Origin: Russula earlei
Lineage: Eukaryota; Basidiomycota; Agaricomycetes; Russulales; Russulaceae
Direction: 5' to 3'
Assembly (NCBI GenBank): GCA_025769875.1
Contig: JAGFNK010000132.1
Location: forward strand, 1 to 64,000
Length of the DNA: 64,000 bases
The stretch's first letter is position 1; every line of letters starts with the position of its first letter. The notes below the pieces were generated by a model. It saw only the letters and a list, made by a program, of their open reading frames with translations, was not told the DNA's origin and did not search any database. The position numbers were made by a program, and so were the translations under genes. This document shows, piece by piece, positions 1 through 64,000 of this stretch.

Positions 1-318
1 ATTAGAGTTGGTCTAATAACGCGTTGTAGGGCCTTTGACACTAGGTTAGTACCTATTGTAGAGTTCCTAGGGTCGTTCCAAAGGGTCCTTAGGAAGGCCC
101 TAATGCTGTCTTTCTTTGCTAGAAGGGTTGCCTTTAAGTGGGGCTTGCTGTATGTCGATTGTGCCGAGAATCGCTCGCGCAACAATGCATGCGCGATATT
201 GTGGACACCTCTACTCACCCCTTTTGCTCGTGTGAACAGGGGTGACACCATAGAGACCAGGTTTCCTCCTATAAGGAAGGGTCCTTCAAGGGCCCTCTCC
301 GGAGAATGGTTCATGACA
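1..318 (-). mobile_element. LTR family A, truncated by window edge
   Basis: Reading the minus strand, this begins TGTCATGAACCATTC at 318 and matches the starts of the LTR copies at 8484, 8959 and 14560 (minus). The remainder lies outside the window. It abuts a gypsy pol reading frame directly at 319, so it appears to be an insertion into that pol gene. The target duplication cannot be tested because the other end is missing. Confidence 0.75.
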
Positions 319-803
319 GACCCCAAACCTCCACATTTCGTTTTAAAGAAGGGGATCAAGTATGGTTGGAGGCCACAAATCTACAAACCACTCACCCAAA
401 AGCAAAACTAGCCCCTCGACACTATGGACCATTCAAATTCATCACTGCCTATCCAGTAAATGTTCGCCTCGAGCTACCAAAGTCCTGGAAGATACACCCA
501 GTCTTTCACCATTCCCTGATTAAACCTTACAAGGAAACCACTGCCCACGGTCCTAACTTCTCAAACCTGCCACCGATACTAGTTGAAGGAGAAGAACAAT
601 ATGAAGTAGAACAGATCTTAAACTCTCGGCTCTCCCCAAACCGCAAAGGGATCCAATACCTAGTTAAATGGAAAGGTTACACTGCTGCAGAAAACACTTG
701 GGAACCAGCATCTAACCTATCAAAAGCACAATTACTTGTTAAAGACTTCCATCGGAAATATCCAAAGGCACTTAAAATGATTCCCACCAGGAGTGACCCC
801 TAA
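319..803 (+). pseudogene. Ty3/gypsy pol C-terminus with chromodomain
   Basis: This is the last ~160 residues of a gypsy polyprotein, cut at its 5' side by the LTR ending at 318. It starts with the integrase tail (GDQVWLEATNL, then YGPF, the GPY/F motif, then IHPVFHHSLIKP). It ends with a chromodomain (YEVEQILNSR, YLVKWKGY, NTWEP), which in this family directs integration through chromatin marks. The frame is open from 319 to the stop at 801-803. The upstream protease, reverse transcriptase and RNase H are absent, so it cannot be functional as it stands. A polypurine tract and an LTR of family B follow, so it is probably the 3' end of a family B element. Confidence 0.85.
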
Positions 804-1036
804 ACCAACAACTCTCATCATGACCTCCATCGATGACTATCTTTTTCCTTGTTACCAACGAACTTTTCAGAGAACCCCTGCGATCACATGCACTCAATCG
901 ACAACAGCTATCCCCAAAGCAATCCATAGAACAAGAAAGAATTCTCCACAAACAAACAGACTTCGACTTCTCATATGCAAACTACTCCACCTTCCAAAGA
1001 AACAAGTTCCTACTGTTGCAGGAGCAACAAGTCTAT
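804..1036 (+). other. Gypsy 3' untranslated stretch
   Basis: This lies between the pol stop and the polypurine tract. Short overlapping open frames exist, but none resembles a known protein. It is best read as the 3' leader of the family B gypsy element. Confidence 0.5.
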
Positions 1037-1050
1037 AAAGAGGGGATGAA
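1037..1050 (+). other. Polypurine tract
   Basis: AAAGAGGGGATGAA ends immediately before the TG of the LTR at 1051. A purine run in that position is the plus-strand primer site of an LTR retrotransposon. It supports calling the next LTR a 3' LTR rather than a solo one. Confidence 0.75.
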
Positions 1051-2714
1051 TGTTACGAACCAAGGCCAGATCCTGGCCGAAGATTGTCCTATTTCACTCA
1101 AGAGAGACCTCTCTCACTTTGCATTGCCGACTCCCTTCCATTTTCTGGGCTATCCCTCCTGCGGTACAAGATATCACTATTGCAAAGGCACTATGACATG
1201 ACCAGGCACCCGTTTCCTAATTGGGTAATCATCGCGTGGCAGCCACATGGCCACCCAGCCACCAAGGACCCGAAACAGCGGCACAAACTCTTAGAAACTG
1301 TTGCATAAATCATCTGACGTCATCAAGGCTCCAATGACATCATGGCTGACTGAGCGACTCCACAGTGACCTCATAGGCTCACTAAGCGCTCCACAGTGAC
1401 ATCATAATGATGTCATCGCTCCACAATGATCAGTAATGCGCTCAGTAAGCCTGAAACTTGACACAAGCAAGTTTATGCCTCTGTAGTCCTATTGGATGGT
1501 ACCAAAGAGTCTAGAATAGTCCTAGTTCTTTGTAATCGACCCTGTACACTGTATATAAGCCCCAATGAAGCATGGCAGTTGTCAGACTGTCCATTTGTGA
1601 TACTCTCATCTTCCTGGGTACTCCCCTGCGACCGCTCAGTCTAAAGATTCCCCCCCTGCTGTCAAGACACGTACTGCTGATCACTAAGGACTCAGGAGCA
1701 GGTGGGCAGGGGTCGGAACAGATGGTACGCGGCGTAAACGGCGTTGAACAGGAGGACGAGCCAAACGACTAGAAGATACCAGATGGGGACTGGTATGTGT
1801 TGCAAGAGGCAGAGGTGAAGAGTAGAGGCCAGTGCAGCGAGGGACTTTAAACAAGGCGGTCGTTGAAGAGTACCTTGAAGACAAGGGAAGGCTTTAGACT
1901 GAGCAGTCGCAGGGGAGTACCCAGGAAGTGGAGAGTATCACAAATGGACAGTCTGACGACTGCCATGCTTCATTGGGGCTTATATACAGTGTACAGGGTC
2001 GATTACAAAGCACTGGGACTATTCTAGACTCTTTGGTACCATCCAATAGGACTACAGAGGCATAAACTTGCTTGTGTCAACTTTTAGGCTTACTGAGCGC
2101 ATTACTGATCATTGTGGAGCGATGACATCATTATGATGTCACTGTGGAGCGCTTAGTGAGCCTATGAGGTCACTGTGGAGTCGCTCAGTCAGCCATGATG
2201 TCATTGGAGCCTTGATGACGTCAGATGATTTATGCAACAGTTTCTAAGAGTTTGTGCTGCTGTTTCGGGTCCATGGTGGCTGAGTGGCCATGTGGCTGCC
2301 ACGCGATGATTACCCGATTAGGAAACTGGTGCCTGGTCGTGTTATAGTGCCTTTGCAATAGCAATATCTTGTACTGCAGGAGGGATAGCCCAGAAAATGG
2401 AAGGGAGTCGGCAATGCAAAGTGAGAGGGGTTTTTCTTGAGTAAGATAGGACAATCTTCGGCCAGGACTTGGCCTTGGTTTGTAACACCTGCTTCCAAGG
2501 TACTCTTCAACGACCGCCTTGTTTAAAGTCCCCTCGCTACACTGGCCTCCAGCCTTCGCCTTTGTCTCTTGCAACACCTACCAGTCCCCATCTGGTACCT
2601 CCTCACCATTTGGCTCATCCTCTTGTTCAACGCCGCCTTCGCCGTGTATCATCTGTTCCGACCCTTGCCCACCTGCTCCTGAGTCCTTAGTGATCAGCAG
2701 TACGTGTCTTGACA
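1051..2714 (+). mobile_element. 3' LTR of family B, split by another LTR
   Basis: It begins TGTTACGAACC at 1051 and ends TGTCTTGACA at 2714. A TATA box (GTATATAAGC) lies at 1551-1560. The LTR is interrupted at 1660 by an inverted copy of itself and resumes at 2493. Without the insert it is about 831 bp, matching the 828-829 bp of the two uninterrupted copies. It is the 3' LTR of the gypsy element ending at 803. Downstream sequence is a copia element, so the gypsy copy appears to have entered or truncated that element. Confidence 0.85.
1660..2487 (-). mobile_element. Solo LTR family B inside another LTR B, TSD CCTGC
   Basis: An 828-bp LTR lies in reverse orientation (plus-strand ends TGTCAAGACACG and TTTGTAACA) within the forward LTR. 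The 5-bp target duplication CCTGC is perfect at 1655-1659 and 2488-2492. There is no internal region, so it is a solo LTR left by recombination between the two ends of an inserted element. Confidence 0.9.
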
Positions 2715-3789
2715 TCCGGCTCCTCCACTTTGTCACCGTGGTTGAGTGTGAGCACGTGTGTAGCACACTTTGGTCGTCCCGTGGTGGATTGTGCAGGTGG
2801 GCTTTCTGCCTTGTAACCTGTGGGCTGACTATGTGGTGTTTCAGGCTGAACAGGCAGGGCTTTGCCTGCTCGGACGCCTTGCGGTTTGGTGTGCGATGCC
2901 TGCTCCGTGTTGTCTACCTGTTTCAGGCTGAGCAGGCAGAGGCTCCTCTGCTCCAATGCCTTGCGGCTTCACGTGCAGTGGCACTTCCATGCTGTCTGCC
3001 TGGTTTCGCCTTCTCCGCCCCCTCAATCCTGCTCTCCTTTTCCCATCCCTGGTGCTTTCGGCTGCATCATCAAATTTGAGGATCACATGCTCAATGCGTG
3101 ATGTGGGGCCCCCTTCATTGAATACGACGTTGCAGGGTTCAGGGATGTGGGGGGTGGTGTGATGTGCAGGCTTGTATGCCTGATGGTTATACGTGTGGCC
3201 CGGGGATGTGTGCACCAGCGACCTTTGGGTCAACTTGGTGAGTCTCTTCTCTGGGGCAGTGCATGGACACGCACGTTCCAAGGATGTGCGGCTGAGAGGG
3301 GTCGAGGGTTGTCCCCGCTCCGTGCCTCTTCGAGCATCAAGTCGTCCAAGGCATGCATGGACGGTTTTGCAGTCTGTACGCAGTCGCCCGGACCCTATTA
3401 AGAGGTGTCCGGGTTGCGCGTTCTGCGACTTTGATGTGTTGTGGCGTACCTGGGGTGTTAATTTGATGCATGCATCCCCTTTCAGCTAGGGATGTTTGTG
3501 CTTCTTGCCCGGTGTGTTCGCCCCCTCCATCCAATTGGAGGATCTTCAAGCGTTGGCTGGCCTTGGGCTCAACGCGTGCGGTGTGCGGCTCGAGGTGCTG
3601 GGGTGCTTTCGACTTGCGCTTTGGCCCACCGGCATGTGTCTTCCACGGCTTATTGTCTGTCCTGGGTCGCGACATGTTCGGAGAACTGGGGTGTTCTGGT
3701 GGGTGATTTCCCACACGTGTCCGAGAAGGCCTGGGAGATCGTCGTGCGCGCGGTAAGCGCGGCTTCGGTTTTGTGGGCGCGATCTGCAA
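2715..3789 (-). pseudogene. Degraded copia integrase region
   Basis: On the minus strand there are pieces of a Ty1/copia integrase: ILQLDGGGEH, then a GCMHQINTPGTPQ-like stretch, then VAERATRT. Closer to 3160 is NVVFNEG, which resembles the region after the integrase core where copia proteins have DVVFNE. Reading frames shift and stop repeatedly. The reverse transcriptase and RNase H that should follow are missing because the element is cut at 2714 by the family B gypsy LTR. Confidence 0.7.
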
Positions 3790-4195
3790 GGGATTGGTCT
3801 AGTGTCGCTGTGCGTGCTGACTCAGGTTTGGCTGTCTGGATGGCCATGATGTACAAGCTTTCATGTAACGTTCCCTCACAAATTAGTTGGTTTCCATCGT
3901 ATATTCCGCATGTCTCTCCCTGGAAGTGCAATTCCGCCCCATGTTGAGCAAAATGGGAGACTGATAGAAAGTTCCCTTTGAGGTCCAGGATGTACAGGAC
4001 ATCGCGGAGTATTGCGGTACTCCGCGCGCCATTTGTGTGCATCTGGACTTGCACTTGTCCGGCTCCGGTGGCGGTTATTGCGCTATCGTTGCCTAAGACG
4101 ACTTGAATGGGTGATGCGAGTGGGGTAAGATGCGTGAACCAATCGCGGTGGGGTGTCATGATGCGCGAGGCTCCGGAGTCAAGGAGCCAGCCTGT
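3790..4195 (-). pseudogene. Copia protease and pre-integrase remnant
   Basis: Minus-strand reading gives WLLDSGASRIMTPH at about 4160-4195. The DSGAS is the aspartic-protease active site of copia elements. VLGNDSAITATGAG and DVLYILDLKGNFLSVS follow, the usual order in copia retropepsins before the pre-integrase zinc region. The frame is open for ~170 residues and runs downstream of the gag zinc knuckle, as in a single copia polyprotein. It lies in a truncated element and is not expected to work. Confidence 0.75.
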
Positions 4196-5276
4196 CTCTG
4201 AGATTGGCAGCTCGGAGCTGCTCCTGAGTCATGGCCACGCGGATTGGCTCATCTACGACTGCCTGATATGATAAGGTGCTGTTATGTGGAGTTGGGACGT
4301 ATGCGATGGCAGTGCTGGCTGGTGGCTGGTCTGCGTGCGTCACTGGTATGTCGGGCGCGCTTGTGCCAGTCCTAGCAGGCGTGGGTGTTGCTGCATTGTG
4401 CGCGCTTGTGCCAGTCGTTGCTGCTGCTGCTGCTGCTGCTGCTTTATCCTGTGGTTTCCCATGAATTTTCCAGCATTCAGTTGTGTTGTGCCCCCTGCAT
4501 CTGCAGTGGGTGCACTTGATTGTGCTTTTTTCACTCTGCACTTCCCGGTCCTTCCCCTTTTGGGGTGCCTTTGCAATGTGAGATGTGGCCATGTCACAGG
4601 TCGATCAGATCCGACGCTCCTCGTGGAGGATTCGGTCCGTGACATGCTCGGCCAGTTAGATGGCTGGGCGGCGTCGAGTGGAGAGTGGCCTTGAGATTGG
4701 CCATCTTTTCCGGTAGTGCGAGGATTAGCATCCCGATGAGGACTTTCTCGTCTATTGGGTAACTGAGTCTCTTGAGGGTTCGGGCAGCGTGCAGCAGTCG
4801 AATGATTTGAGGAGCCATGGGTTCACTTTTGGAGAAAGTGACCCGGTATAGGTCCTGTCAATAAACGTGCGACTGCAGTTGCTCGCCCTTCCCTGCAAAA
4901 TGTTTTGCAAGCTCGTCCCAAGTATTTTTGGCTCCAGCAATGCCTAGGGCAGTGTCGAGAGTGTGCCCTTTTAATGTGAGTAAAATGTGGGCATGCTGCT
5001 TCGTGATCTTTCTGCTCCCAGTTGGCGAAGCCTGCTCGGGTCATTGCTGAGGTCCGGTTTTGAGTACGTCTGTTTTAAGATTTCCATTAAGCTGTTTACT
5101 TTGAATACTGCCTCTATTTCAGCTTTCCATTGTGTGTACGCGACCGTGCCACCTTCGAAGAGTGGTCCATCATAACCGTGTTGGCCGCCCATGTAAGTTT
5201 TTCCCATGGCTCCTACGGTGGGAGCGTGGCTGCCTCTCGAGGGCACGACGTTTGCGGTTGCTGTGGGGGCGCTCAT
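4179..5276 (-). pseudogene. Copia gag with CCHC zinc knuckle
   Basis: The gag starts near 5276 on the minus strand, about 70 bp after the LTR F end. Its N-terminal part (YTQWKAEIEAVF) and its middle part (EKVLIGMLILALPEKMANLK) resemble copia gag. The frame is then broken. At about 4490-4520 is a CX2CX4HX4C knuckle (CTHCRCRGHNTTEC), the nucleic-acid-binding motif of retrotransposon capsids. A run of alanines encoded by a CTG/CAG repeat follows. Because frames change at least twice, the gene is a pseudogene. Confidence 0.75.
4418..4443. repeat. CTG/CAG trinucleotide repeat
   Basis: About eight perfect GCT units lie inside the copia gag frame. On the minus strand they are read as GCA/AGC/CAG depending on frame, and in the gag frame they give about nine alanines. 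Such a run is prone to replication slippage. Confidence 0.85.
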
Positions 5277-5329
5277 GGTGTTTCGTTACGCGATTTGGAA
5301 GCTGGTGGGAGTTCGTGATGTCAGGGACG

Positions 5330-5345
5330 ACCAGGTCTCATAATC
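5330..5345 (-). promoter_or_regulatory. Putative copia primer-binding site
   Basis: Directly after the LTR end (CTCCAACA, minus strand) comes GATTATGAGACCTGGTCG. It contains TTATGAG, the complement of the CUCAUAA anticodon loop of methionine tRNA. Copia elements are known to prime from a tRNA-Met half molecule ending in that loop. The position and motif are seen; the tRNA identity is inferred. Confidence 0.5.
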
Positions 5346-5597
5346 TGTTGGAGCTATAGGGATGATAGCTCAGTCTTGTGTGTAAAAGACTGTATTGGTT
5401 AGGTTATCTAACCTATAGGGATGATAGCTATGTACAGCATTAGCTTTAAAGGAGTGTAAAGGAATGTGTAGTACTGACCTCAGTCTTGTGTGTAAAAGAC
5501 TGAGGAAATGAACACGATAACTAAATTATTCTAATTATTTACACGTACAGGTCCAGATTGTCCATTCGCGCGGCACTAAGCGGCTGCACGTCCAACA
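5346..5597 (-). mobile_element. Copia 5' LTR, family F copy 1
   Basis: This 252-bp LTR, in minus orientation, starts TGTTGGACGTGCAGCC at 5597 and ends CTCCAACA at 5346. The primer-binding site and gag follow immediately, so it is the 5' LTR of the minus-strand copia element. It is inserted in a gypsy pol gene that resumes at 5598. Its 3' half carries the X-intron-Y-spacer-XY layout described separately. Confidence 0.85.
5354..5502 (-). repeat. X-intron-Y / XY duplication in LTR F copy 1
   Basis: Minus-strand order is as follows. X1 (5479-5502, 24 nt) is the hairpin CAGTCTT...AAGACTG. The intron-like segment (5428-5478, 51 nt) starts GTCAGTAC, contains GCTAATG and ends TACATAG. Y1 (5413-5427) is CTATCATCCCTATAG. 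A 20-nt spacer (5393-5412) follows. Then X2 (5369-5392) and Y2 (5354-5368) are joined with nothing between them. X1 and X2 are identical, and Y1 and Y2 are identical. The downstream XY is therefore the exact spliced form of the upstream part. Confidence 0.9.
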
Positions 5598-6668
5598 TGA
5601 TGGAGAAGGAGAGGATGACAATCCTGACAAGTGGATTGATAGGGCCTTGTCCCTAGGAGTTTGGATGGTGAGCCCCAACTGTGCTCACAATGCTAACCAG
5701 ACTGCCTTTGCAGTCTGGTCCCTTGAGATGGAGGAAGCCCCCAACAACAGCCCTATTGTTTTCCTCACCAACAGTAAAATCTGTGAGTCCAAGGACCAGC
5801 TCACAAACATCCACTGCTACCTCAAGATCAATCAGCTGCCCCACCACCTCAACACCAAAGAGCACAGCCACTTGATCAAAGTGGCAAAATGTTTTCTTCT
5901 TGAAGGCAAACAACTTTGGCAAGGCCAGACCAATGGATGACACCAGCTCTGCCTCCCAGCAGAGAGACCCATCTTCACAATCCATGGTGAACATGATGAC
6001 CTCCACAAAGGTTTTTATTCCACACACAGAACACTCATTGACCATTTTTGGTGGCCTTCTCTTGAGCAGGATGTCAAATGGTACATTGACACTTGTTACC
6101 AGTGCCAACTCTAACAGACTATGAGGATTCACATCCCACCCACTGTTGCCACTCCCACTCCTCTCTTTCACAAGGTATATGTTGACACTATGGTCATGCC
6201 ACATGCTGGAGGTTTTTGGTATATTGTGCAGGCTCATTGCTCACTCACTGTGTGGTCTGAGTAGCACATATTATGCAGCAGATCCAGCTGCACACTAGGT
6301 ATGTTTCTTTTTGAGGAGGTGTTGTGCAGATGGGGAGCAGTCAAATAAATTGTTACCAACAACAGAGGACCATATATTGTGGCACTCATCTGGCTCATGG
6401 ATAGGTATGGAATCCAACACATCTGTATTTTGGCTTACAACTTGTGTGCAAATGGCATTGTCAAGTGACAGCACTGGACCATCCACAAGTCCCTTGTCAA
6501 AGGTGTGTGAAGGAGACACAAACAAGTGGCCTGAGTGCATGCCCCACATTTTTGGGCAGACTGTGCCACCATTTGCAAGTCCACTGACTACTCTCCCTTC
6601 TACATGGTGCACAGGGTCAAGCCATTGCTCCCCTTCAACATCATATTGGCTACATTTCTCATTCCAGA
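5598..6668 (+). pseudogene. Gypsy pol remnant: RNase H tail and integrase
   Basis: Translating across small frame shifts gives DKWIDRALSLGVW (linker after RNase H), then HLIKVAKCFLLEGKQLW. Next comes an integrase zinc domain with H-x3-H near HDDLHKGF and C-x2-C in DTCYQCQ, then the start of the catalytic core (VYVDTMVMPHAGGFWYIVQ). Many stops interrupt it. It is split from its C-terminal part (7812-8292) by LTR C. Gypsy elements of agaricomycetes have this gene order. Confidence 0.75.
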
Positions 6669-7811
6669 TGTTATGGCATCACAGCCATAAGAGCATTAGC
6701 TCAGGGTTCAGTGGGGCCAAGTCCCTGTGGCTTGGTTCAAGGGTTCAGTGGGGCTGGCTCAAAGAGACCAGATCAAGGGTTGAGTGTCTCAAGGCTGAGT
6801 CAGACAATGACTCAGTCCACAGACAGAGTCAATCTTCTGGTTTCACAGAAGAGGAGGACAATAAGAGAGTGTTAGGATTCTTGTGTTCTGCGTTCTCATC
6901 CTCTTGTCCTATGCTTTGGTGACTCATCTCTGTTTACTCATATGTGCTTATTCATCTGGCTTAGTGATTGCTTACTGATCCGCTTACTCATTGATCAGTA
7001 ATGGCTTACTCACTACTTACTAATTGATGACAGATACTAGGAAAGAATGACTCATGCGTGAGTCATTTCTGACACTCTCGAGTTGCGCTCTACGTATTTG
7101 GATATTACTGGTTTTCAGCTAGGTGCACCCCAAGTTTCGTACAAATTGGATCAGTAGTTGTTGAGATATTGTATAAATAGTCTGTGGTACCAAGAAGTCG
7201 AGCCTTACACTCAACTTACTCTCTTACAAGAAACAATCATCTTGTCAACACTCTAAACAAACTATAGTGATAACTCTAAGTGAAAGAGGCCCCTCTCTTC
7301 TCTAACATCCATGCTTCCTGAGATAATATCAAAGGATTTGAAGTCTAGTGCTTGAACTAAATCAAGCAACTCTTTCACTAAGAGTCAGTAATAAGATCAG
7401 TTAGATCTTAACAGAGAGAGGCAGAGGAGGAAAAGGAACACAAGGGTTCCTTGAGGTGTGCTCAGGTCAAGCAGAGTGTAGGCCAGCACAAGCAAGTTGT
7501 GATTGAGAGAGTGTACAGGGCAAGGGATGCGACAGGAAGTGGGACAAAGCTAAGCTCAGGGCATTCCCCAGCTTCTACAGGTGCTTAAATACTGTATGTA
7601 GTGAGGCTGTACAGTACTATATGCAGAACAATAGATAAAGGTGAACCAATAGCAAAAAGGGACTCAAACAATAGATGAAACACAACAGGTGAAACAATAA
7701 GGGACCATCAACATCAAGGGATGAAATGGTAACCAAGGGGATGAGGGTGACAGAAAAGAACAATAACAAAAAGGTTTTAGAGATGAACCGACAAGGGGGT
7801 AATTCATGACA
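6669..7811. mobile_element. Solo LTR family C copy 1, TSD CCAGA
   Basis: It begins TGTTATGGCATCAC at 6669 and ends ATTCATGACA at 7811. CCAGA is duplicated at 6664-6668 and 7812-7816. The net length is ~594 bp after removing LTR D, which is inserted at 6870. Two further copies occur at 10945 and 13644. A TATTTAAG in the minus direction suggests the LTR reads leftwards, but I am not certain of the orientation. Confidence 0.85.
6870..7413 (+). mobile_element. Solo LTR family D, TSD GAGAG
   Basis: A 544-bp insertion into LTR C starts TGTTAGGATTC and ends GATCTTAACA. GAGAG is duplicated at 6865-6869 and 7414-7418. A TATA-like GTATAAATAG lies near 7171-7180. This is the only copy of the family in the window, and it has no coding content. 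Confidence 0.85.
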
Positions 7812-8292
7812 CCAGAGCTCACTTCTCTGTTTCCACCACTGATCTCATCACCATCTGTGCATGCCAACTCAAAATGCAGGAAGAAGACCTTGCTGCCATC
7901 CACAATAATGTCCTCAAAGCTTGCTTGGCATCAGTCAAGCAGTTCAAGCATTGGTATGAGAGATCAATTCATGACTTTGATTTTATGCACAGTGCCTTGG
8001 TGCTCATCCAGAAGTCTGCAGTGGAAACAGAGCTCAGATGCAAGACCAAACCACACTACTTTGGTCCAATGGTGGTGCTCAAGTGGACTCAAAATGGTGC
8101 ATATCACTTGGTGGAGTTGGATGGAGCAATATTGAAACTGTGCTATGCTGCCTTTCATCTTGTGCCCTACTTTGCATGCTCATGGACCTTCATCCCAGTC
8201 ACTCACATCCATGAGACAGAGGACACCACTCTAGGTGATGAGGAACCCTCAAATGCAGACAAAGACTTCAATTATGTTGGTGATGAGCCTTG
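7812..8292 (+). pseudogene. Gypsy integrase C-terminus
   Basis: This continues the pol gene broken at 6668. From about 7874 it reads MQEEDLAAIHNNVLKA, then HDFDFMHSALVLIQ, then TKPHYFGPMVVL and ELDGAILKLCYAAF. It ends in an acidic tail and a stop at about 8292. The order matches the integrase tail of agaricomycete gypsy elements, including a GPMVV (GPY/F-like) motif. This C-terminal 139-residue stretch is open, but the protein as a whole is not. Confidence 0.75.
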
Positions 8293-8483
8293 ACCAAGGA
8301 TGGTTAAGAATTTTGTCCCCAGGAGGTGTAAGGCAGATTCCCACTGGCCATGGGGTCATGTGATTGGGGGTGTTGGTTGACTGCCAACATGATCCCCATG
8401 AACACAAACTCCTATGCCTCACATTTCCCTCTATCAAGTTTGTCTCTCTGTTTCTCCTCAGCAATTTTCCATTCCACTCCTTT

Positions 8484-8958
8484 TGTCATGAACCATTTCC
8501 CAGAGAGGGCCCTTGAAGGACCCTTCCCTATGAGAGGAAACCTAGGCTCCATGGTGCCACCCTGTTCACATGGACAAAAGGGGTGAGTACTAGTAGAGGT
8601 GTCCACAATATTGTGTGCATGTTGTCATGCAATTGATTCTAGGCACAATCAACATACAACAAGCCCTACTTGGTGTCAACCTATCTAAAAGTAAAGGACA
8701 ACATTAGAGGCCCTCTAAAGACCCTTTAGGACAAACCTAAGGTCCTTATATTGGATGTTGATGAAGAAACCATAGACCCTAGAATGTGTTATTAGACTAA
8801 CTCTAATAACCTTAGAACAAACTATAAGACAACACTAGGGACCTTAATACTGATATTAGAGTTGACTCTAAGGACCCTAATAAAACCTTATAATGGGCCT
8901 TATATGGAACACCTCCTCACCATCAAACACTGTCTCAGAAAGACTGGCCCTAAACTAC
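8484..8958 (+). mobile_element. LTR family A, 5' half only
   Basis: It starts TGTCATGAACCATTTCCC and follows the 8959 copy for about 475 bp to GCCCTAAACTAC. There a second family A LTR begins. The missing 3' half does not reappear after that second LTR, so this is a truncated copy. Confidence 0.75.
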
Positions 8959-9922
8959 TGTCATGAACAACTTCCCAGAGAGGGCCCTTGAAGGACCCTT
9001 CCTTAGTAGAGGAAACCCAGCCTCTATGGTGCCACCCTGTTCACACAGACAAAAGGGGTGAGTAGAGGTGTCCACAATATTGCACATGCATTGTTGCGTG
9101 AGTGATTTTTGGCATGATTGACATACAGCAAGCCCCACTTAGTGGCAACCCTTTTAGTAATAAAGGACAGTATTATAGCCTCTTCAAAGACCCTTTAGGA
9201 CAACTCTAAGTGCTCTACAAAAGGCACTAACAAGATACTAAAGACCCTACAATGCATTATCAGACTAACTCCAATAATGTTAGAACAAACTATAAAGCAA
9301 TACTAAGGACCTTAATAGAAGTATTGGGGTCAACTCTAAGGACCCTAATAGAACTATATAAGGGGTCTTATAGGCAACTCTATTCCCTGAACTAAACTAC
9401 AAGTCCTCAAATGACCAGCCCTAAACTAACTAACAGTAAATGAATCAGGTGCTTTGCATATGTTCTAAGGCAGTGAACATGTGGATAGTAAAGGCTCTTA
9501 CTCATCAATAGGAGCCTCCTTACTCAGCAGCTTACTGAGCATGACTGAGCATGTGCAGTAAGCATACTCCAACTTCTTACTCATCCCTCAATTGTGCTTG
9601 ATAACAAGGTTATGACTTGTTCCCTATTTAGCAGTTCTCTTGTAGTATATAAGCACTCAATAAAGTAGTGGACAGTCTTCAGACTGTCCATTTGATTTGT
9701 GGCACTCTACTACTGAGGGTACTCCTTTGTGACTGCCCTATGTTGTAACATCCTGGCCTTCTCCTTTCACAATCACCTCTTGCAGCCAGTACCAGTACCC
9801 CTCTGGTACTTGCTACTTGTTTGGACTGTGCTCTTCACAAACTCTATTCTCAAACTCAGTCAACTTGTCTCCAAGCTCCTCCCTCACTCTTGAATTGGAT
9901 TGATCAACAGTGAGTCCTGACA
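8959..9922 (+). mobile_element. Full-length LTR family A
   Basis: A 964-bp LTR starts TGTCATGAACAACTTC and ends AGTGAGTCCTGACA. A TATA box (GTATATAAGC) lies near 9645-9655, and there is an internal pair AGACTGTCC around 9680. I find no matching 5-bp duplication (ACTAC against CCTTT). It sits head-to-tail with the half copy upstream. Confidence 0.8.
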
Positions 9923-9971
9923 CCTTTCACCACCACCTTCCCTCACACCTCACAGGAATGACACCACCAGT

Positions 9972-10800
9972 TGTCAAGACACGTACTGCTGATCACTAAG
10001 GACTCAGGAGCAGGTGGGCAAGGGTTGGAACAGATGGTACATGGCATAAACAGTGTTGAACAAGAGGATGAGCCAAACAACTAGAAGGTACCAGATGGGG
10101 ACTGGTATGTGTTGCAGAAGGCAGAGGCGAAGGTTGGAGGCCAGTGCAGTGAAGGGGCTTTAGACAAGGTGGTTGTTGAAGAGTACCTTGAAGACGAGGA
10201 AGACTTTAGACTGAATGGTCACGGGGGAGTACCCAGGAGGATGAGAGTATCACAAATGGACAGTCTGATGACTGCCATGGTACATTGGGGCTTATATACA
10301 GTTGTACAGGGTCGATTACAAAGAACAGGAACTATTCTAGACTCCTTGGTACCATCCAATAGAACTACAGAGGCATAAACTCACTTGTGTCAGGTTTCAG
10401 GCTTACTGAGCATATTACTGATCATTGTGGAGCGATGACATCCTTATGATGTCACTGTGGAGCGCTTAGTGAGCCAATGAGGTCATTGTGGAGTCACTCA
10501 GTCAGCTATGATGTCATTGGAGCCTAGATGACATCATATGAGTTATGCAACAGTTTATAGGAGTTTATGCTGCTGTTTTGGGTTCTTGGTGGCTGAGTGG
10601 CCATGTGGCTGCCACGCAATGATTACCCAATTAGGAAATGGGTGCCTGGTCATGTTATAGTGCCTTTGCAACAGCAATATCTTGCACTGCAGGAAGGGTA
10701 GCCCAAGAAACAGAAGTGTGTTGGCAATGCAAAGTGAGAGAGGTCTCTCTTGAGTAAAATAGGACAATATATGGCCAGGACCTGGCCTTGGTTCATAACA
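9972..10800 (-). mobile_element. Solo LTR family B, TSD CCAGT
   Basis: An 829-bp LTR in minus orientation has plus-strand ends TGTCAAGACACG and GTTCATAACA. CCAGT is duplicated at 9967-9971 and 10801-10805. It is highly similar to the copies at 1051 and 1660. Confidence 0.9.
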
Positions 10801-10944
10801 CCAGTCTCCTGGACCATTCTTGAAGTGCAGATGTCACCACCTCTCTCCTCCTTTCATGCCCTTCCAGCCCACTTCCTCATGCCATTGTCAACAATGTCAC
10901 CACCCTTTCTCATCCTTTTATGCTTTTCCAGCCCACTTCCTTGC

Positions 10945-11516
10945 TGTTACAGCATTGCGGCCATTGGAGCATTAGCTCAGGGTTCAGTGGAGCCAAGTCC
11001 CTGTGACTTGGTTCAAGGGTTCAGTGGGGCTGGCTCAAAGAGACCGGATCAAGGGTTTAGCTTCTCAAGGCTTAGTCAGACAATGACTCAGCCCATAGAC
11101 AGAGTCAATCTTCTGGTTTCACAGAAGAGGAGGACAATGAGAGAGAAGCAGAGGAGGAGGAGGAACACAAAGGTTCCTTGTGATGAGCTCAAGTCAAGCA
11201 GAGTGTAAGCCAGCACAAGCAAGTTGTGATTGAGAGAGGATACAGGGCAAAGGATGTGACAGGAAATGGGACAAAGCCAAGCTTGGAGCTTTTACAGGTG
11301 CTTAAATACTGTATCTAGTGAGGCTGTACAGTACCATATGCAGAACAATAGATAATACTTGAGCCAATAGCAGAAAGGGATCAAACAATAGATGAAACAC
11401 AAAAGATGAAACAATAAGGGACCATCAACATCAAGGGATGAAATGGTAACCAAGGGGATGAGGGTAAGAAAGAGGGGAACAATAACAAAACAGGAATGAG
11501 TCAGGAGATCATAACA
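10945..11516. mobile_element. Solo LTR family C copy 2, TSD CTTGC
   Basis: A 572-bp uninterrupted copy begins TGTTACAGCATTGCGG and ends AGATCATAACA. CTTGC is duplicated at 10940-10944 and 11517-11521. It provides the unbroken reference for the two interrupted copies. Confidence 0.9.
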
Positions 11517-11676
11517 CTTGCACCCTCATCAACCATGTCATCATTCCTCTCAACCTTTCATTGTTTCCAAGTCCACTGCCTCATGCCCTCAATGACCACA
11601 TCATTGTCTTCTTTGTCCTTTCATTGTTTCCCAGTCCACCACCTTGTGAACTCATCAACTGTCTTGCACTCCTGCT

Positions 11677-12186
11677 TGTTGAGATTATCATTGATTTGGT
11701 GTGTTACCACTACCCTGGGATGTTGTGATGTAATCACAGCTCAGATGTGTTGACACATTGGTTACATGGACTGGGCATCACCGGTTTAGCTCAGGCGCAT
11801 GACATGCCAGATCACACAGACCAGCTCAGCTCATATGCTGAGATCTGTGTTAGTTACAATGATAAGTTAATTGATGACAATTGGTAGCTACCAATGACTG
11901 ATCCTTTATGATACAAGTTGGTAGTTATGATTACTTTGCTTAGAGACACTTTTGCATATTTAAGAGGCACTCAATTAGCTAGATCGCTTTAGTCTTGTCT
12001 TACACAATACTGAAGTGAGTACTTACTGTTTCCTATCTTATCTCTCACATCTAATCACATGTTGTAGATATCTTGTGATAGGTATTACTGAATTACAGTC
12101 TTGTCTTACACAATACTGAAATATCTTGTGATAGATCTTAAGGATCTTATCACTGTTATCATGACCTGCACCCATCTGCTTCAACA
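11677..12186 (+). mobile_element. Solo LTR family E copy 1, TSD CTGCT
   Basis: A 510-bp LTR starts TGTTGAGATTATC and ends CTGCTTCAACA. CTGCT is duplicated at 11672-11676 and 12187-12191. A TATA-like ATATTTAAG lies about 30 nt before block X1 at 11991, placing the likely transcription start at X1. Confidence 0.9.
11991..12134 (+). repeat. X-intron-Y / XY duplication in LTR E copy 1
   Basis: X1 is at 11991-12014. The intron-like segment (12015-12067, 53 nt) starts GTGAGTAC, contains TCTAATCAC and ends GTTGTAG. Y1 (12068-12081) is ATATCTTGTGATAG. The spacer is 12082-12096. X2 (12097-12120) and Y2 (12121-12134) are directly joined. Both X blocks and both Y blocks are identical, so 12097-12134 equals the spliced form of 11991-12081. 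Confidence 0.92.
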
Positions 12187-12450
12187 CTGCTCTCAACTTT
12201 CTTTCATCACATAACAATTCTACCCCTGCTGCCCAGCCCACCCTCAACTCCCTTTCATCACATACCAATTGCACCCACACCTCTTGGCCAGCTCTCAACC
12301 CCCTTTCATCATGTCACCCTGCCATGACTAGTATGACATGTTCCTCCACCTTTCACTGTCATCACCACAGTCAGATGCAAGGGCTCAGTGCTCTGATGAC
12401 ACACAATTACTGGTATCACTATTTCATGAACTATTGTACACTACCTCTCT

Positions 12451-13643
12451 GCCTCTGGATCACTATGAATTCTCTGACTCCATTTGTTCTCTTTGACTCA
12501 TTTGCTACTGATCAGTTTCATTTACCTTATGCATTTTGGATTCCTCACACAGGCCTTGTTCTCAATTCTCCTACTCACACTGACCCCCATCCTACTCACT
12601 GTTTACATCTCTTGTACTCCCACTCCCCAAGTATTTTTCTCTCTCATAGTTCTCACCTTGTATATAAGGACTCTAGTTACATCTCAGAATAACAGTATCT
12701 TCTGTTCTGCAATTCTCTCCTCTGCATGCTACTGCAATTCCCAAGCAAAATTGACATCAACATGTTTGACTTGCCTTTGCCTCTTCTTTTACCCTTGCCT
12801 GTCTCCCTGTTTCCTTCTTGACAAGGCATGGCATGCCTGTGAGCTGGAGAAAACTCTTGCTCTTCATTTCTTTCCTCTTCCTCCTGGTCTCGACAGCTTC
12901 ACATTCTCACTTGCATGTCACCTGACATGCTTCACTGGTGCCATGTGTCAAAATTGGCTGCTGTCAGCCTTTCCATGGAGTATCCACCATGCTCCCAGTC
13001 ATAATTGAGTCCTCCCCTCTTTCCAGAATTGGCAGTGATCTGAAAATGTTGTTATGAAAGGGGTGCTTGGGCCAGAATGGGCAGATGGTGCAGATGGTGT
13101 CCCTGACTGGGGGTGGTGTCACCGACAAATCAGTTCACACACAAGACAAGTGCAGAGATTCAAGTGAGACACTATGTCCTCACAAGTTTCAGGGATCTCA
13201 GAGACAATATTTGCCAAGGCAAATATGTTCCATGGAGAGGGGAAACAACAAAGAAGTCTTCACATTGAGAAGACTTCTGAGCAAGATAGATTTCAGACAA
13301 TCTCTTGATGTCTTGCAAGCCTACAAGTCCTGAAGTTCAAAATCCAGTGATATTTCGAGAACAAGCTTAGGGCTTGTCCTCTTCAACAGTCAAGTTTATA
13401 TACATGTGGGATGCTATATCAAATAGTATCCTTGAGGTAGAAGCAAGGCAATTGAAGTAGAACATGCTGGAAAGTGGTGGTGTACATGAGTTATATAACA
13501 AGTCATCACAAATGAGGTAAACACAAGTCTTGTCTGGGTAGGCTAGCAGTTGCCAGTCTGGTCTGAGGTACTGGTTCTTGTGACAGATGGTGCACCAATC
13601 AATCAGAAATGTGATAGCATTTCTTTTTTTTTTGGTAGGGGAA
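12451..13643. other. Unassigned repeat-like sequence
   Basis: Open frames here (for example 12484-13008 on plus) are leucine/serine-rich and resemble no protein I know. A TGTTATGAAAGG at about 13050 could be an LTR start, but no matching end with a target duplication was found. A run of T lies just before LTR C at 13644. I see no gene. Confidence 0.4.
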
Positions 13644-15127
13644 TGTTATGGCATTGCAGCTGTAAGCGCATTGTCAAGACTCACTGTTGAACTATCCAGT
13701 TCAAGAGCGAGGGGTAAGCTCAAAGACAAGTCGATAGACATCCAAGATGGCGTGGGCAAGAAGTAGAGTCCAAAGCAGTAGCAAATACCAGAGAGGTATA
13801 GTTACTGGTAGAGTCAAGCAGGTACGCAGGGAAGAGGCCATAATGGTCACAAGGGGATGGTCCTTAAAGGAGTATCCCAGGGGTAGAGAGTGCCGTAAAC
13901 AAATGGACAGTCTGAGGACTGTCTGCTACTTTATTGAGTGCTTATATACTACAAGAGAACTGCTAAATAGGGAACAAGTCATAACCTTGTTATCAAGCAC
14001 AATAGAGTGATGAGTAAGAAGTCGGAGTGCGCTTACTGAGCATGTTCAGTCATGCTCAGTAAGCTGCTGAGTAAGAAGGCTTCTCTTGATGAGTAAGAGC
14101 CTTCACTGTCCATGTGTTCACTGCTTTAGTATACATGCAAGCACCTGATTCATTTTCTGTTAGTTAGTTTAGGGCCAGTCATTTGAGGACTTGTAGTTTG
14201 GTCTCAGGAATAGTGTTATCTTATAAGGCCCCTTATATAGTTCTATTAGGGTCCTTAGAGTCGACCCTAATACTTCTATTAAGGTCCTTAGTATTGCCTT
14301 ATAGTTCGTTCTATAGTTATTAGAGTTAGTCTAATAACGCATTGCAGGGTCTTTGATACTGTGTTAGTGCCTATTGTAGAGCACCTAGAGTCATCCTAAA
14401 GGGTCCTTAGGAAGGCCCTAATACTGTCCTTTATTGCTAAAAGGGTTGCCATTAAGTGGGGCTTGCTGTATGTCGATTGTGCTGATAATTACTCGTGCGA
14501 CAATGTGCGTGCAATATTGTGGACACCTCTACTCACCCCTCCAGAGAATGGTTCATGACACGCATTAGCTCAAGGTTCAGTGGGGCCAAGTCCCTGTGAC
14601 TTAGTTCAAGGGGTTCAGTGGGGCCAGCTCAAGGAGACCAGATCAAAAAGGTTTAGCGTCTCAAGGCTGAGTTAGACAATGACTCAGTCTGCAGACAGAG
14701 TCAATCTTCTGGTTTCACAGAAGAGGAGAGCAATGAGAGAGAGGCAGAGGGGGAAGAGGAACACAAAGGTTCCTTGAGGTGTGCTTAGGTCAAGCAGAGT
14801 GTAGGCCAGCACAAGCAAAGTTGTGATTTGAGAGAGAGTACAGGGCAAGGGATGTGACAGGAAATGGGACAAAGCTAAGCTTGGGGCATTCTCCAGCTTC
14901 TACAGGCACTTAAATACTGTATGCAGCGAGGCTGTACAGTACTATAGGTGGAACAATAGATAAATGGCAAACCAATAGCAAAAAGATATCAATGACAGGT
15001 GAAACACAAGGAGGTACAGTGACAGCTGTCAATCAACATCAAGGGATGAAATGGTAACTGAGGGGACAAGGGTAGTGTGTAATAATAGAAACAAGGGGTT
15101 AGTGACAAACCAGGGGAAATTACAACA
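13644..15127. mobile_element. Solo LTR family C copy 3, TSD GGGAA
   Basis: It starts TGTTATGGCATTGCAG at 13644 and ends AAATTACAACA at 15127. GGGAA is duplicated at 13639-13643 and 15128-15132. It is broken at 13672 by LTR A. Without the insert it is ~590 bp, like the other two copies. Confidence 0.9.
13672..14560 (-). mobile_element. Solo LTR family A inside LTR C, TSD CGCAT
   Basis: An 889-bp LTR in minus orientation has plus-strand ends TGTCAAGACTCAC and GTTCATGACA. CGCAT is duplicated at 13667-13671 and 14561-14565. Compared with the 8959 copy it lacks ~75 bp near the LTR start (the GAGAGGGCCCTTGAAGG region). It is clearly younger than the LTR C around it. Confidence 0.9.
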
Positions 15128-15264
15128 GGGAAAAAGTTAAGGAGTTATCTTGTTATTAACTCACTTATATAACTAAAGCACATCTGCTAATGTGTGATTG
15201 AAGTCCCAATTCTCTTGCTGACACAATTGCCTTTTATGGTAATTCAGCCCACCATGAAAAGTCA

Positions 15265-15373
15265 AAGACTTCTGGGCTCTCCTGCTTGCCAACACTATCC
15301 TAGAAATTATCCAACTTGTCCCCAACTTCTCCCCTTGCTCTTGAACAGGATTGTTCAACAGTGAGCCTTGACA
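15265..15373 (+). mobile_element. 3' end fragment of LTR family A
   Basis: About 110 bp match the end of LTR A, finishing GTTCAACAGTGAGCCTTGACA-like at 15373. The rest of that LTR is absent, and the flanking 15128-15264 is unassigned. Confidence 0.5.
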
Positions 15374-15484
15374 CAGGGCTGAGGGGGCATGTTGAATGTG
15401 CAGCCACCAGGTGGCATGTGAACAGACAAATCTGTACCATATGTGTAAATAATCCAAACTAGTTGTCATTCATTTTTTCCCTCA

Positions 15485-15964
15485 CTGAGGCCCCATTTGG
15501 CAATGAAACTTTTATGAACTTTGGAGTTTTCTGGAGTCACTTGCATGATAGGAGTACTCATCATGACATCACATAATATTATGATATCTGTTTGTGGTGT
15601 GTCAAGTTGTTAGCATCCCTGTCACAATTGCAAGGGTGTGATGTCTGTTGCTAGCAGGATGGTGGAGGTGAGAGGGTGTGGGATGTGGTGGGTGGGCATT
15701 GTTGCAGTGGAAGAGTGTGTGGTGCAATATTGACCTTTGTTGTGCCACAATTTCAATTTTGAGTATCAAGTAATTTATTCTTATCATTAAATAATTATAT
15801 TGATTTTCTGAATTGTAAAGATGTTTAAACACCACTCTGCTGACAAAGTCCAATACTGGATTTGGGATGTCACAAGCATGTGAAATTCCAAAGACTACTC
15901 CTGTCATGCAAGTAACTCCAAGAAAACCCTGAAGTTTATAAAAATTTTGTTGCCAAATGGGGCC
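15485..15964. mobile_element. Harbinger-like MITE 1
   Basis: A ~480-bp non-coding element has ~70-bp inverted ends (GGCCCCATTTGGCAA at the left; TTGCCAAATGGGGCC at the right), extending inwards through GGAGT...CATGATAGGAGTACTC and its complement. The flanking TCA may be a 3-bp duplication of the TNA type used by PIF/Harbinger elements. The exact left boundary is ambiguous by four bases (CTGA). Confidence 0.7.
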
Positions 15965-16414
15965 TCAGTCTTTTACATACAAGACTGAGGTTAGTACTAT
16001 ACTATCAGTTATGGGGAACTTGGTGCTGTATCACCATCTTGGTGGTCACAAATGTCATGAATATGTAACAGACATGTAACACATGCTGAATTGAAGTCCA
16101 CCTGGGATGAAACATCCACCACATTATTTACAATTAGGTGGGGACTAGATATATTTCTCAGTTGTAATGGATCAAGTGAAATCTGGTTCAAAATTCCAAT
16201 CTTGAGTCTGGAATGGTATGGTAGCATTGTAAGGTGCAGTAAAAACTGAGTGGTGTGAGGCAAATTGTTGTGCAAATGGTTTTGCTGAGGGTCCTACTGA
16301 TGAGGACAGCGATGATGAGGGACATGGATTACTACTACTACATCATCTCCCATAGAGTCCCACAAAATGTTCATGGTTTTCCGACTCTGGATGTGCAGCA
16401 AGGTGCTCTTTGAT

Positions 16415-19100
16415 TCATGTGGTGAGCTCAGATGTGGTGCCCTCCATCAAGAGCTCAAGTGCACCTGCAATGATCATGAGGTCTTCCTTGCACTTGTATG
16501 ATGGAAAAGAGTGGTCAAAACCCTTTGAGACAGTGCCCATACTAATTTGTATATGGGAAGCATCCTCAGCAGCTTTCTCACTGTGTTTCTGTGTTTCTTG
16601 TCTCTCCTGGATGATTTGGGTTTGTTCCTCTGCTTCAAATGCCTCCTTCAGCTCAGGATGTGTCACAAACCGGGCCTTAACCTTCATTGAAGTGTGTGCT
16701 TTTGTCTTACACTGATTTTCCAATTTCATGCACAAGTTGTTGGCCTCTCGCTGAGCAATTGTGCAGTGCACATTTGCCATGCTCAGTTGCAACACTTGCA
16801 TGATTACTGTCTGTGAAAGGATTGAAACCTGGTGATCAAGTGAGTGTATTTGGGCAATCAGGTCTTCATGGCTCCACTCAAGATCTTGGAGCATGGAGAC
16901 AGCTTGCTGATCAGGAACAATTGTCTGTGCTGAAGATGCATGTGTGAGGATCAAGTTACATGCACACAAGTGTGGGTCAGCAGTTGACAACTTGTGACCG
17001 CTGGTCATGTCCCTAGCATCTTCCCCCAAGTCCAAGGCACAGTAATCACCATCACTAGGTTTGGAACTGAGTTCCAAGCTGACTGCCAGAGGCAATGATG
17101 GAACCTCCATTGGGTATGAAGGGGGGAAGTGTGACGAGGACGACGATGCCATGCTTGGGGCAAAGTATTCTTCAGTGAAGACTGATGGATTGAGGGGCCA
17201 GATTCTGGACTTGCAGAACACATTACAAATGAGGTCTGGGGTGATAACTTTATGAACCTCCATGTATTCATGGATCACATTGTATCATGTGATTTTGATG
17301 CCTTCAGCAAGGCAGTGGTCACAATGTGATGACCATGCATGTTGGACAGGTGTGAAAACCAACACATCAAGCAGCTGAAGCTTGTGCATTGTCTTTGAAG
17401 GGAAGCAAAATAGAATGATATTGTTGTTGTATGCCAGTTGCTGCATGGCTGGCATCTCATGTGAGCTGTGCCCATCAAGGGTCAGTACAATTGGTTTGCT
17501 GTTAATATGATGGGTAGCAGCAAATGGAATGAACACTGATCAAAACCATTGCTCACATATTTCGTGATCTGTCCACCCAGAAGGGGATGTCGCAATGCTG
17601 CAAAGGCAAATCAGTTTATGCTGCCATACTGCAGGATAGAATCTCACCATCCAACACCTTCCAAATCCTGGCAGTCAGGCAGCAGGCCATCCAAGAGAAC
17701 AAACCCTGAGGGCATAAGAATTCCTGCTGCCAAAATGCACTCAATGATGGAGACAAGCTCCAGACTGTCACTCTTGATGTGATACCACTGCTTCTGTTCT
17801 TTCATGAATAGAAACTTTCTTCCACTGTCCTTATGGCCACCTGTTACACCATTTTCCTTTTACGTTTACTTCTTACCTTTGCTATGGACTGCTTGCTTCC
17901 GTACGTCCCTTTACTTACTGGTCTTGTGATCTCTTATGTCTTGTGATCCCTTCTGTGTTATCATGTGATCCATACACATCCAGGTAACACTGGATTGCTG
18001 TTACTTTCCCTTTGTTTGGTTCTCTTTCCATTTATATTCACTTCTTAGTTTTGACTGTGCAATGCTGCGCACTTACTGTGCAGCACAGTTACTTGGTTCT
18101 GACTCATTCGTGGCCTTATTTCTATGACTCCTACTTATTATGACTCCTACTATACTAGTAGCACAGTCAAAGCGCAGCTATTGCTGCGCTTCTCCTGTAT
18201 ATATAAGCTCAGTACTTTGTGACCAAAGCCCTAAGCTTGGTCTCTTGTAGAATCCAACCTACTCTTGTCCAACATATTCTCCTGCAACCCACTTCACTCT
18301 CACAAACTTAAACCACAACCACCTCTCCATTTCATCAACTCTTCACACACCATCTACCATCTACTCTTCGCCTTTCCCTTCCTTTCCTAAGAGTCTCTCT
18401 TCACTCCCCTGAGAAGAGCTCTCCTCCTTTAAGACCTACCTTCCTCTACTCTCTCTGCGTTGTTCAAGGTCCCAGACGGACTTGAACGCATATAGCTAGT
18501 GGAACCAGCCCTAGTCTATCCCATTATAAACTTACCCTAGCTTCTCAACGGACCAAATCGTACTAGGAAGGGTCTATTGGCCATAACCTGTTTAACATAA
18601 AACACTTCGACTGCTGCAGGGATCCTTACTCATTATACATGGGAACCAGCCCATTTCTTGAACACCTTGCTATCATTAACTTGTTTTCCACTTGTGAACT
18701 GACACGGCTAGTTACCATGACACCACCTCCCATCTGGATTCCTTTCTCATCCATATTCCATTGATGTTGAGGTGGTATCCTGTTGTAAGAATCCACCAGT
18801 TCCTGTTGTTTTTTGAAGTAGTCATGGACTACTGTCCTATTGAAATGTTGTGTGCACTTTGGATCCAACACTCTTGCTTTCGAGAATGACACACCAGGGT
18901 TACATTTGATGAACTGATGGTGCCAGGTTTTTCCAGGGTACTGGCTAGATATGCCCAGAGCATGGGCCCGCAGTGCTTTTTGATCCAGAGGCATCACCTC
19001 CGCAGACAACTGGTCACACCAGTCAACTAGTGCCTTTTCCTGGGCTGGCTTGAGGAGCTGGCTATCCTGGTGGGCTTCCTGATGTGACCTATGCTTCCCA
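16415..19100 (-). pseudogene. Pogo-type DDE transposase, broken
   Basis: From the N-terminus (high coordinates) it has a CENP-B/Tc5-type helix-turn-helix region (EKALVDWCDQLSAEVMPLD, about 18.96-19.06 kb). Catalytic Asp 1 is in WNMDEKGIQMGG (about 18.69 kb). After an insertion (17842-18610) come FIPFAATH, Asp 2 in LTLDGHSSHE and Asp 3 in LQLLDVLVF. A tail follows with WPLNPSVFTEEYFAPS and a coiled, charged C-terminus ending at 16415. All three catalytic Asp codons survive. The frame is broken by the insertion and by an in-frame TGA at 17285-17287, where the sibling at 30.1 kb has Cys. Confidence 0.8.
17842..18610 (+). mobile_element. LTR-like insertion in pogo transposase
   Basis: About 770 bp separates FLFMKEQKQW and the conserved GGHKDSGRK region from the N-terminal half of the transposase. 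It starts TGTTACACCATTTTCC, has a TATA box (GTATATATAAGC, about 18195-18206) and then a long pyrimidine-rich stretch, all typical of an LTR. I could not find a clean CA end with a 5-bp duplication, so the right border is approximate. Confidence 0.5.
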
Positions 19101-19789
19101 GAGGCTCTGTCTCATAGCATCTGGCAGGAGACCTTGGAAATAATCAGATAAGGACTTGGGCAATGAACAGAATGTACTCACATTATGGACCAGCACTGCA
19201 TGACTAAAAGTGTCATAGATACCATTGTTATGATCAAGCAATGCTGCCTGTATTCACTGCTCATATGTATGGTCTTGTGCTGGCCAACTGGACCACCTGT
19301 AACATGGCATTGATGCGAGGTAGAACTATGTGACCCAGACCCCTCTGAGTCAGCATACAGTGATCACCCAGCTGGAATCAAACTCTGCCCTCCACCATGA
19401 CAGAAGGCGTGAAGTAGGTGTGATGCAGGCATGATGTGGGCATGACCCCCAGCCAAAACATTACTCGAAAAACACTGGATGGACCTCCAGTTTTCTTTGC
19501 TAGAATGACATTAACTGCACTCAATAGTATAACTATGAAATTTTGAATGGAGTTGTTCAAGCATATACAGGGAAAAATGAAACTGCTGAGATGGTGATAC
19601 AGTGCTGAGTTCCCATAACTGATAGTATGCTCCTTTACACTTTACATTACCCCTTATAACTAATACTAATATTGTACATAGTCACAGTCCTTACAGGTTA
19701 CCTTAACCAATACAGTCTTTTACATACAAGACTGAGTCACAGTCCTTACAGAGCTCCAACACAGTGTATACAACAGATGGGGCAACAAG

Positions 19790-20154
19790 TCTTATGGCAG
19801 GGGTTTGTCTAGTTATAGACGGGATTCGGTCTTCCAGTTCCATCCAGGGGGGAGTGGATACGAGGTTTGGACATCGGGTTTGGAAGGCGGGCTCTTTTTA
19901 GAGTCCCCAATCCGAGTCTTGAACCAGACGATGGGGGGCAAGAAGGAATGATCGTAACGGTTTGAATTCGCCGTCATCCTCCACCCTTGCACATTTCGGG
20001 AATCATGTCCGGGCCTAGGTTCGAGCTGTCAGCTACAGTATCAAACAGAGAACTTGATGAGATGGGCGTACCTAAGAGAACTTGAAGGGAGAGCGAACGA
20101 CGGTGCGACGCCAACGGCGAGGCAGAGAATGACAAAAATAGAGCATGTACGCAT
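19790..20154 (-). pseudogene. Possible secreted-protein gene remnant
   Basis: On the minus strand an ATG at 20154 opens MRTCSIFVILCLAVGVAPSF, a textbook signal peptide, followed by ALPSSSLR and a GTACGC donor-like site. A TATATAC motif lies near 20285-20293. The following sequence down to LTR F (19761) has no long open frame, so the gene appears truncated, perhaps by the LTR. The rest of the product is unknown. Confidence 0.3.
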
Positions 20155-21198
20155 CGTTGTTACGAGTGGGCTAAGATAAATGTTGTGGCAGTCGTCGAGG
20201 TATGAACGAGGGGGCGGATAAGACAGTGTAGAAAATGACTCGGTAACCAGTACCAAAGGTGAAATGACGGGGGCATGCCAGTGGGCACTGTATATACTTC
20301 TTTGCGACACCCTCGGCTCCATGATCGAAAATCCGGATCCCGATCAACATATCAGCTTGATCGCATGGACTGTTGATTGATGATGTTCCACTTTGATGCA
20401 TTTGCAGGGATTACTTATTTGGGCGTCGGAGGCGGACGGGGAGGGAACTGGGATCAAAAGGGACTGTGCATCAGGAAAAACCTCCCGCGCTAGCGAGAGT
20501 AATGCGAAGTAAGTCAAAGATAATGCACGATAAGGAGTAATAAGTGCCAAATAAGTGTCAGTAGACAGCCGATCAATTGGGGGATGGGGCAGATAAGTGT
20601 CAATAACATCAATAACTGTCAGAAGCCTGGTGAGTAATGCCCGATCAATCTGGGGGGTCAGGCGGATGTACTTCTTTGGTAACAAAAATGAACTATCAGT
20701 AGTGAGTAACCAATGCTAAGTGCAATAGTGCGCACTAACGTGCAATAATACCATGTTGGAACTAGCAATACATAAATAACTTTCAATAGTCTCGCAATAA
20801 CTGTCATTACTATGCAAATTGCAGGTAGCTAAGCCTATTAGCAAAAGGATTGATATAGAATGTGTGGCAATGCTCCAGAATGGTAAAGGGAGTCAAAGAC
20901 AGAGGAGTGTCTGGACCAAATCGTGGGAACAAGTGGACACTACATACGATAGTGTTCACCAGGATAACGCCTGCAGATCGCCGCCCATTTTGAATCAATC
21001 TAGATACCCTATACATACAATGGACATGATCTGGCATGACTGGAAGCTGTGAGAACCATTCAACATACGCGAGGTGAGTTGGAGGTGTGATGTCTGGGGA
21101 TGGGAAGATGTTGCAGATAGCTTTACTCGGTATCTGGAAAACTATGTGTACTTGCGCAACTTGATCCTCTTGGGTAACAGTCAGCTTAGGTTATACAT
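20155..21198. other. Unassigned stretch
   Basis: The longest frame is 113 residues on minus (20344-20685). It is leucine-rich and resembles nothing I know. I see no RNA gene. It may hold one end of the Plavaka element, but I could not place a terminal repeat. Confidence 0.4.
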
Positions 21199-22095
21199 TC
21201 ATAAGAATTGCTTACTATGTGTGCCATCACAAACAAGAACAATATCAAATCTTGCTGGTAGGATATGCCCATGTGAATCGGATTGTTGTGGCTCCACATG
21301 CACCGAGTCAATTGACTCCATTTGGTCAGTGTCATTATCGCTAGCCACAAACTTGATCCGATGAAAGACTGGGACACCACAGAATGGGATTAGTGTATTT
21401 GCTGCCCATGTGTGCAATGTTGCTGTTGAGGCATCAGGGTTGTTAACCCAAGCAATGAAATCAGCCAGGGCATCTTGAAAGTTGATCGCACCGTACATCT
21501 TAGCAAGATCATCAAATGATACCAACTTCATTGTTGGGTTATGTGCCATCTTGAGAATGCTGAGACATGTCTGCAAGGGACCAATTGATGTCCTGATGTC
21601 AGCGTCACACTGCTCACCCTGCTGCTGCCGCTTAATGGATGCCATGTGCTGTTGAACTTTCTCGTGATGCTCCAACCATGTGGTCATCTGTGAGTACTCA
21701 TCCTTGTGGTTTGTGGCATGGTATGCATCCTTTGCAAAATCTATGTGAAGACACTCAGTTTGTTCTGTATTATAGTTGTCAGTTGTGCCAAAATACATGA
21801 TCGAGGACCAATAGTGAAGGAGACTGTGGATTTTTGGGATGTTAAAGTCATCCTGTGTACCGAGGTTGACAAAGACTGCCTTATTCTTGTGGAAGTGTTC
21901 AAGCACGTCCTGAAGGCGGGTAAGAGTACTGTACCACTCATATGGCTTGGGTACTGTGCCAAGTACAAAAAGTCAAGCAGTGTGCGCACTACTTTGATGA
22001 TGCACATTGATGCATGGCCACTGAGAAGAGGGATATCAAAAATGACCCCAAGGAGAACACGACAGATATCTTTGTGTTCCTGTCCTGAAACATAA

Positions 22096-22649
22096 GGCCC
22101 CTTTTACCAACCAAGAACTCTTGAATCTTGAACTTGAACTTGGATTTCAGGATTTTCTGGGAGTGACAGGAGTGACAGGAGTGATGTAAGTGATATGATG
22201 TATATAATAAATAAAAATGCATTTCTTTCTGTTGTCTTTTGCATATTTGCATATATGGGGTTACACATGATGTGTCAGCATCAAACTTGGAGTCAAGCAG
22301 TCTGACTCGAGCTCAACATTTGGGTGCTTGCAGCCCCATTTTCACCAGAGCTGCACATACAAAATTTGCACAAAGATGTGCACCCACACATTGGTGACAC
22401 ATATTCTGCCTTAATGACCTGCTTGCAATACCTCACTTGGAAGGAGTGGAAGGAAGGGTTAGAAAAAATATTTTACATATCATATGTAAACCCAGCAAAT
22501 CACACCAAAAAATAACTCATATTTGAAATAGACTCATATTAGTTTATTATGTCACTTACATCACACCTGTCATTCCCGTCACTCCCGGAAAATCCCAAAA
22601 TCCAAGTTCAAGTTCAAGATTCAAGAATTCTTGGTTGGTAAAAGGGGCC
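22096..22649. mobile_element. Harbinger-like MITE 2, TSD TAA
   Basis: A 554-bp element has ~100-bp inverted ends beginning GGCCCCTTTTACCAACC and ending GGTTGGTAAAAGGGGCC. TAA is duplicated at 22093-22095 and 22650-22652, the TWA target of PIF/Harbinger elements. The ends contain short direct repeats (GAGTGACAG twice). There is no transposase frame, so it needs a helper. Confidence 0.85.
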
Positions 22650-23387
22650 TAAGACAGCGATGTTATGTCTTTGGTAAAGAGCATAATGCTGTGATTTGGG
22701 GGTAACAGGTGGCAGCATTGGTTGATTGGTGCCGATCCAAAGATAGTTGGGCTCATTAGCCATGTGATAAGATGCTTCATAACACCCTGAAGTAGTTGAT
22801 GAAGGATATCAGGGGTGATTGACAGGAAGATGTCAGCAAATGGGAGAGATTCCCAGAAAGGGTGAAAAATGGGCTTGAGGCCAGCTTCTCGACAGGCTCT
22901 ATGGAACATGCCTACATCCCCATCTGCTAGGTGATAGAGGTGCTTCACATCACTAGAGAGATGGGGCAGGAACTCTTCAAAGACGCCTAGTCAATCACAA
23001 GGAACCAGACACTTGGGGCAGCGACTGCTGTATGTTCAGGTGACGAGAGACTGTTCAGGGTAATCACTGATGAATACTGCAAATATTGGATGGCAGCGAC
23101 ACCATATTCCATCCGCAGTCATCATAGCAATACCCATTTCTCCACAGGAACTGATTGGGGCCAAAACAGTTTCCATACATGTATGGAATATATTTGCCAA
23201 GGCACGGCATTGAGCTGCCTTGTTTGTCATGCCTTCTAGGTTTGTTGTTGGAATATAACCAATTAGTACTTGTGTGGTGCAACAGCTTTCAATGAATGTC
23301 CTCCAGGATATTTCCAATTGTGAGATATATGGGGTATACCGTCTTTCCATGGAAGACAGTAAGTTGTGTTTTGTCAGACAAGATGAT

Positions 23388-23866
23388 TGTTGAGATCAGC
23401 ACTGGCCTGAGCCCCAGGTGTGTTGTGATGCAATCACAACTCTGATGTGTTGACACGTCAGATCACCCAGACCGGGCATTACCAGCTTCAGCTCATACAC
23501 TGCAGCATGCGTTAGAGACATTGATTAGATGATTTCGGACAATCGGTAGCTAGTTACCACTGATCCTCAGACATACTTAGTGATCCATAATGGTAGTTAG
23601 CTGCACTGCACTTAGTGGCAGTCTGAGGTACTTAAGAACACCACAAAGCATGTAGATCACTTCAGTTTTGTATCAACTAAACTGAAGTGAGTACTTAGTC
23701 TATGATATCTTATTGCTCTGTACTGATAACATGTTGTAGCTATTGTCTGATAGGTACATTATTTATATCAGTTTTGTATCAACTAAACTGAACTATTGTC
23801 TGATAGATCTGCCTGCAATCTTATCATCTGCTGCTATCTAATCACACGCACTGTGCATTTTCAACA
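23388..23866 (+). mobile_element. Solo LTR family E copy 3, TSD ATGAT
   Basis: A 479-bp divergent member starts TGTTGAGATCAGC and ends GCATTTTCAACA. ATGAT is duplicated at 23383-23387 and 23867-23871. It interrupts the Plavaka transposase between the DWWW and LSDKTQLT regions. Confidence 0.9.
23662..23806 (+). repeat. X-intron-Y / XY duplication in LTR E copy 3
   Basis: X1 is 23662-23686 (hairpin CAGTTT...AAACTG). The intron-like segment (23687-23739, 53 nt) starts GTGAGTAC and ends GTTGTAG. Y1 (23740-23753) is CTATTGTCTGATAG. The spacer is 23754-23767. X2 (23768-23792) joins directly to Y2 (23793-23806). Both pairs are identical within this LTR but differ clearly from copies 1 and 2. A TACTTAAG lies ~28 nt before X1. 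Confidence 0.92.
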
Positions 23867-26418
23867 ATGATGACTGGAATGATAGTTGCACCCGGGCAAT
23901 GGGATTCGAGGGACGTCTGGCTCCATCGTAAGTGTATAATAAAAACTGAAAGTTGGTGTTACACACCTGGACCGTCCACCACCAATCACCAGTATACATC
24001 TCATTGAGGATGCGGGACATTTGCTCAGGGGAGGTATAAAGTCGCGCGGGCGCAAACACAAGGTCCTTCATGAAATTGGGGTCACCATAGAGAGCCCGGA
24101 TACATTGTAAGGTGTCATGGAAAAAGAAGAGAAGTGAAGATGTTCATGCCCAACGACCAATTCCTTGCAATTGAATGGCAGTCGCCCAGGCAATTTCTTG
24201 TCAATGATATTGTTCAATTCCCTTGTCATTTTGTAGGAGAGCTCAAGCTTCTCGACGACCTTTCTCTATCCCTCAGTGCTATAATGTGTGAACATAGGGG
24301 TACATGTACCTCAGGGATCGCAAGTAGATCTGTGACCGCTGATGATGTTGGGCCACACATCTTTGCCCAATGTGCGATTTCCCAGTCAATTTTGGAGGAG
24401 AATGGAGCCCATATGGTGTCTCTGGGTGCTGCGCCACTAGACCCATTTGCTGCATGGATGTCATATGGTCCAGAAATTGGAGTGCCAGGGTGACCAAATG
24501 GAAATTGGTCCATTAGCATGGCCTCTGATTTGCCCGCCTCAGTCCACACAGGTGGGTGATCAGGATACCCTGGATCTGCAGGTAATGGTGGTTCGATGGC
24601 AGTTTTTTGCCCGGGTAAGCACATATTGTGGATTTGATCATCATCATAGTCTACGATGTCAATGGTCAGCATTAGCCATAAGCGTTGTAGTGGATACTCA
24701 CCGTCTGATTCCATGACTCCCAAAATGGGGTAATTGGCCAAAGGCCTGTCATCCACAGCAGGGTCACGTTCACCACAAGAGGCAATATTGGAAACGATAT
24801 GGGGTGTGGGAGTTGGGAATGATGCTAGTGATGATGCCAAGCGATGAATGGACTGAGACTCCAAATGGGCTGGTGTGGTGTTATGCACTATACAGCAGCG
24901 CACACTCCTAGTCTTTGCAATGTGTTGAGAGTAGCCGTGATGGGTAAAGTTGCACTTGCAGCCTGGACAGTGAATCTGTGTGGCTTTCATGACAGAATAC
25001 TCAACTAGTTGAGAAGAGGAGGAATGGGAAGTCACTGTCAGAATATGCCATGTGCTTTTAACATAAAATGAAACTCACCTTGGTCGTCAAACCCCATCAC
25101 CCTTCCTGTTGTTTCCAGCATTCTTACCTCCACTCTCTTATTTTCATCTTGCTTCACCCATGGCTCCTTGCACTCATCGCAATGTGGCCAGACGATCTTC
25201 TAACAAGGGGAACATGGCATCTAGGAACAAAGATGCTATGATACAGAGCAACATTGATCATGAAACGTATCTAAAAGGTACTTCAAATTTTATTCATGTC
25301 AGCATATCTAATATCAAAAGTAGTGAATAAATGCACCTTATCCTCTGATGATGCTGATCACCCCAGCTCTGCCAATTTGGCTGTGCAGCCAACCTATACC
25401 CCACTTGCGAAGAAGGCACAAAAGTCCAGTGTGCCGCAGAAGTCCAGTGTGTCACATGGTATCATAGATGTTGCATGTGTTGACTTGGACACAAAGGTCT
25501 TGGATATCAAGGAGGGAATGATGATTGCAGGGGGCATTGCCATGCCCATTCCAAGGAGGTTGGAGCGAAGTGCATGCATATGCTGACAAATAAGGTTTGT
25601 CACCAAACAAACCACTGATGGTTCATTTTTTTTCTCCCCAGTGTCCACTTTCTATGGTGATAGTGGTGGTGCACATGCCTGTCATCTTGTAACCGAACCT
25701 GTCAAAACTGAAACCACTGGTGACAATAGCAACCCAGAGCCAGAGACTGACTGGCTTGAGGACCTGGAGTCCACCCAGCAACCGTCCACAAAACGTTCTG
25801 AGGCGATGGTAATTGAGGTATGTCTGCAACATCATTTTATCTCTTCTAAAACTCAAAGGTATTCATGTAGAGACCATCATGGTCAGCTTCAGTTGCCCCT
25901 CCTGGGCCTTCTGCCTCTGATGGTGCACCACCTGGCAGCCAAACTTGGACAACTGATGATGTTCCATCTTCTCGAGATTGTCAAAGCAGTGCTACTGCTT
26001 TGGCTTCTGAATTTTGCTGGCCCACTGACACTGATCTCATACTTACTCCAGATTCAAACAAGGTAACACTGTCTAAGCAATGCCCACTAATTTGCCTCGT
26101 CCTTCAAGATGCAGTGGATAGTGTTCAAGCCAGTTTGCTCATTGATCACGCATTCCCTGATGCCCCTACTGTTCTCACAGTGATAAAGGCTGCTCTTTTA
26201 TCAGCTGCTTCTTCCCATCCCAGTTCCTCATTCATCCATTGGCACCTCCAGTCCAATCATGAATACGTGACTAAAATTATCCCTGTGGTACGTTCCTCAA
26301 CCAGAGATGGCATTACTGATGGAATCAACAGCCGCGTGGTTGTGTCCCCCTTTTCCAACGTGAAGCCAAAGAACGCTACACTACCATCATCTCTGGCTGA
26401 GTTGTTGGCCATCCCATC

Positions 26419-26907
26419 TGTTGAGATTATCATTGATTTGGGTGATTTGGTATGTTACCACTACCCTGGGACGTTGTGATGTAATCACAGCTCAGACGCG
26501 TTGACGTGTCGGTTACATGGACCGGGCATCTCCGGCTCAGCTCATATGCTGAGATCTGCGTTACTTACAATGATAAGTTAATTGATGACAATCGGTAGCT
26601 ACTAACGACTGATCCTTGTATGATCTTTGTTTCTTATGATGGTAGCTACTTGCAGTGTACTTAGAGATGCTCTGGAGTACTTAAGAGCGTCGTATTTCGA
26701 TAGATCACTTCAGTCTTGTCTTACACAATACTGAAGTGAGTACTTACTGTTTCCTATCTTATCTCTCGCATCTAATCACGTGTTGTAGATATCTTTTGAT
26801 AGGTATTACTGAATTATAGTCTTGTCTTACACAATACTGAAATATCTTTTGATAGATCTTAAGGATCTTATCGCTCTTATCATAACCTGCGCCCATCTGC
26901 TTCAACA
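26419..26907 (+). mobile_element. Solo LTR family E copy 2, TSD CCATC
   Basis: A 489-bp LTR starts TGTTGAGATTATC and ends CTGCTTCAACA. CCATC is duplicated at 26414-26418 and 26908-26912. It lies in a coding exon of the DUF6532-type gene. Confidence 0.92.
26712..26855 (+). repeat. X-intron-Y / XY duplication in LTR E copy 2
   Basis: X1 is 26712-26735. The intron-like segment (26736-26788, 53 nt) has GTGAGTAC, TCTAATCAC and GTTGTAG. Y1 (26789-26802) is ATATCTTTTGATAG. The spacer is 26803-26817. X2 (26818-26841) joins directly to Y2 (26842-26855). The single base that distinguishes Y here from Y of copy 1 (CTTTTG against CTTGTG) is present in both Y blocks. Confidence 0.92.
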
Positions 26908-27560
26908 CCATCAAAGGCATCAATCATTGCCATTGTTGAGAAGCAGTTAACAGATTACAACTATATGTTTCCAACCAGCAAAAGTGTAAGTGGACTTATT
27001 CTTATTTGATACCATCTAATGTGTGGTTAGGTTTCATTGAACTTTGGTCTCATAATGTGCTCACGTCCCTATTGGAATATGTGGATCATCAATGTGATTC
27101 ACAATTTGTATTTTGCCAGAGGTGTTAACTTGTTTGTGAGTAAATTTGGACACCGCTTTCCGACACATCAAGATACCCTTGGGGTGATGACGCATGAAGT
27201 TCCAATACCAATGGTCACATTGGTAGCAACAGTGGTAAGTCTAGTTTAGTCTTGTCTTCAAAATTTGTTCTAACTATATATGTAGCTCTATGCTGCCCTG
27301 CATGAGTGGCATACTGGTGTCCACCAGGCCACGGACTTTTCAGCCAATGCATACCTTGATGTATATTGTGGCCATATTGGCACATTCAACCATATCCAGG
27401 AGCATTGTGGCAATGCATTCCACATGATGATGGCGGATATTTTTACAAAAGCCCAGTGAGCAATCAAATCATGCTATACTTTGTTTAACTAATCTACCTT
27501 GGCAGCAGCACTTCAGTATTGAGAACCTCGGTCCCAATTGCTGGACTCAACCTTGAAGAA

Positions 27561-28628
27561 CTCAACAATTGAGCAAGCTCACACCGTCCTTGGTCCCTCA
27601 AACCAACGGTGACATTATACCCGCTCATATTGTTCTCTTGGACAAATCATTGTTCTCATACATCTACACTTGTTTTTAGTTTGGCATTGTAAAATGCCTA
27701 CATTAGTATTCCTGTCATAGTGTAGCTGAATGGACTGCGAAGTTATTGCACTATTATCAGTGCTTATTATCAATCATGTCATGAACTATCCAATCCAAAA
27801 TTATAGAACAAGAACCATGAATTATCATAATAGCAAAATTATTATCCATAATGATGATAATGGTCGATAAAATTATTGGGGATAAACTGGCGACAATAAT
27901 TTCAGTTTTTGATAAATGATGCTAGTGAGGGAGAATAAGTGCTAATTATCTCTCGCCAGCACAGGAGGCTTTTCCTGATGTGAGGATCAGCATACACATC
28001 GCAACTCTGGGGAGCATGCGCAATTGACAATCAAGTCGCCGCCTTTAATGAACTATTAGGTTACTGCCCAGAGTGACTCCTGCATGTGTATCCTCATTTC
28101 TCAGTTGGTTACAATGTGCAACCCCTACTAGTATGTGGCAGATTCATTGGCATGGCAGTGCAAAAAGAAAAATTGAATCACTACAAAGGTGATCCATCGA
28201 AGGCAGAAGCAAACTGAAGTTCACCTCTCCACTAGCTCTTTCTCTTTCATACAATAGCTGGAAGCCAACAAAAGGCAGCTGATGAGCCTGCATCACATCA
28301 TTAATACCTAATAAAGAGTTATCTCAGTTCATGAATGAATCATCCTTGATATTTGATAAATGTATTTACATGAAGGGATCATGAACAACCTGTACGGCCA
28401 CTGATTTAGTTGAGGAGGCACACTCCACCATGATATTGATGGTTTATAGGACTGCTGTAATATACTTATTTTAGTGTGAAATGAGTATGCATGAGCGGCC
28501 AAGTGCACATGCAGTGTATGTGCATGTGCATGGGAATTGCTAGATAAATTAAGCAAGGCACTCCACGCGTAAGTGATCACTATAATGTATTACCTCAATA
28601 AGATGAAGCAAGGCACTTAGCTACCATA
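27561..28628. other. AT-rich intergenic stretch
   Basis: I see no gene or recognisable element. Short ATTATCATAA-like palindromic motifs occur near 27.8-27.9 kb. An 83-residue minus-strand frame (28329-28580) has no recognisable features. Confidence 0.4.
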
Positions 28629-31545
28629 CTGTCACCGACCCACCAACCATGCAGCTTACTTAAGGTACCTAGCACTTGGTCAGTCACACATAGTCACCAG
28701 ACACATAATGAAAACTTTGAAGCACCGTTTGAACCTTACATTGTTGATGAGACAGGGAAAAATCACTGCAATTGGAGGTTTGGGGGGGGGGCAAGGGAAA
28801 AAGACAATGTAATACTGTGTGCATACAGGAGTTAACTAAACACTCTTGATCCGATTCTGCCTGCCTTGAAGGAAGAGCCCAGCAAATTGAGGCTGATCAC
28901 AAAGGCCCGCGTGCGCTTTGAGGTGGGACTTGAGCTAGCAAACCAGCTCATTGACGGTGCCTGACATCTTGAGTCCAAGCGCACCAGAGAGCGCAATAAG
29001 GTCATCTTTGCATTTATATGAGGAAAGTGGTTCTGTAAAACATGAGTGCATTGTTGTAAATAGACATTGAGACTCACCATTGAAAACCTTAGACCATATG
29101 TCCTCTGAGATTTGTGCATCATGAGCTGCTTCATTGGTCAACTTTTGAGCTGCCTTCTCAGCAGCCTCTCTTGTGAGCTGGGCCTTCTCTTCCTGTTCAG
29201 TGAGCCACTGCACCTCAACTTCAGGATGGGCAACAAAATGCACGCTTGTCTTCACAGAACAGCACATCTTGCGCTTCTGATTTTCCAACTCTGTCCTGGC
29301 ATCAGATGCTGCATGCTTCATGATGGTGCAGTGTGCATTACTGGAGCTGGTCTCTGCCCTGGCTTGAAGGATCTCCCTTCCCATCAGCTCCACCATCAAC
29401 CAGAGTCGAGAGAGCTCTGAACTGATCTCCTGGAATATAGTGGGGATTGGTGCATGGTGAGAACCAAATGCGATTGAGAGAGACATCGCAGGGGAAGAAC
29501 TCGCCCTTTGAGAGTGAGTGAAGGGGGGGATGAGCCAGAGAGGGTCTCAGCTGGTGGACACATCACATGGACGCTCTGACACATTTTGCATAATGGCCAA
29601 AGTGCATTCATTGTCTGTTGTAGGCAAGGAAGAGGATGGAGCCAAATTAAGCAAGACATGTGGACATGAAGCAAGGGGAGCTGGTGAAGGGGTGGGGGGG
29701 GTTGCAGAAGGCATGATGGAAGGAGAACACGAACGTGGTGGTGGTGAGTCATTCACGTGGTCTGGCAGTGGCGCGAAGTCTGAGTCATCGGACTCTGTGT
29801 CCCAGTCAAATGCAACTGGGTCTTCGTCTGTTACATCAAGACCGTCTTGTGCATGCTCATCGTCTTGCATGCCCTCATTGTTGTCTGAGCCATCCCAGTC
29901 AGAGGACTCAGAGGGAAGGGGGGAGGATGAGGGAACATCGACAGGAAATGAGATTGGGATGTGCTGAGTGGTGGAGTAAGCTTTGGAAGGTGCAAAATTG
30001 GCCTCAACAAAGATGGAGGGGTTGAAGGGGTGGATGCCAGTGGAGGAGAATGCAGACACGAGGAGCTTTTGGGTCATTGTCTGAGTGCACACCTTCATGT
30101 ACTTGACAATGACATTGTAACATGTGATGGGAATGTTTTCACAGATGCAGCGGTCACAATGAATGGACTAGTTCCACTGTGTGTGGCAAAAAACTTTGAT
30201 GTTGAGCAGTTGGAGCTTGTGTGTGCACTTGGAGGGGAAGGTGATGACGATGATGTTGTGTTGGTACGCAAGCGCCTGGAATCCGTCAGTCTTGTGAGAG
30301 TTGTGACCATCAACAAAAAGGACGACACGGTTGTCAGTGACCTTGTGGTCCAGAGCAAAGGGAATGAAGGTGTGGCAGAACCACAACAAACCGATTTCAT
30401 TGTCCATCCACCTGTTTTGGGATGTGGCAATCCCCCTGATTGGGGCATCCAGATCAGATTTGCGGTGGACTGGGAGAGGCCCGTTTGAAAGGACAAACAC
30501 TGGGGGAACAGACAACCCAGAGGGCGAAATACACTCGGTGATGGTGACAAGTTTGAGGGAATTGGAATGCATGCAATAAAATTTGCCTTTCTTGAGGGTG
30601 CATAGGTGAAAATATTTTTTGTACCATTTGCGGCCTCCACCAAGTTGCAAACCCTTCTTGTCCATGTTCCAGATGTGCTCTGGTGGGAGGTTTGGGTGCT
30701 TGTCATAGACCTGCTTGACTAGCTCAAAATATCAAGTGACATTTGAGACATTGAAGTTCTGAGCACGCTTGGGATCCAGATTACTTGGCTTTGATGACTG
30801 AAGCTCCAGGTGCCAGTTCTTGCCTGGGATGATGCCAGACATGTCATACCCAAGAGATTTGACATTGTTCTGGTCCATTGGTTTAGCAATCAAGGCCTGG
30901 TGGCCTACCCAGGAAACTAGTGCACCCTCCTGTTCCTTTGAGAGCAGTTGCTGAGTCACATTTGCATCCTTCTTGCGACAACGCCCATTGATGCGATCAC
31001 TGAGTGTCTGAAGAGGAACCTAAGGGAATTTATACGCGTTAGAGAACCAAATGACTGCTCCTCATGTTGTGGGCAATCGCAGCTGCTCATCTACTTTTGA
31101 AGTGGCCCTCCTGCCACTCAGTGATTGCTCCTTGAATTTGGTCCTCATATGCATCATCTGTCTGGCATGATCGCTTTGTGCAGATGGATGGCATCAATGA
31201 AACGGTTTATTACACTGCAATGCAGGAGCGGGAGAGTGTTACAGCGATCGCTGGGGCTAATGAGAGGATGAGGACGGCTTAGAGACATGTGATTAGCCGA
31301 GGATGCCGATTTGAAGCACCAACTTGAACTCTACCATTCTGCATGACATCTCTCCAAAAACACAAGGAAGGGGAAAACATCAAATGGGTATATTCTGACA
31401 AAAAAAAACATGGGTGGATTCACATTAATCACTACTTTCACCCCCCATTTGAAAGAGATCAAGATCATCATTTTCAGTGTGTCTACAAATTCTGACCGAG
31501 TGCTAGGTACCTTAAGTAAGCTGCATGGTTGGTGGTTGGTGACAG
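28629..31545 (-). mobile_element. Pogo-like DNA transposon 2, intact ends, TSD TA
   Basis: A 2,917-bp element has ~57-bp inverted ends that start CTGTCACCGACCCACC at 28629 and CTGTCACCAACCACC on the other strand at 31545, running through CATGCAGCTTACTTAAGG and TACCTAGCACT. TA flanks both ends (28627-28628, 31546-31547). It is the best-preserved DNA transposon in the window. Confidence 0.9.
28935..30965 (-). pseudogene. Pogo-type DDE transposase, inactive
   Basis: On the minus strand there is a helix-turn-helix region (LSKEQEGALVSWVGHQA), then IWNMDKKGLQLGG with Asp 1. VTITECISPSG and FIPFALDHK follow, then FVDGHNSHKT with Asp 2 and LQLLNIKVF, where the third catalytic Asp is Asn. The tail has IHPFNPSIFVEANFAPS, an acidic Asp/Ser stretch, and a charged C-terminus ending near 28935. 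Stops follow QWN and VSTS, and there is a shift near 30.7 kb. It is related to pogo transposase 1 but not identical. Confidence 0.8.
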
Positions 31546-31547
31546 TA

Positions 31548-32151
31548 CACCTTCTCAACTGGCAAGCATGATCAACCGCCATGGATCCACTGTGCATATG
31601 TGATATAACAAAGTAATGTACCTCAGTATTGTGCACATAAGTGATCACTGAGGGGAAAGATAAACTGACTAAACTACTGTTTAAGTAAATAAGTCTGCAG
31701 GCTATGCAAGCCTGTGATTGTAGGTAACTCAAGCCATCAAAGGTAAATCACAGCTGATCATCAGCTGCACTATCTATGAGATGAGATGTAAACTATCTGA
31801 ATCACTAAGTAGGATCACATCATAAATATATCAATCAAATGGGTATATCAGTTACCCTTGCATGCACACAATCAACATTAATCACCTGTGATCTCATCTC
31901 AATCACATGTGCTATCTTATGTGGGCAATCACAACAGATATTAACAACACGGGCACACTAAGGAGGGAAGAGAAGTGCATATCTTCATTCGGCGGAAACT
32001 CAATAGCAGGTCTGGATTCTCTGTCAACGAGAACGGGTTGTATTATCCCGGTGAGCATGTCCGCTCGGATCCGATCTCCAGAACACGAACGGATGTGTTG
32101 ACATCCGGAGCGTCAAGTATGTCCGTTGACAGACAATCTAGAGACAGTGCA
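31548..32151. other. Boundary between transposons and genes
   Basis: No element or gene is recognised. ORF-like stretches near 31975-32274 on plus overlap the 3' end of the RAD51-type gene and look like chance. Base composition changes here from AT-rich repeat sequence to balanced coding sequence. Confidence 0.4.
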
Positions 32152-33322
32152 TTAAGTCTTGCGAGCACCTATTGTATCTCCGCCCTGCGGGGAGCGTCGT
32201 ATAAATTATCTCCGGTGATCTGTGGGCTTACCATTTCATATGACTCTTCGAGGGTGACGTTCTCACTATCATAATTTGGGCACGAAAGTAGGCGCAGAAC
32301 TCTGAAAAAATATACAGTTCTTTGAATTGTGACGTAAAATTAACGAAAAGATCAAACCCAGAAGTCCTTGTCTCAGGGACGATTAGCACTCGATACGTCC
32401 GGTGTGGTGGTAGATAATTATCTCCTGCAGTCGTGTTAGCCAATTCTCCGTTCATGTATGGGACACAGGCCAGAACGGACTTGCCAAGCAAGGGGACAAG
32501 AACTGCTCTCGAACCAGAGTCAAAGCTTGTCGGAGTACCGTCCGGGTTGAGGAACTTGGTGGCTAGCTGAGTCGTAGTCACAACCTGTTCCTTGGTCAAT
32601 AAGCAGATGACGAAGATGGGTGGAAAGAGGATTACTGCGATATCCAAGGAGGAACATAGCTTGGCCAAAACCTGTTTCACACGCACAAGCAATGTTGCCC
32701 GCCTCGACATTGTCAAACCCGGGGCGGTTTGGAAAGGAAACCAAATAGAATTAAGTATGACGAGGCGGATCTGAGAGGACTCCTGTCAGTCATAACCCAG
32801 TGGATAAATTATTGCGATTCCGTTTACTGATGGGTGTGCTTCCAAGAACAAGGGAAGATTGTGGAGAAATAATGAGAAGATCTGGTAGCGTAAAGACAGT
32901 CAAGTAGTATACAAGTTCCAAGCTGGCATCGACGAGATTCAGATTCTTAGAGCCTTGGAGAAACCAGCGTGAATTGGAGGCGGGATGAAGAGTGTGGGCC
33001 GCCTACGAAGCTCTGGATGAAGTGTGGCTGGACTGGCCATGTTTTGCATGTCTGGCACACAGTCAGTATGCAGAATTTGTCGTTACGTTGATATCTTACC
33101 AACAAAAAGGACCTGATCGTTCACGGATACCGCACTGGATGCAAATTTTGTCGCAAGGATCTCTTTCGCCGTACCTGGCGGACCGGAAAGCTCCAAGACG
33201 TGACCACTTGGTAAGCCACCTCCCAGCAACCTATCCAGCGGTATGCATGATGAGGAGAACCTTTTGTTTATTGATATTAAATCGGCGGCAGACCGCCCGA
33301 GTGGGGGAAATGAGGCAGCCAT
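32152..33322 (-). CDS. RAD51-paralogue recombination protein
   Basis: Exon 1 opens MAASFPPLGRSAADL at 33322 and includes IPLDRLLGGGLPSGHVLEL and a Walker A site, GPPGTAKE, then VLFV before a GTAAGA donor. Next comes DMQNMASPATLHPELR, an intron, then NLNLVDASLELVYYL. The Walker B strand is IRLVILNSIWFPF. After another intron comes VVTTTQLATKFLNPDG, like the L2/NQ region of RecA proteins, then AVLVPLLGKSV. The end is best read through two more introns to VLRLLSCPNYDS and a TAA at 32152; an unspliced reading stops at 32228. RAD51 paralogues assist loading of RAD51 in homologous recombination. Which paralogue (XRCC2/RAD51D/RAD55 type) cannot be decided by eye. The start lies ~170 bp from the divergent RRM gene, suggesting a shared promoter. 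Confidence 0.7.
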
Positions 33323-33494
33323 GTAAATTAGGCACTCGTGACCCTGAGCCCAGGTCACGGGTTTCCGACGCGAGCGCCCTTTTAGGCCTGAGCTCGAGTT
33401 GAACTCATTCCCGCCTTCTTCACACAAACCTTCCCTCTATCCCGCTGTTCTTGCGTCTCCTTTGACCCAACCCTTGACCATTTTATTGCCAGTG

Positions 33495-35228
33495 ATGCCT
33501 TTCCCTGACGCTGCTTTCTTCAAACACCCTCGCGCAGCATCGACCGGGATGGTCGATCAAGTGCCCAGAGGTGGTTTGTCATTTCCTCCTTGTGATTAGA
33601 GCACAATGACCGTTGACCTTGCTCGCGACATAGGCGGTCGGGAGATAGTTGAAAATCGCATTGGTATCTCCGCCGGTCTTTGTTCTTTGCGTTTGGATCT
33701 CACACGGTGACTGGCATAGGTTCAATAGAGGACGTTGAGTTTGGCAAAGATGGTATTTCGTTGGAAATTACATTCTCCAATCCTGACGCTGCTACGTACG
33801 TCCGCTGACTTGGTCCACCTCTTCATTATTGACAAGGTCCGCCCAGAAAATGTCTCCCCATGTCAGGATATTCGGTCTCAGGTCATCCTATGTAAGATCT
33901 GTGCTTTCAGATATCTTCTACAATCTATCCCTAGGAGAATGCGATCGCTGTCATGCTTCTTGTACCCCACTGGATGCGCTTCTCCCTCTATCGAGCCACG
34001 TTATTCTCTGACAATATCCTCAGAATTGATACAGCTATTAGTAGATCACCCCCGAAACCCCAGGCAGCCATTCAAGACAAATTTCTGGATACTCGTCGTA
34101 ACCTCTATGTGCTGGGGCTGCCATTTGATTTATCCAAGTAGGTGGCATACTTCATCCCCAGGGCTACTCTTTAGTGATAAAACAGCCCCGAGCTATCTGC
34201 TATTTTTTCCCATTTCGGCGCCGTGACCCATAGTGTCATCCTCGCAACTGTCGACAATGCCTCTCGGCGTCGAGGCTTTGTTGTGATGTCAACACACGCT
34301 GAAGCGAAAATTGCGATGGAAAATATTTCGCAAACAAGCATTAGGTCTGTCATCGTGTCAGCGTAACAGGCCCCATCGCCTTACTCTGTGATGTGCTCTA
34401 CAGAGGGTCAATCGTGGATGTATCCTGGGCTGTGGTCCAGCGTTCTCAAGGTCGGTCCCATTTGCTAGGCAATCGTCTGCTTACCTCTGCCAACAAACAG
34501 GCTTTCTTGATGGGGGTGATAGGGCAGTTACCTTAGAAGGCCAGGTTGACTCTGCTATTCCTGCCTCTGATCGTGGTTCCACATTTCAGACCTCGAGTTC
34601 TCAAAGTGACAATTCCAAGACAGTCCATGCACTATCAGTGGCTCAGGATCAGTCCTATCCTGCGAGCATTATTGTTCACAATCTTCCTGCTCTTTTGTTC
34701 GCTCAAGATTCTGACTTGGAGCCTTTGTTTTGTCCATTTGGTGAAGTCAGGGAGATCCGGAAACAAGCCCCTTCGGTTACCCAGTCTAGCGCTGACATCA
34801 TTTCTGTCCTTGTCACTTACTCCTCCGTTATTGATGCTACAGAAGCCAAGGTGGCTTTGCACGGCCAGACTTATGGAGACACCCCTTTGAAAGTGGAGTC
34901 CCTTTGGCCTTATCATGATTACGAACACAACCGGAAACCAGGCCGAGAACATTCCTCTAGATCATCATTGAATCCTTGTGCATCACCGTTCGTCTTCGAC
35001 ACTGCTATGACTATCTCGGCTCCACCTACCTCTCTTGTCTCTGAAGACTTCCCTGATTATTTTTCGAAACCCAAGTTGAGCGGCATGGCTAGGCGTTTCA
35101 CACATTTCTCGTTGCCAGATACGATAACACGTGGACACCGATCCCTTCCTGCTTCTACCCTTCCGTCACGAGCCAATTCTGTGGCGCCATGGTCTGTCCC
35201 GCCTGCGCGTTCGAGCTTCTATGCATAG
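33495..35228 (+). CDS. RNA-binding protein with two RRM domains
   Basis: ATG at 33495 opens MPFPDAAFFKHPRAAS, followed by several short exons (TMTVDLARDIGG; SIEDVEFGKDGISLEITF). RRM 1 has RNP2 NLYVLGLPF near 34.1 kb and RNP1 RRGFVVM near 34.27 kb, with an intron between. RRM 2 begins ASIIVHNLPALL (about 34.66 kb), followed by LEPLFCPFGEVREI and VTYSSVIDATEAKVAL. The C-terminus is serine/proline-rich and stops at 35228. Two RRMs with a low-complexity tail point to an mRNA-binding role. I do not recognise the orthologue. Exon borders before 34.1 kb are tentative. Confidence 0.7.
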
Positions 35229-35631
35229 CAAACTTGTGACACCACCGAGAACCTAACGAGCGGCCGAGTCCGAGTCCATAGTAATCCTCAAAGGGCCTTG
35301 TGCCCCCTCTCATTACTACACGCCGGCGATACCATCACCCGACCAATCCGATACAGTTTCTTGCGTTCCATCATGATATTTCGCTTTCTCGAATCAAAAT
35401 CATACAGCCGCCTGTTTTGAGATCCATGTTCATGTTTGATTGCTCAGTTCTATCAAGTAGTATCTGGTCTGTGCGTTTGCAGTAGTTGGACCCAAGAACG
35501 ATGCAGGATGTGTCGTACTTTATGATACTTGTCACTTCATTAGCTAGTGTTCATCATTCGTTATGGCACGATGTTAGCTCCTTGCTGACCAACCAAGTCT
35601 AGTGTCGGCTCTGCCCGGAAGAGAAGTGATT

Positions 35632-38600
35632 ATGGACTCTGCCCACAACCACGACGGTCCAAAACGGCCACGCGTGCGACCTCTCCCCATCCCAAGACCT
35701 TCTGTCTCAGGGGATTCGCATAATGGGAATTCCACCTATGGCTCATCTATATCTAGCAACGACCTTACTGCTCCTCCCCCTCATTCCCGAACGTCGTCGA
35801 CTTCAACAGACCCTACTGCGGACAACCATCACCCAGGTGATACAAGAACGGTGTTTCTGGCAGGAACAACCATAACCGAATCCCCGATATCTAGTCCAAC
35901 TCTACATGATAGCCAATCCCCAACCCCATCGGCTCCTCCCTCGAGGATTAAGTTAGCTCGGTCGCGTCCAGTGAAGAAATCGTCGTTACTCTCGAACAGA
36001 TCGTCTTCTACTTCTGACTTGAAAGCGACAGATGAGCCCTCTCAATCCACGCGACGCTGGGATGATCTCCGTCATCATTTCCTGCGCGCACAACTACAAC
36101 CATCCACCCTGGCTCCTAGCGTTCAATCAGGCACTCCTCCGCCCGCCGTCTCCGACGTACCCCAACGCCCGTCCACATCGAAGCAGTTTCGAATGCCCAA
36201 ACTTGGATTCAAGCATGTCGTAGAACAAGCGCAGGACACGGCTGCGGATCAAAGCAAGAAGTTCCGAGATGATATTCTCAGCGCATTGAGCGCAATGCGA
36301 TCCATTGAGCCTAAGGCACCGAGAAGGGAACGGGAAGGGACACTGGCGAGTATGGCCACGTCGTTGAACATGGGCTTTATGAGCTCGAATGCAACCCTCG
36401 AGATTGCGAGCACTTCGACCTCAAGTTACCTGCCGCAGAGTCGCGCTAAGGCCCTGCGGAGACAAGCATCCTTGCAGGTCGTAGCTTCCCACTCGCAATC
36501 AGTCGTCATTACTTCTCTTTACAACATCATCTCTTATCATGCCTCATCCGCTCCCGACCAGCTACAGGCTGCAAAGTTTCTGCCGCACGAGAACGCAGTC
36601 TTATTCGCCCTATTAAGGCCTTTCATGACCCCACAGGGAGAAGCCGCTGATAGTGAGCGTCTGCAAGCATTGGAAGCTTTTGAGATCACAGTCAGGACTT
36701 GGAAGCCAGCTTCGAGTGAGGTAAGGCCCTGCTCTCATTCTTTGCCAATCGCCATCTCAATGTGCGCGTTGGGATTATAGGACTTCCTCGAGCGCTGCAT
36801 TTGGTGCTACAGGGTTGCGCGGATGATCCAGGATCAGAGGCATGTCCGAATGAGGGTACTCGCCATTTTGTCCACCTGCTTATTTTCCTCCGGTCATCCG
36901 TTCGGGACTGGATCATTCATCACTGTCCAGACTCTTTTCCAAACTTTGTTTTCCTTACAAGGGTCATTACTCGAGGAAGATGATTCGGAGGGAGCATCAT
37001 ACGTAACCGAACTCATCAATGACGCAAAGAAAGCCCGAAGTGAGGGCCTTGATTCTTCCCTATTGATGCTAGCACTACGGGGTCCAACTTCGTTCTGAAG
37101 CTGATGCTCAAGCTGTCATGGATTGCATGATAATCATAGCATTGAGTGCCTGTGTGGAAAATGCGACCTACGGCGAGCATCAATATGTGTTAAACAATGT
37201 GGATTGAGGCGAAGGTCAGCGAAAGTTGTATCTGTCTGTTCTACGCGAAATGACCTCTTTGTAGGAAAGCTGGTTCAGTGCCACTGGGTCATCACATTAC
37301 TCATCGAGCTTGCTACGCATTGAAACACGCAGTATCATCCAGTGTTCGCTTGCCCTCATAAGTTTTCTATTGTCAACGGATGGCGTGCGCCACACGGCTG
37401 AAGATTGTCGCCTTGTCTTAAAAATTCTTACCGAGTGGTTGATCCCGGCTGCGAATGCACTTGTCCACGACAGTTCTTCCGACTGCAGGGTCATGTCTGC
37501 CAGGCTCGCTCTCAGTATCTTATCTCTCCCTAAGCAAGAGATTGGAGAAGTCATCGGTTCCTTGGTTCAAAAATGGTATCGCGATCAGAGTCTATGGAAA
37601 GCGGCTTTCGAAAATGCCATTCAGATTGTAGTGGGTACATTCATTTGTATACTCTTGAAGCTCCATTATGTCCCCACAGGTGAGAGAGAACAACTGGGAG
37701 GTGGTAGTTGCCATCCTACTGGCTTTAATGGATCAAGTACCCCTCGAACTTTACTCGCTGATCGCAGTGAAGTTTGTTCCCACGTTGAATGAGGTGCGCT
37801 GCCTCAACGTCCGCGTCCGCGTTAACCAGTTGAACAATTCGTTTCCAGAAGCTTGTCCTTGACCCTCCTCCGCTTCCATTCTTACCTCTCACAGAGCTTC
37901 TTGAGATCCTTTCCAAACATTTCCCAAAGCTCTTCTACAAGCCGTTATTTGCCTGTGCGGCGGGAAGCAAGGTCTCTTATATCCGGGACCATCTACGGAC
38001 AGTTACAATGCTGGCGCGATATCTTCCATCCTTCTGGATACGGGATGCCGAAATGTTAATGGTAGCTGTCATGAGCAATTCCGGTACAATCGAAAAGGAT
38101 CTGCAGGAGAGCGCGGGGCCTTCATGGGGTCAAGTCCGCCTCGGTAAACTCGTGATTCTGGTAGAACTTATCGCCTACATCCAGGGTACAAGACAAGATA
38201 AGGATGAAAGAGGGGTATGCTTCGCGTGGTCTGAGACTTCCAAAGCTGAGCAGGTGATCAGCCTTCTAGTTCTACCCTTCTCTCCCAGGCACGGTTCTTC
38301 TTTGAATTGGAGCAACGCCTTGGTGCCTTCATTGTTTCAAAGGTGTCGTGTGTATCACATCTGAGCGTCTTCATTGTCCAATCGACCCTCCAAGGAACGC
38401 ATGGTCCTTATACCAGTGCCCCAGAGGATTTTACTGGTTATCCTATTTTTGGAAATTCGGCTGCTTTTGCGTTCCTTGAAACCGTATGTTCACCTTTCCC
38501 GGCAGCTTAAACACTTATCGCTAATACTTGCAGCAGCGCTCAGTGGCTGTCTCGTGTTATCTCCTGGATTCACAGTTCCGAGGAAGACACCCAAGTTCCG

Positions 38601-41600
38601 CAGAATGACCCCACATCATTCCTCGCAACACTTACTGAGATTTATAGTGCTCTTCAACAATGGTCATTTATGCCCCAAAAGGTGAAAGGGCCGCCTCTTT
38701 CTCACTTGTCATACTGACTTCACACAGCGCAAGAGTAATGGTCCCTTGATACCCACAGGATCAATGGATGGTGCATCAATGGCCGCCGGTCCTCTTGCAA
38801 CGGACCCCTCTCCTCTTTTGACCTTCTCTACCCGAGAGCGACAGTTGAAAAGTTTCTCGAAAGGTCTGATAACCAACGCTCTCCGTCTTCTTGTGGCAGT
38901 CTCAGGCATTCTATCACAAGAGAACTATGAGAGTCTTGGCGGATTTCTTTGGCAGGGCTGCCTTACCCAAGCACCGTACGAGGTTCAAACTTCTGTGCGT
39001 TCATATTCTTCTGGAGCCAGTCTCATCAATCTTTCATTCATCACCACGGTCCAGGCTACGTTTCTGTTTATGCAGTGCGCGGAGAATGCTCCAGTCCGCC
39101 ATACTAGATCTAATTCGGACCGACATCAAGAGGTTTGTCTTTTGGACGTGATCGCTGTGCGAATAGATGGTTCAAGCATTGCACATAGTCCACAGGCTTC
39201 CCGTCGTCTCCTCGCAGCGCGACGCTTGAGTGTGATGTCCGGCTGGCGCTTTCAAATGTTGTCGCAGGACTACATTGTTGACAAGAGCCACCGGAGGCCA
39301 TTTAAACTTGCCCGGGCCCCTATGTCATTCCTGCCCACGGACATTGGTTCTAGCTTTTTTGTTTTGAGAGAAGATCTCCATAAAGGGAATTCCTCTAGCG
39401 GACAAGCTCTTCCTTTGGAACTTCGTAAGCGGCTCGCTGACATAGGCTGGACCCAGGACGAAAGTACCATGGACCAGAAGCATGAATGGATTTTGACGCC
39501 ATTCTCGCTAATCTCTGGCCAGCAGCTGGAAAAGGTGGGAGCAGGTCTTCCTACGACGATCGTGAATCGATCTCCTCAACTCAGGACTCCTGAACGTCCG
39601 CCGTCACACGTGGCAGAACCTATGTCACCAACTCCCGGAGTCAAGCGTCGACCCATCTTTGTGCCACCTCTAGTCTTAACCCTACCGGACGTTGCCTCCC
39701 TGGTATACGATGGCGATACTGGTGTTGCCAACGCTGCTCGTGTCGCGGTCATGGATTGGATGAGACATGATCCCGCTCTGATTACTAGAGCCGCGTTCGA
39801 CGCCTTATCAGCAACAGAAACTGATCTTCACCCTCCCTTTTCTGTTCTCAGAGGCTACCTCTACGCTCAGAGTGTTCTCCCTCCTGCCATGGCACATCAT
39901 ATGTTCAATCACTTAGCGGGTTTCCTCAAGTTCTCCGCTAGAGAGCGTGACGGGGAATGCGCACTCACGGGATTTGCCTATGCAGTCCCATTGCTCTCGA
40001 AACTCGTCGTGCAAGTCAACGACATGTCCCTACGGGAACTCCGGCGTGCTAAAATAGATCCCTTCTTGATTCCAACTGGGCCTCTTTCCCCGTCTGCCCC
40101 CGCCGGCTTCGTGCTTCCTCGTTCTCTGAGCGACGTCACAAGCATTTCCGATGGGGACATTAAGTATCAGCGAGACAAAGTGGTTCTTGTCCGGGTGGCC
40201 CAGAACTTGTTGTTTGCCAGCTTATTGAAACGCGATCGCCAAGAGGTCCAAGCATTTCGAAAGGACATCTCTCGTCTAGTCCTACCAACCACAGTCGCTC
40301 CATCCACGGAGCTCCGTTCTTTCCTGCCAAACAAAGAAGGAACTTCTTCATTTGCCACTGGCGCAGACGCTGAGTCTTCTGGTCTCTCCCTTTTACTTTC
40401 TAGGAGCCACGTCCTCTTGGTAACCGAGATCTTCCGTTCCTTGCCACGGCATCTCAACAGCAGGAGCGAGCTCGGCGTTCTGATTGATGGCTTGAACCAG
40501 ATATTGTTTGTCCATGGAGGGGACATCGGGATTGTCGCACACGTCCTCATCGGTGAGTTATAACAACACTCAAGCGCTCCTACACTTATTCCATCTTAGC
40601 ATTGATGACTGCCAGCGCACGCTTCCACCGGCTATTCACTTCTGGTGCAGGCTATACTCTCTTTATACCTGCGCTCTTCAAGGCCTACGCTGAGGCCGTG
40701 ACCAACGAAGGCGTGAGACGCGCCATAGAGTACAGCATAAATCGGTTCTACGCCGTCCATCAAGAGGCATTCGTCTTTCAAGTGCTCAACATGCTTTCCC
40801 AAATGGTCGTGCTCCCCGGAGTGGATGGGCCTTGGATTGCCGAACAAATATTTTTACTCCTCTCCACATTAAAAGACGACGCTCCCATACAAGCTGCCGA
40901 CACTGCTGGGATTCACGGTTCCAACAAGACGCAGGAACAGGAGGCACTAATGCTTCGCACAGCGGAGGAAGGGCCCCAGGCGTTCCTCACTCTACTGCGA
41001 AGAAGCAGTGCATCTCAAGGCGAAGACGTGGGCCTCGCAGTTCCTGATCAATATGAAGGCGGCCACTTCTCATTGGATAACTTTATCCGACTTCTTCTGA
41101 CCGTCATTGGTCATGACCCTAGTATCCGGCGCGCGGAGCAATTCCTTCGGTTGTTACGACTCTTGGCTCCACATTTCTATGATGCATCCCCTGTTGCTCG
41201 GGGTGTACTTCTGGAAGGCATCGACGCACTAACTGGCATATTTATCGCACGCAGCATTGGAAAGAGCAAGGCAGCAGAAAACTCACAGGTTCGTGTCGAA
41301 GAATCAAGTGACGCATTCTCACAAGCTGCTAGCGCGAGTATGGATGCTCTTGAGGCGGCGAAAGGTCCAAGTAACTTCATTGAGATGAAGTTTGATTACC
41401 TTTCCTTGGTTGCCGAGTTTTCAAAATCTGGCGGGACCTTTGGATTGTCGGCGTTAAGACGGATTCTCGATCTTGCGAAGATGATGTTAAGGGATTCCGA
41501 TCCCATCGGCAGGGAACGAGTGGCTTCCTTCCTCGGCACTTTCGCTCATAATGTCCTTTTACGGGATCTGTCCAACCTGGAATTGAAGCATGTTCTTGCC

Positions 41601-43139
41601 TTCCTAAACGAACTGGGCTCGATTTTCAAAGCACACGCGCGGACAACCGATTTCTCCAAGATGCTGGAAGCAGTTCTTGGACTAGTGGAGAACCCTATCT
41701 ATGCCAATCAGCCGGCGTTTTCGCTTGTGATTCATACACACTTTTGCTCGAGTGGTTTGGAGGTTCTCGAACAGCTAGTATCTGATGGCTTCGCATCTTC
41801 AACTGCCCTTCGCCCCGTGCTTGTCAGACTCTTATGTCGTGCAATACTTCTGACAGGGGCCGACGTTGTGAGCCTAATCGAGCAGCAGCCTATCACGTTC
41901 GAGTTTGTTGCTGGTATTTTGTACCCCATGGCGTTGAACCTACCGTCGGCAGCCGAAATAGCGGGCGACGCTCGGTGGATGGAGGCTTGGAGGCGGGCGG
42001 CCATCAAACGGACGTGGATTTGTCTACTTCAGCGGGCGATGCAAGCCTGTCAGAGACAAGGGTCCGCAAGCACCAGCGACAGGCCGGATAAAATTCCTCA
42101 CCCTGAGCGTAGGCGATCACAGAAGAAATCGAATGTAATGGAGAACTACCCTGCCGCAACCCTGACGATGGCGCTTCAGACCCTCAAAGTAATCGTGTTG
42201 AAGGCAGAAGATGATTTGTCTGTCGCCCTCCCGAGCATTTGGGTGCAAATGGGTCTACTCTTCAAGAATGTACTGTCTGCTGGAAATGCGAGATTCACGA
42301 TGCCAGCGCAAGGTACTTCGGTGCCATCATCTCCCCTGCAATCTCCCATGGGCTTGAAACCAAGAGCGTCAGAAGATTCTGATCTGTTATACCCTTCATC
42401 ACCACGCGCCGCCTCGTTTGATTCTCACTCTCCCCTGGTCCCACCGGGTCCCAAGCCATCCCTTATCGACTATCTACTCTGGTCGATATTGGAATTTGTT
42501 TGCCGTCGTAGATCGCCTCTCATGCTCCAAATGCGACTGTTCATACAAGAGATAACAGCCACTCTCGACGAAGAGTTCCATGCACAACAATCTCTGACGG
42601 TCCGGAATAAGCGTTTCTCTTACACGTCCGTGTACGCCAGAACGCCACAAAGGTCGGCGCGCTGGTCGAAAGCGCCTTCTCCCGAGGCCTCGCCATTCCT
42701 CACTCCTATCCCGCCACCTCGCGGGGACGTCTTTCTGACCCCACCAAAGCCGGAACGAAAGCCTGGCTACGCGAGAACACCGACTCCTAGGGGCACAGGG
42801 GTGATGGAGCCAAGAATTGTCCACCTAGGGCCCGTACAAAACCTCGATGTGTTCCGCCGATCACCTTCGCCCGGCCTCGGGGTGAGTGGGACGAAGTCGC
42901 GTAAATGGCTGATGGCTACTTCTACGACGATAAAATCAGCAAAACTCGTGCTGGCCACGTATCGCAGGGTTCGGGCCGTGCAGCGCATGATGGGATACAC
43001 TGTATTGATTCCTTCACCTGACGGTGCCGAAGGGAGTATAGATGATGTGAGGGTTTGGTCCAAAACAATAGCTTTGAATGAGATCGAGAGTGAAACTGCG
43101 GACATAATGGAGGAGTTCTGGTCGCAGGACGAGGAGTAA
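35632..43139 (+). CDS. UNC80-like large membrane-associated protein
   Basis: This is a very large multi-exon gene (roughly 2,000 residues or more). ATG at 35632 opens MDSAHNHDGPKRPR; the open frame reaches a few codons further upstream, but only through a GTG. The N-terminal ~200 residues are Ser/Pro-rich and disordered. Helical-repeat sequence follows (VITSLYNIISYHASS, LIIALSACVENATYG-type, QVRLGKLVILVELIAYIQ). The last large exon (40602-43139) holds FHRLFTSGAGYTLFIPALFK, AIEYSINRFYAVHQEAF and GPWIAEQIF, which resemble the C-terminal region of UNC80, a scaffold of NALCN-type cation channels. Fungal relatives exist, and a link to the Cch1/Mid1 channel is inference. I first considered Furry/Tao3 and dropped it because its N-terminal pattern is absent. 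Confidence 0.6.
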
Positions 43140-43800
43140 TACCATTTATCGCGGCTTCCATCACGGTTAGACAATCTCAACTGTCTACGTGCGTCACATA
43201 ACTAACTTTTGTTCATGGTTAAGGTCCGTTCTTCGGCCATGAAATCTTCGTACCCCAGGAACATGGGCGGAAGGAATGGGACGGAGTCCTGCTTGTTCAA
43301 CTTGTTGTTGATGTGAGACACTTTTCTGGGGAAGTAGACGTGTCGTAACGGGTTAACAATATCTCAAGATTTGTGTAGGAGTTGCGAAGTTCGAGAAAGA
43401 AGCATTTATTTATCACGAGAGGGTCAGGAACCAAGGCACGTCAAAAGAAACGCCGAGCACTGGGGATCTGTTGAGGTGGACTGGTTGGAGAATGCGACCG
43501 ACGCTCGGTGTCCGAGCGGAGTTGGGCTAGAGATGGGAAGTAATGTTCGGGCCAGTTGGTGTACGGCACGTAGGGCTGACGAGTGTGTAGAAGTCTCATT
43601 GTCAATCACAACAAACTACCCGCAGGTAGTTGGGATGTGTAGGAAGGGAGCCATCGACTCCGCCAACCGGGCCGGAGCGGCCGTCTGGCCATAAACATGC
43701 AACGACAACGCGTCATATGAATATTCAGGCGCGCTTGGCGCGTCCAAGGAACGACGGTGATCACCTATACCTATAACCCAACCGGTCACTTCTACCTCAC
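43140..43800. other. Intergenic region between UNC80-like gene and MSH6
   Basis: This is 661 bp with no convincing gene. A 107-residue plus frame (43371-43694) is arginine-rich and has no recognisable domain. It is presumably the UNC80-like terminator and the MSH6 promoter. Confidence 0.45.
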
Positions 43801-46800
43801 ATGGGTCCTCCTTCGAAACCACATGAGGGGCACGCTCAAAATAAACAAAAAAGCCTTCTTGGATGGCTTTCCAAGCCTACGACTGTCAAGGCTGCCAATT
43901 CAAGTTCATCAGTAAATGCCGCGGTCACGTCCTCCAGCCCGAGCGGGCGTGATTCGATCTTCGAAACGCCCTCTACAAACGAGAGAGCTAATTTTGGAAT
44001 CGAATCGCCCGCAGTCAGGAGTGCCACATTTACCAAATCTTCTGACGGTGGAAGGAGCATCAATGAAACGCCACCGACAAGTGATCCTATCGACGTGGAC
44101 TTGTCCTCTGATGAGGATCTCCCCATTCGCGACATCAAATCTGTGTGTTGGACCTATCCATATGCCTTTTTTATCTAGCGGCCACTGATCTGTGATTCAG
44201 GCTCGGGTAAAACGGAAGATTGCCATCGAGGATTCGGATGAAGGGGAAGGATTTGTTAATCCTGCTTCTTCCCGCAAGAATGTCTTATCTGCATATAAGT
44301 CTTCCAAAAAACCTGGTAAGGTGACAAACCTTTCGCATCACCGGGCCCTTGATTAATTGACCCAATTGAACTAAGCAAGGACGAAGAAAGCTCGTTTGGC
44401 TCTCTCGGAAGATGACTCTTTCATTGAAAGGGACTCAGATGATCAGGATGCCGCTCCTTCTGCCTTCACTCAAAATTTGAGTAGGTTCAAGAAGTCACCG
44501 AAGAAAAAAGGTAGTCTGAACAATTATTCCCCCGCATACATGGTCGCATATAATTCTTTGAATTACAGCCCATCTTTCGAGACGCTCGGATGATGACGAG
44601 GAGTTCATTGTCCCTGACGATAGCGAAGATGATGTCGTATCGCGGTCTTCTCATGCTTCCAAGCGCTCTTCCCGCCAGTCCTTTTCGAGCGGCGTTGATG
44701 ACGACGACGCAACACAACCCACGAAAACCAAGAATTCCGCCGGTACCGCTAGTCAATCGTCCCTCAACAAAGCTCATGCAATCAGTGGAACAGCGAGTGC
44801 TTCTACCAACAACTTCCTCACAGCAGCGGAGCAGAGAGCCCAAGCGACGAAAGACGGGAAAAAGTCCCAAGAAGATCCATTCTCCTTTTTGCAAGATATC
44901 AGAGATGTATAGATGCATCTTCGTTTTTTACAATGTTCGCACTGAGCGTGTGATCCTTTTCAGAGAGATGGTGTCCGTCCAGGAGAGCCTGGTTATGACC
45001 CCAGGACGTTATATATTCCTAGAAAGGCTTGGGATGGTTTCAGCCCTTTCGAGAAACAGGTACGGAAGGTTTGCTTTGATACCGATGCGCATGTTTAAAG
45101 ACCCATTTACAGTTCTGGGAGATCAAGCAGAATCACTTCGATACCGTTGCGTTCTCTTCATTCCTCCTTCAGATTCTTGAACTGACCTAATGACCAGATT
45201 TTGTTTTTCCAAAAAGGGTAAGTCGTTGCTGCATCTCATCTGACTCAGGAAATGAACAAGATCTTCCAAATTCATAGAAAATTTCTTGAAGTATGGCCCC
45301 TTCCCATTCGGACTCCCAACATTAATGTTTTGGTAATTTAGCTGTACGAAGAGGATGCCCGTATTGGTCATCGTGACTTCGACCTTAAGCTTACACAACG
45401 TGTCAAGATGTCCATGGTGAGCTCGTTCGGTCATTGGCCTCTGAAATTTTGTTCAATCTACCTCAGGTCGGTGTACCTGAGATGGCTTTCAACTTTTGGG
45501 CAGCGTCAGTGTCGTCTCCTGACACCATCTACGTGTCAGATCATGACTAACGTGTATTTGTAGAAAATTCCTAGCAAAAGGTATCATATCTAGTAGATTG
45601 AGACTACAGTTCGGAAAACCAACGATGATGGTTTAATACTAGGTTATAAAGTTGGTCGCGTTGATCAATCTGAAACCGCCCTAGGAGCAGAGATGCGTGT
45701 TGCTGCGAACAAGTCAAGAGGTAAGGCAGGCGACGACAAGCAGAAAGAGAAGATTGTTCGCAGGTTTGTGGTTTAGTGCTGTACAAGATAACTTCTGTCT
45801 AATGGGGCCTGCAGGGAGCTAAATAAAGTCTATACCAACGGGACTTTGGTTGACGATGAACTGCTTATCGACGATCAAGCCGGCCATTGTCTTTCCATCC
45901 GGGAGGACGAAGATGGCGGAGAGTATGGGAGTTTCGGTATTTGCGTCCTAGACAGTGCAACGAGCGAGTTCAACTTGTGTGCCTTTGATGACGACGTATG
46001 TCGTACAAGGCTCGAAACGCTCCTCCGACAGTTGCGACCTAAAGAAATTGTGTTCACTAAGGTGCGATGTGCGGTTCCTTGTCATCTTTCCGAGCTCAAA
46101 CTTGTTGTCATCGACATCGACCCAGGGTAATTTGTCGGTGGCTACAACACGTCTGCTAAAAGTCATTCTGCCGGGAACTTGCCTCTGGACTAGCCTTCGT
46201 GACGTTGAAGGCTTCAGCTATGACGAAACGCTAAGCGAGTTAAAGGGACTTTACGCTACTGGTGACAAGGACGCCATGGAAGATGATGACTATACTGCGG
46301 TACCCATAGCCATTCGTGATATGCTTGGGTACAAGAACGCTATTGAAGCCCTCGGTTCCATGATGTGGTGCGCCGTCATTATTTTTCCGTTCAAATGCCA
46401 CTGGATCAAATGATGCTCTAAGGTACTTGCGTCAGCTGAATATCGACAAAGACATTTTGACAATGAAAAACTTCAATGTATATGACCCGATGAAAAAGGG
46501 ACAAGGACTTGTCCTTGACGGACAGAGTTTGGCTCACATTGAAGTGCTCCTTAACAGCGAAGGAACTGAGGAGGGTTCCTTGCTGCAACTCTTGAGCCGT
46601 TGCGTGACGCCATTTGGTCAGTCAATTCTTTATCCACCCTGATGCCTCCTCATACGCGCGCCTCAGGGAAGCGATTGTTCCGCATCTGGTTGTGCATGCC
46701 TTTACGCAGTGTCTCTGACATCAATTCCCGGTGAATACTTCCTTTATCCGACTTATGGGTTCGTTGGATTGAGGTCATTATCAGGCTCGATGCTGTGGAG

Positions 46801-49221
46801 GACCTATGAGCCATCCCACCTTTGAGGGAGACTTTATGGAGGTCGCCAAAGGTCTTCCAGACTTGGAGCGTATCGTCTCTCGCATTCACGCGAAGAACTG
46901 CAAAATCAAGGATTTCTTGAAAGTACTCAAGGTGATGATTCGTACAGTCACTTTTTTTTTTTTGTTGAACCTCTACAGTCCTTTAAAGCATTGAGCAAGG
47001 GTCTATCTAAGCTTGCCGATGCCTCTGAGACATTCGAGTCGAAGACAATTCTCGGACTATTACGTTCAGCTCCTGACCTGCTTCCTCACGTCAGGAATGT
47101 TGAAATGAGATTCGTGAGACCAGAGAACGGTATGTAAATTCCACACGTCGTTAACTAAATCATTCGCGTGACGTCATTTGATAGATAACGATGACCTCTT
47201 GCCCGTGGAGGGTAAGGACGAAGCGTATGATGAGATCGCTAAAGAGATTCAAGAACTCGAGAAAGAACTGGACAAAGCGCTGAAGAAACTGGAGAGACAG
47301 GTTGGGTAAATATTGTCATTCTTCCTCTTCTGCTTTTGCCAACCACCGCGCCGCAATCACAGAACCCCCTTGCGATTTTGGCATAGCGCGCAAGGAAACA
47401 AGGCGAGATACCATGGTGTCCTACAGTCACGATTGCCTGAACCACCGCATTAGGACATCTATCTGGTTCAAGTTAGTTCTGACCACCATGACATTCCAAA
47501 CTACTGGATCAAGAGTGGTGGAACCAAGGTTTATTTGAAGCTACGCAGTCCATCTCAACCCTGACATCTTACAGGCTTTCTCTCGCTGGACCGTCCCGGC
47601 CCTGGCGAGCACTGTCCGGCAGCTCAAAGAAGCCCGTGAAAGACGCAATGCTAGTATCAAAGACTTCAAGTTTCGTTTATTTGCCGAGTTCGACAAAGAT
47701 CGTAGCGTCTGGCTGCGCGCAATTCGGGTCCTGGCAGAGCTTGATTGCCTCTTCAGTCTTGCAAAATCCTCGAATGCCCTCGGAGAACCAGCTTGCCGTC
47801 CGCAATTGACTGAAGGCGACGTCTCGTGGATCGAGTTTGAAGAACTACGTCATCCTGCAATGGCTCTGAGAACGAAGGGCGATTTTATTCCGAACAACGT
47901 GAAGTTAGGAGGAAAGGTGGGGAGGATTGCACTTTTGACAGGTTCGTATGACTTTGATCTCTGCTCGTAAACCTCATCAACTTACCCTCTCGCACAGGGC
48001 CGAACATGGGGTAAGTCCGCTGACTTCGATGTCGTTACATGATCCCTGATAGCGGGATACCACAGAGGAAAATCCACCGTGAGCATGGAAGATTTCCGAG
48101 CTGGCTTATGTACTGATTGTCTATAGGTGATGCGCATGACCGCAGCAGGGGGTTGTAAGTTTCGTCCGTCCCTTACGATATGTAATGACGTCGTCGTTCT
48201 CTCTGCTGCAGATCATGGCACAAATGGGCATGTTTGTTCCCGCTCGGAGTGCTCGGTTGGCATTCCATTACTACAGAATGAGCCCATCCACCTGACCCAC
48301 GCTTTAGGCTATGTCCTGTGGACGCTATCCTCACCCGCATGGGTGCTTATGACAACATGTTCTCAAATTCGAGTACGTTCAAGGTCGAGCTCGACGAATG
48401 GTAATATGATCGTTCTTCGTGAAGCAATGCGCTCTAATACCCTACAGCTGTAAGATCATGCGAGATGCAACACCAAAATCGTTTGTGATCCTTGACGGTA
48501 TGTCAGAATGTCATTCATCCGACGGCGGCTTCATAAAAGAATATTCGGCAGAGCTCGGCAGAGGAACTTCGACATATGTAAGTCTTTTGATTTTGGATAA
48601 TGAGTTCTTGATAATAACATCCCTCCGAAGGATGGAATGGCAATTGCTGGGGTAAGACATGAATGACCTCAGCCTCCTTATTCCAACAGCCAATCGACTT
48701 GGCAGGCTGTCTTACATCAATTGGCTACACACACATTATCTCTGGCATTTTTTGCCACCCACTACGGATCGCTGACGGACGATTACGCTTACCATCCCAA
48801 TATCCGAAACATGCATATGAAGACAATAGTCGACGATGAAAAGCGAGAGGTACGGGTGCTGTGATGTCGCCGCGTAGATCATTGTTTTGAACGTCTCCAA
48901 TAGCTCGTATTTTTGTACAAGCTTATAGAGGGGATTGCGTCATCCTCTTTCGGCACACACGTGGCAAATCTAGCTGGGGTACCACTGGATGTTGTCGAAC
49001 GTGCGGAAGCCATCTCGAGGGACTTTGCGAGCAAGTTTAAAGAGAAGATAGAGGACAAACGGAAACTGTCCGCGTCTTCCAGGCTGCCGATCGATACACA
49101 GGCGGATTTTGCGTACCTACACAAGCTTGCGGTAGGGAAATGCGACTTGGATGTAGACGTAGTGAGACGACGGGATGTACTGAAAGGGTTGAAGATTTCT
49201 ATCGGACGACGGATAGAGTGA
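43801..49221 (+). CDS. MSH6: DNA mismatch repair protein MSH6
   Basis: ATG at 43801 opens MGPPSKPHEG, and NKQKSLLGWLSKP, a PCNA-binding PIP box, follows at residues ~15-27. An acidic, Ser-rich linker comes next. The mismatch-binding domain has QFWEIKQNHFD, ILFFQKGKFLELYEEDA (the Phe-x-Glu motif, F-L-E) and RVKMSMVGVPEMAF. The connector and lever regions include GSFGICVLDSATSEFNLCAF and NFNVYDPMKKGQGL. The ATPase has GRIALLTGPNMGGKST (Walker A) and VMRMTAAG. The C-terminus has VANLAGVPLDVVERAE and stops at 49221. MSH6 pairs with MSH2 as MutS-alpha and detects base mismatches and small loops. The gene is rich in small introns, including unusually short exons (see findings). I judge it functional. 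Confidence 0.92.
45198..45290 (+). other. Microexons coding the MSH6 mismatch-reading motif
   Basis: A 20-nt exon (45198-45217, ILFFQKG) and a 13-nt exon (45278-45290, coding KFLE) are each bounded by AG and GT. They join to CTGTACGAAGAGG at 45342 to give FFQKGKFLELYEEDA. The 13-nt exon holds the Phe and Glu that contact the mismatch in this family. Confidence 0.75.
47998..48078 (+). other. Two 13-nt microexons coding the MSH6 Walker A motif
   Basis: Exons 47998-48010 (GGCCGAACATGGG) and 48066-48078 (AGGAAAATCCACC) are each flanked by AG and GT. Together with the last G at 47941 and GTG at 48127 they spell TGPNMGGKSTV in one frame. Without both exons the ATPase P-loop is lost. Confidence 0.8.
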
Positions 49222-49428
49222 TGAGGGGTGGCGGTGGCAGTGGTGGATGTGTTACGTAATCACAATTCGATAGGTGGGAGTGGGATTGTGGATTTCTTTC
49301 TTTCTGATCGACAAGGCCAGCTTCTTGTTGTCCCTCCTCACCCGTTCGTTCTCTGTTCACCTTTGTTATAAAAGAAGGGTTTCTCGTCCTCTTTCAATCA
49401 TATTCCTTCCCTCTCGTCTTCTCTTCCA

Positions 49429-52258
49429 ATGCAATCTTCTCCGATGATGGCCTCTCAGTATATCTCCCCACCAAATGATTCTTACGAGTCTACTGAACCG
49501 CAGCCCCACCCCTACCTGCATGAACCTCTCCTCCACATCTCTGGTCTTCCACACTATGTAACCGATGAGAACTTGGCTCTCCCATTTACCACTTGTGCGC
49601 CTTTCCGTCCCAGGATCAATCGCGATGGAACGACGAATCAACTGTCCGGCACCATAGAGTTCAAGACTCTAAACAATGGTGCGCCCAATCAGATCGCCCC
49701 TTCTCTCGTCGTGCTACTGACCGAGGCGCGTCTCAACGTGTGTTCTCCCAGCCGAGAGAGCGCTTGCCACCCTTCACGGGCGCCCAATCCCAGGCCTTCC
49801 CTCTCCCGTCCTCCTCGTCCTTTCGCCGTATCCTCCAACTACACCCCACACTCCTCTTCCACCTCCGAACGCGTCTCCTCGCCTCGTAAAGCATCTCCCG
49901 CAAACTTATTCTGATTCCCAACTCTACGATCTCTTCCGTCCGTTTGGCGCTCTCGCTTCAGCACACACTCAGGCCGGCTTCGGTAAAGACACGGGTGTAG
50001 TGGAATTTTGGAGAGAGGAGGATGCGCGACGCGCCGAAGAGGCTCTCCACTGCGTCGAGATCGAAGGACAGAACATTGCCGTCCAATTGTATCAGCATCG
50101 TAGATCGAGTGTCCTGTCAGAGTTCAGTCCCAGCGCTCCTCCGTTCGTTCCATCCGGGTCGGCCTACCCTACGCCCTACCCCACCCAAGTGAGTTTTCTT
50201 CGGATATGTCGGCAACTTCTGTTTGACCGCATTTAGTACTCTCCCCCGAGGGCAAGCCCATTCCATCCTCGCTCACCCTTACCATTTATCCATGGCCCTG
50301 GTCAGCAAGTTCAACTTGCGCCTCTTCATGGCCCAGGCTCCAATAGTCACAGTGGTCTCATTGACCCCTGTAATCTGTTCTGCAAAGTATGCATCTCACA
50401 GCAACCTTTCGTGTCATTGCTCACTTATCTCATAGAACCTCGATCCTTCCATCGATTCAAATGGACTTTTCACACACTTTCGCCAGGTGAGTTTCGATTA
50501 CTTCTGTGTGCGAGTGGTACTCATCATCACGCAGTATGGTCAAATTGTTAGGTATGTCGAATATGATTTGATGTTGGTCTCTACACTCAATTTTATCCAG
50601 TGCTCGTGTTATGCGCAACGAAGTCGGTGAGAGCCGTGGCTTTGGCTTTGTATCGTTTCAAACGCCAGATCAAGGTCCGCTGGTCTCTACTTGTACTAGA
50701 ATATACTTGTTGAAATGTGGTGAACTAGCTGCTGCTGCGATGCACGCCATGAATGGCGCTCTCCTGGGTTCCAAGCAACTTGTCGTCCGCTTGCATGAAC
50801 CAAAACAGTTGCGTCAGGAAAAACTCGCGGCACGATTCGCCGGGCATAATGGACACCCCCGCAGCGCCAGCGGTGCCACAAGCCCTACTCTCAGCGAAGG
50901 TGGAGAAAGTTACGCCGGGTGGCCAAGCCCTGGCGCTAAGTCCGCGATTCTAGGCTCCCCTATCGGCCACAGCGAACGCTTAGAACGACCTCGGAGAGGG
51001 TCAGGCAGCTATTACAATGTAAACATTGACCACACACCCTTCGGTACATTCTGACTCTTGGCAACAGGCCGCTCTCGCAGGGACGTTGAACCTGCCTATG
51101 CGTTATGATGATCTATCTGCGCTTTCTCCTGTGGTTCGCAAGGAAGTACTCACAGGCGAGCTCAGCCGGCGTCTCAAGTCCATGCCCACTATTCCTGCCG
51201 CAGAAGTCGACTCAATTGTCGGATCACTCGTCGGATTGTCTCTCAGCGATGTAGTCTCCGCTATTCAAGACCCCCTCAGACTCGATGAACAAATACAGCG
51301 TGCACGTCATGCCGTTACTTCCTCCGCTGTGACGCCGCCGGAAAAGGCGCCGTCACCTGCGAACTCGCAGGACTCACGTTTGCTTGATACAAATGCTCTT
51401 AACGCGACTGCCTCCGCACCCGAACACCCTTCGACTCCGATCTCTGTTGCCGCTTCTCTTTCGACTCCTCCGCGCACTTCATCACCCTCGGGCTCAGTTG
51501 CTCCAGCCACCTCTTCTGAGCGTGCGCGTATTTTAGCTGCAGTGACTCGATTGGAACCTGCACGTGCTGTCGCTCTGACTGATCTGCTGATGAGCCTTCC
51601 GAAGCGCGAGCGCGCAATGTGCCTATTCAATGTAGAGGTGCTGCGCACCAAGCTGGTCGACGCCAAGGCAGTTCTAGATAGCGATGACGCAACCGATGAG
51701 CCCACTCCTAACACTGCCCCTCAAGTCACCCCAGAGCCCGTCACACCACAAAGTAAGCGCACCATTCCCACTTCGCAGGAATGCAGTCCACGAACTCCTG
51801 AACTCTCGTCTCGTGGTGCATCGGCAGCGGCGTCGCCCACTCCTGCGACACCTGGTACGACACATACGGTCGCATCGCTTGCACGACTTCCTGCGGCGGA
51901 GATAATCAAGATTGCATCTATGCCATCAACGACAGGCTTGCCGCTACCGAAAACGGATCCGTTGGTCGTAGAGGCGACGGACAAATTTATTGATTCGTTA
52001 TTAGACGAGCCGGTCCACACCCGGAAGCAACAAGTCGGCGAGAAGCTGTGTGTATCGTTGTTCTTCTGTTACTCATATATGGGACTAAATATCTGCTCAG
52101 TTTCCGCGCGATCAAGTCATTTGGCCTGAAACAAGCTCCAAAGCTCACAATTGCACTGTTGGATGGTGACGATCTTCGCGCCCTCGCTCACCTGATGAAC
52201 AGCTACCCCTCGGTGTTGAAAGAAAAGGCCATCCTCGTCCAGGCCTCCTGGACCAAGT
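49429..52258 (+). CDS. rrm4: Rrm4-like mRNA transport protein (3 RRM + 3 MLLE)
   Basis: ATG at 49429 opens MQSSPMMASQYISPP. RRM 1 begins EPLLHISGLPHYVTDENLA. RRM 2 covers LYDLFRPFGALASAH to EIEGQNIAVQLYQ. RRM 3 has CNLFCKNLD and the RNP1 GFGFVSF, ending near KQLVVRLHEPKQ. The C-terminal half has MLLE-type modules: DDLSALSPVVRKEV to SDVVSAIQDP (about 51.1-51.3 kb), ARILAAVTRLEPARAVAL (about 51.5-51.7 kb), and KQQVGEKLFRAIKSFG to LAHLMNSYPSVLKEKA (about 52.0-52.25 kb, across an intron). In Ustilago, Rrm4 has this three-plus-three layout and carries mRNAs on moving endosomes through the PAM2 protein Upa1. The part between 49680 and 49920 changes frame, so an intron there is likely. The orthology is inferred from architecture. 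Confidence 0.75.
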
Positions 52259-52780
52259 AGTCTCGCACCGTTTCCTGTTTCCTCGCCAGGGTAGGTTTCT
52301 AGTGGTCATCTAACCCCTCGTGATGCGCAAATCGATCCACGTCCACTTAATTCGCTTTGAAATACCTTCTCCTACGGAACAACTTTCTTACACATCGCTA
52401 CCCTACATTTAGCATTGACCAAGGCCGTTGTGCTGATACCTCATTTACATAATCTGGCTGCAGACATGCACGGTGAGCTGCCGTACGACAGTCATCACTG
52501 TCGAGGCTATATGTTTGCCTTGTTTCTGCTCCCCGACTAGGATTCTAGTGTATCTAAGACGGAAAGCTTTGATCTATTCCCTTTATAACCATTACCCTGC
52601 ACAGTTCATTGCCGTGTTACTTACGTTTACGATACGTCGTCACTGTTGACTTGCTTGTCTGGTTGTCCTCGTCCGTCGTCCTCAGTTAAATGAGTCCTTG
52701 CGATCACATGATATTCACGTGATTTGGACGCGTCGACAAAGACGCGAATTCGGGCCAACAAGAACGTGGCACTTGCGACC

Positions 52781-54281
52781 ATGTCCTCAGATGTCTTTCA
52801 GGAGGAGCAATCCGTCGTTGTCGACGGGGATCTGATAGAAGCTGCCAAAGAGAACATTCAACCTCTCGCTTCTGGCCGCAGAGCTACTGCACTCTCCGCC
52901 GTCCTCTCCACTCCCCATGCACAGCGGGAGTCCAAACTTGCTGCCGCGAGGAACCGCCTACGGATCAACGTCGAACTTGCTCTCGAGGATGACGATGACA
53001 ATCCTTTGGAAGCTTACTGTCAACTTGTCTACTGGAGTCTCGAAAACTACCCCCAAGGGCACAGCGCAGAATCAGGGCTACTTGAACTCCTCGAGGAGGC
53101 CACACGAGTTCTGAGGGATCACAGGGATGGAATTTGGAGGAAAGATCTGCGATACCTAAAACTTTGGGTATTATATGCGAATTACGTGGAGAAGCCGACG
53201 GTCATATACCGATTCCTCTTGGCCAACGAGATTGGAACGAGTTTCGCGTTGCTATATGAGGAGTTAGCCACCGTACTCGAGCGGAATGGGAGGCGCGTCA
53301 CTTTTATGATCACGGTATCAACCACTCGCTGAACGCCACGCAGACGCGTGGACGCGGACGAGACCTATCTTCTCGGTATCAATCGCCAGGCATCCCCAGT
53401 AGAGCGTCTGCAAGCAAAACATCAAGAATTTCAAAAGCGTATGATGCTGGCCACACCTCTGGAACCCGCCTCTCTGCCAGAACAGCCGCAGCTGGCATCG
53501 ACAATAACGGCGACTCGCCGTAAAGTCTTGGGCGAATCGAGTTCTACGTCAAGATCGATCCGATCGGCCCAATCGACATCGACAACGGCGTCTTCCCGTC
53601 CCCTAGAGGACGTCTTCGGTTCATTATCGGGTCCATCCTCGAGACCCAAACCGAACGCCCGGATGCAGGTCTTCGTTGATCCCTCTGGAACCTCTGCGGA
53701 AGACTCACTTGCGCAGGGAGATACCATGGCAACCCCATGGAATGAGCTGGGCACACGGAAAGAGCGCGTAAAGGAAAACGTGCCGAAGGTGTCAAAGCTT
53801 AGCGGTGCGACGATGCGGCAGGCTGGACAACAGCGGCGCGTCACGTCCGCGCCTGCAGCGTCATCATCTCGGATTGCTGTTTTCAGGGACCCCACGCCGG
53901 GGGAAGGAGACCTGATGCCCCCGCCATTAGCTCCTTCTGATGCCAAGTTGAGAGGTAAGGAAAGAGAGACCGTTCCAAAGACTCCGGCGCGTCCTTCGAT
54001 CGTACCGTTCAAGGACGAGACGAAAGCGACGCCCGCTACGCCACGATTTGTGCCATTTAGAGATGACGTTGTAAGTGTCCGCACACTACGTGGGGTGAAC
54101 GGCATTCTTAGAGAAATCACAGCCGAGTACGCCTACCTGCTCGATTGGCGCCCAGATTCCAGAGAGTGTCATGAAGGTGAAACCAATAGGTACAAGAGGA
54201 CAAGCCGCGTCGTCGGAAGCGGAGGCACTTAGAAAGGACCCTTTCAAGAATTATCCTGACAAACCAATGGGAACAGAGTGA
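52781..54281 (+). CDS. MAD3: Spindle checkpoint protein Mad3/BubR1-like
   Basis: The first ATG in the open frame is at 52781 (MSSDVFQEEQ). A KEN box (AAKENIQPL) sits at residues ~35, as in Mad3, where it binds Cdc20. The Mad3/Bub1 homology region follows: ALEDDDDNPLEAYCQLVYW, LENYPQGHSAESGLLELL, KDLRYLKLWVLYANYVEKP and ANEIGTSFALLYEELATVLE. After a short intron come YLLGINRQASPVERLQAKHQ and FQKRMM. The C-terminal half is low-complexity. After a last intron it ends PESVMKVKPIGTRGQ to KDPFKNYPDKPMGTE at 54281. There is no kinase domain, so it is Mad3 and not Bub1. The intron near 53300 has no clean GT donor in the needed phase. Confidence 0.85.
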
Positions 54282-54415
54282 GGTCGAGCTGAGCCAGATG
54301 GGATAGTGGAGACGGATTGACCAGCTGAGATGACTTGGAGTGGTCTGCGCTAGTTTACGTTTACTTTTACTGATAAGTGTGTAGAAGAGATGATCATCGA
54401 TGGTGATTGTATACG

Positions 54416-57406
54416 ATGTCCTTCACGAAAGTCGCTCTGTATCCCGCTACCCCTACCACTGTCAGAGGGACGTACACCAAACTCAGTGCAAGCAAGGAGA
54501 AGATCGTATACACGAACGGCAAGACCGTGTTTGTGAGCACGCTTCCACGTCCCTTCATCCAGCGAAACCTCCGAGGTGACGGCAGAGCACTTTGCGCTAC
54601 CCTCTCAGATACGCGACGTCGCTGTCAGTGCTTCTCCTTCCACGCACCCCCGCGAACCTTCCTTCTGACCGTGAGGTAAACGCTTTGAAAGAATCCCGCA
54701 CTTGGGATAGCGTACGGTGGCCACGTTCAGAACACGACCGTAGCACGCGTATCCCCCACGGGCTCCTACTGCGCATCAGCCGACGCTTCTGGCACCGGTG
54801 AGCACGGCGCGCCTCCCTCCCCCGCCATCTATGCCTTTTAACCGCCTCACGTGGGGTTCATCTGGATACCAGTGCGCGTTTGGGATATCGTCGGCGAAGA
54901 TCAAGCGCTCAAGGGGGAGTTCAAAGCGATATCTGGTAGGATGTGCGGCTTTCCCTGCTCATGAACGACCGTCTGCCTCTCATTTCAATATATATATATA
55001 TATACATCTTTTTTTCAACGAGACTAGCAACGACCTCGAGTGGGATGGCGAAAGTAAACGGATCATCGCCGTCGGCGACGGCAAGGAAAGGTGCGTGAGC
55101 TTCCGAGAGGCGACGACCTAATGATGTGGGGTGTCCCGAAACGATAAAACGAAACAAAGGTTCGGCCACGCGTTCATGTTCGACACCGGTTCTTCGACTG
55201 GGGAGATCATCGGACACTCCAAGGTGCGCTTTTTTCGTGCTCGATCAGGTCACATTGAGGACGATTACGTCTTGCGCAGGTCGTTAACGCCGTCGCGATC
55301 CGACATCAACGGCCATTCCGCGCAGCGACAGCTGGCGACGATAATCTAATCGTTTTCCACCAGGGTAACGAATGCTCTTCCTTTGTACGTCCCAGGCGAG
55401 GCTTCTCTAATTCAATCCCAGGGACTCCCTATAGGTACGATAAGGCAAGCAATCTCTCGCCGTCGCCCTCATCATTGAGGTGCCGTTGCTGAGCGAAGAC
55501 TGCCCGTTCTTCTCCTTCCCTTCCTTCTCTTCTCACCAGACCATCAAGACGCACACCAGGTTCGTCCAGGACGTACGGTACGCCCCCAGTGGCGACCACT
55601 TTGCGAGCGTCGGATCGGACGGGAAGGTTTTTCTATACGACGGAAAAGCGGGCGAGGCCGTGGACGAATTCCCTGAGGGCCATGCAGGCACCGCTGTGAG
55701 TTAGACACGTTTGCCCATCTGCGACCCGAAAAAGGTTTATTCGCCTGGCCCTTCCTTTATGACCCATATACAGTACGCATTAAGCTGGAGCCCCGATAGC
55801 AGGGCCATCTCGACTAGTTCGGCGGATACGACCGTGAAGCTGTGTACGTTTAGTACGTTAAACGCATGTTCCTTCCCGCATTGACGCCACTGGGCCAGGG
55901 GACGTGGAGACCCGCAAGGCGACCAGAACGTATGCCCTCGGGACTGGCCTTCAACACCAGCAAGTGGGGAACGTGTGGAACTCGCCGGACACAATCGTGT
56001 CGCTGTCGTTCTCGGGATATCTGAACGTCTTTGACCGACGAAGTGGAGAGAAAGGACCTGTCAAGGTGTTGCACGTGCGTGATTGAATAGCGCCAAAAGA
56101 ACGCGTCCGACCATATGTCTCGGCGTTTGTAGGGTTCCCAGAAGGCGGTCACTTCCGCGATCTCGAACCCAACCGCACCGGGGACATTCGTTGTCGGGTC
56201 TGCCGATGGTCGCGTGCTTTCGTACGATCCTACGGGAGAAGCCACTCCAGTCGGCGGCCAGGGCCACACGAACCTTGTCTCCGGGTTGGCGTGCACCTCT
56301 GACGGCAAGGTCATCACAGCCGGATACGATGACTTTGTCCGCGAGGTGGAAGGAAGTAGCTTCACGTACGTACCTCGCCCTTCTTGAATTTCTGATGCGA
56401 AAAGAAAAAGGAGAAAAGAAACGGCTGATAATACAACACGGCCGTCCCCAGGGCGTCTATCTTTTCCACCAGGTCCCAGCCGAAAGGGCTAGCCTCCACG
56501 AGCGATGGCACCGTATTTGTCGTCGGTGTCGACGCGGTGGAAGCCGTGCGAAATAACCAAAAAGTCGCGGAACTTCGACCAGGAACTGGCGGACCCACTT
56601 CGATCGCTGCTAGAGATCCTTTGGTCGCGATCGGCTTTGACGTCCGTCCAAACGTAGTCCGTGCATGTCGGGGCGTTTGCTAACCCCCCCCCCTCGCATA
56701 TATTTTTTTAAAAAAACAACTCAGGATCACAAAGTTCGGCTATATGACTGGGACGGCAAGGCTCTCCGCGAGGTTGGCCTTTTGGAAGCTAACAAGGGCG
56801 CTGTGAGCGCTCTTGCGTTCTCCCCCGATGGCCTCAAGCTCGCTGCGGGTGACGTGAGTGATTCTTCTCCCCCACCCCCCCCCCCCCCTTTTTTTTTTTT
56901 CTTTCTTTCTTTTGGCCTTACTTCCGCGACGCTCGCGAAAGAGGAACACGCCCGCGTTTACACCGCGTGTCATCCATGCTTTCATGTTGCGCATATGATC
57001 TGGCTGACGCACCTTCTTCCATGGCGAAAACAATATATATAATATATATATATATTTATATTAACAAAACAAAAACAAAACCCAGTCAAGTGGTAAAGTC
57101 GTGCTGTACGACGTGCCCAAGCGCGAGCCGATCACCTCCCGCTGGTCCTTCCACAGCGCGCGGGTGAACGCGCTGAGCTGGACGGCGGACTCGCAGCACT
57201 GCGCCTCCGGCGCGCTCGACACACACGTCTACGTCTGGAGCGTGCGCAAGCCGCTGAAGAACATCGCGATCAAGAACGCGGTGCCCGGTGGGGTCAACGG
57301 CGTGCTCTGGTTGTCGGACGCGCGTGCCGAGGAGGGCGGCGGGAGGTTGGCGGGGACTGGGGCGGACGCGGCGGTCAAGGTGTGGCAGGTGACATTCCAC
57401 GTTTAA
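54416..57406 (+). CDS. AIP1: Actin-interacting protein 1 (WD40, AIP1/WDR1)
   Basis: ATG at 54416 opens MSFTKVALYPATPTTVRGTY, and KIVYTNGKTVFVSTL follows, the usual AIP1 start. WD-repeat pieces come in order: FVQDVRYAPSGDHFASVGSD (about 55.57 kb), LSWSPDSRAISTSSADTTVK (about 55.8 kb), HKVRLYDWDGKALREVG, AVSALAFSPDGLKLAAGD, and finally ARVNALSWTADSQHCASG and DAAVKVWQVTFHV with the stop at 57406. AIP1 folds as two beta-propellers and speeds cofilin-driven actin filament breakdown. There are many introns, one with a C11T12-type homopolymer (about 56877-56900). I estimate about 600 residues after splicing. Confidence 0.85.
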
Positions 57407-57921
57407 AAAAAAAAAAAGAGAGAGATAGCGCTGTGGACACCGGGTTGTGATCGAAAGAGTCGAGGGTTGAGACGGAATTTGTAGTAGGAGTAGCGGGGAA
57501 GCACCAGCCGGAAACCTGCTGCCTGTCGTGCAGCGAGTGATCTGATGGGGGGGGGGAGTACCGTTGGCGTCAGTGCTATGCGGTGATCGATCAGATACAG
57601 GTCGAGGGCACGCTTGCAAACGAGGTGAATTTAAATAGCGCAATGAGGAGGAATGCTATCAGTTTACATTGCATCGTCATCGTCGTCATTATGCCAGAAA
57701 AGGAAAAGGGGACGGAACGGTATCTCCATCCCAAGGATAGCTGCCCAGGTGAGTGATAGATAGATACAACGCTTGTACATGCTGGCCGAAATCGAGAAAA
57801 TATACAAAATTACACGACTTTTTTTGCCAAGACACTGCTACAATGAGAAGAATGCTTTTGCGGATATTTCCTGTACCGTGTACCAAATCATAAACCGAAA
57901 GCCAGGCATCAGGAGCATGAT
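57407..57921. other. Convergent 3' region
   Basis: About 515 bp lies between the ends of AIP1 (plus) and the zinc-finger gene (minus). It has an A-run right after the AIP1 stop and a G9 run at ~57547. No gene is seen. Confidence 0.5.
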
Positions 57922-59359
57922 TTAGAGCACAAACCTGGATCGTAGGTCGCTACGGGATGCACTCCCAAACGAACCCTCGTATGGGTCAACCTGATTGAAT
58001 ACACCCTCCAGCCGGCTTGTTCCAAAGTCGTCATCATCCACGTTGCCGTCATCCGTCAGATCCCCAATACATGCACCACCTTGTGGGTTCGAAGGCTGTC
58101 CATTCGAATGGCCATCCGGATGCTCGTCTAGGTTCTGGCCAACCCATCGTATACGAAGAGCGCGTTGAGGATCCTTATCCGCCGGTACCAATCCAGAATC
58201 CCCTCCTGTGAGTGAAGCCGTGTCGGCGGCTTGAGGAAAAGGCAAATGGATGCCATGCGTTCGGATGTGACGCTTTGCGTTTGAACGGACTGTGAAAGAC
58301 TTGGAGCAAGACGTAACAGGACACCTGTAAGCTGATCGCGAAAAAGGGTCAGTGAGTGGATTCGTCAAACACCACGGAGCATGACACACGTTTATCCCCC
58401 GAATGTGAATTCATATGTGTACGAAGGCCACTTGGGCGCGGAAAAGACTTTTGACAAAGCGTACAGGTATGCATCTTGGATTTACCTTTACGCTTCGGAA
58501 CGCCGGTCTCGTCATGGGCTTGTTGTTTCTCGTCAGGGAAAGATTCTGGCCTCGGCTTCGAGGGTGAAACGGACTGAAGGGAAAAGTGATAGCTGTGCCC
58601 TTGGTATTCCTGTTCCTCGCTCGGGATCATGAGATCGTTCAAAGAGAGCGGACAAGGATCATCAGAAGGGTCGACGGATTGGAGAGTGTCCAAACGAAAC
58701 GCATGGACCGAAGGGAGAGGGGGAGGGTGGAAGGATTTGCTATCAGGGCTCGACGGGGGTGAAGGAGAAGGAGAAGAGTACGGCGAGGCAGATGACCGAG
58801 GTGGTGGAGGCGGCAGAGAGGGTGGAGGCGCCGAGGGGGGAACCGAGGGAGAAGCTGTGGGAGGGGTGGCGGGAGCCGAGGAAATGGCAGCTGAAAGGGT
58901 ATAGGATGGAGAGGGGTAGATCGGGTCAAAGAAGGATCGAGAAGAACGGTCATCTATGGGGTCGTTGTTGGCGGTGGGTATATGCTGCCGAGGGGAAGGG
59001 GAGAGCGGGAAGGGTGTCTGTGGAGTAAAGCTGTTCCTGCGAGCGAAGGAAGGGTCGGCGGGAGTAGAATAGGGTAGCATTGGGACCAGCCTCGAGTTAC
59101 AGCTACGATCGTCCTGCAAGGGTTGGTATGTGAGGTTATCAAAGGAACGACGAATGGAATGCGAGGCTGGGGAAGGGAATTGGTGGAACGCGGACTGGAG
59201 AGCGGGGATGTAAGACGCGTCGTGCCATGGATTATAGACATCGGAAGAGGTGGAGGAGGATGAGGAGGATGGGGAAGACGTCAAGGGATCGGAGAGGGAG
59301 GAGAGTGCGAGCAGGTCATGATGCAAGTGGTGAATATGACCGAGCTGGGAGAAGAACAT
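57922..59359 (-). CDS. C2H2 zinc-finger protein, two fingers
   Basis: Exon 1 (59359-58390) opens MFFSQLGHIHHLHHDL and runs through a long Ser/Pro-rich region to CTLCQKSFPRPSGLRTHMNS, finger 1 (C-x2-C-x12-H-x3-H). A 58-nt intron (58389-58332, GTGTGT...GATCAG) splices to give HSGDKPYRCPVTSCSKSF, so the two fingers are joined by a standard linker. Finger 2 (C-x4-C-x12-H-x3-H) ends KRHIRTH. The tail is acidic (DDGNVDDDDFG) and stops at 57922. It is probably a transcription factor; targets are unknown. The track-visible ORF ends early because it reads into the intron. Confidence 0.85.
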
Positions 59360-60017
59360 GAAAGACGAAAAAAAGGAAGAAAAGGGAGAGAAAAGAAATG
59401 AAGAGGATCCTCGTCACCCAAGTGAGAAGGCCATTAGGAGTTTAAGTACGACGAAAGGCGTGGTCTCGGACAGGCAGAGCGGCATGTTTTCCTCGACCGC
59501 CAATGCGATCCCCAATTTTTGTCGCGATGCGTCCTCGGAGAGCAAACACGCGCATACACTGGGCGGATCCATTCGCGAAACTCTCCCGATCGGGTAGTCA
59601 CGGCCGCCCTCCAAACCTTTCTTCGTCGCACAACCGTTCCTCCTCGTTGCGGCCACCAGCGACAAGCTCGGACGATTGCAACGAGCTTCCAGGCCCACCT
59701 AATCCTCACCCTCCCTCCCGTGGGTGACCTACCCTGTTCTCACACCCCTCCGATTCACCCCCCACAACTCCCTCGACCACTCTTTTGCCCCCCTCGCCCT
59801 CCCGTCACATCAACCAAGCTCGCGGCGGCAGACGCAGACGAAGAGGTCGATGGACAACCCTTGACTCGAACGCGCCCTCTCGATTCTTCTCTCCCTCTGC
59901 TCCTCCCTCACGTGACCCATCCTACACCGCCACCGCCACCAGCAAGCAACCAAGCAAGCCAACCCATCTCTGTCTGTCCAACCAACCAACGCCGAGACTG
60001 CCCCCCAAGACTCAGAG
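59360..60017. other. Upstream region between divergent genes
   Basis: Contains open frames full of Pro, Ser and Arg in several phases. They look like chance reading of pyrimidine-rich promoter or leader sequence. No domain is seen. Confidence 0.4.
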
Positions 60018-60810
60018 CATGTCAAGGCGTTCAAGTTACAGTAAGCCAGTTCCTCTCTCTCTCCCTTGCCTCGGCGCTGACCTTTCCCTCCCCGTTCAGA
60101 ATCTCATCACCATGACTCTCCCCCCGGTAGGTAGTTGCCGCCCTATCGGTGCCCACCCTCCATCTAGACCGTTCTTGTTGCTGCTTTATCCAGCTTTCGC
60201 CAACTTCTTCAGCGACGATATGTCAGATGACCATTCTACGTTTTATCCATCCATGTACGACGACATGCGGGACCAAGCCTTCGCAGGTACAGCCGTTCCC
60301 CGTCGCTGGCTCAGAAAGCTTCTCTTGTTGGTACGTTCCTCGCTCTCACGCCCTCTCAGCTCTTGCCTTATCAGGCTGCCATCGATATCATCGCCGTTCC
60401 AGAGTATGGTTATGACCCTGGGCATGGCTGTCCTATCTGTTCATTCCATGCGCATCTTCTCTCGAGTCGGATTGATCACTCTTGCCCAAAACCATGAAGA
60501 AATAACAAGCAAAATTTTAGCCCACCTCTCTGCCCAGCTTGTCGCCGCGGGAATCATCAACAGCACTTCTCCCATACCGCTACCCCGACCTCCCCAGAGT
60601 TGCAAGTATAACCCGGCTATGTGTCACCTTAGCCTCCCCTGGCTCTACGGGTCCGTCGTCAGTCTTACATGTGCCTTAGGGACGCTCCAGATCATCGCCC
60701 GAGTAAGAAAGGGATTCCAGGAACATTCGCGCGAAGAATATGCCGTTCGCATTGGGCTGGGCAGTGCCGGGGTGTTGTTCTGCGTTGGAGTACTAAAGTG
60801 CTTGTCATGA
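60018..60810 (+). CDS. Hypothetical small protein
   Basis: ATG at 60018 opens MSRRSSY before a GTAAGC donor. Two further short exons in phase give KSHHHDSPP and AFANFFSDDMSDDHSTFYPS, then MYDDMRDQAFAG. The third intron (GTACGT...TATCAG, about 60331-60374) leads to AAIDIIAVPEYGYDPGHG and CPICSFHAHL, with a stop near 60498. A different frame instead continues to 60810 and ends in hydrophobic segments (LPWLYGSVVSLTCALG, IGLGSAGVLFCVGVLK). Either a further intron joins the two or one is spurious. I do not recognise the family. Confidence 0.45.
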
Positions 60811-60948
60811 TACGGGTGAATCGATGAGGTAATTGTAATGTACTGTACCGAGTAGTTGTGTACTAGTTCTATTCTAGCTACCATTAATCCTTACAACATC
60901 AACGCGCGGACCGCAGACGACCGACCCTGTTTTGTTCTCCCTCCGTGA

Positions 60949-62937
60949 ATGAACTCTCGTTCGCATTCCCACTCAAGCGATTCCGTACTCTTGCCCAGGT
61001 TCGTTTCTTATTTCCTTGCATATTTTCTTACAAAGCTTCCCTCCATCGCCCGTATCTATAGCGCAGGCGTTCAAGCATACTGGCTTGCCAAAGCAACCCC
61101 TCGATTCTCTCTCCTCGATCATCTCTCTACCCGAGGCAACCCCCAAGAACTTACGACTGCGCGCCGCGCGATCGACGATGAACTCTCCGCATTACACGCG
61201 ATCGTGTGTCGCATGCGATCCAGACGCAACGACTTCTCCCTCATCGCACGACTCCCTCCCGAGATCCTCTCCTGCGTTTTCACCTTGCACGCCGCCAACC
61301 AACCGCCGCTCGGGCGGGATCCCCCCGTCTACCACTCTGACGGGTACGACTATCGCGACCGCGACCGCGACCGCCACAACGCCGACGACCTCCACCCGCC
61401 TTTTGTTCCCTCGAGCCTGACCAGAGCTCAGCTCGGACTCGGTTGGATCACCGTCACGCACGTCTGCCGCCACTGGCGCCTGGTCGCCCTTTCCAACCCC
61501 AACCTGTGGAGGACGATCGTGTTCGATCTCGGCGCGGAGTGGGCCGAGGAGATGTTGGCGCGGTCCAAGGCGGCTCCTATCTGCTACCGCCGCAGCCTGT
61601 CCTTCCAACCGAGGGTGTCGAGGGAGAGGGCCCTCGACGATGAGGTCGCCCTGCGCACCCATCTGTCACACGTCCAACGACTCGCCTTGTCCGGAAACGC
61701 CGACTTTCTCGCCCCCGCCGTGAGAGCGCTCACCACCCCCGCCCCGCATCTCGAATCGCTCGAGCTGTTCTGGAACGATCTTCAAGCTCGTGACGCGTGC
61801 GTCTCCCTCCCCTCCGACCTGTTTTCTCGCCAAGCTCCCAAGTTGCGGCATGTCGCCCTGGTTGGGTGCTCGGTTCCCTGGGAACTGCCACTCTTCCGTG
61901 ACCTGACGCACCTCGAAGTCCGCATACCACCCCCCGTTCCCTTTCCACGGATAGCCCCGGAATCCGCAGCCGACACGGACCCTTTGGTGGTTCCATCTCT
62001 CGACCGACTCCTTTCCATTCTCGAAGCTATGTCACCTCTGCAGGTTCTCATTCTCGGAAACTGCCTCCCTCGCCCGGATGTGACCAGCCGCACTGTTCCT
62101 TTAACTCATTTGACCAAGCTCTCTCTGGAAGGGTCGCTACCCGAGAGCGTCGCCATCTTGAAGCGGCTCGCTTTACCGGGATCGGCCTCGTTAACCTTGC
62201 GCTGTCCCGATCACAACCCTCTGGACGGAAGCATCGTCGCCCTTATCTCTCTCCTCTCAACCCATTTTCGATCTGCAGGGACACCGATTCGACCTCTCTC
62301 CACACTCTCTATTGACAGGACTGACTACACGCTGACCCTCACCATAGCTGCCTGGGACACAGACATCTCACAGCATCATCCCAGGTTCACGCCATTTACG
62401 CCGCCCCGCCTGCACTTGACTTTCGGTTGTCGACACAAGGCGCTCATCGAATCCCTTCCCTTGCAACTGCTCAAAGCGCTCCCACTCGGGAAGTTAAGCG
62501 CTCTCTCGACAACGTGCTCGGAAGCCCCTTGGACGCCCGCCGAGTGGACGGAGGTGTCCAGCCTCTGCCCCGAGGTCGCCCATGTGTGCGTAGACGCCAC
62601 TGGTGCCTTCACGCTCGCCCCCACGTTAATGAGGAACACCGTCTTCCCGGCGCTCGTCAACCTCGCCTTCAAGAGCGTCAACTTTTTCGCTCCCTCGTGG
62701 CTGGGGGAACCACAGCCTCTGTGCGTGACTGTGCCCGAGCTGCTGGGGGCGCGCCGCGACGCGGGCATACCGATCCGACGCCTTGAAATAGCAGCGTGCG
62801 TGGTGGAGCACACATTGATGCAGTCGTTTGTCTCGGTCGTGGATGATGTCATATGGGACAACGACCGGGACAACGTTTCAGATACCCAGTGGTTGGATTC
62901 GCCCATATCCGATCTCGAGTGGGAGTGGTTCGAATAG
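60949..62937 (+). CDS. F-box protein
   Basis: ATG at 60949 opens MNSRSHSHSSDSVLLPR, giving 662 residues with no obligatory intron. The F-box-like region is at residues ~95-190: IARLPPEILSCVFTLHAAN, then ITVTHVCRHWRLVALSNPNL, then WRTIVFDL. A leucine-rich, LRR-like part follows (HLESLELFWNDL, LTHLEVRIP, VLILGNCLP, LTKLSLEGSLPE). It ends SDLEWEWFE at 62937. In agaricomycetes this large family is thought to recruit targets to SCF ubiquitin ligases. Residues 18-38 (FVSYFLAYFLTKLPSIARIY) look like a membrane helix, but they lie in a 63-nt GT...AG segment that could be an in-frame intron. Confidence 0.8.
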   Translation: MNSRSHSHSSDSVLLPRFVSYFLAYFLTKLPSIARIYSAGVQAYWLAKATPRFSLLDHLSTRGNPQELTTARRAIDDELSALHAIVCRMRSRRNDFSLIARLPPEILSCVFTLHAANQPPLGRDPPVYHSDGYDYRDRDRDRHNADDLHPPFVPSSLTRAQLGLGWITVTHVCRHWRLVALSNPNLWRTIVFDLGAEWAEEMLARSKAAPICYRRSLSFQPRVSRERALDDEVALRTHLSHVQRLALSGNADFLAPAVRALTTPAPHLESLELFWNDLQARDACVSLPSDLFSRQAPKLRHVALVGCSVPWELPLFRDLTHLEVRIPPPVPFPRIAPESAADTDPLVVPSLDRLLSILEAMSPLQVLILGNCLPRPDVTSRTVPLTHLTKLSLEGSLPESVAILKRLALPGSASLTLRCPDHNPLDGSIVALISLLSTHFRSAGTPIRPLSTLSIDRTDYTLTLTIAAWDTDISQHHPRFTPFTPPRLHLTFGCRHKALIESLPLQLLKALPLGKLSALSTTCSEAPWTPAEWTEVSSLCPEVAHVCVDATGAFTLAPTLMRNTVFPALVNLAFKSVNFFAPSWLGEPQPLCVTVPELLGARRDAGIPIRRLEIAACVVEHTLMQSFVSVVDDVIWDNDRDNVSDTQWLDSPISDLEWEWFE

Positions 62938-64000
62938 TATCGTACACAGCGGCAACGTTATGCCCTTGCCGAGCGGTTATCACTTTCCACGCCCGTGACC
63001 CCCTTCCGAAAATTTCATAATGTCGTTTTCTCTGAGAAGATGTCCCGCATTTTGTCCGTGGAGGTGGTGGCCTTGACAAGGCACATATGAGGACACTCAT
63101 GGCACAGTCCATAACCACACGCCACGCGGCCACCGAAAGAAAGGCGAAGCACCGAGCAGAAACGGTAAAGAGCCCAGATCTGTTCCTGAATCGATAACGA
63201 CACCTCGAGGTGGCGTACAGACAGCGGCTGCGATGCATGTCTGGACCCGCGGGCCACGGCCACGGCTCGAGTTTTGACGGAAATATATATTTTGGCCTGG
63301 AGGTCATGCGTTACGCACGGACTGCGATGCCAAGAACCCCACGACTGATTGATGCACGCCCTTTTGGCTTATCCCCTCGTTCTGGTGAGAGCGCAACCGC
63401 AAACAGACATGCGAGCTCTCCCTCTTTTTTTTTTTTTTTTTTTTTTCAACAAGAAAAAAGTGCGAGCGTGTTGTCAGGGAAGGGAGTGAGCGCTTTTCGG
63501 ACCCAAAGAAAATAAAAAAGCCAAAAAGAAAAAGATGATTACGGTGTGACAGCGAAACTTGCTTGAAGCTCGAGGGGAGGCCCCGACCCGATCGTTGGCG
63601 TGAATCTTTCGGGGCCCAGAAATTAAATAAAAAAAGGCACGTGAAGGGGACGAGGGGCCAGAACCGCCCGGCGTCGCGGCGAACTTTTTACTTTTTTTTT
63701 TTTTTGCTCTCAACTTCCTTCTTCCAAAAACCGACGCTCGTATTGGCGCCGACTGATTGGACCCGATCCCGCGGGGCTTGTCCGGCGCCGCTGCCCAATT
63801 CACTGGCGTGGGGGCGTGGCACAAATCAGGGCGTTCAGACGGGGGGGGGGGGGGGGTTGGGGCTGGGGTGAGGCGCGCGACGTGTCGCTCGTGCAACGAG
63901 CGAGGGAAGGGCGATAGGCCCAACCGCTTGACCTAACTAAAGCAAAGCGGTGCAAGAGGTTCTCGCGGTATTCTTAGCCCTTGCGTGCTGCATTGGGGAA
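62938..64000. other. Intergenic, no gene seen
   Basis: Holds a T-run (about 63426-63447), a second T-run (about 63694-63705) and a G17 run at about 63841-63857. Frames on both strands are Arg/Pro-rich and lack any domain. It may be the promoter of a gene beyond the window. Confidence 0.45.

Follow-up and report, generated by a model that had tools for sequence, protein, structure and literature searches.

Copia-type LTRs of Russula earlei combine a putative intron with an adjacent copy of its joined exons

The LTR at 11677-12186 and related LTRs of the window

The window, that is, the whole 64-kb stretch of DNA analysed, was found to contain a family E LTR (E1) with the order U3-X1-intron-Y1-spacer-X2Y2-U5, in which X2Y2 was the exact join of X1 and Y1. 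The X-intron-Y-spacer-XY layout of the original prediction proved exact to the base, with X (24/24) and Y (14/14) identical in the two copies. Because the LTR ended in TGTTGA and TCAACA and the 5-nt direct repeat CTGCT was present on either side (11672-11676 and 12187-12191), E1 was classified as a solo LTR with a 5-nt target duplication. The features of E1 and of the related LTRs in the window were as follows.

11677-12186, plus strand, 510 nt: solo LTR of family E, ends TGTTGA/TCAACA
11957-11963, plus strand: TATA-like box TATTTAA, read from the sequence, with a putative role
11991-12014, plus strand: X1, putative transcript start and exon 1
12015-12067, plus strand, 53 nt: putative intron 1, GTGAGT..CTAAT..TAG; GT in 41/41 and AG in 40/41 aligned copies
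12068-12081, plus strand: Y1, putative 14-nt exon 2
12082-12096, plus strand: spacer between Y1 and X2
12082-12134, plus strand, 53 nt: putative intron 2 (spacer, X2 and Y2), GT..AG; GT in 39/41 and AG in 40/41 aligned copies
12097-12120, plus strand: X2
12121-12134, plus strand: Y2
12097-12134, plus strand: X2Y2, exons 1 and 2 in fused form, where strong-stop DNA is proposed to land (3' R)
12135-12186, plus strand: U5, so named from the model
26419-26907, plus strand, 489 nt: second family E LTR, CCATC repeated on either side
26712-26735, 26736-26788, 26789-26802 and 26818-26855, plus strand: X1, intron, Y1 and X2Y2 of the second E LTR
23388-23866, plus strand, 479 nt: family F LTR, ATGAT repeated on either side
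23664-23686, 23687-23739, 23740-23753 and 23770-23806, plus strand: X1, intron, Y1 and X2Y2 of the F LTR
5346-5597, minus strand, 252 nt: family I LTR of the same design, probably a 5' LTR, with a Pol_BBD domain downstream
5479-5502, 5428-5478, 5413-5427 and 5354-5392, minus strand: X1, intron, Y1 and X2Y2 of the I LTR

The putative intron 1 of E1 read GTGAGTAC...CTAAT...TTGTAG, and the predicted branch A was 13 nt from the intron end. The TATA-like box expected about 30 nt ahead of X1 was present 28-34 nt before it, and the second GT..AG bracket of 53 nt at 12082-12134 was recovered as well. The F LTR of the window had the design of E with different X and Y sequences. A target repeat was looked for beside the I LTR and none was found.

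A loose layout scan of both strands (X of at least 10 nt, GT..AG of 35-150 nt, Y of at least 8 nt and the fused XY downstream) identified four places in the 64-kb window, belonging to three LTR families: 12015 and 26736 in E, 23687 in F and 5428-5478 on the minus strand in I. The same scan found 0 places in the window in the control order, where the fused copy comes first, and 0 matches in 20 dinucleotide shuffles of the window and in the reversed window. When GT..AG was not demanded, the shuffles gave nine matches, of which the longest X+Y was 20 nt, compared with 38-39 nt in the real window. Across the fetched loci there were 92 matches of at least 24 nt, with overlapping loci counted repeatedly, against 0 in the control order.

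Some other features of the window were observed. Just downstream of the solo LTR, at 12187-12311, three related units (GCTCTCAACTTTCTTTCATCA and alike) were present with 51-nt spacing. The region 249-803 on the plus strand contained a chromodomain and a Tf2-1-like SH3 domain and looks like the terminal part of an integrase of the Ty3/gypsy type. The best named relative of the host gene at 40557-43136 was 57% identical and came from Lactarius indigo, in line with which the genome was regarded as probably that of an Agaricomycete.

Spread of the design and the elements that carry it

All counts given here come from one genome, a 66.6-Mb assembly of 1374 contigs. The original prediction had proposed that the E copies of the genome be searched for and aligned; the layout was found in 41/41 aligned copies, which were the best matches of 835 candidates after BLAST pieces below 300 nt were dropped. 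Genome-wide, 274 fused-XY sites (31 nt, at most 3 mismatches) and 281 U3-X1-GTGAG sites were found, and the reversed control gave 0 for each. The H/I type was represented by 450 matches to X plus the 5' splice site and, for a single class of Y, by 120 matches to the fused XY. Loci with other loops, picked solely for X1 and the 5' splice site, contained the whole design in 4/4 cases, each with its own new Y. The design is not peculiar to one copy and is common to nine LTR types with different Y. These types were counted by reading, and some H/I-like types have similar X sequences and are told apart chiefly by Y; between types, Y was 4-12 edits apart.

X and Y together measured 37-38 nt in 9/9 types. 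The putative intron 1 was 49-53 nt long and started with GTNAGT in 9/9 types, and 8/9 contained a CTRAY whose A lay 12-13 nt from the end of the intron. The signals of a spliceosomal intron, namely GT-AG ends, a 5' splice site, a branch site and the short length usual in fungi, were thus present in the candidate intron 1. The putative intron 2 ranged between 51 and 59 nt, with GT in 8/9 types and CTAAC in the spacer of 6/9, all H/I-like. Among the nine types compared, no clear or fitting branch site was found in the putative intron 2 of E, F and G. In H, the final AG of this intron would be completed by the first base beyond the LTR.

A hairpin in X was considered as a shared feature and main argument and was set aside, because E itself reached only -2.2 kcal/mol (z -0.25). 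Among the eight X sequences folded, values of -6.8 to -8.5 kcal/mol were obtained in F, G, H, I, L119 and L121 and -4.8 in the T-form of E. X of H, I, L119 and L121 can fold into a 7-bp hairpin, the stem of which would hide the AGs between the spacer CTAAC and the AG that closes Y2. The fifth pair of the hairpin, by eye on the alignment, was C-G in H/I and T-A in F/G.

The elements were taken to be of the Ty1/copia type. In family F, two adjoining pieces of one locus (L048) contained gag_pre-integrs, rve, SH3_retrovirus and RVT_2 in copia order, with the integrase ahead of the reverse transcriptase in one ORF. The G elements also gave RVT_2 matches. Among the 30 RVT_2 loci with the best scores (from 150 scored rows among 1130 candidates), 22 had the F design, three had the G design and one was a variant (L050); at the other four loci fetched (L055, L063, L066 and L075) no LTR was within reach. 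TG..CA ends and a 5-nt target duplication were present in both E LTRs and the F LTR of the window, and a purine-rich GGGGGGA preceded the 3' LTRs. The E LTRs were followed by GGTTATGGGCCCTGACC, a putative primer site, which we take to resemble the half initiator-tRNA primer site of copia; a tRNA matching it was looked for in the 64-kb window, which held no tRNA. Viral contigs were searched for the design or its reverse transcriptase and none was found.

Family E may be non-autonomous, since the interior of one E element (L023) contained no long ORF by eye. Within this interior, at 3850-4650, short degenerate repeats around GCATTCTCATGCGGGC and CAGTCTCTCGACTG were seen by eye. Between two E LTRs at another locus (L030, 2457-6324), long minus-strand ORFs were present, by eye transposase-like and Ulp1-type protease-like, that is, another inserted mobile element.

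Agreement of the two copies, variable junctions and loss products

The agreement between X1Y1 and X2Y2 was examined in cassettes counted by genomic place (64 in E, 26 in F and 3 in G). Cassettes missing the fuzzy pattern were left out, for instance L032, which had lost the AG of the intron, and the truncated or rearranged L086, L094 and L100. The LTRs of one element were counted separately throughout and are not independent. Position 4 and the length of X agreed between X1 and X2 in 64/64 E cassettes (57 with C and 24 nt, 4 with T and 23 nt, 3 with T and 24 nt). The T/G site of Y agreed between Y1 and Y2 in 56/64 (TT 42, GG 14, TG 4, GT 2, GA 2), with a Fisher probability of 1.1e-8 over the 62 T/G rows. 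The r2 between the Y1 and Y2 sites was 0.58 in E, compared with at most 0.17 for 127 other polymorphic sites of the LTR; a slightly different E set gave 0.58 against at most 0.19 over 136 sites. The 127 sites include positions in the intron, spacer, X2 and U5, those between Y1 and Y2 among them. This linkage is the strongest control, because common descent by itself would tie the in-between sites together too.

The total edit distance between X1Y1 and X2Y2 was 26 in E (shuffled mean 65.0, minimum 52) and 4 in the 26 F cassettes (shuffled mean 14.7, minimum 8), and none of the 1000 shuffles made for each family reached the observed value. X1Y1 was fully identical to X2Y2 in 45/64 E and 22/26 F cassettes; 24 of the 64 E cassettes came solely from loci picked by a perfect X2 and are biased, 20 of these 24 being identical. 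The original prediction had named independent drift of the two copies as an outcome that would speak against it. Such drift was not the pattern in the 40 E places that came from LTR similarity or from the window itself, and so were not picked by X2, where X1 equalled X2 in 31 and Y1 equalled Y2 in 32. Full identity in just 25 of these 40 places counts against the model of copying proposed below, as does the disagreement of Y1 and Y2 at the T/G site in 8/64 E copies. The mismatches in E were mostly single changes in one copy, and copies with unlike Y1 and Y2 may have arisen by transfer between two different RNAs. In the F subfamilies, two X changes were present in both copies. The H/I type gave 31 fused rows on contigs C1-C81, of which 26 had X1 97-110 nt upstream and 5 had no X1 in the list; the loop was identical in 25/26 X1/X2 pairs, paired by hand.

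One old duplication of XY, followed by a 53-nt insertion into the first copy and passive inheritance, would yield the layout in one family. We regard this history as refuted for practical purposes, since variants appear in both copies at once and since X1Y1 and X2Y2 of the same LTR are mostly alike despite Y differences of 4-12 edits between types.

The end of a cDNA can acquire untemplated bases from the reverse transcriptase. In the model X2Y2 is laid down from strong-stop DNA, which would place the terminus of this DNA at the 5' border of X2. Of the 503 columns in F, the one immediately ahead of X2 varied most (C 18, T 6, G 1, A 1). It was preceded by four invariant columns and followed by two, and the base preceding X1 was C in 26/26. 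In G, the spacer/X2 junction had 20 forms in 78 copies, mostly 1-5 nt long. The form was the same in 15/17 putative LTR pairs (same strand, 3.5-5.5 kb apart), compared with a random mean of 1.9 and a maximum of 9 in 100,000 draws, as expected of a cDNA end. Three G LTRs showed 4-9 mismatches in 515 aligned columns and differed in length solely at the junction and in the T run of Y, which was T4 in both copies of L070, T5 in both copies of L071, and T4 in Y1 and T5 in Y2 of L072. The base before X2 in E (T 50, C 14) ranked 126 of 614 and was not outstanding, which counts against the model.

The position of the variable junction before X2 would also suit a genomic RNA that starts at X2, with X2Y2-U5 as an ordinary R-U5, the junction as the U3/R border and X1 as the start of a separate spliced mRNA. 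This arrangement appears very improbable to us, because the TATA-like box lies ahead of X1, none was noted by eye before X2, and the shared changes of X1Y1 and X2Y2 would be left unexplained.

Several copies had lost parts of the design. In E, 13 U3-XY sites were found, all of which were read as U3-XY-U5, and 17 Y1-U5 sites are known from the match alone. The intronless U3-XY-U5 LTRs were considered as proof of splicing and were kept as ambiguous, since a deletion between X1 and X2 gives the same product; both the 13 and the 17 places could equally be deletions between repeats. In two cases a pair of LTRs lay on the same strand and about 4 kb apart. At G000:C1205, L114 was intronless and lay by a primer site and L018 contained the introns; they are probably the 5' and 3' LTRs of one element, and the absence of introns from one LTR only points to a deletion after insertion. 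At G000:C1047, L116 and L117 were both intronless, L117 being followed by the primer site. They probably belong to one element that already lacked introns on insertion, and this points to a loss during reverse transcription.

The loss of intron 1 alone, giving XY-spacer, was found in 0 copies of E. It was present at six places in F, where 215 spacer-X2 sites match exactly. One of them, the F variant L050, had the order U3-XY-spacer-XY-U5; intron 1 was missing with base precision, and the spacer started with AT instead of GT. L050 is consistent with a transcript whose intron 1 was spliced out and whose intron 2 could not be removed. The GT-containing pattern was matched exactly by four of the five other places, so a broken GT was not needed every time. 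L050 is the sole intron-1-only loss that was read, and it could in principle come from two recombination steps. A further rearrangement was observed at G000:C161:20999-21129, where two F spacer/X2 motifs lay 106 nt apart on one strand, as if X-intron-Y-spacer had been doubled; this would fit the landing of an unspliced strong-stop DNA on X2.

The deletion products between X1 and X2 and between Y1 and Y2, together with the probable deletion after insertion at L114/L018, are what one would look for if no splicing took place and X and Y were plain short direct repeats homogenised by recombination, gene conversion or template switching of the reverse transcriptase. We give this account very little credence. 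The repeats measure just 24 and 14 nt, and yet Y1 is linked to Y2 more strongly than to the 127 other sites, in-between ones included. In the 41 aligned E copies X2Y2 was unbroken with X1 and Y1 split, the join fell on GT-AG in nine types, the junction varied ahead of X2 and not ahead of X1, and L050 had lost intron 1 alone.

A different proposal is that only intron 1 is spliced. The strong-stop DNA would then be XY-spacer-XY-U5, its extra unit would be avoided or trimmed, either by pairing across the longer match Y1-spacer-X2Y2 or through a deletion at a later stage, and the GT..AG of intron 2 would be incidental. This proposal agrees with the intron 2 of E, F and G, where no clear branch site was found, and with the six XY-spacer places in F, at least four of which match the GT-containing pattern exactly. 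We consider it unlikely, as GT follows Y1 in 39/41 E copies and in 8/9 types, CTAAC is present in six H/I-like spacers, E has no XY-spacer copy despite its 274 fused-XY sites, and in L050, the single such copy read, the GT of intron 2 has become AT.

Proposed replication cycle and known systems

The original prediction held that first-strand transfer attached the spliced 5' end of the element RNA to a 3' LTR that had kept its introns. Our analysis supports this, because among the readings found it alone explains the join on GT-AG, the shared X and Y variants, the junction in F and G and the loss of intron 1 in L050. Going beyond that prediction, the copying seems to be recurrent. We consider it quite probable, from the sequence evidence, that these are copia-type LTRs whose two-intron leader makes terminal redundancy by splicing and whose X2Y2 acts as a landing pad that restores the introns.

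In the proposed cycle, the RNA would start at X1, and removal of intron 1 and intron 2 (spacer, X2 and Y2) from its 5' end would leave X-Y-U5-primer site. The 3' LTR would have to escape splicing, which may reflect an end of transcription at Y2 or shortly beyond it, and would be polyadenylated at or after Y2. The reverse transcriptase would copy U5, Y and X into strong-stop DNA. This DNA would have no full-length match to X1-intron-Y1 and would match X2Y2 base for base over 37-38 nt, and for that reason it is predicted to land on X2Y2. Extension from there would run through the spacer, Y1, intron 1, X1 and U3. The new LTR would have both introns back, and its X2Y2 would be a fresh copy of X1Y1, overwritten at each cycle. 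On balance we also lean towards the view that the first strand transfer fits only spliced RNA; splicing would then be a licence for replication, X2Y2 would be rewritten each cycle, and the intron could be inherited without limit, serving intron-dependent expression.

Among the matches listed in the open-licence PMC literature, none described an LTR with an intron and an adjacent spliced copy, and the word "intron" is absent from a paper on ascomycete Copia elements (PMC5445492). The elements studied here resemble Ty1/copia, with its two-jump reverse transcription, in the domain order of F, the TG..CA LTRs, the 5-nt duplication and the GGGGGGA before the 3' LTRs. They differ in that the LTR carries introns and that, in the model, the two copies of the RNA redundancy come from different places of the LTR, one spliced and one unspliced. 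Retroviruses such as HTLV-1 have a splice donor in R, and the likeness is a 5' splice site within the LTR; what these viruses package is an unspliced genome, and their R is a conventional repeat. We know of no pre-spliced copy in the R of these viruses. In EVADE and Ogre, the introns are internal and outside the LTR. The passages of PMC12786077 on these two describe LTR elements with introns used for subgenomic RNAs and name no spliced copy beside the intron, whereas here such a copy is present in the LTR. According to the same paper, Ty intron reporters lose the intron of the retroelement RNA in the new copy (PMC12786077); in the present elements, in contrast, the intron is kept.

A motive for the retention of the intron, in a transcript that has none elsewhere, may be offered by the intron-dependent expression of some basidiomycetes, which is known from host genes and transgenes, not from retroelements. 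Intron removal lowers mRNA in Cryptococcus (PMC3744415), and efficient transgene expression in Ganoderma needs an intron (PMC7017817). Reverse transcription of RNA is expected to lose introns, and the design would keep one by means of a landing site that copies the spliced exons. This would give LTR elements a novel way around the end-replication problem and would tie splicing to replication. RNA ends and untemplated bases would also stay on record, in readable form, across hundreds of copies in the genome, and the design makes testable how elements stay expressed in hosts with intron-dependent expression.
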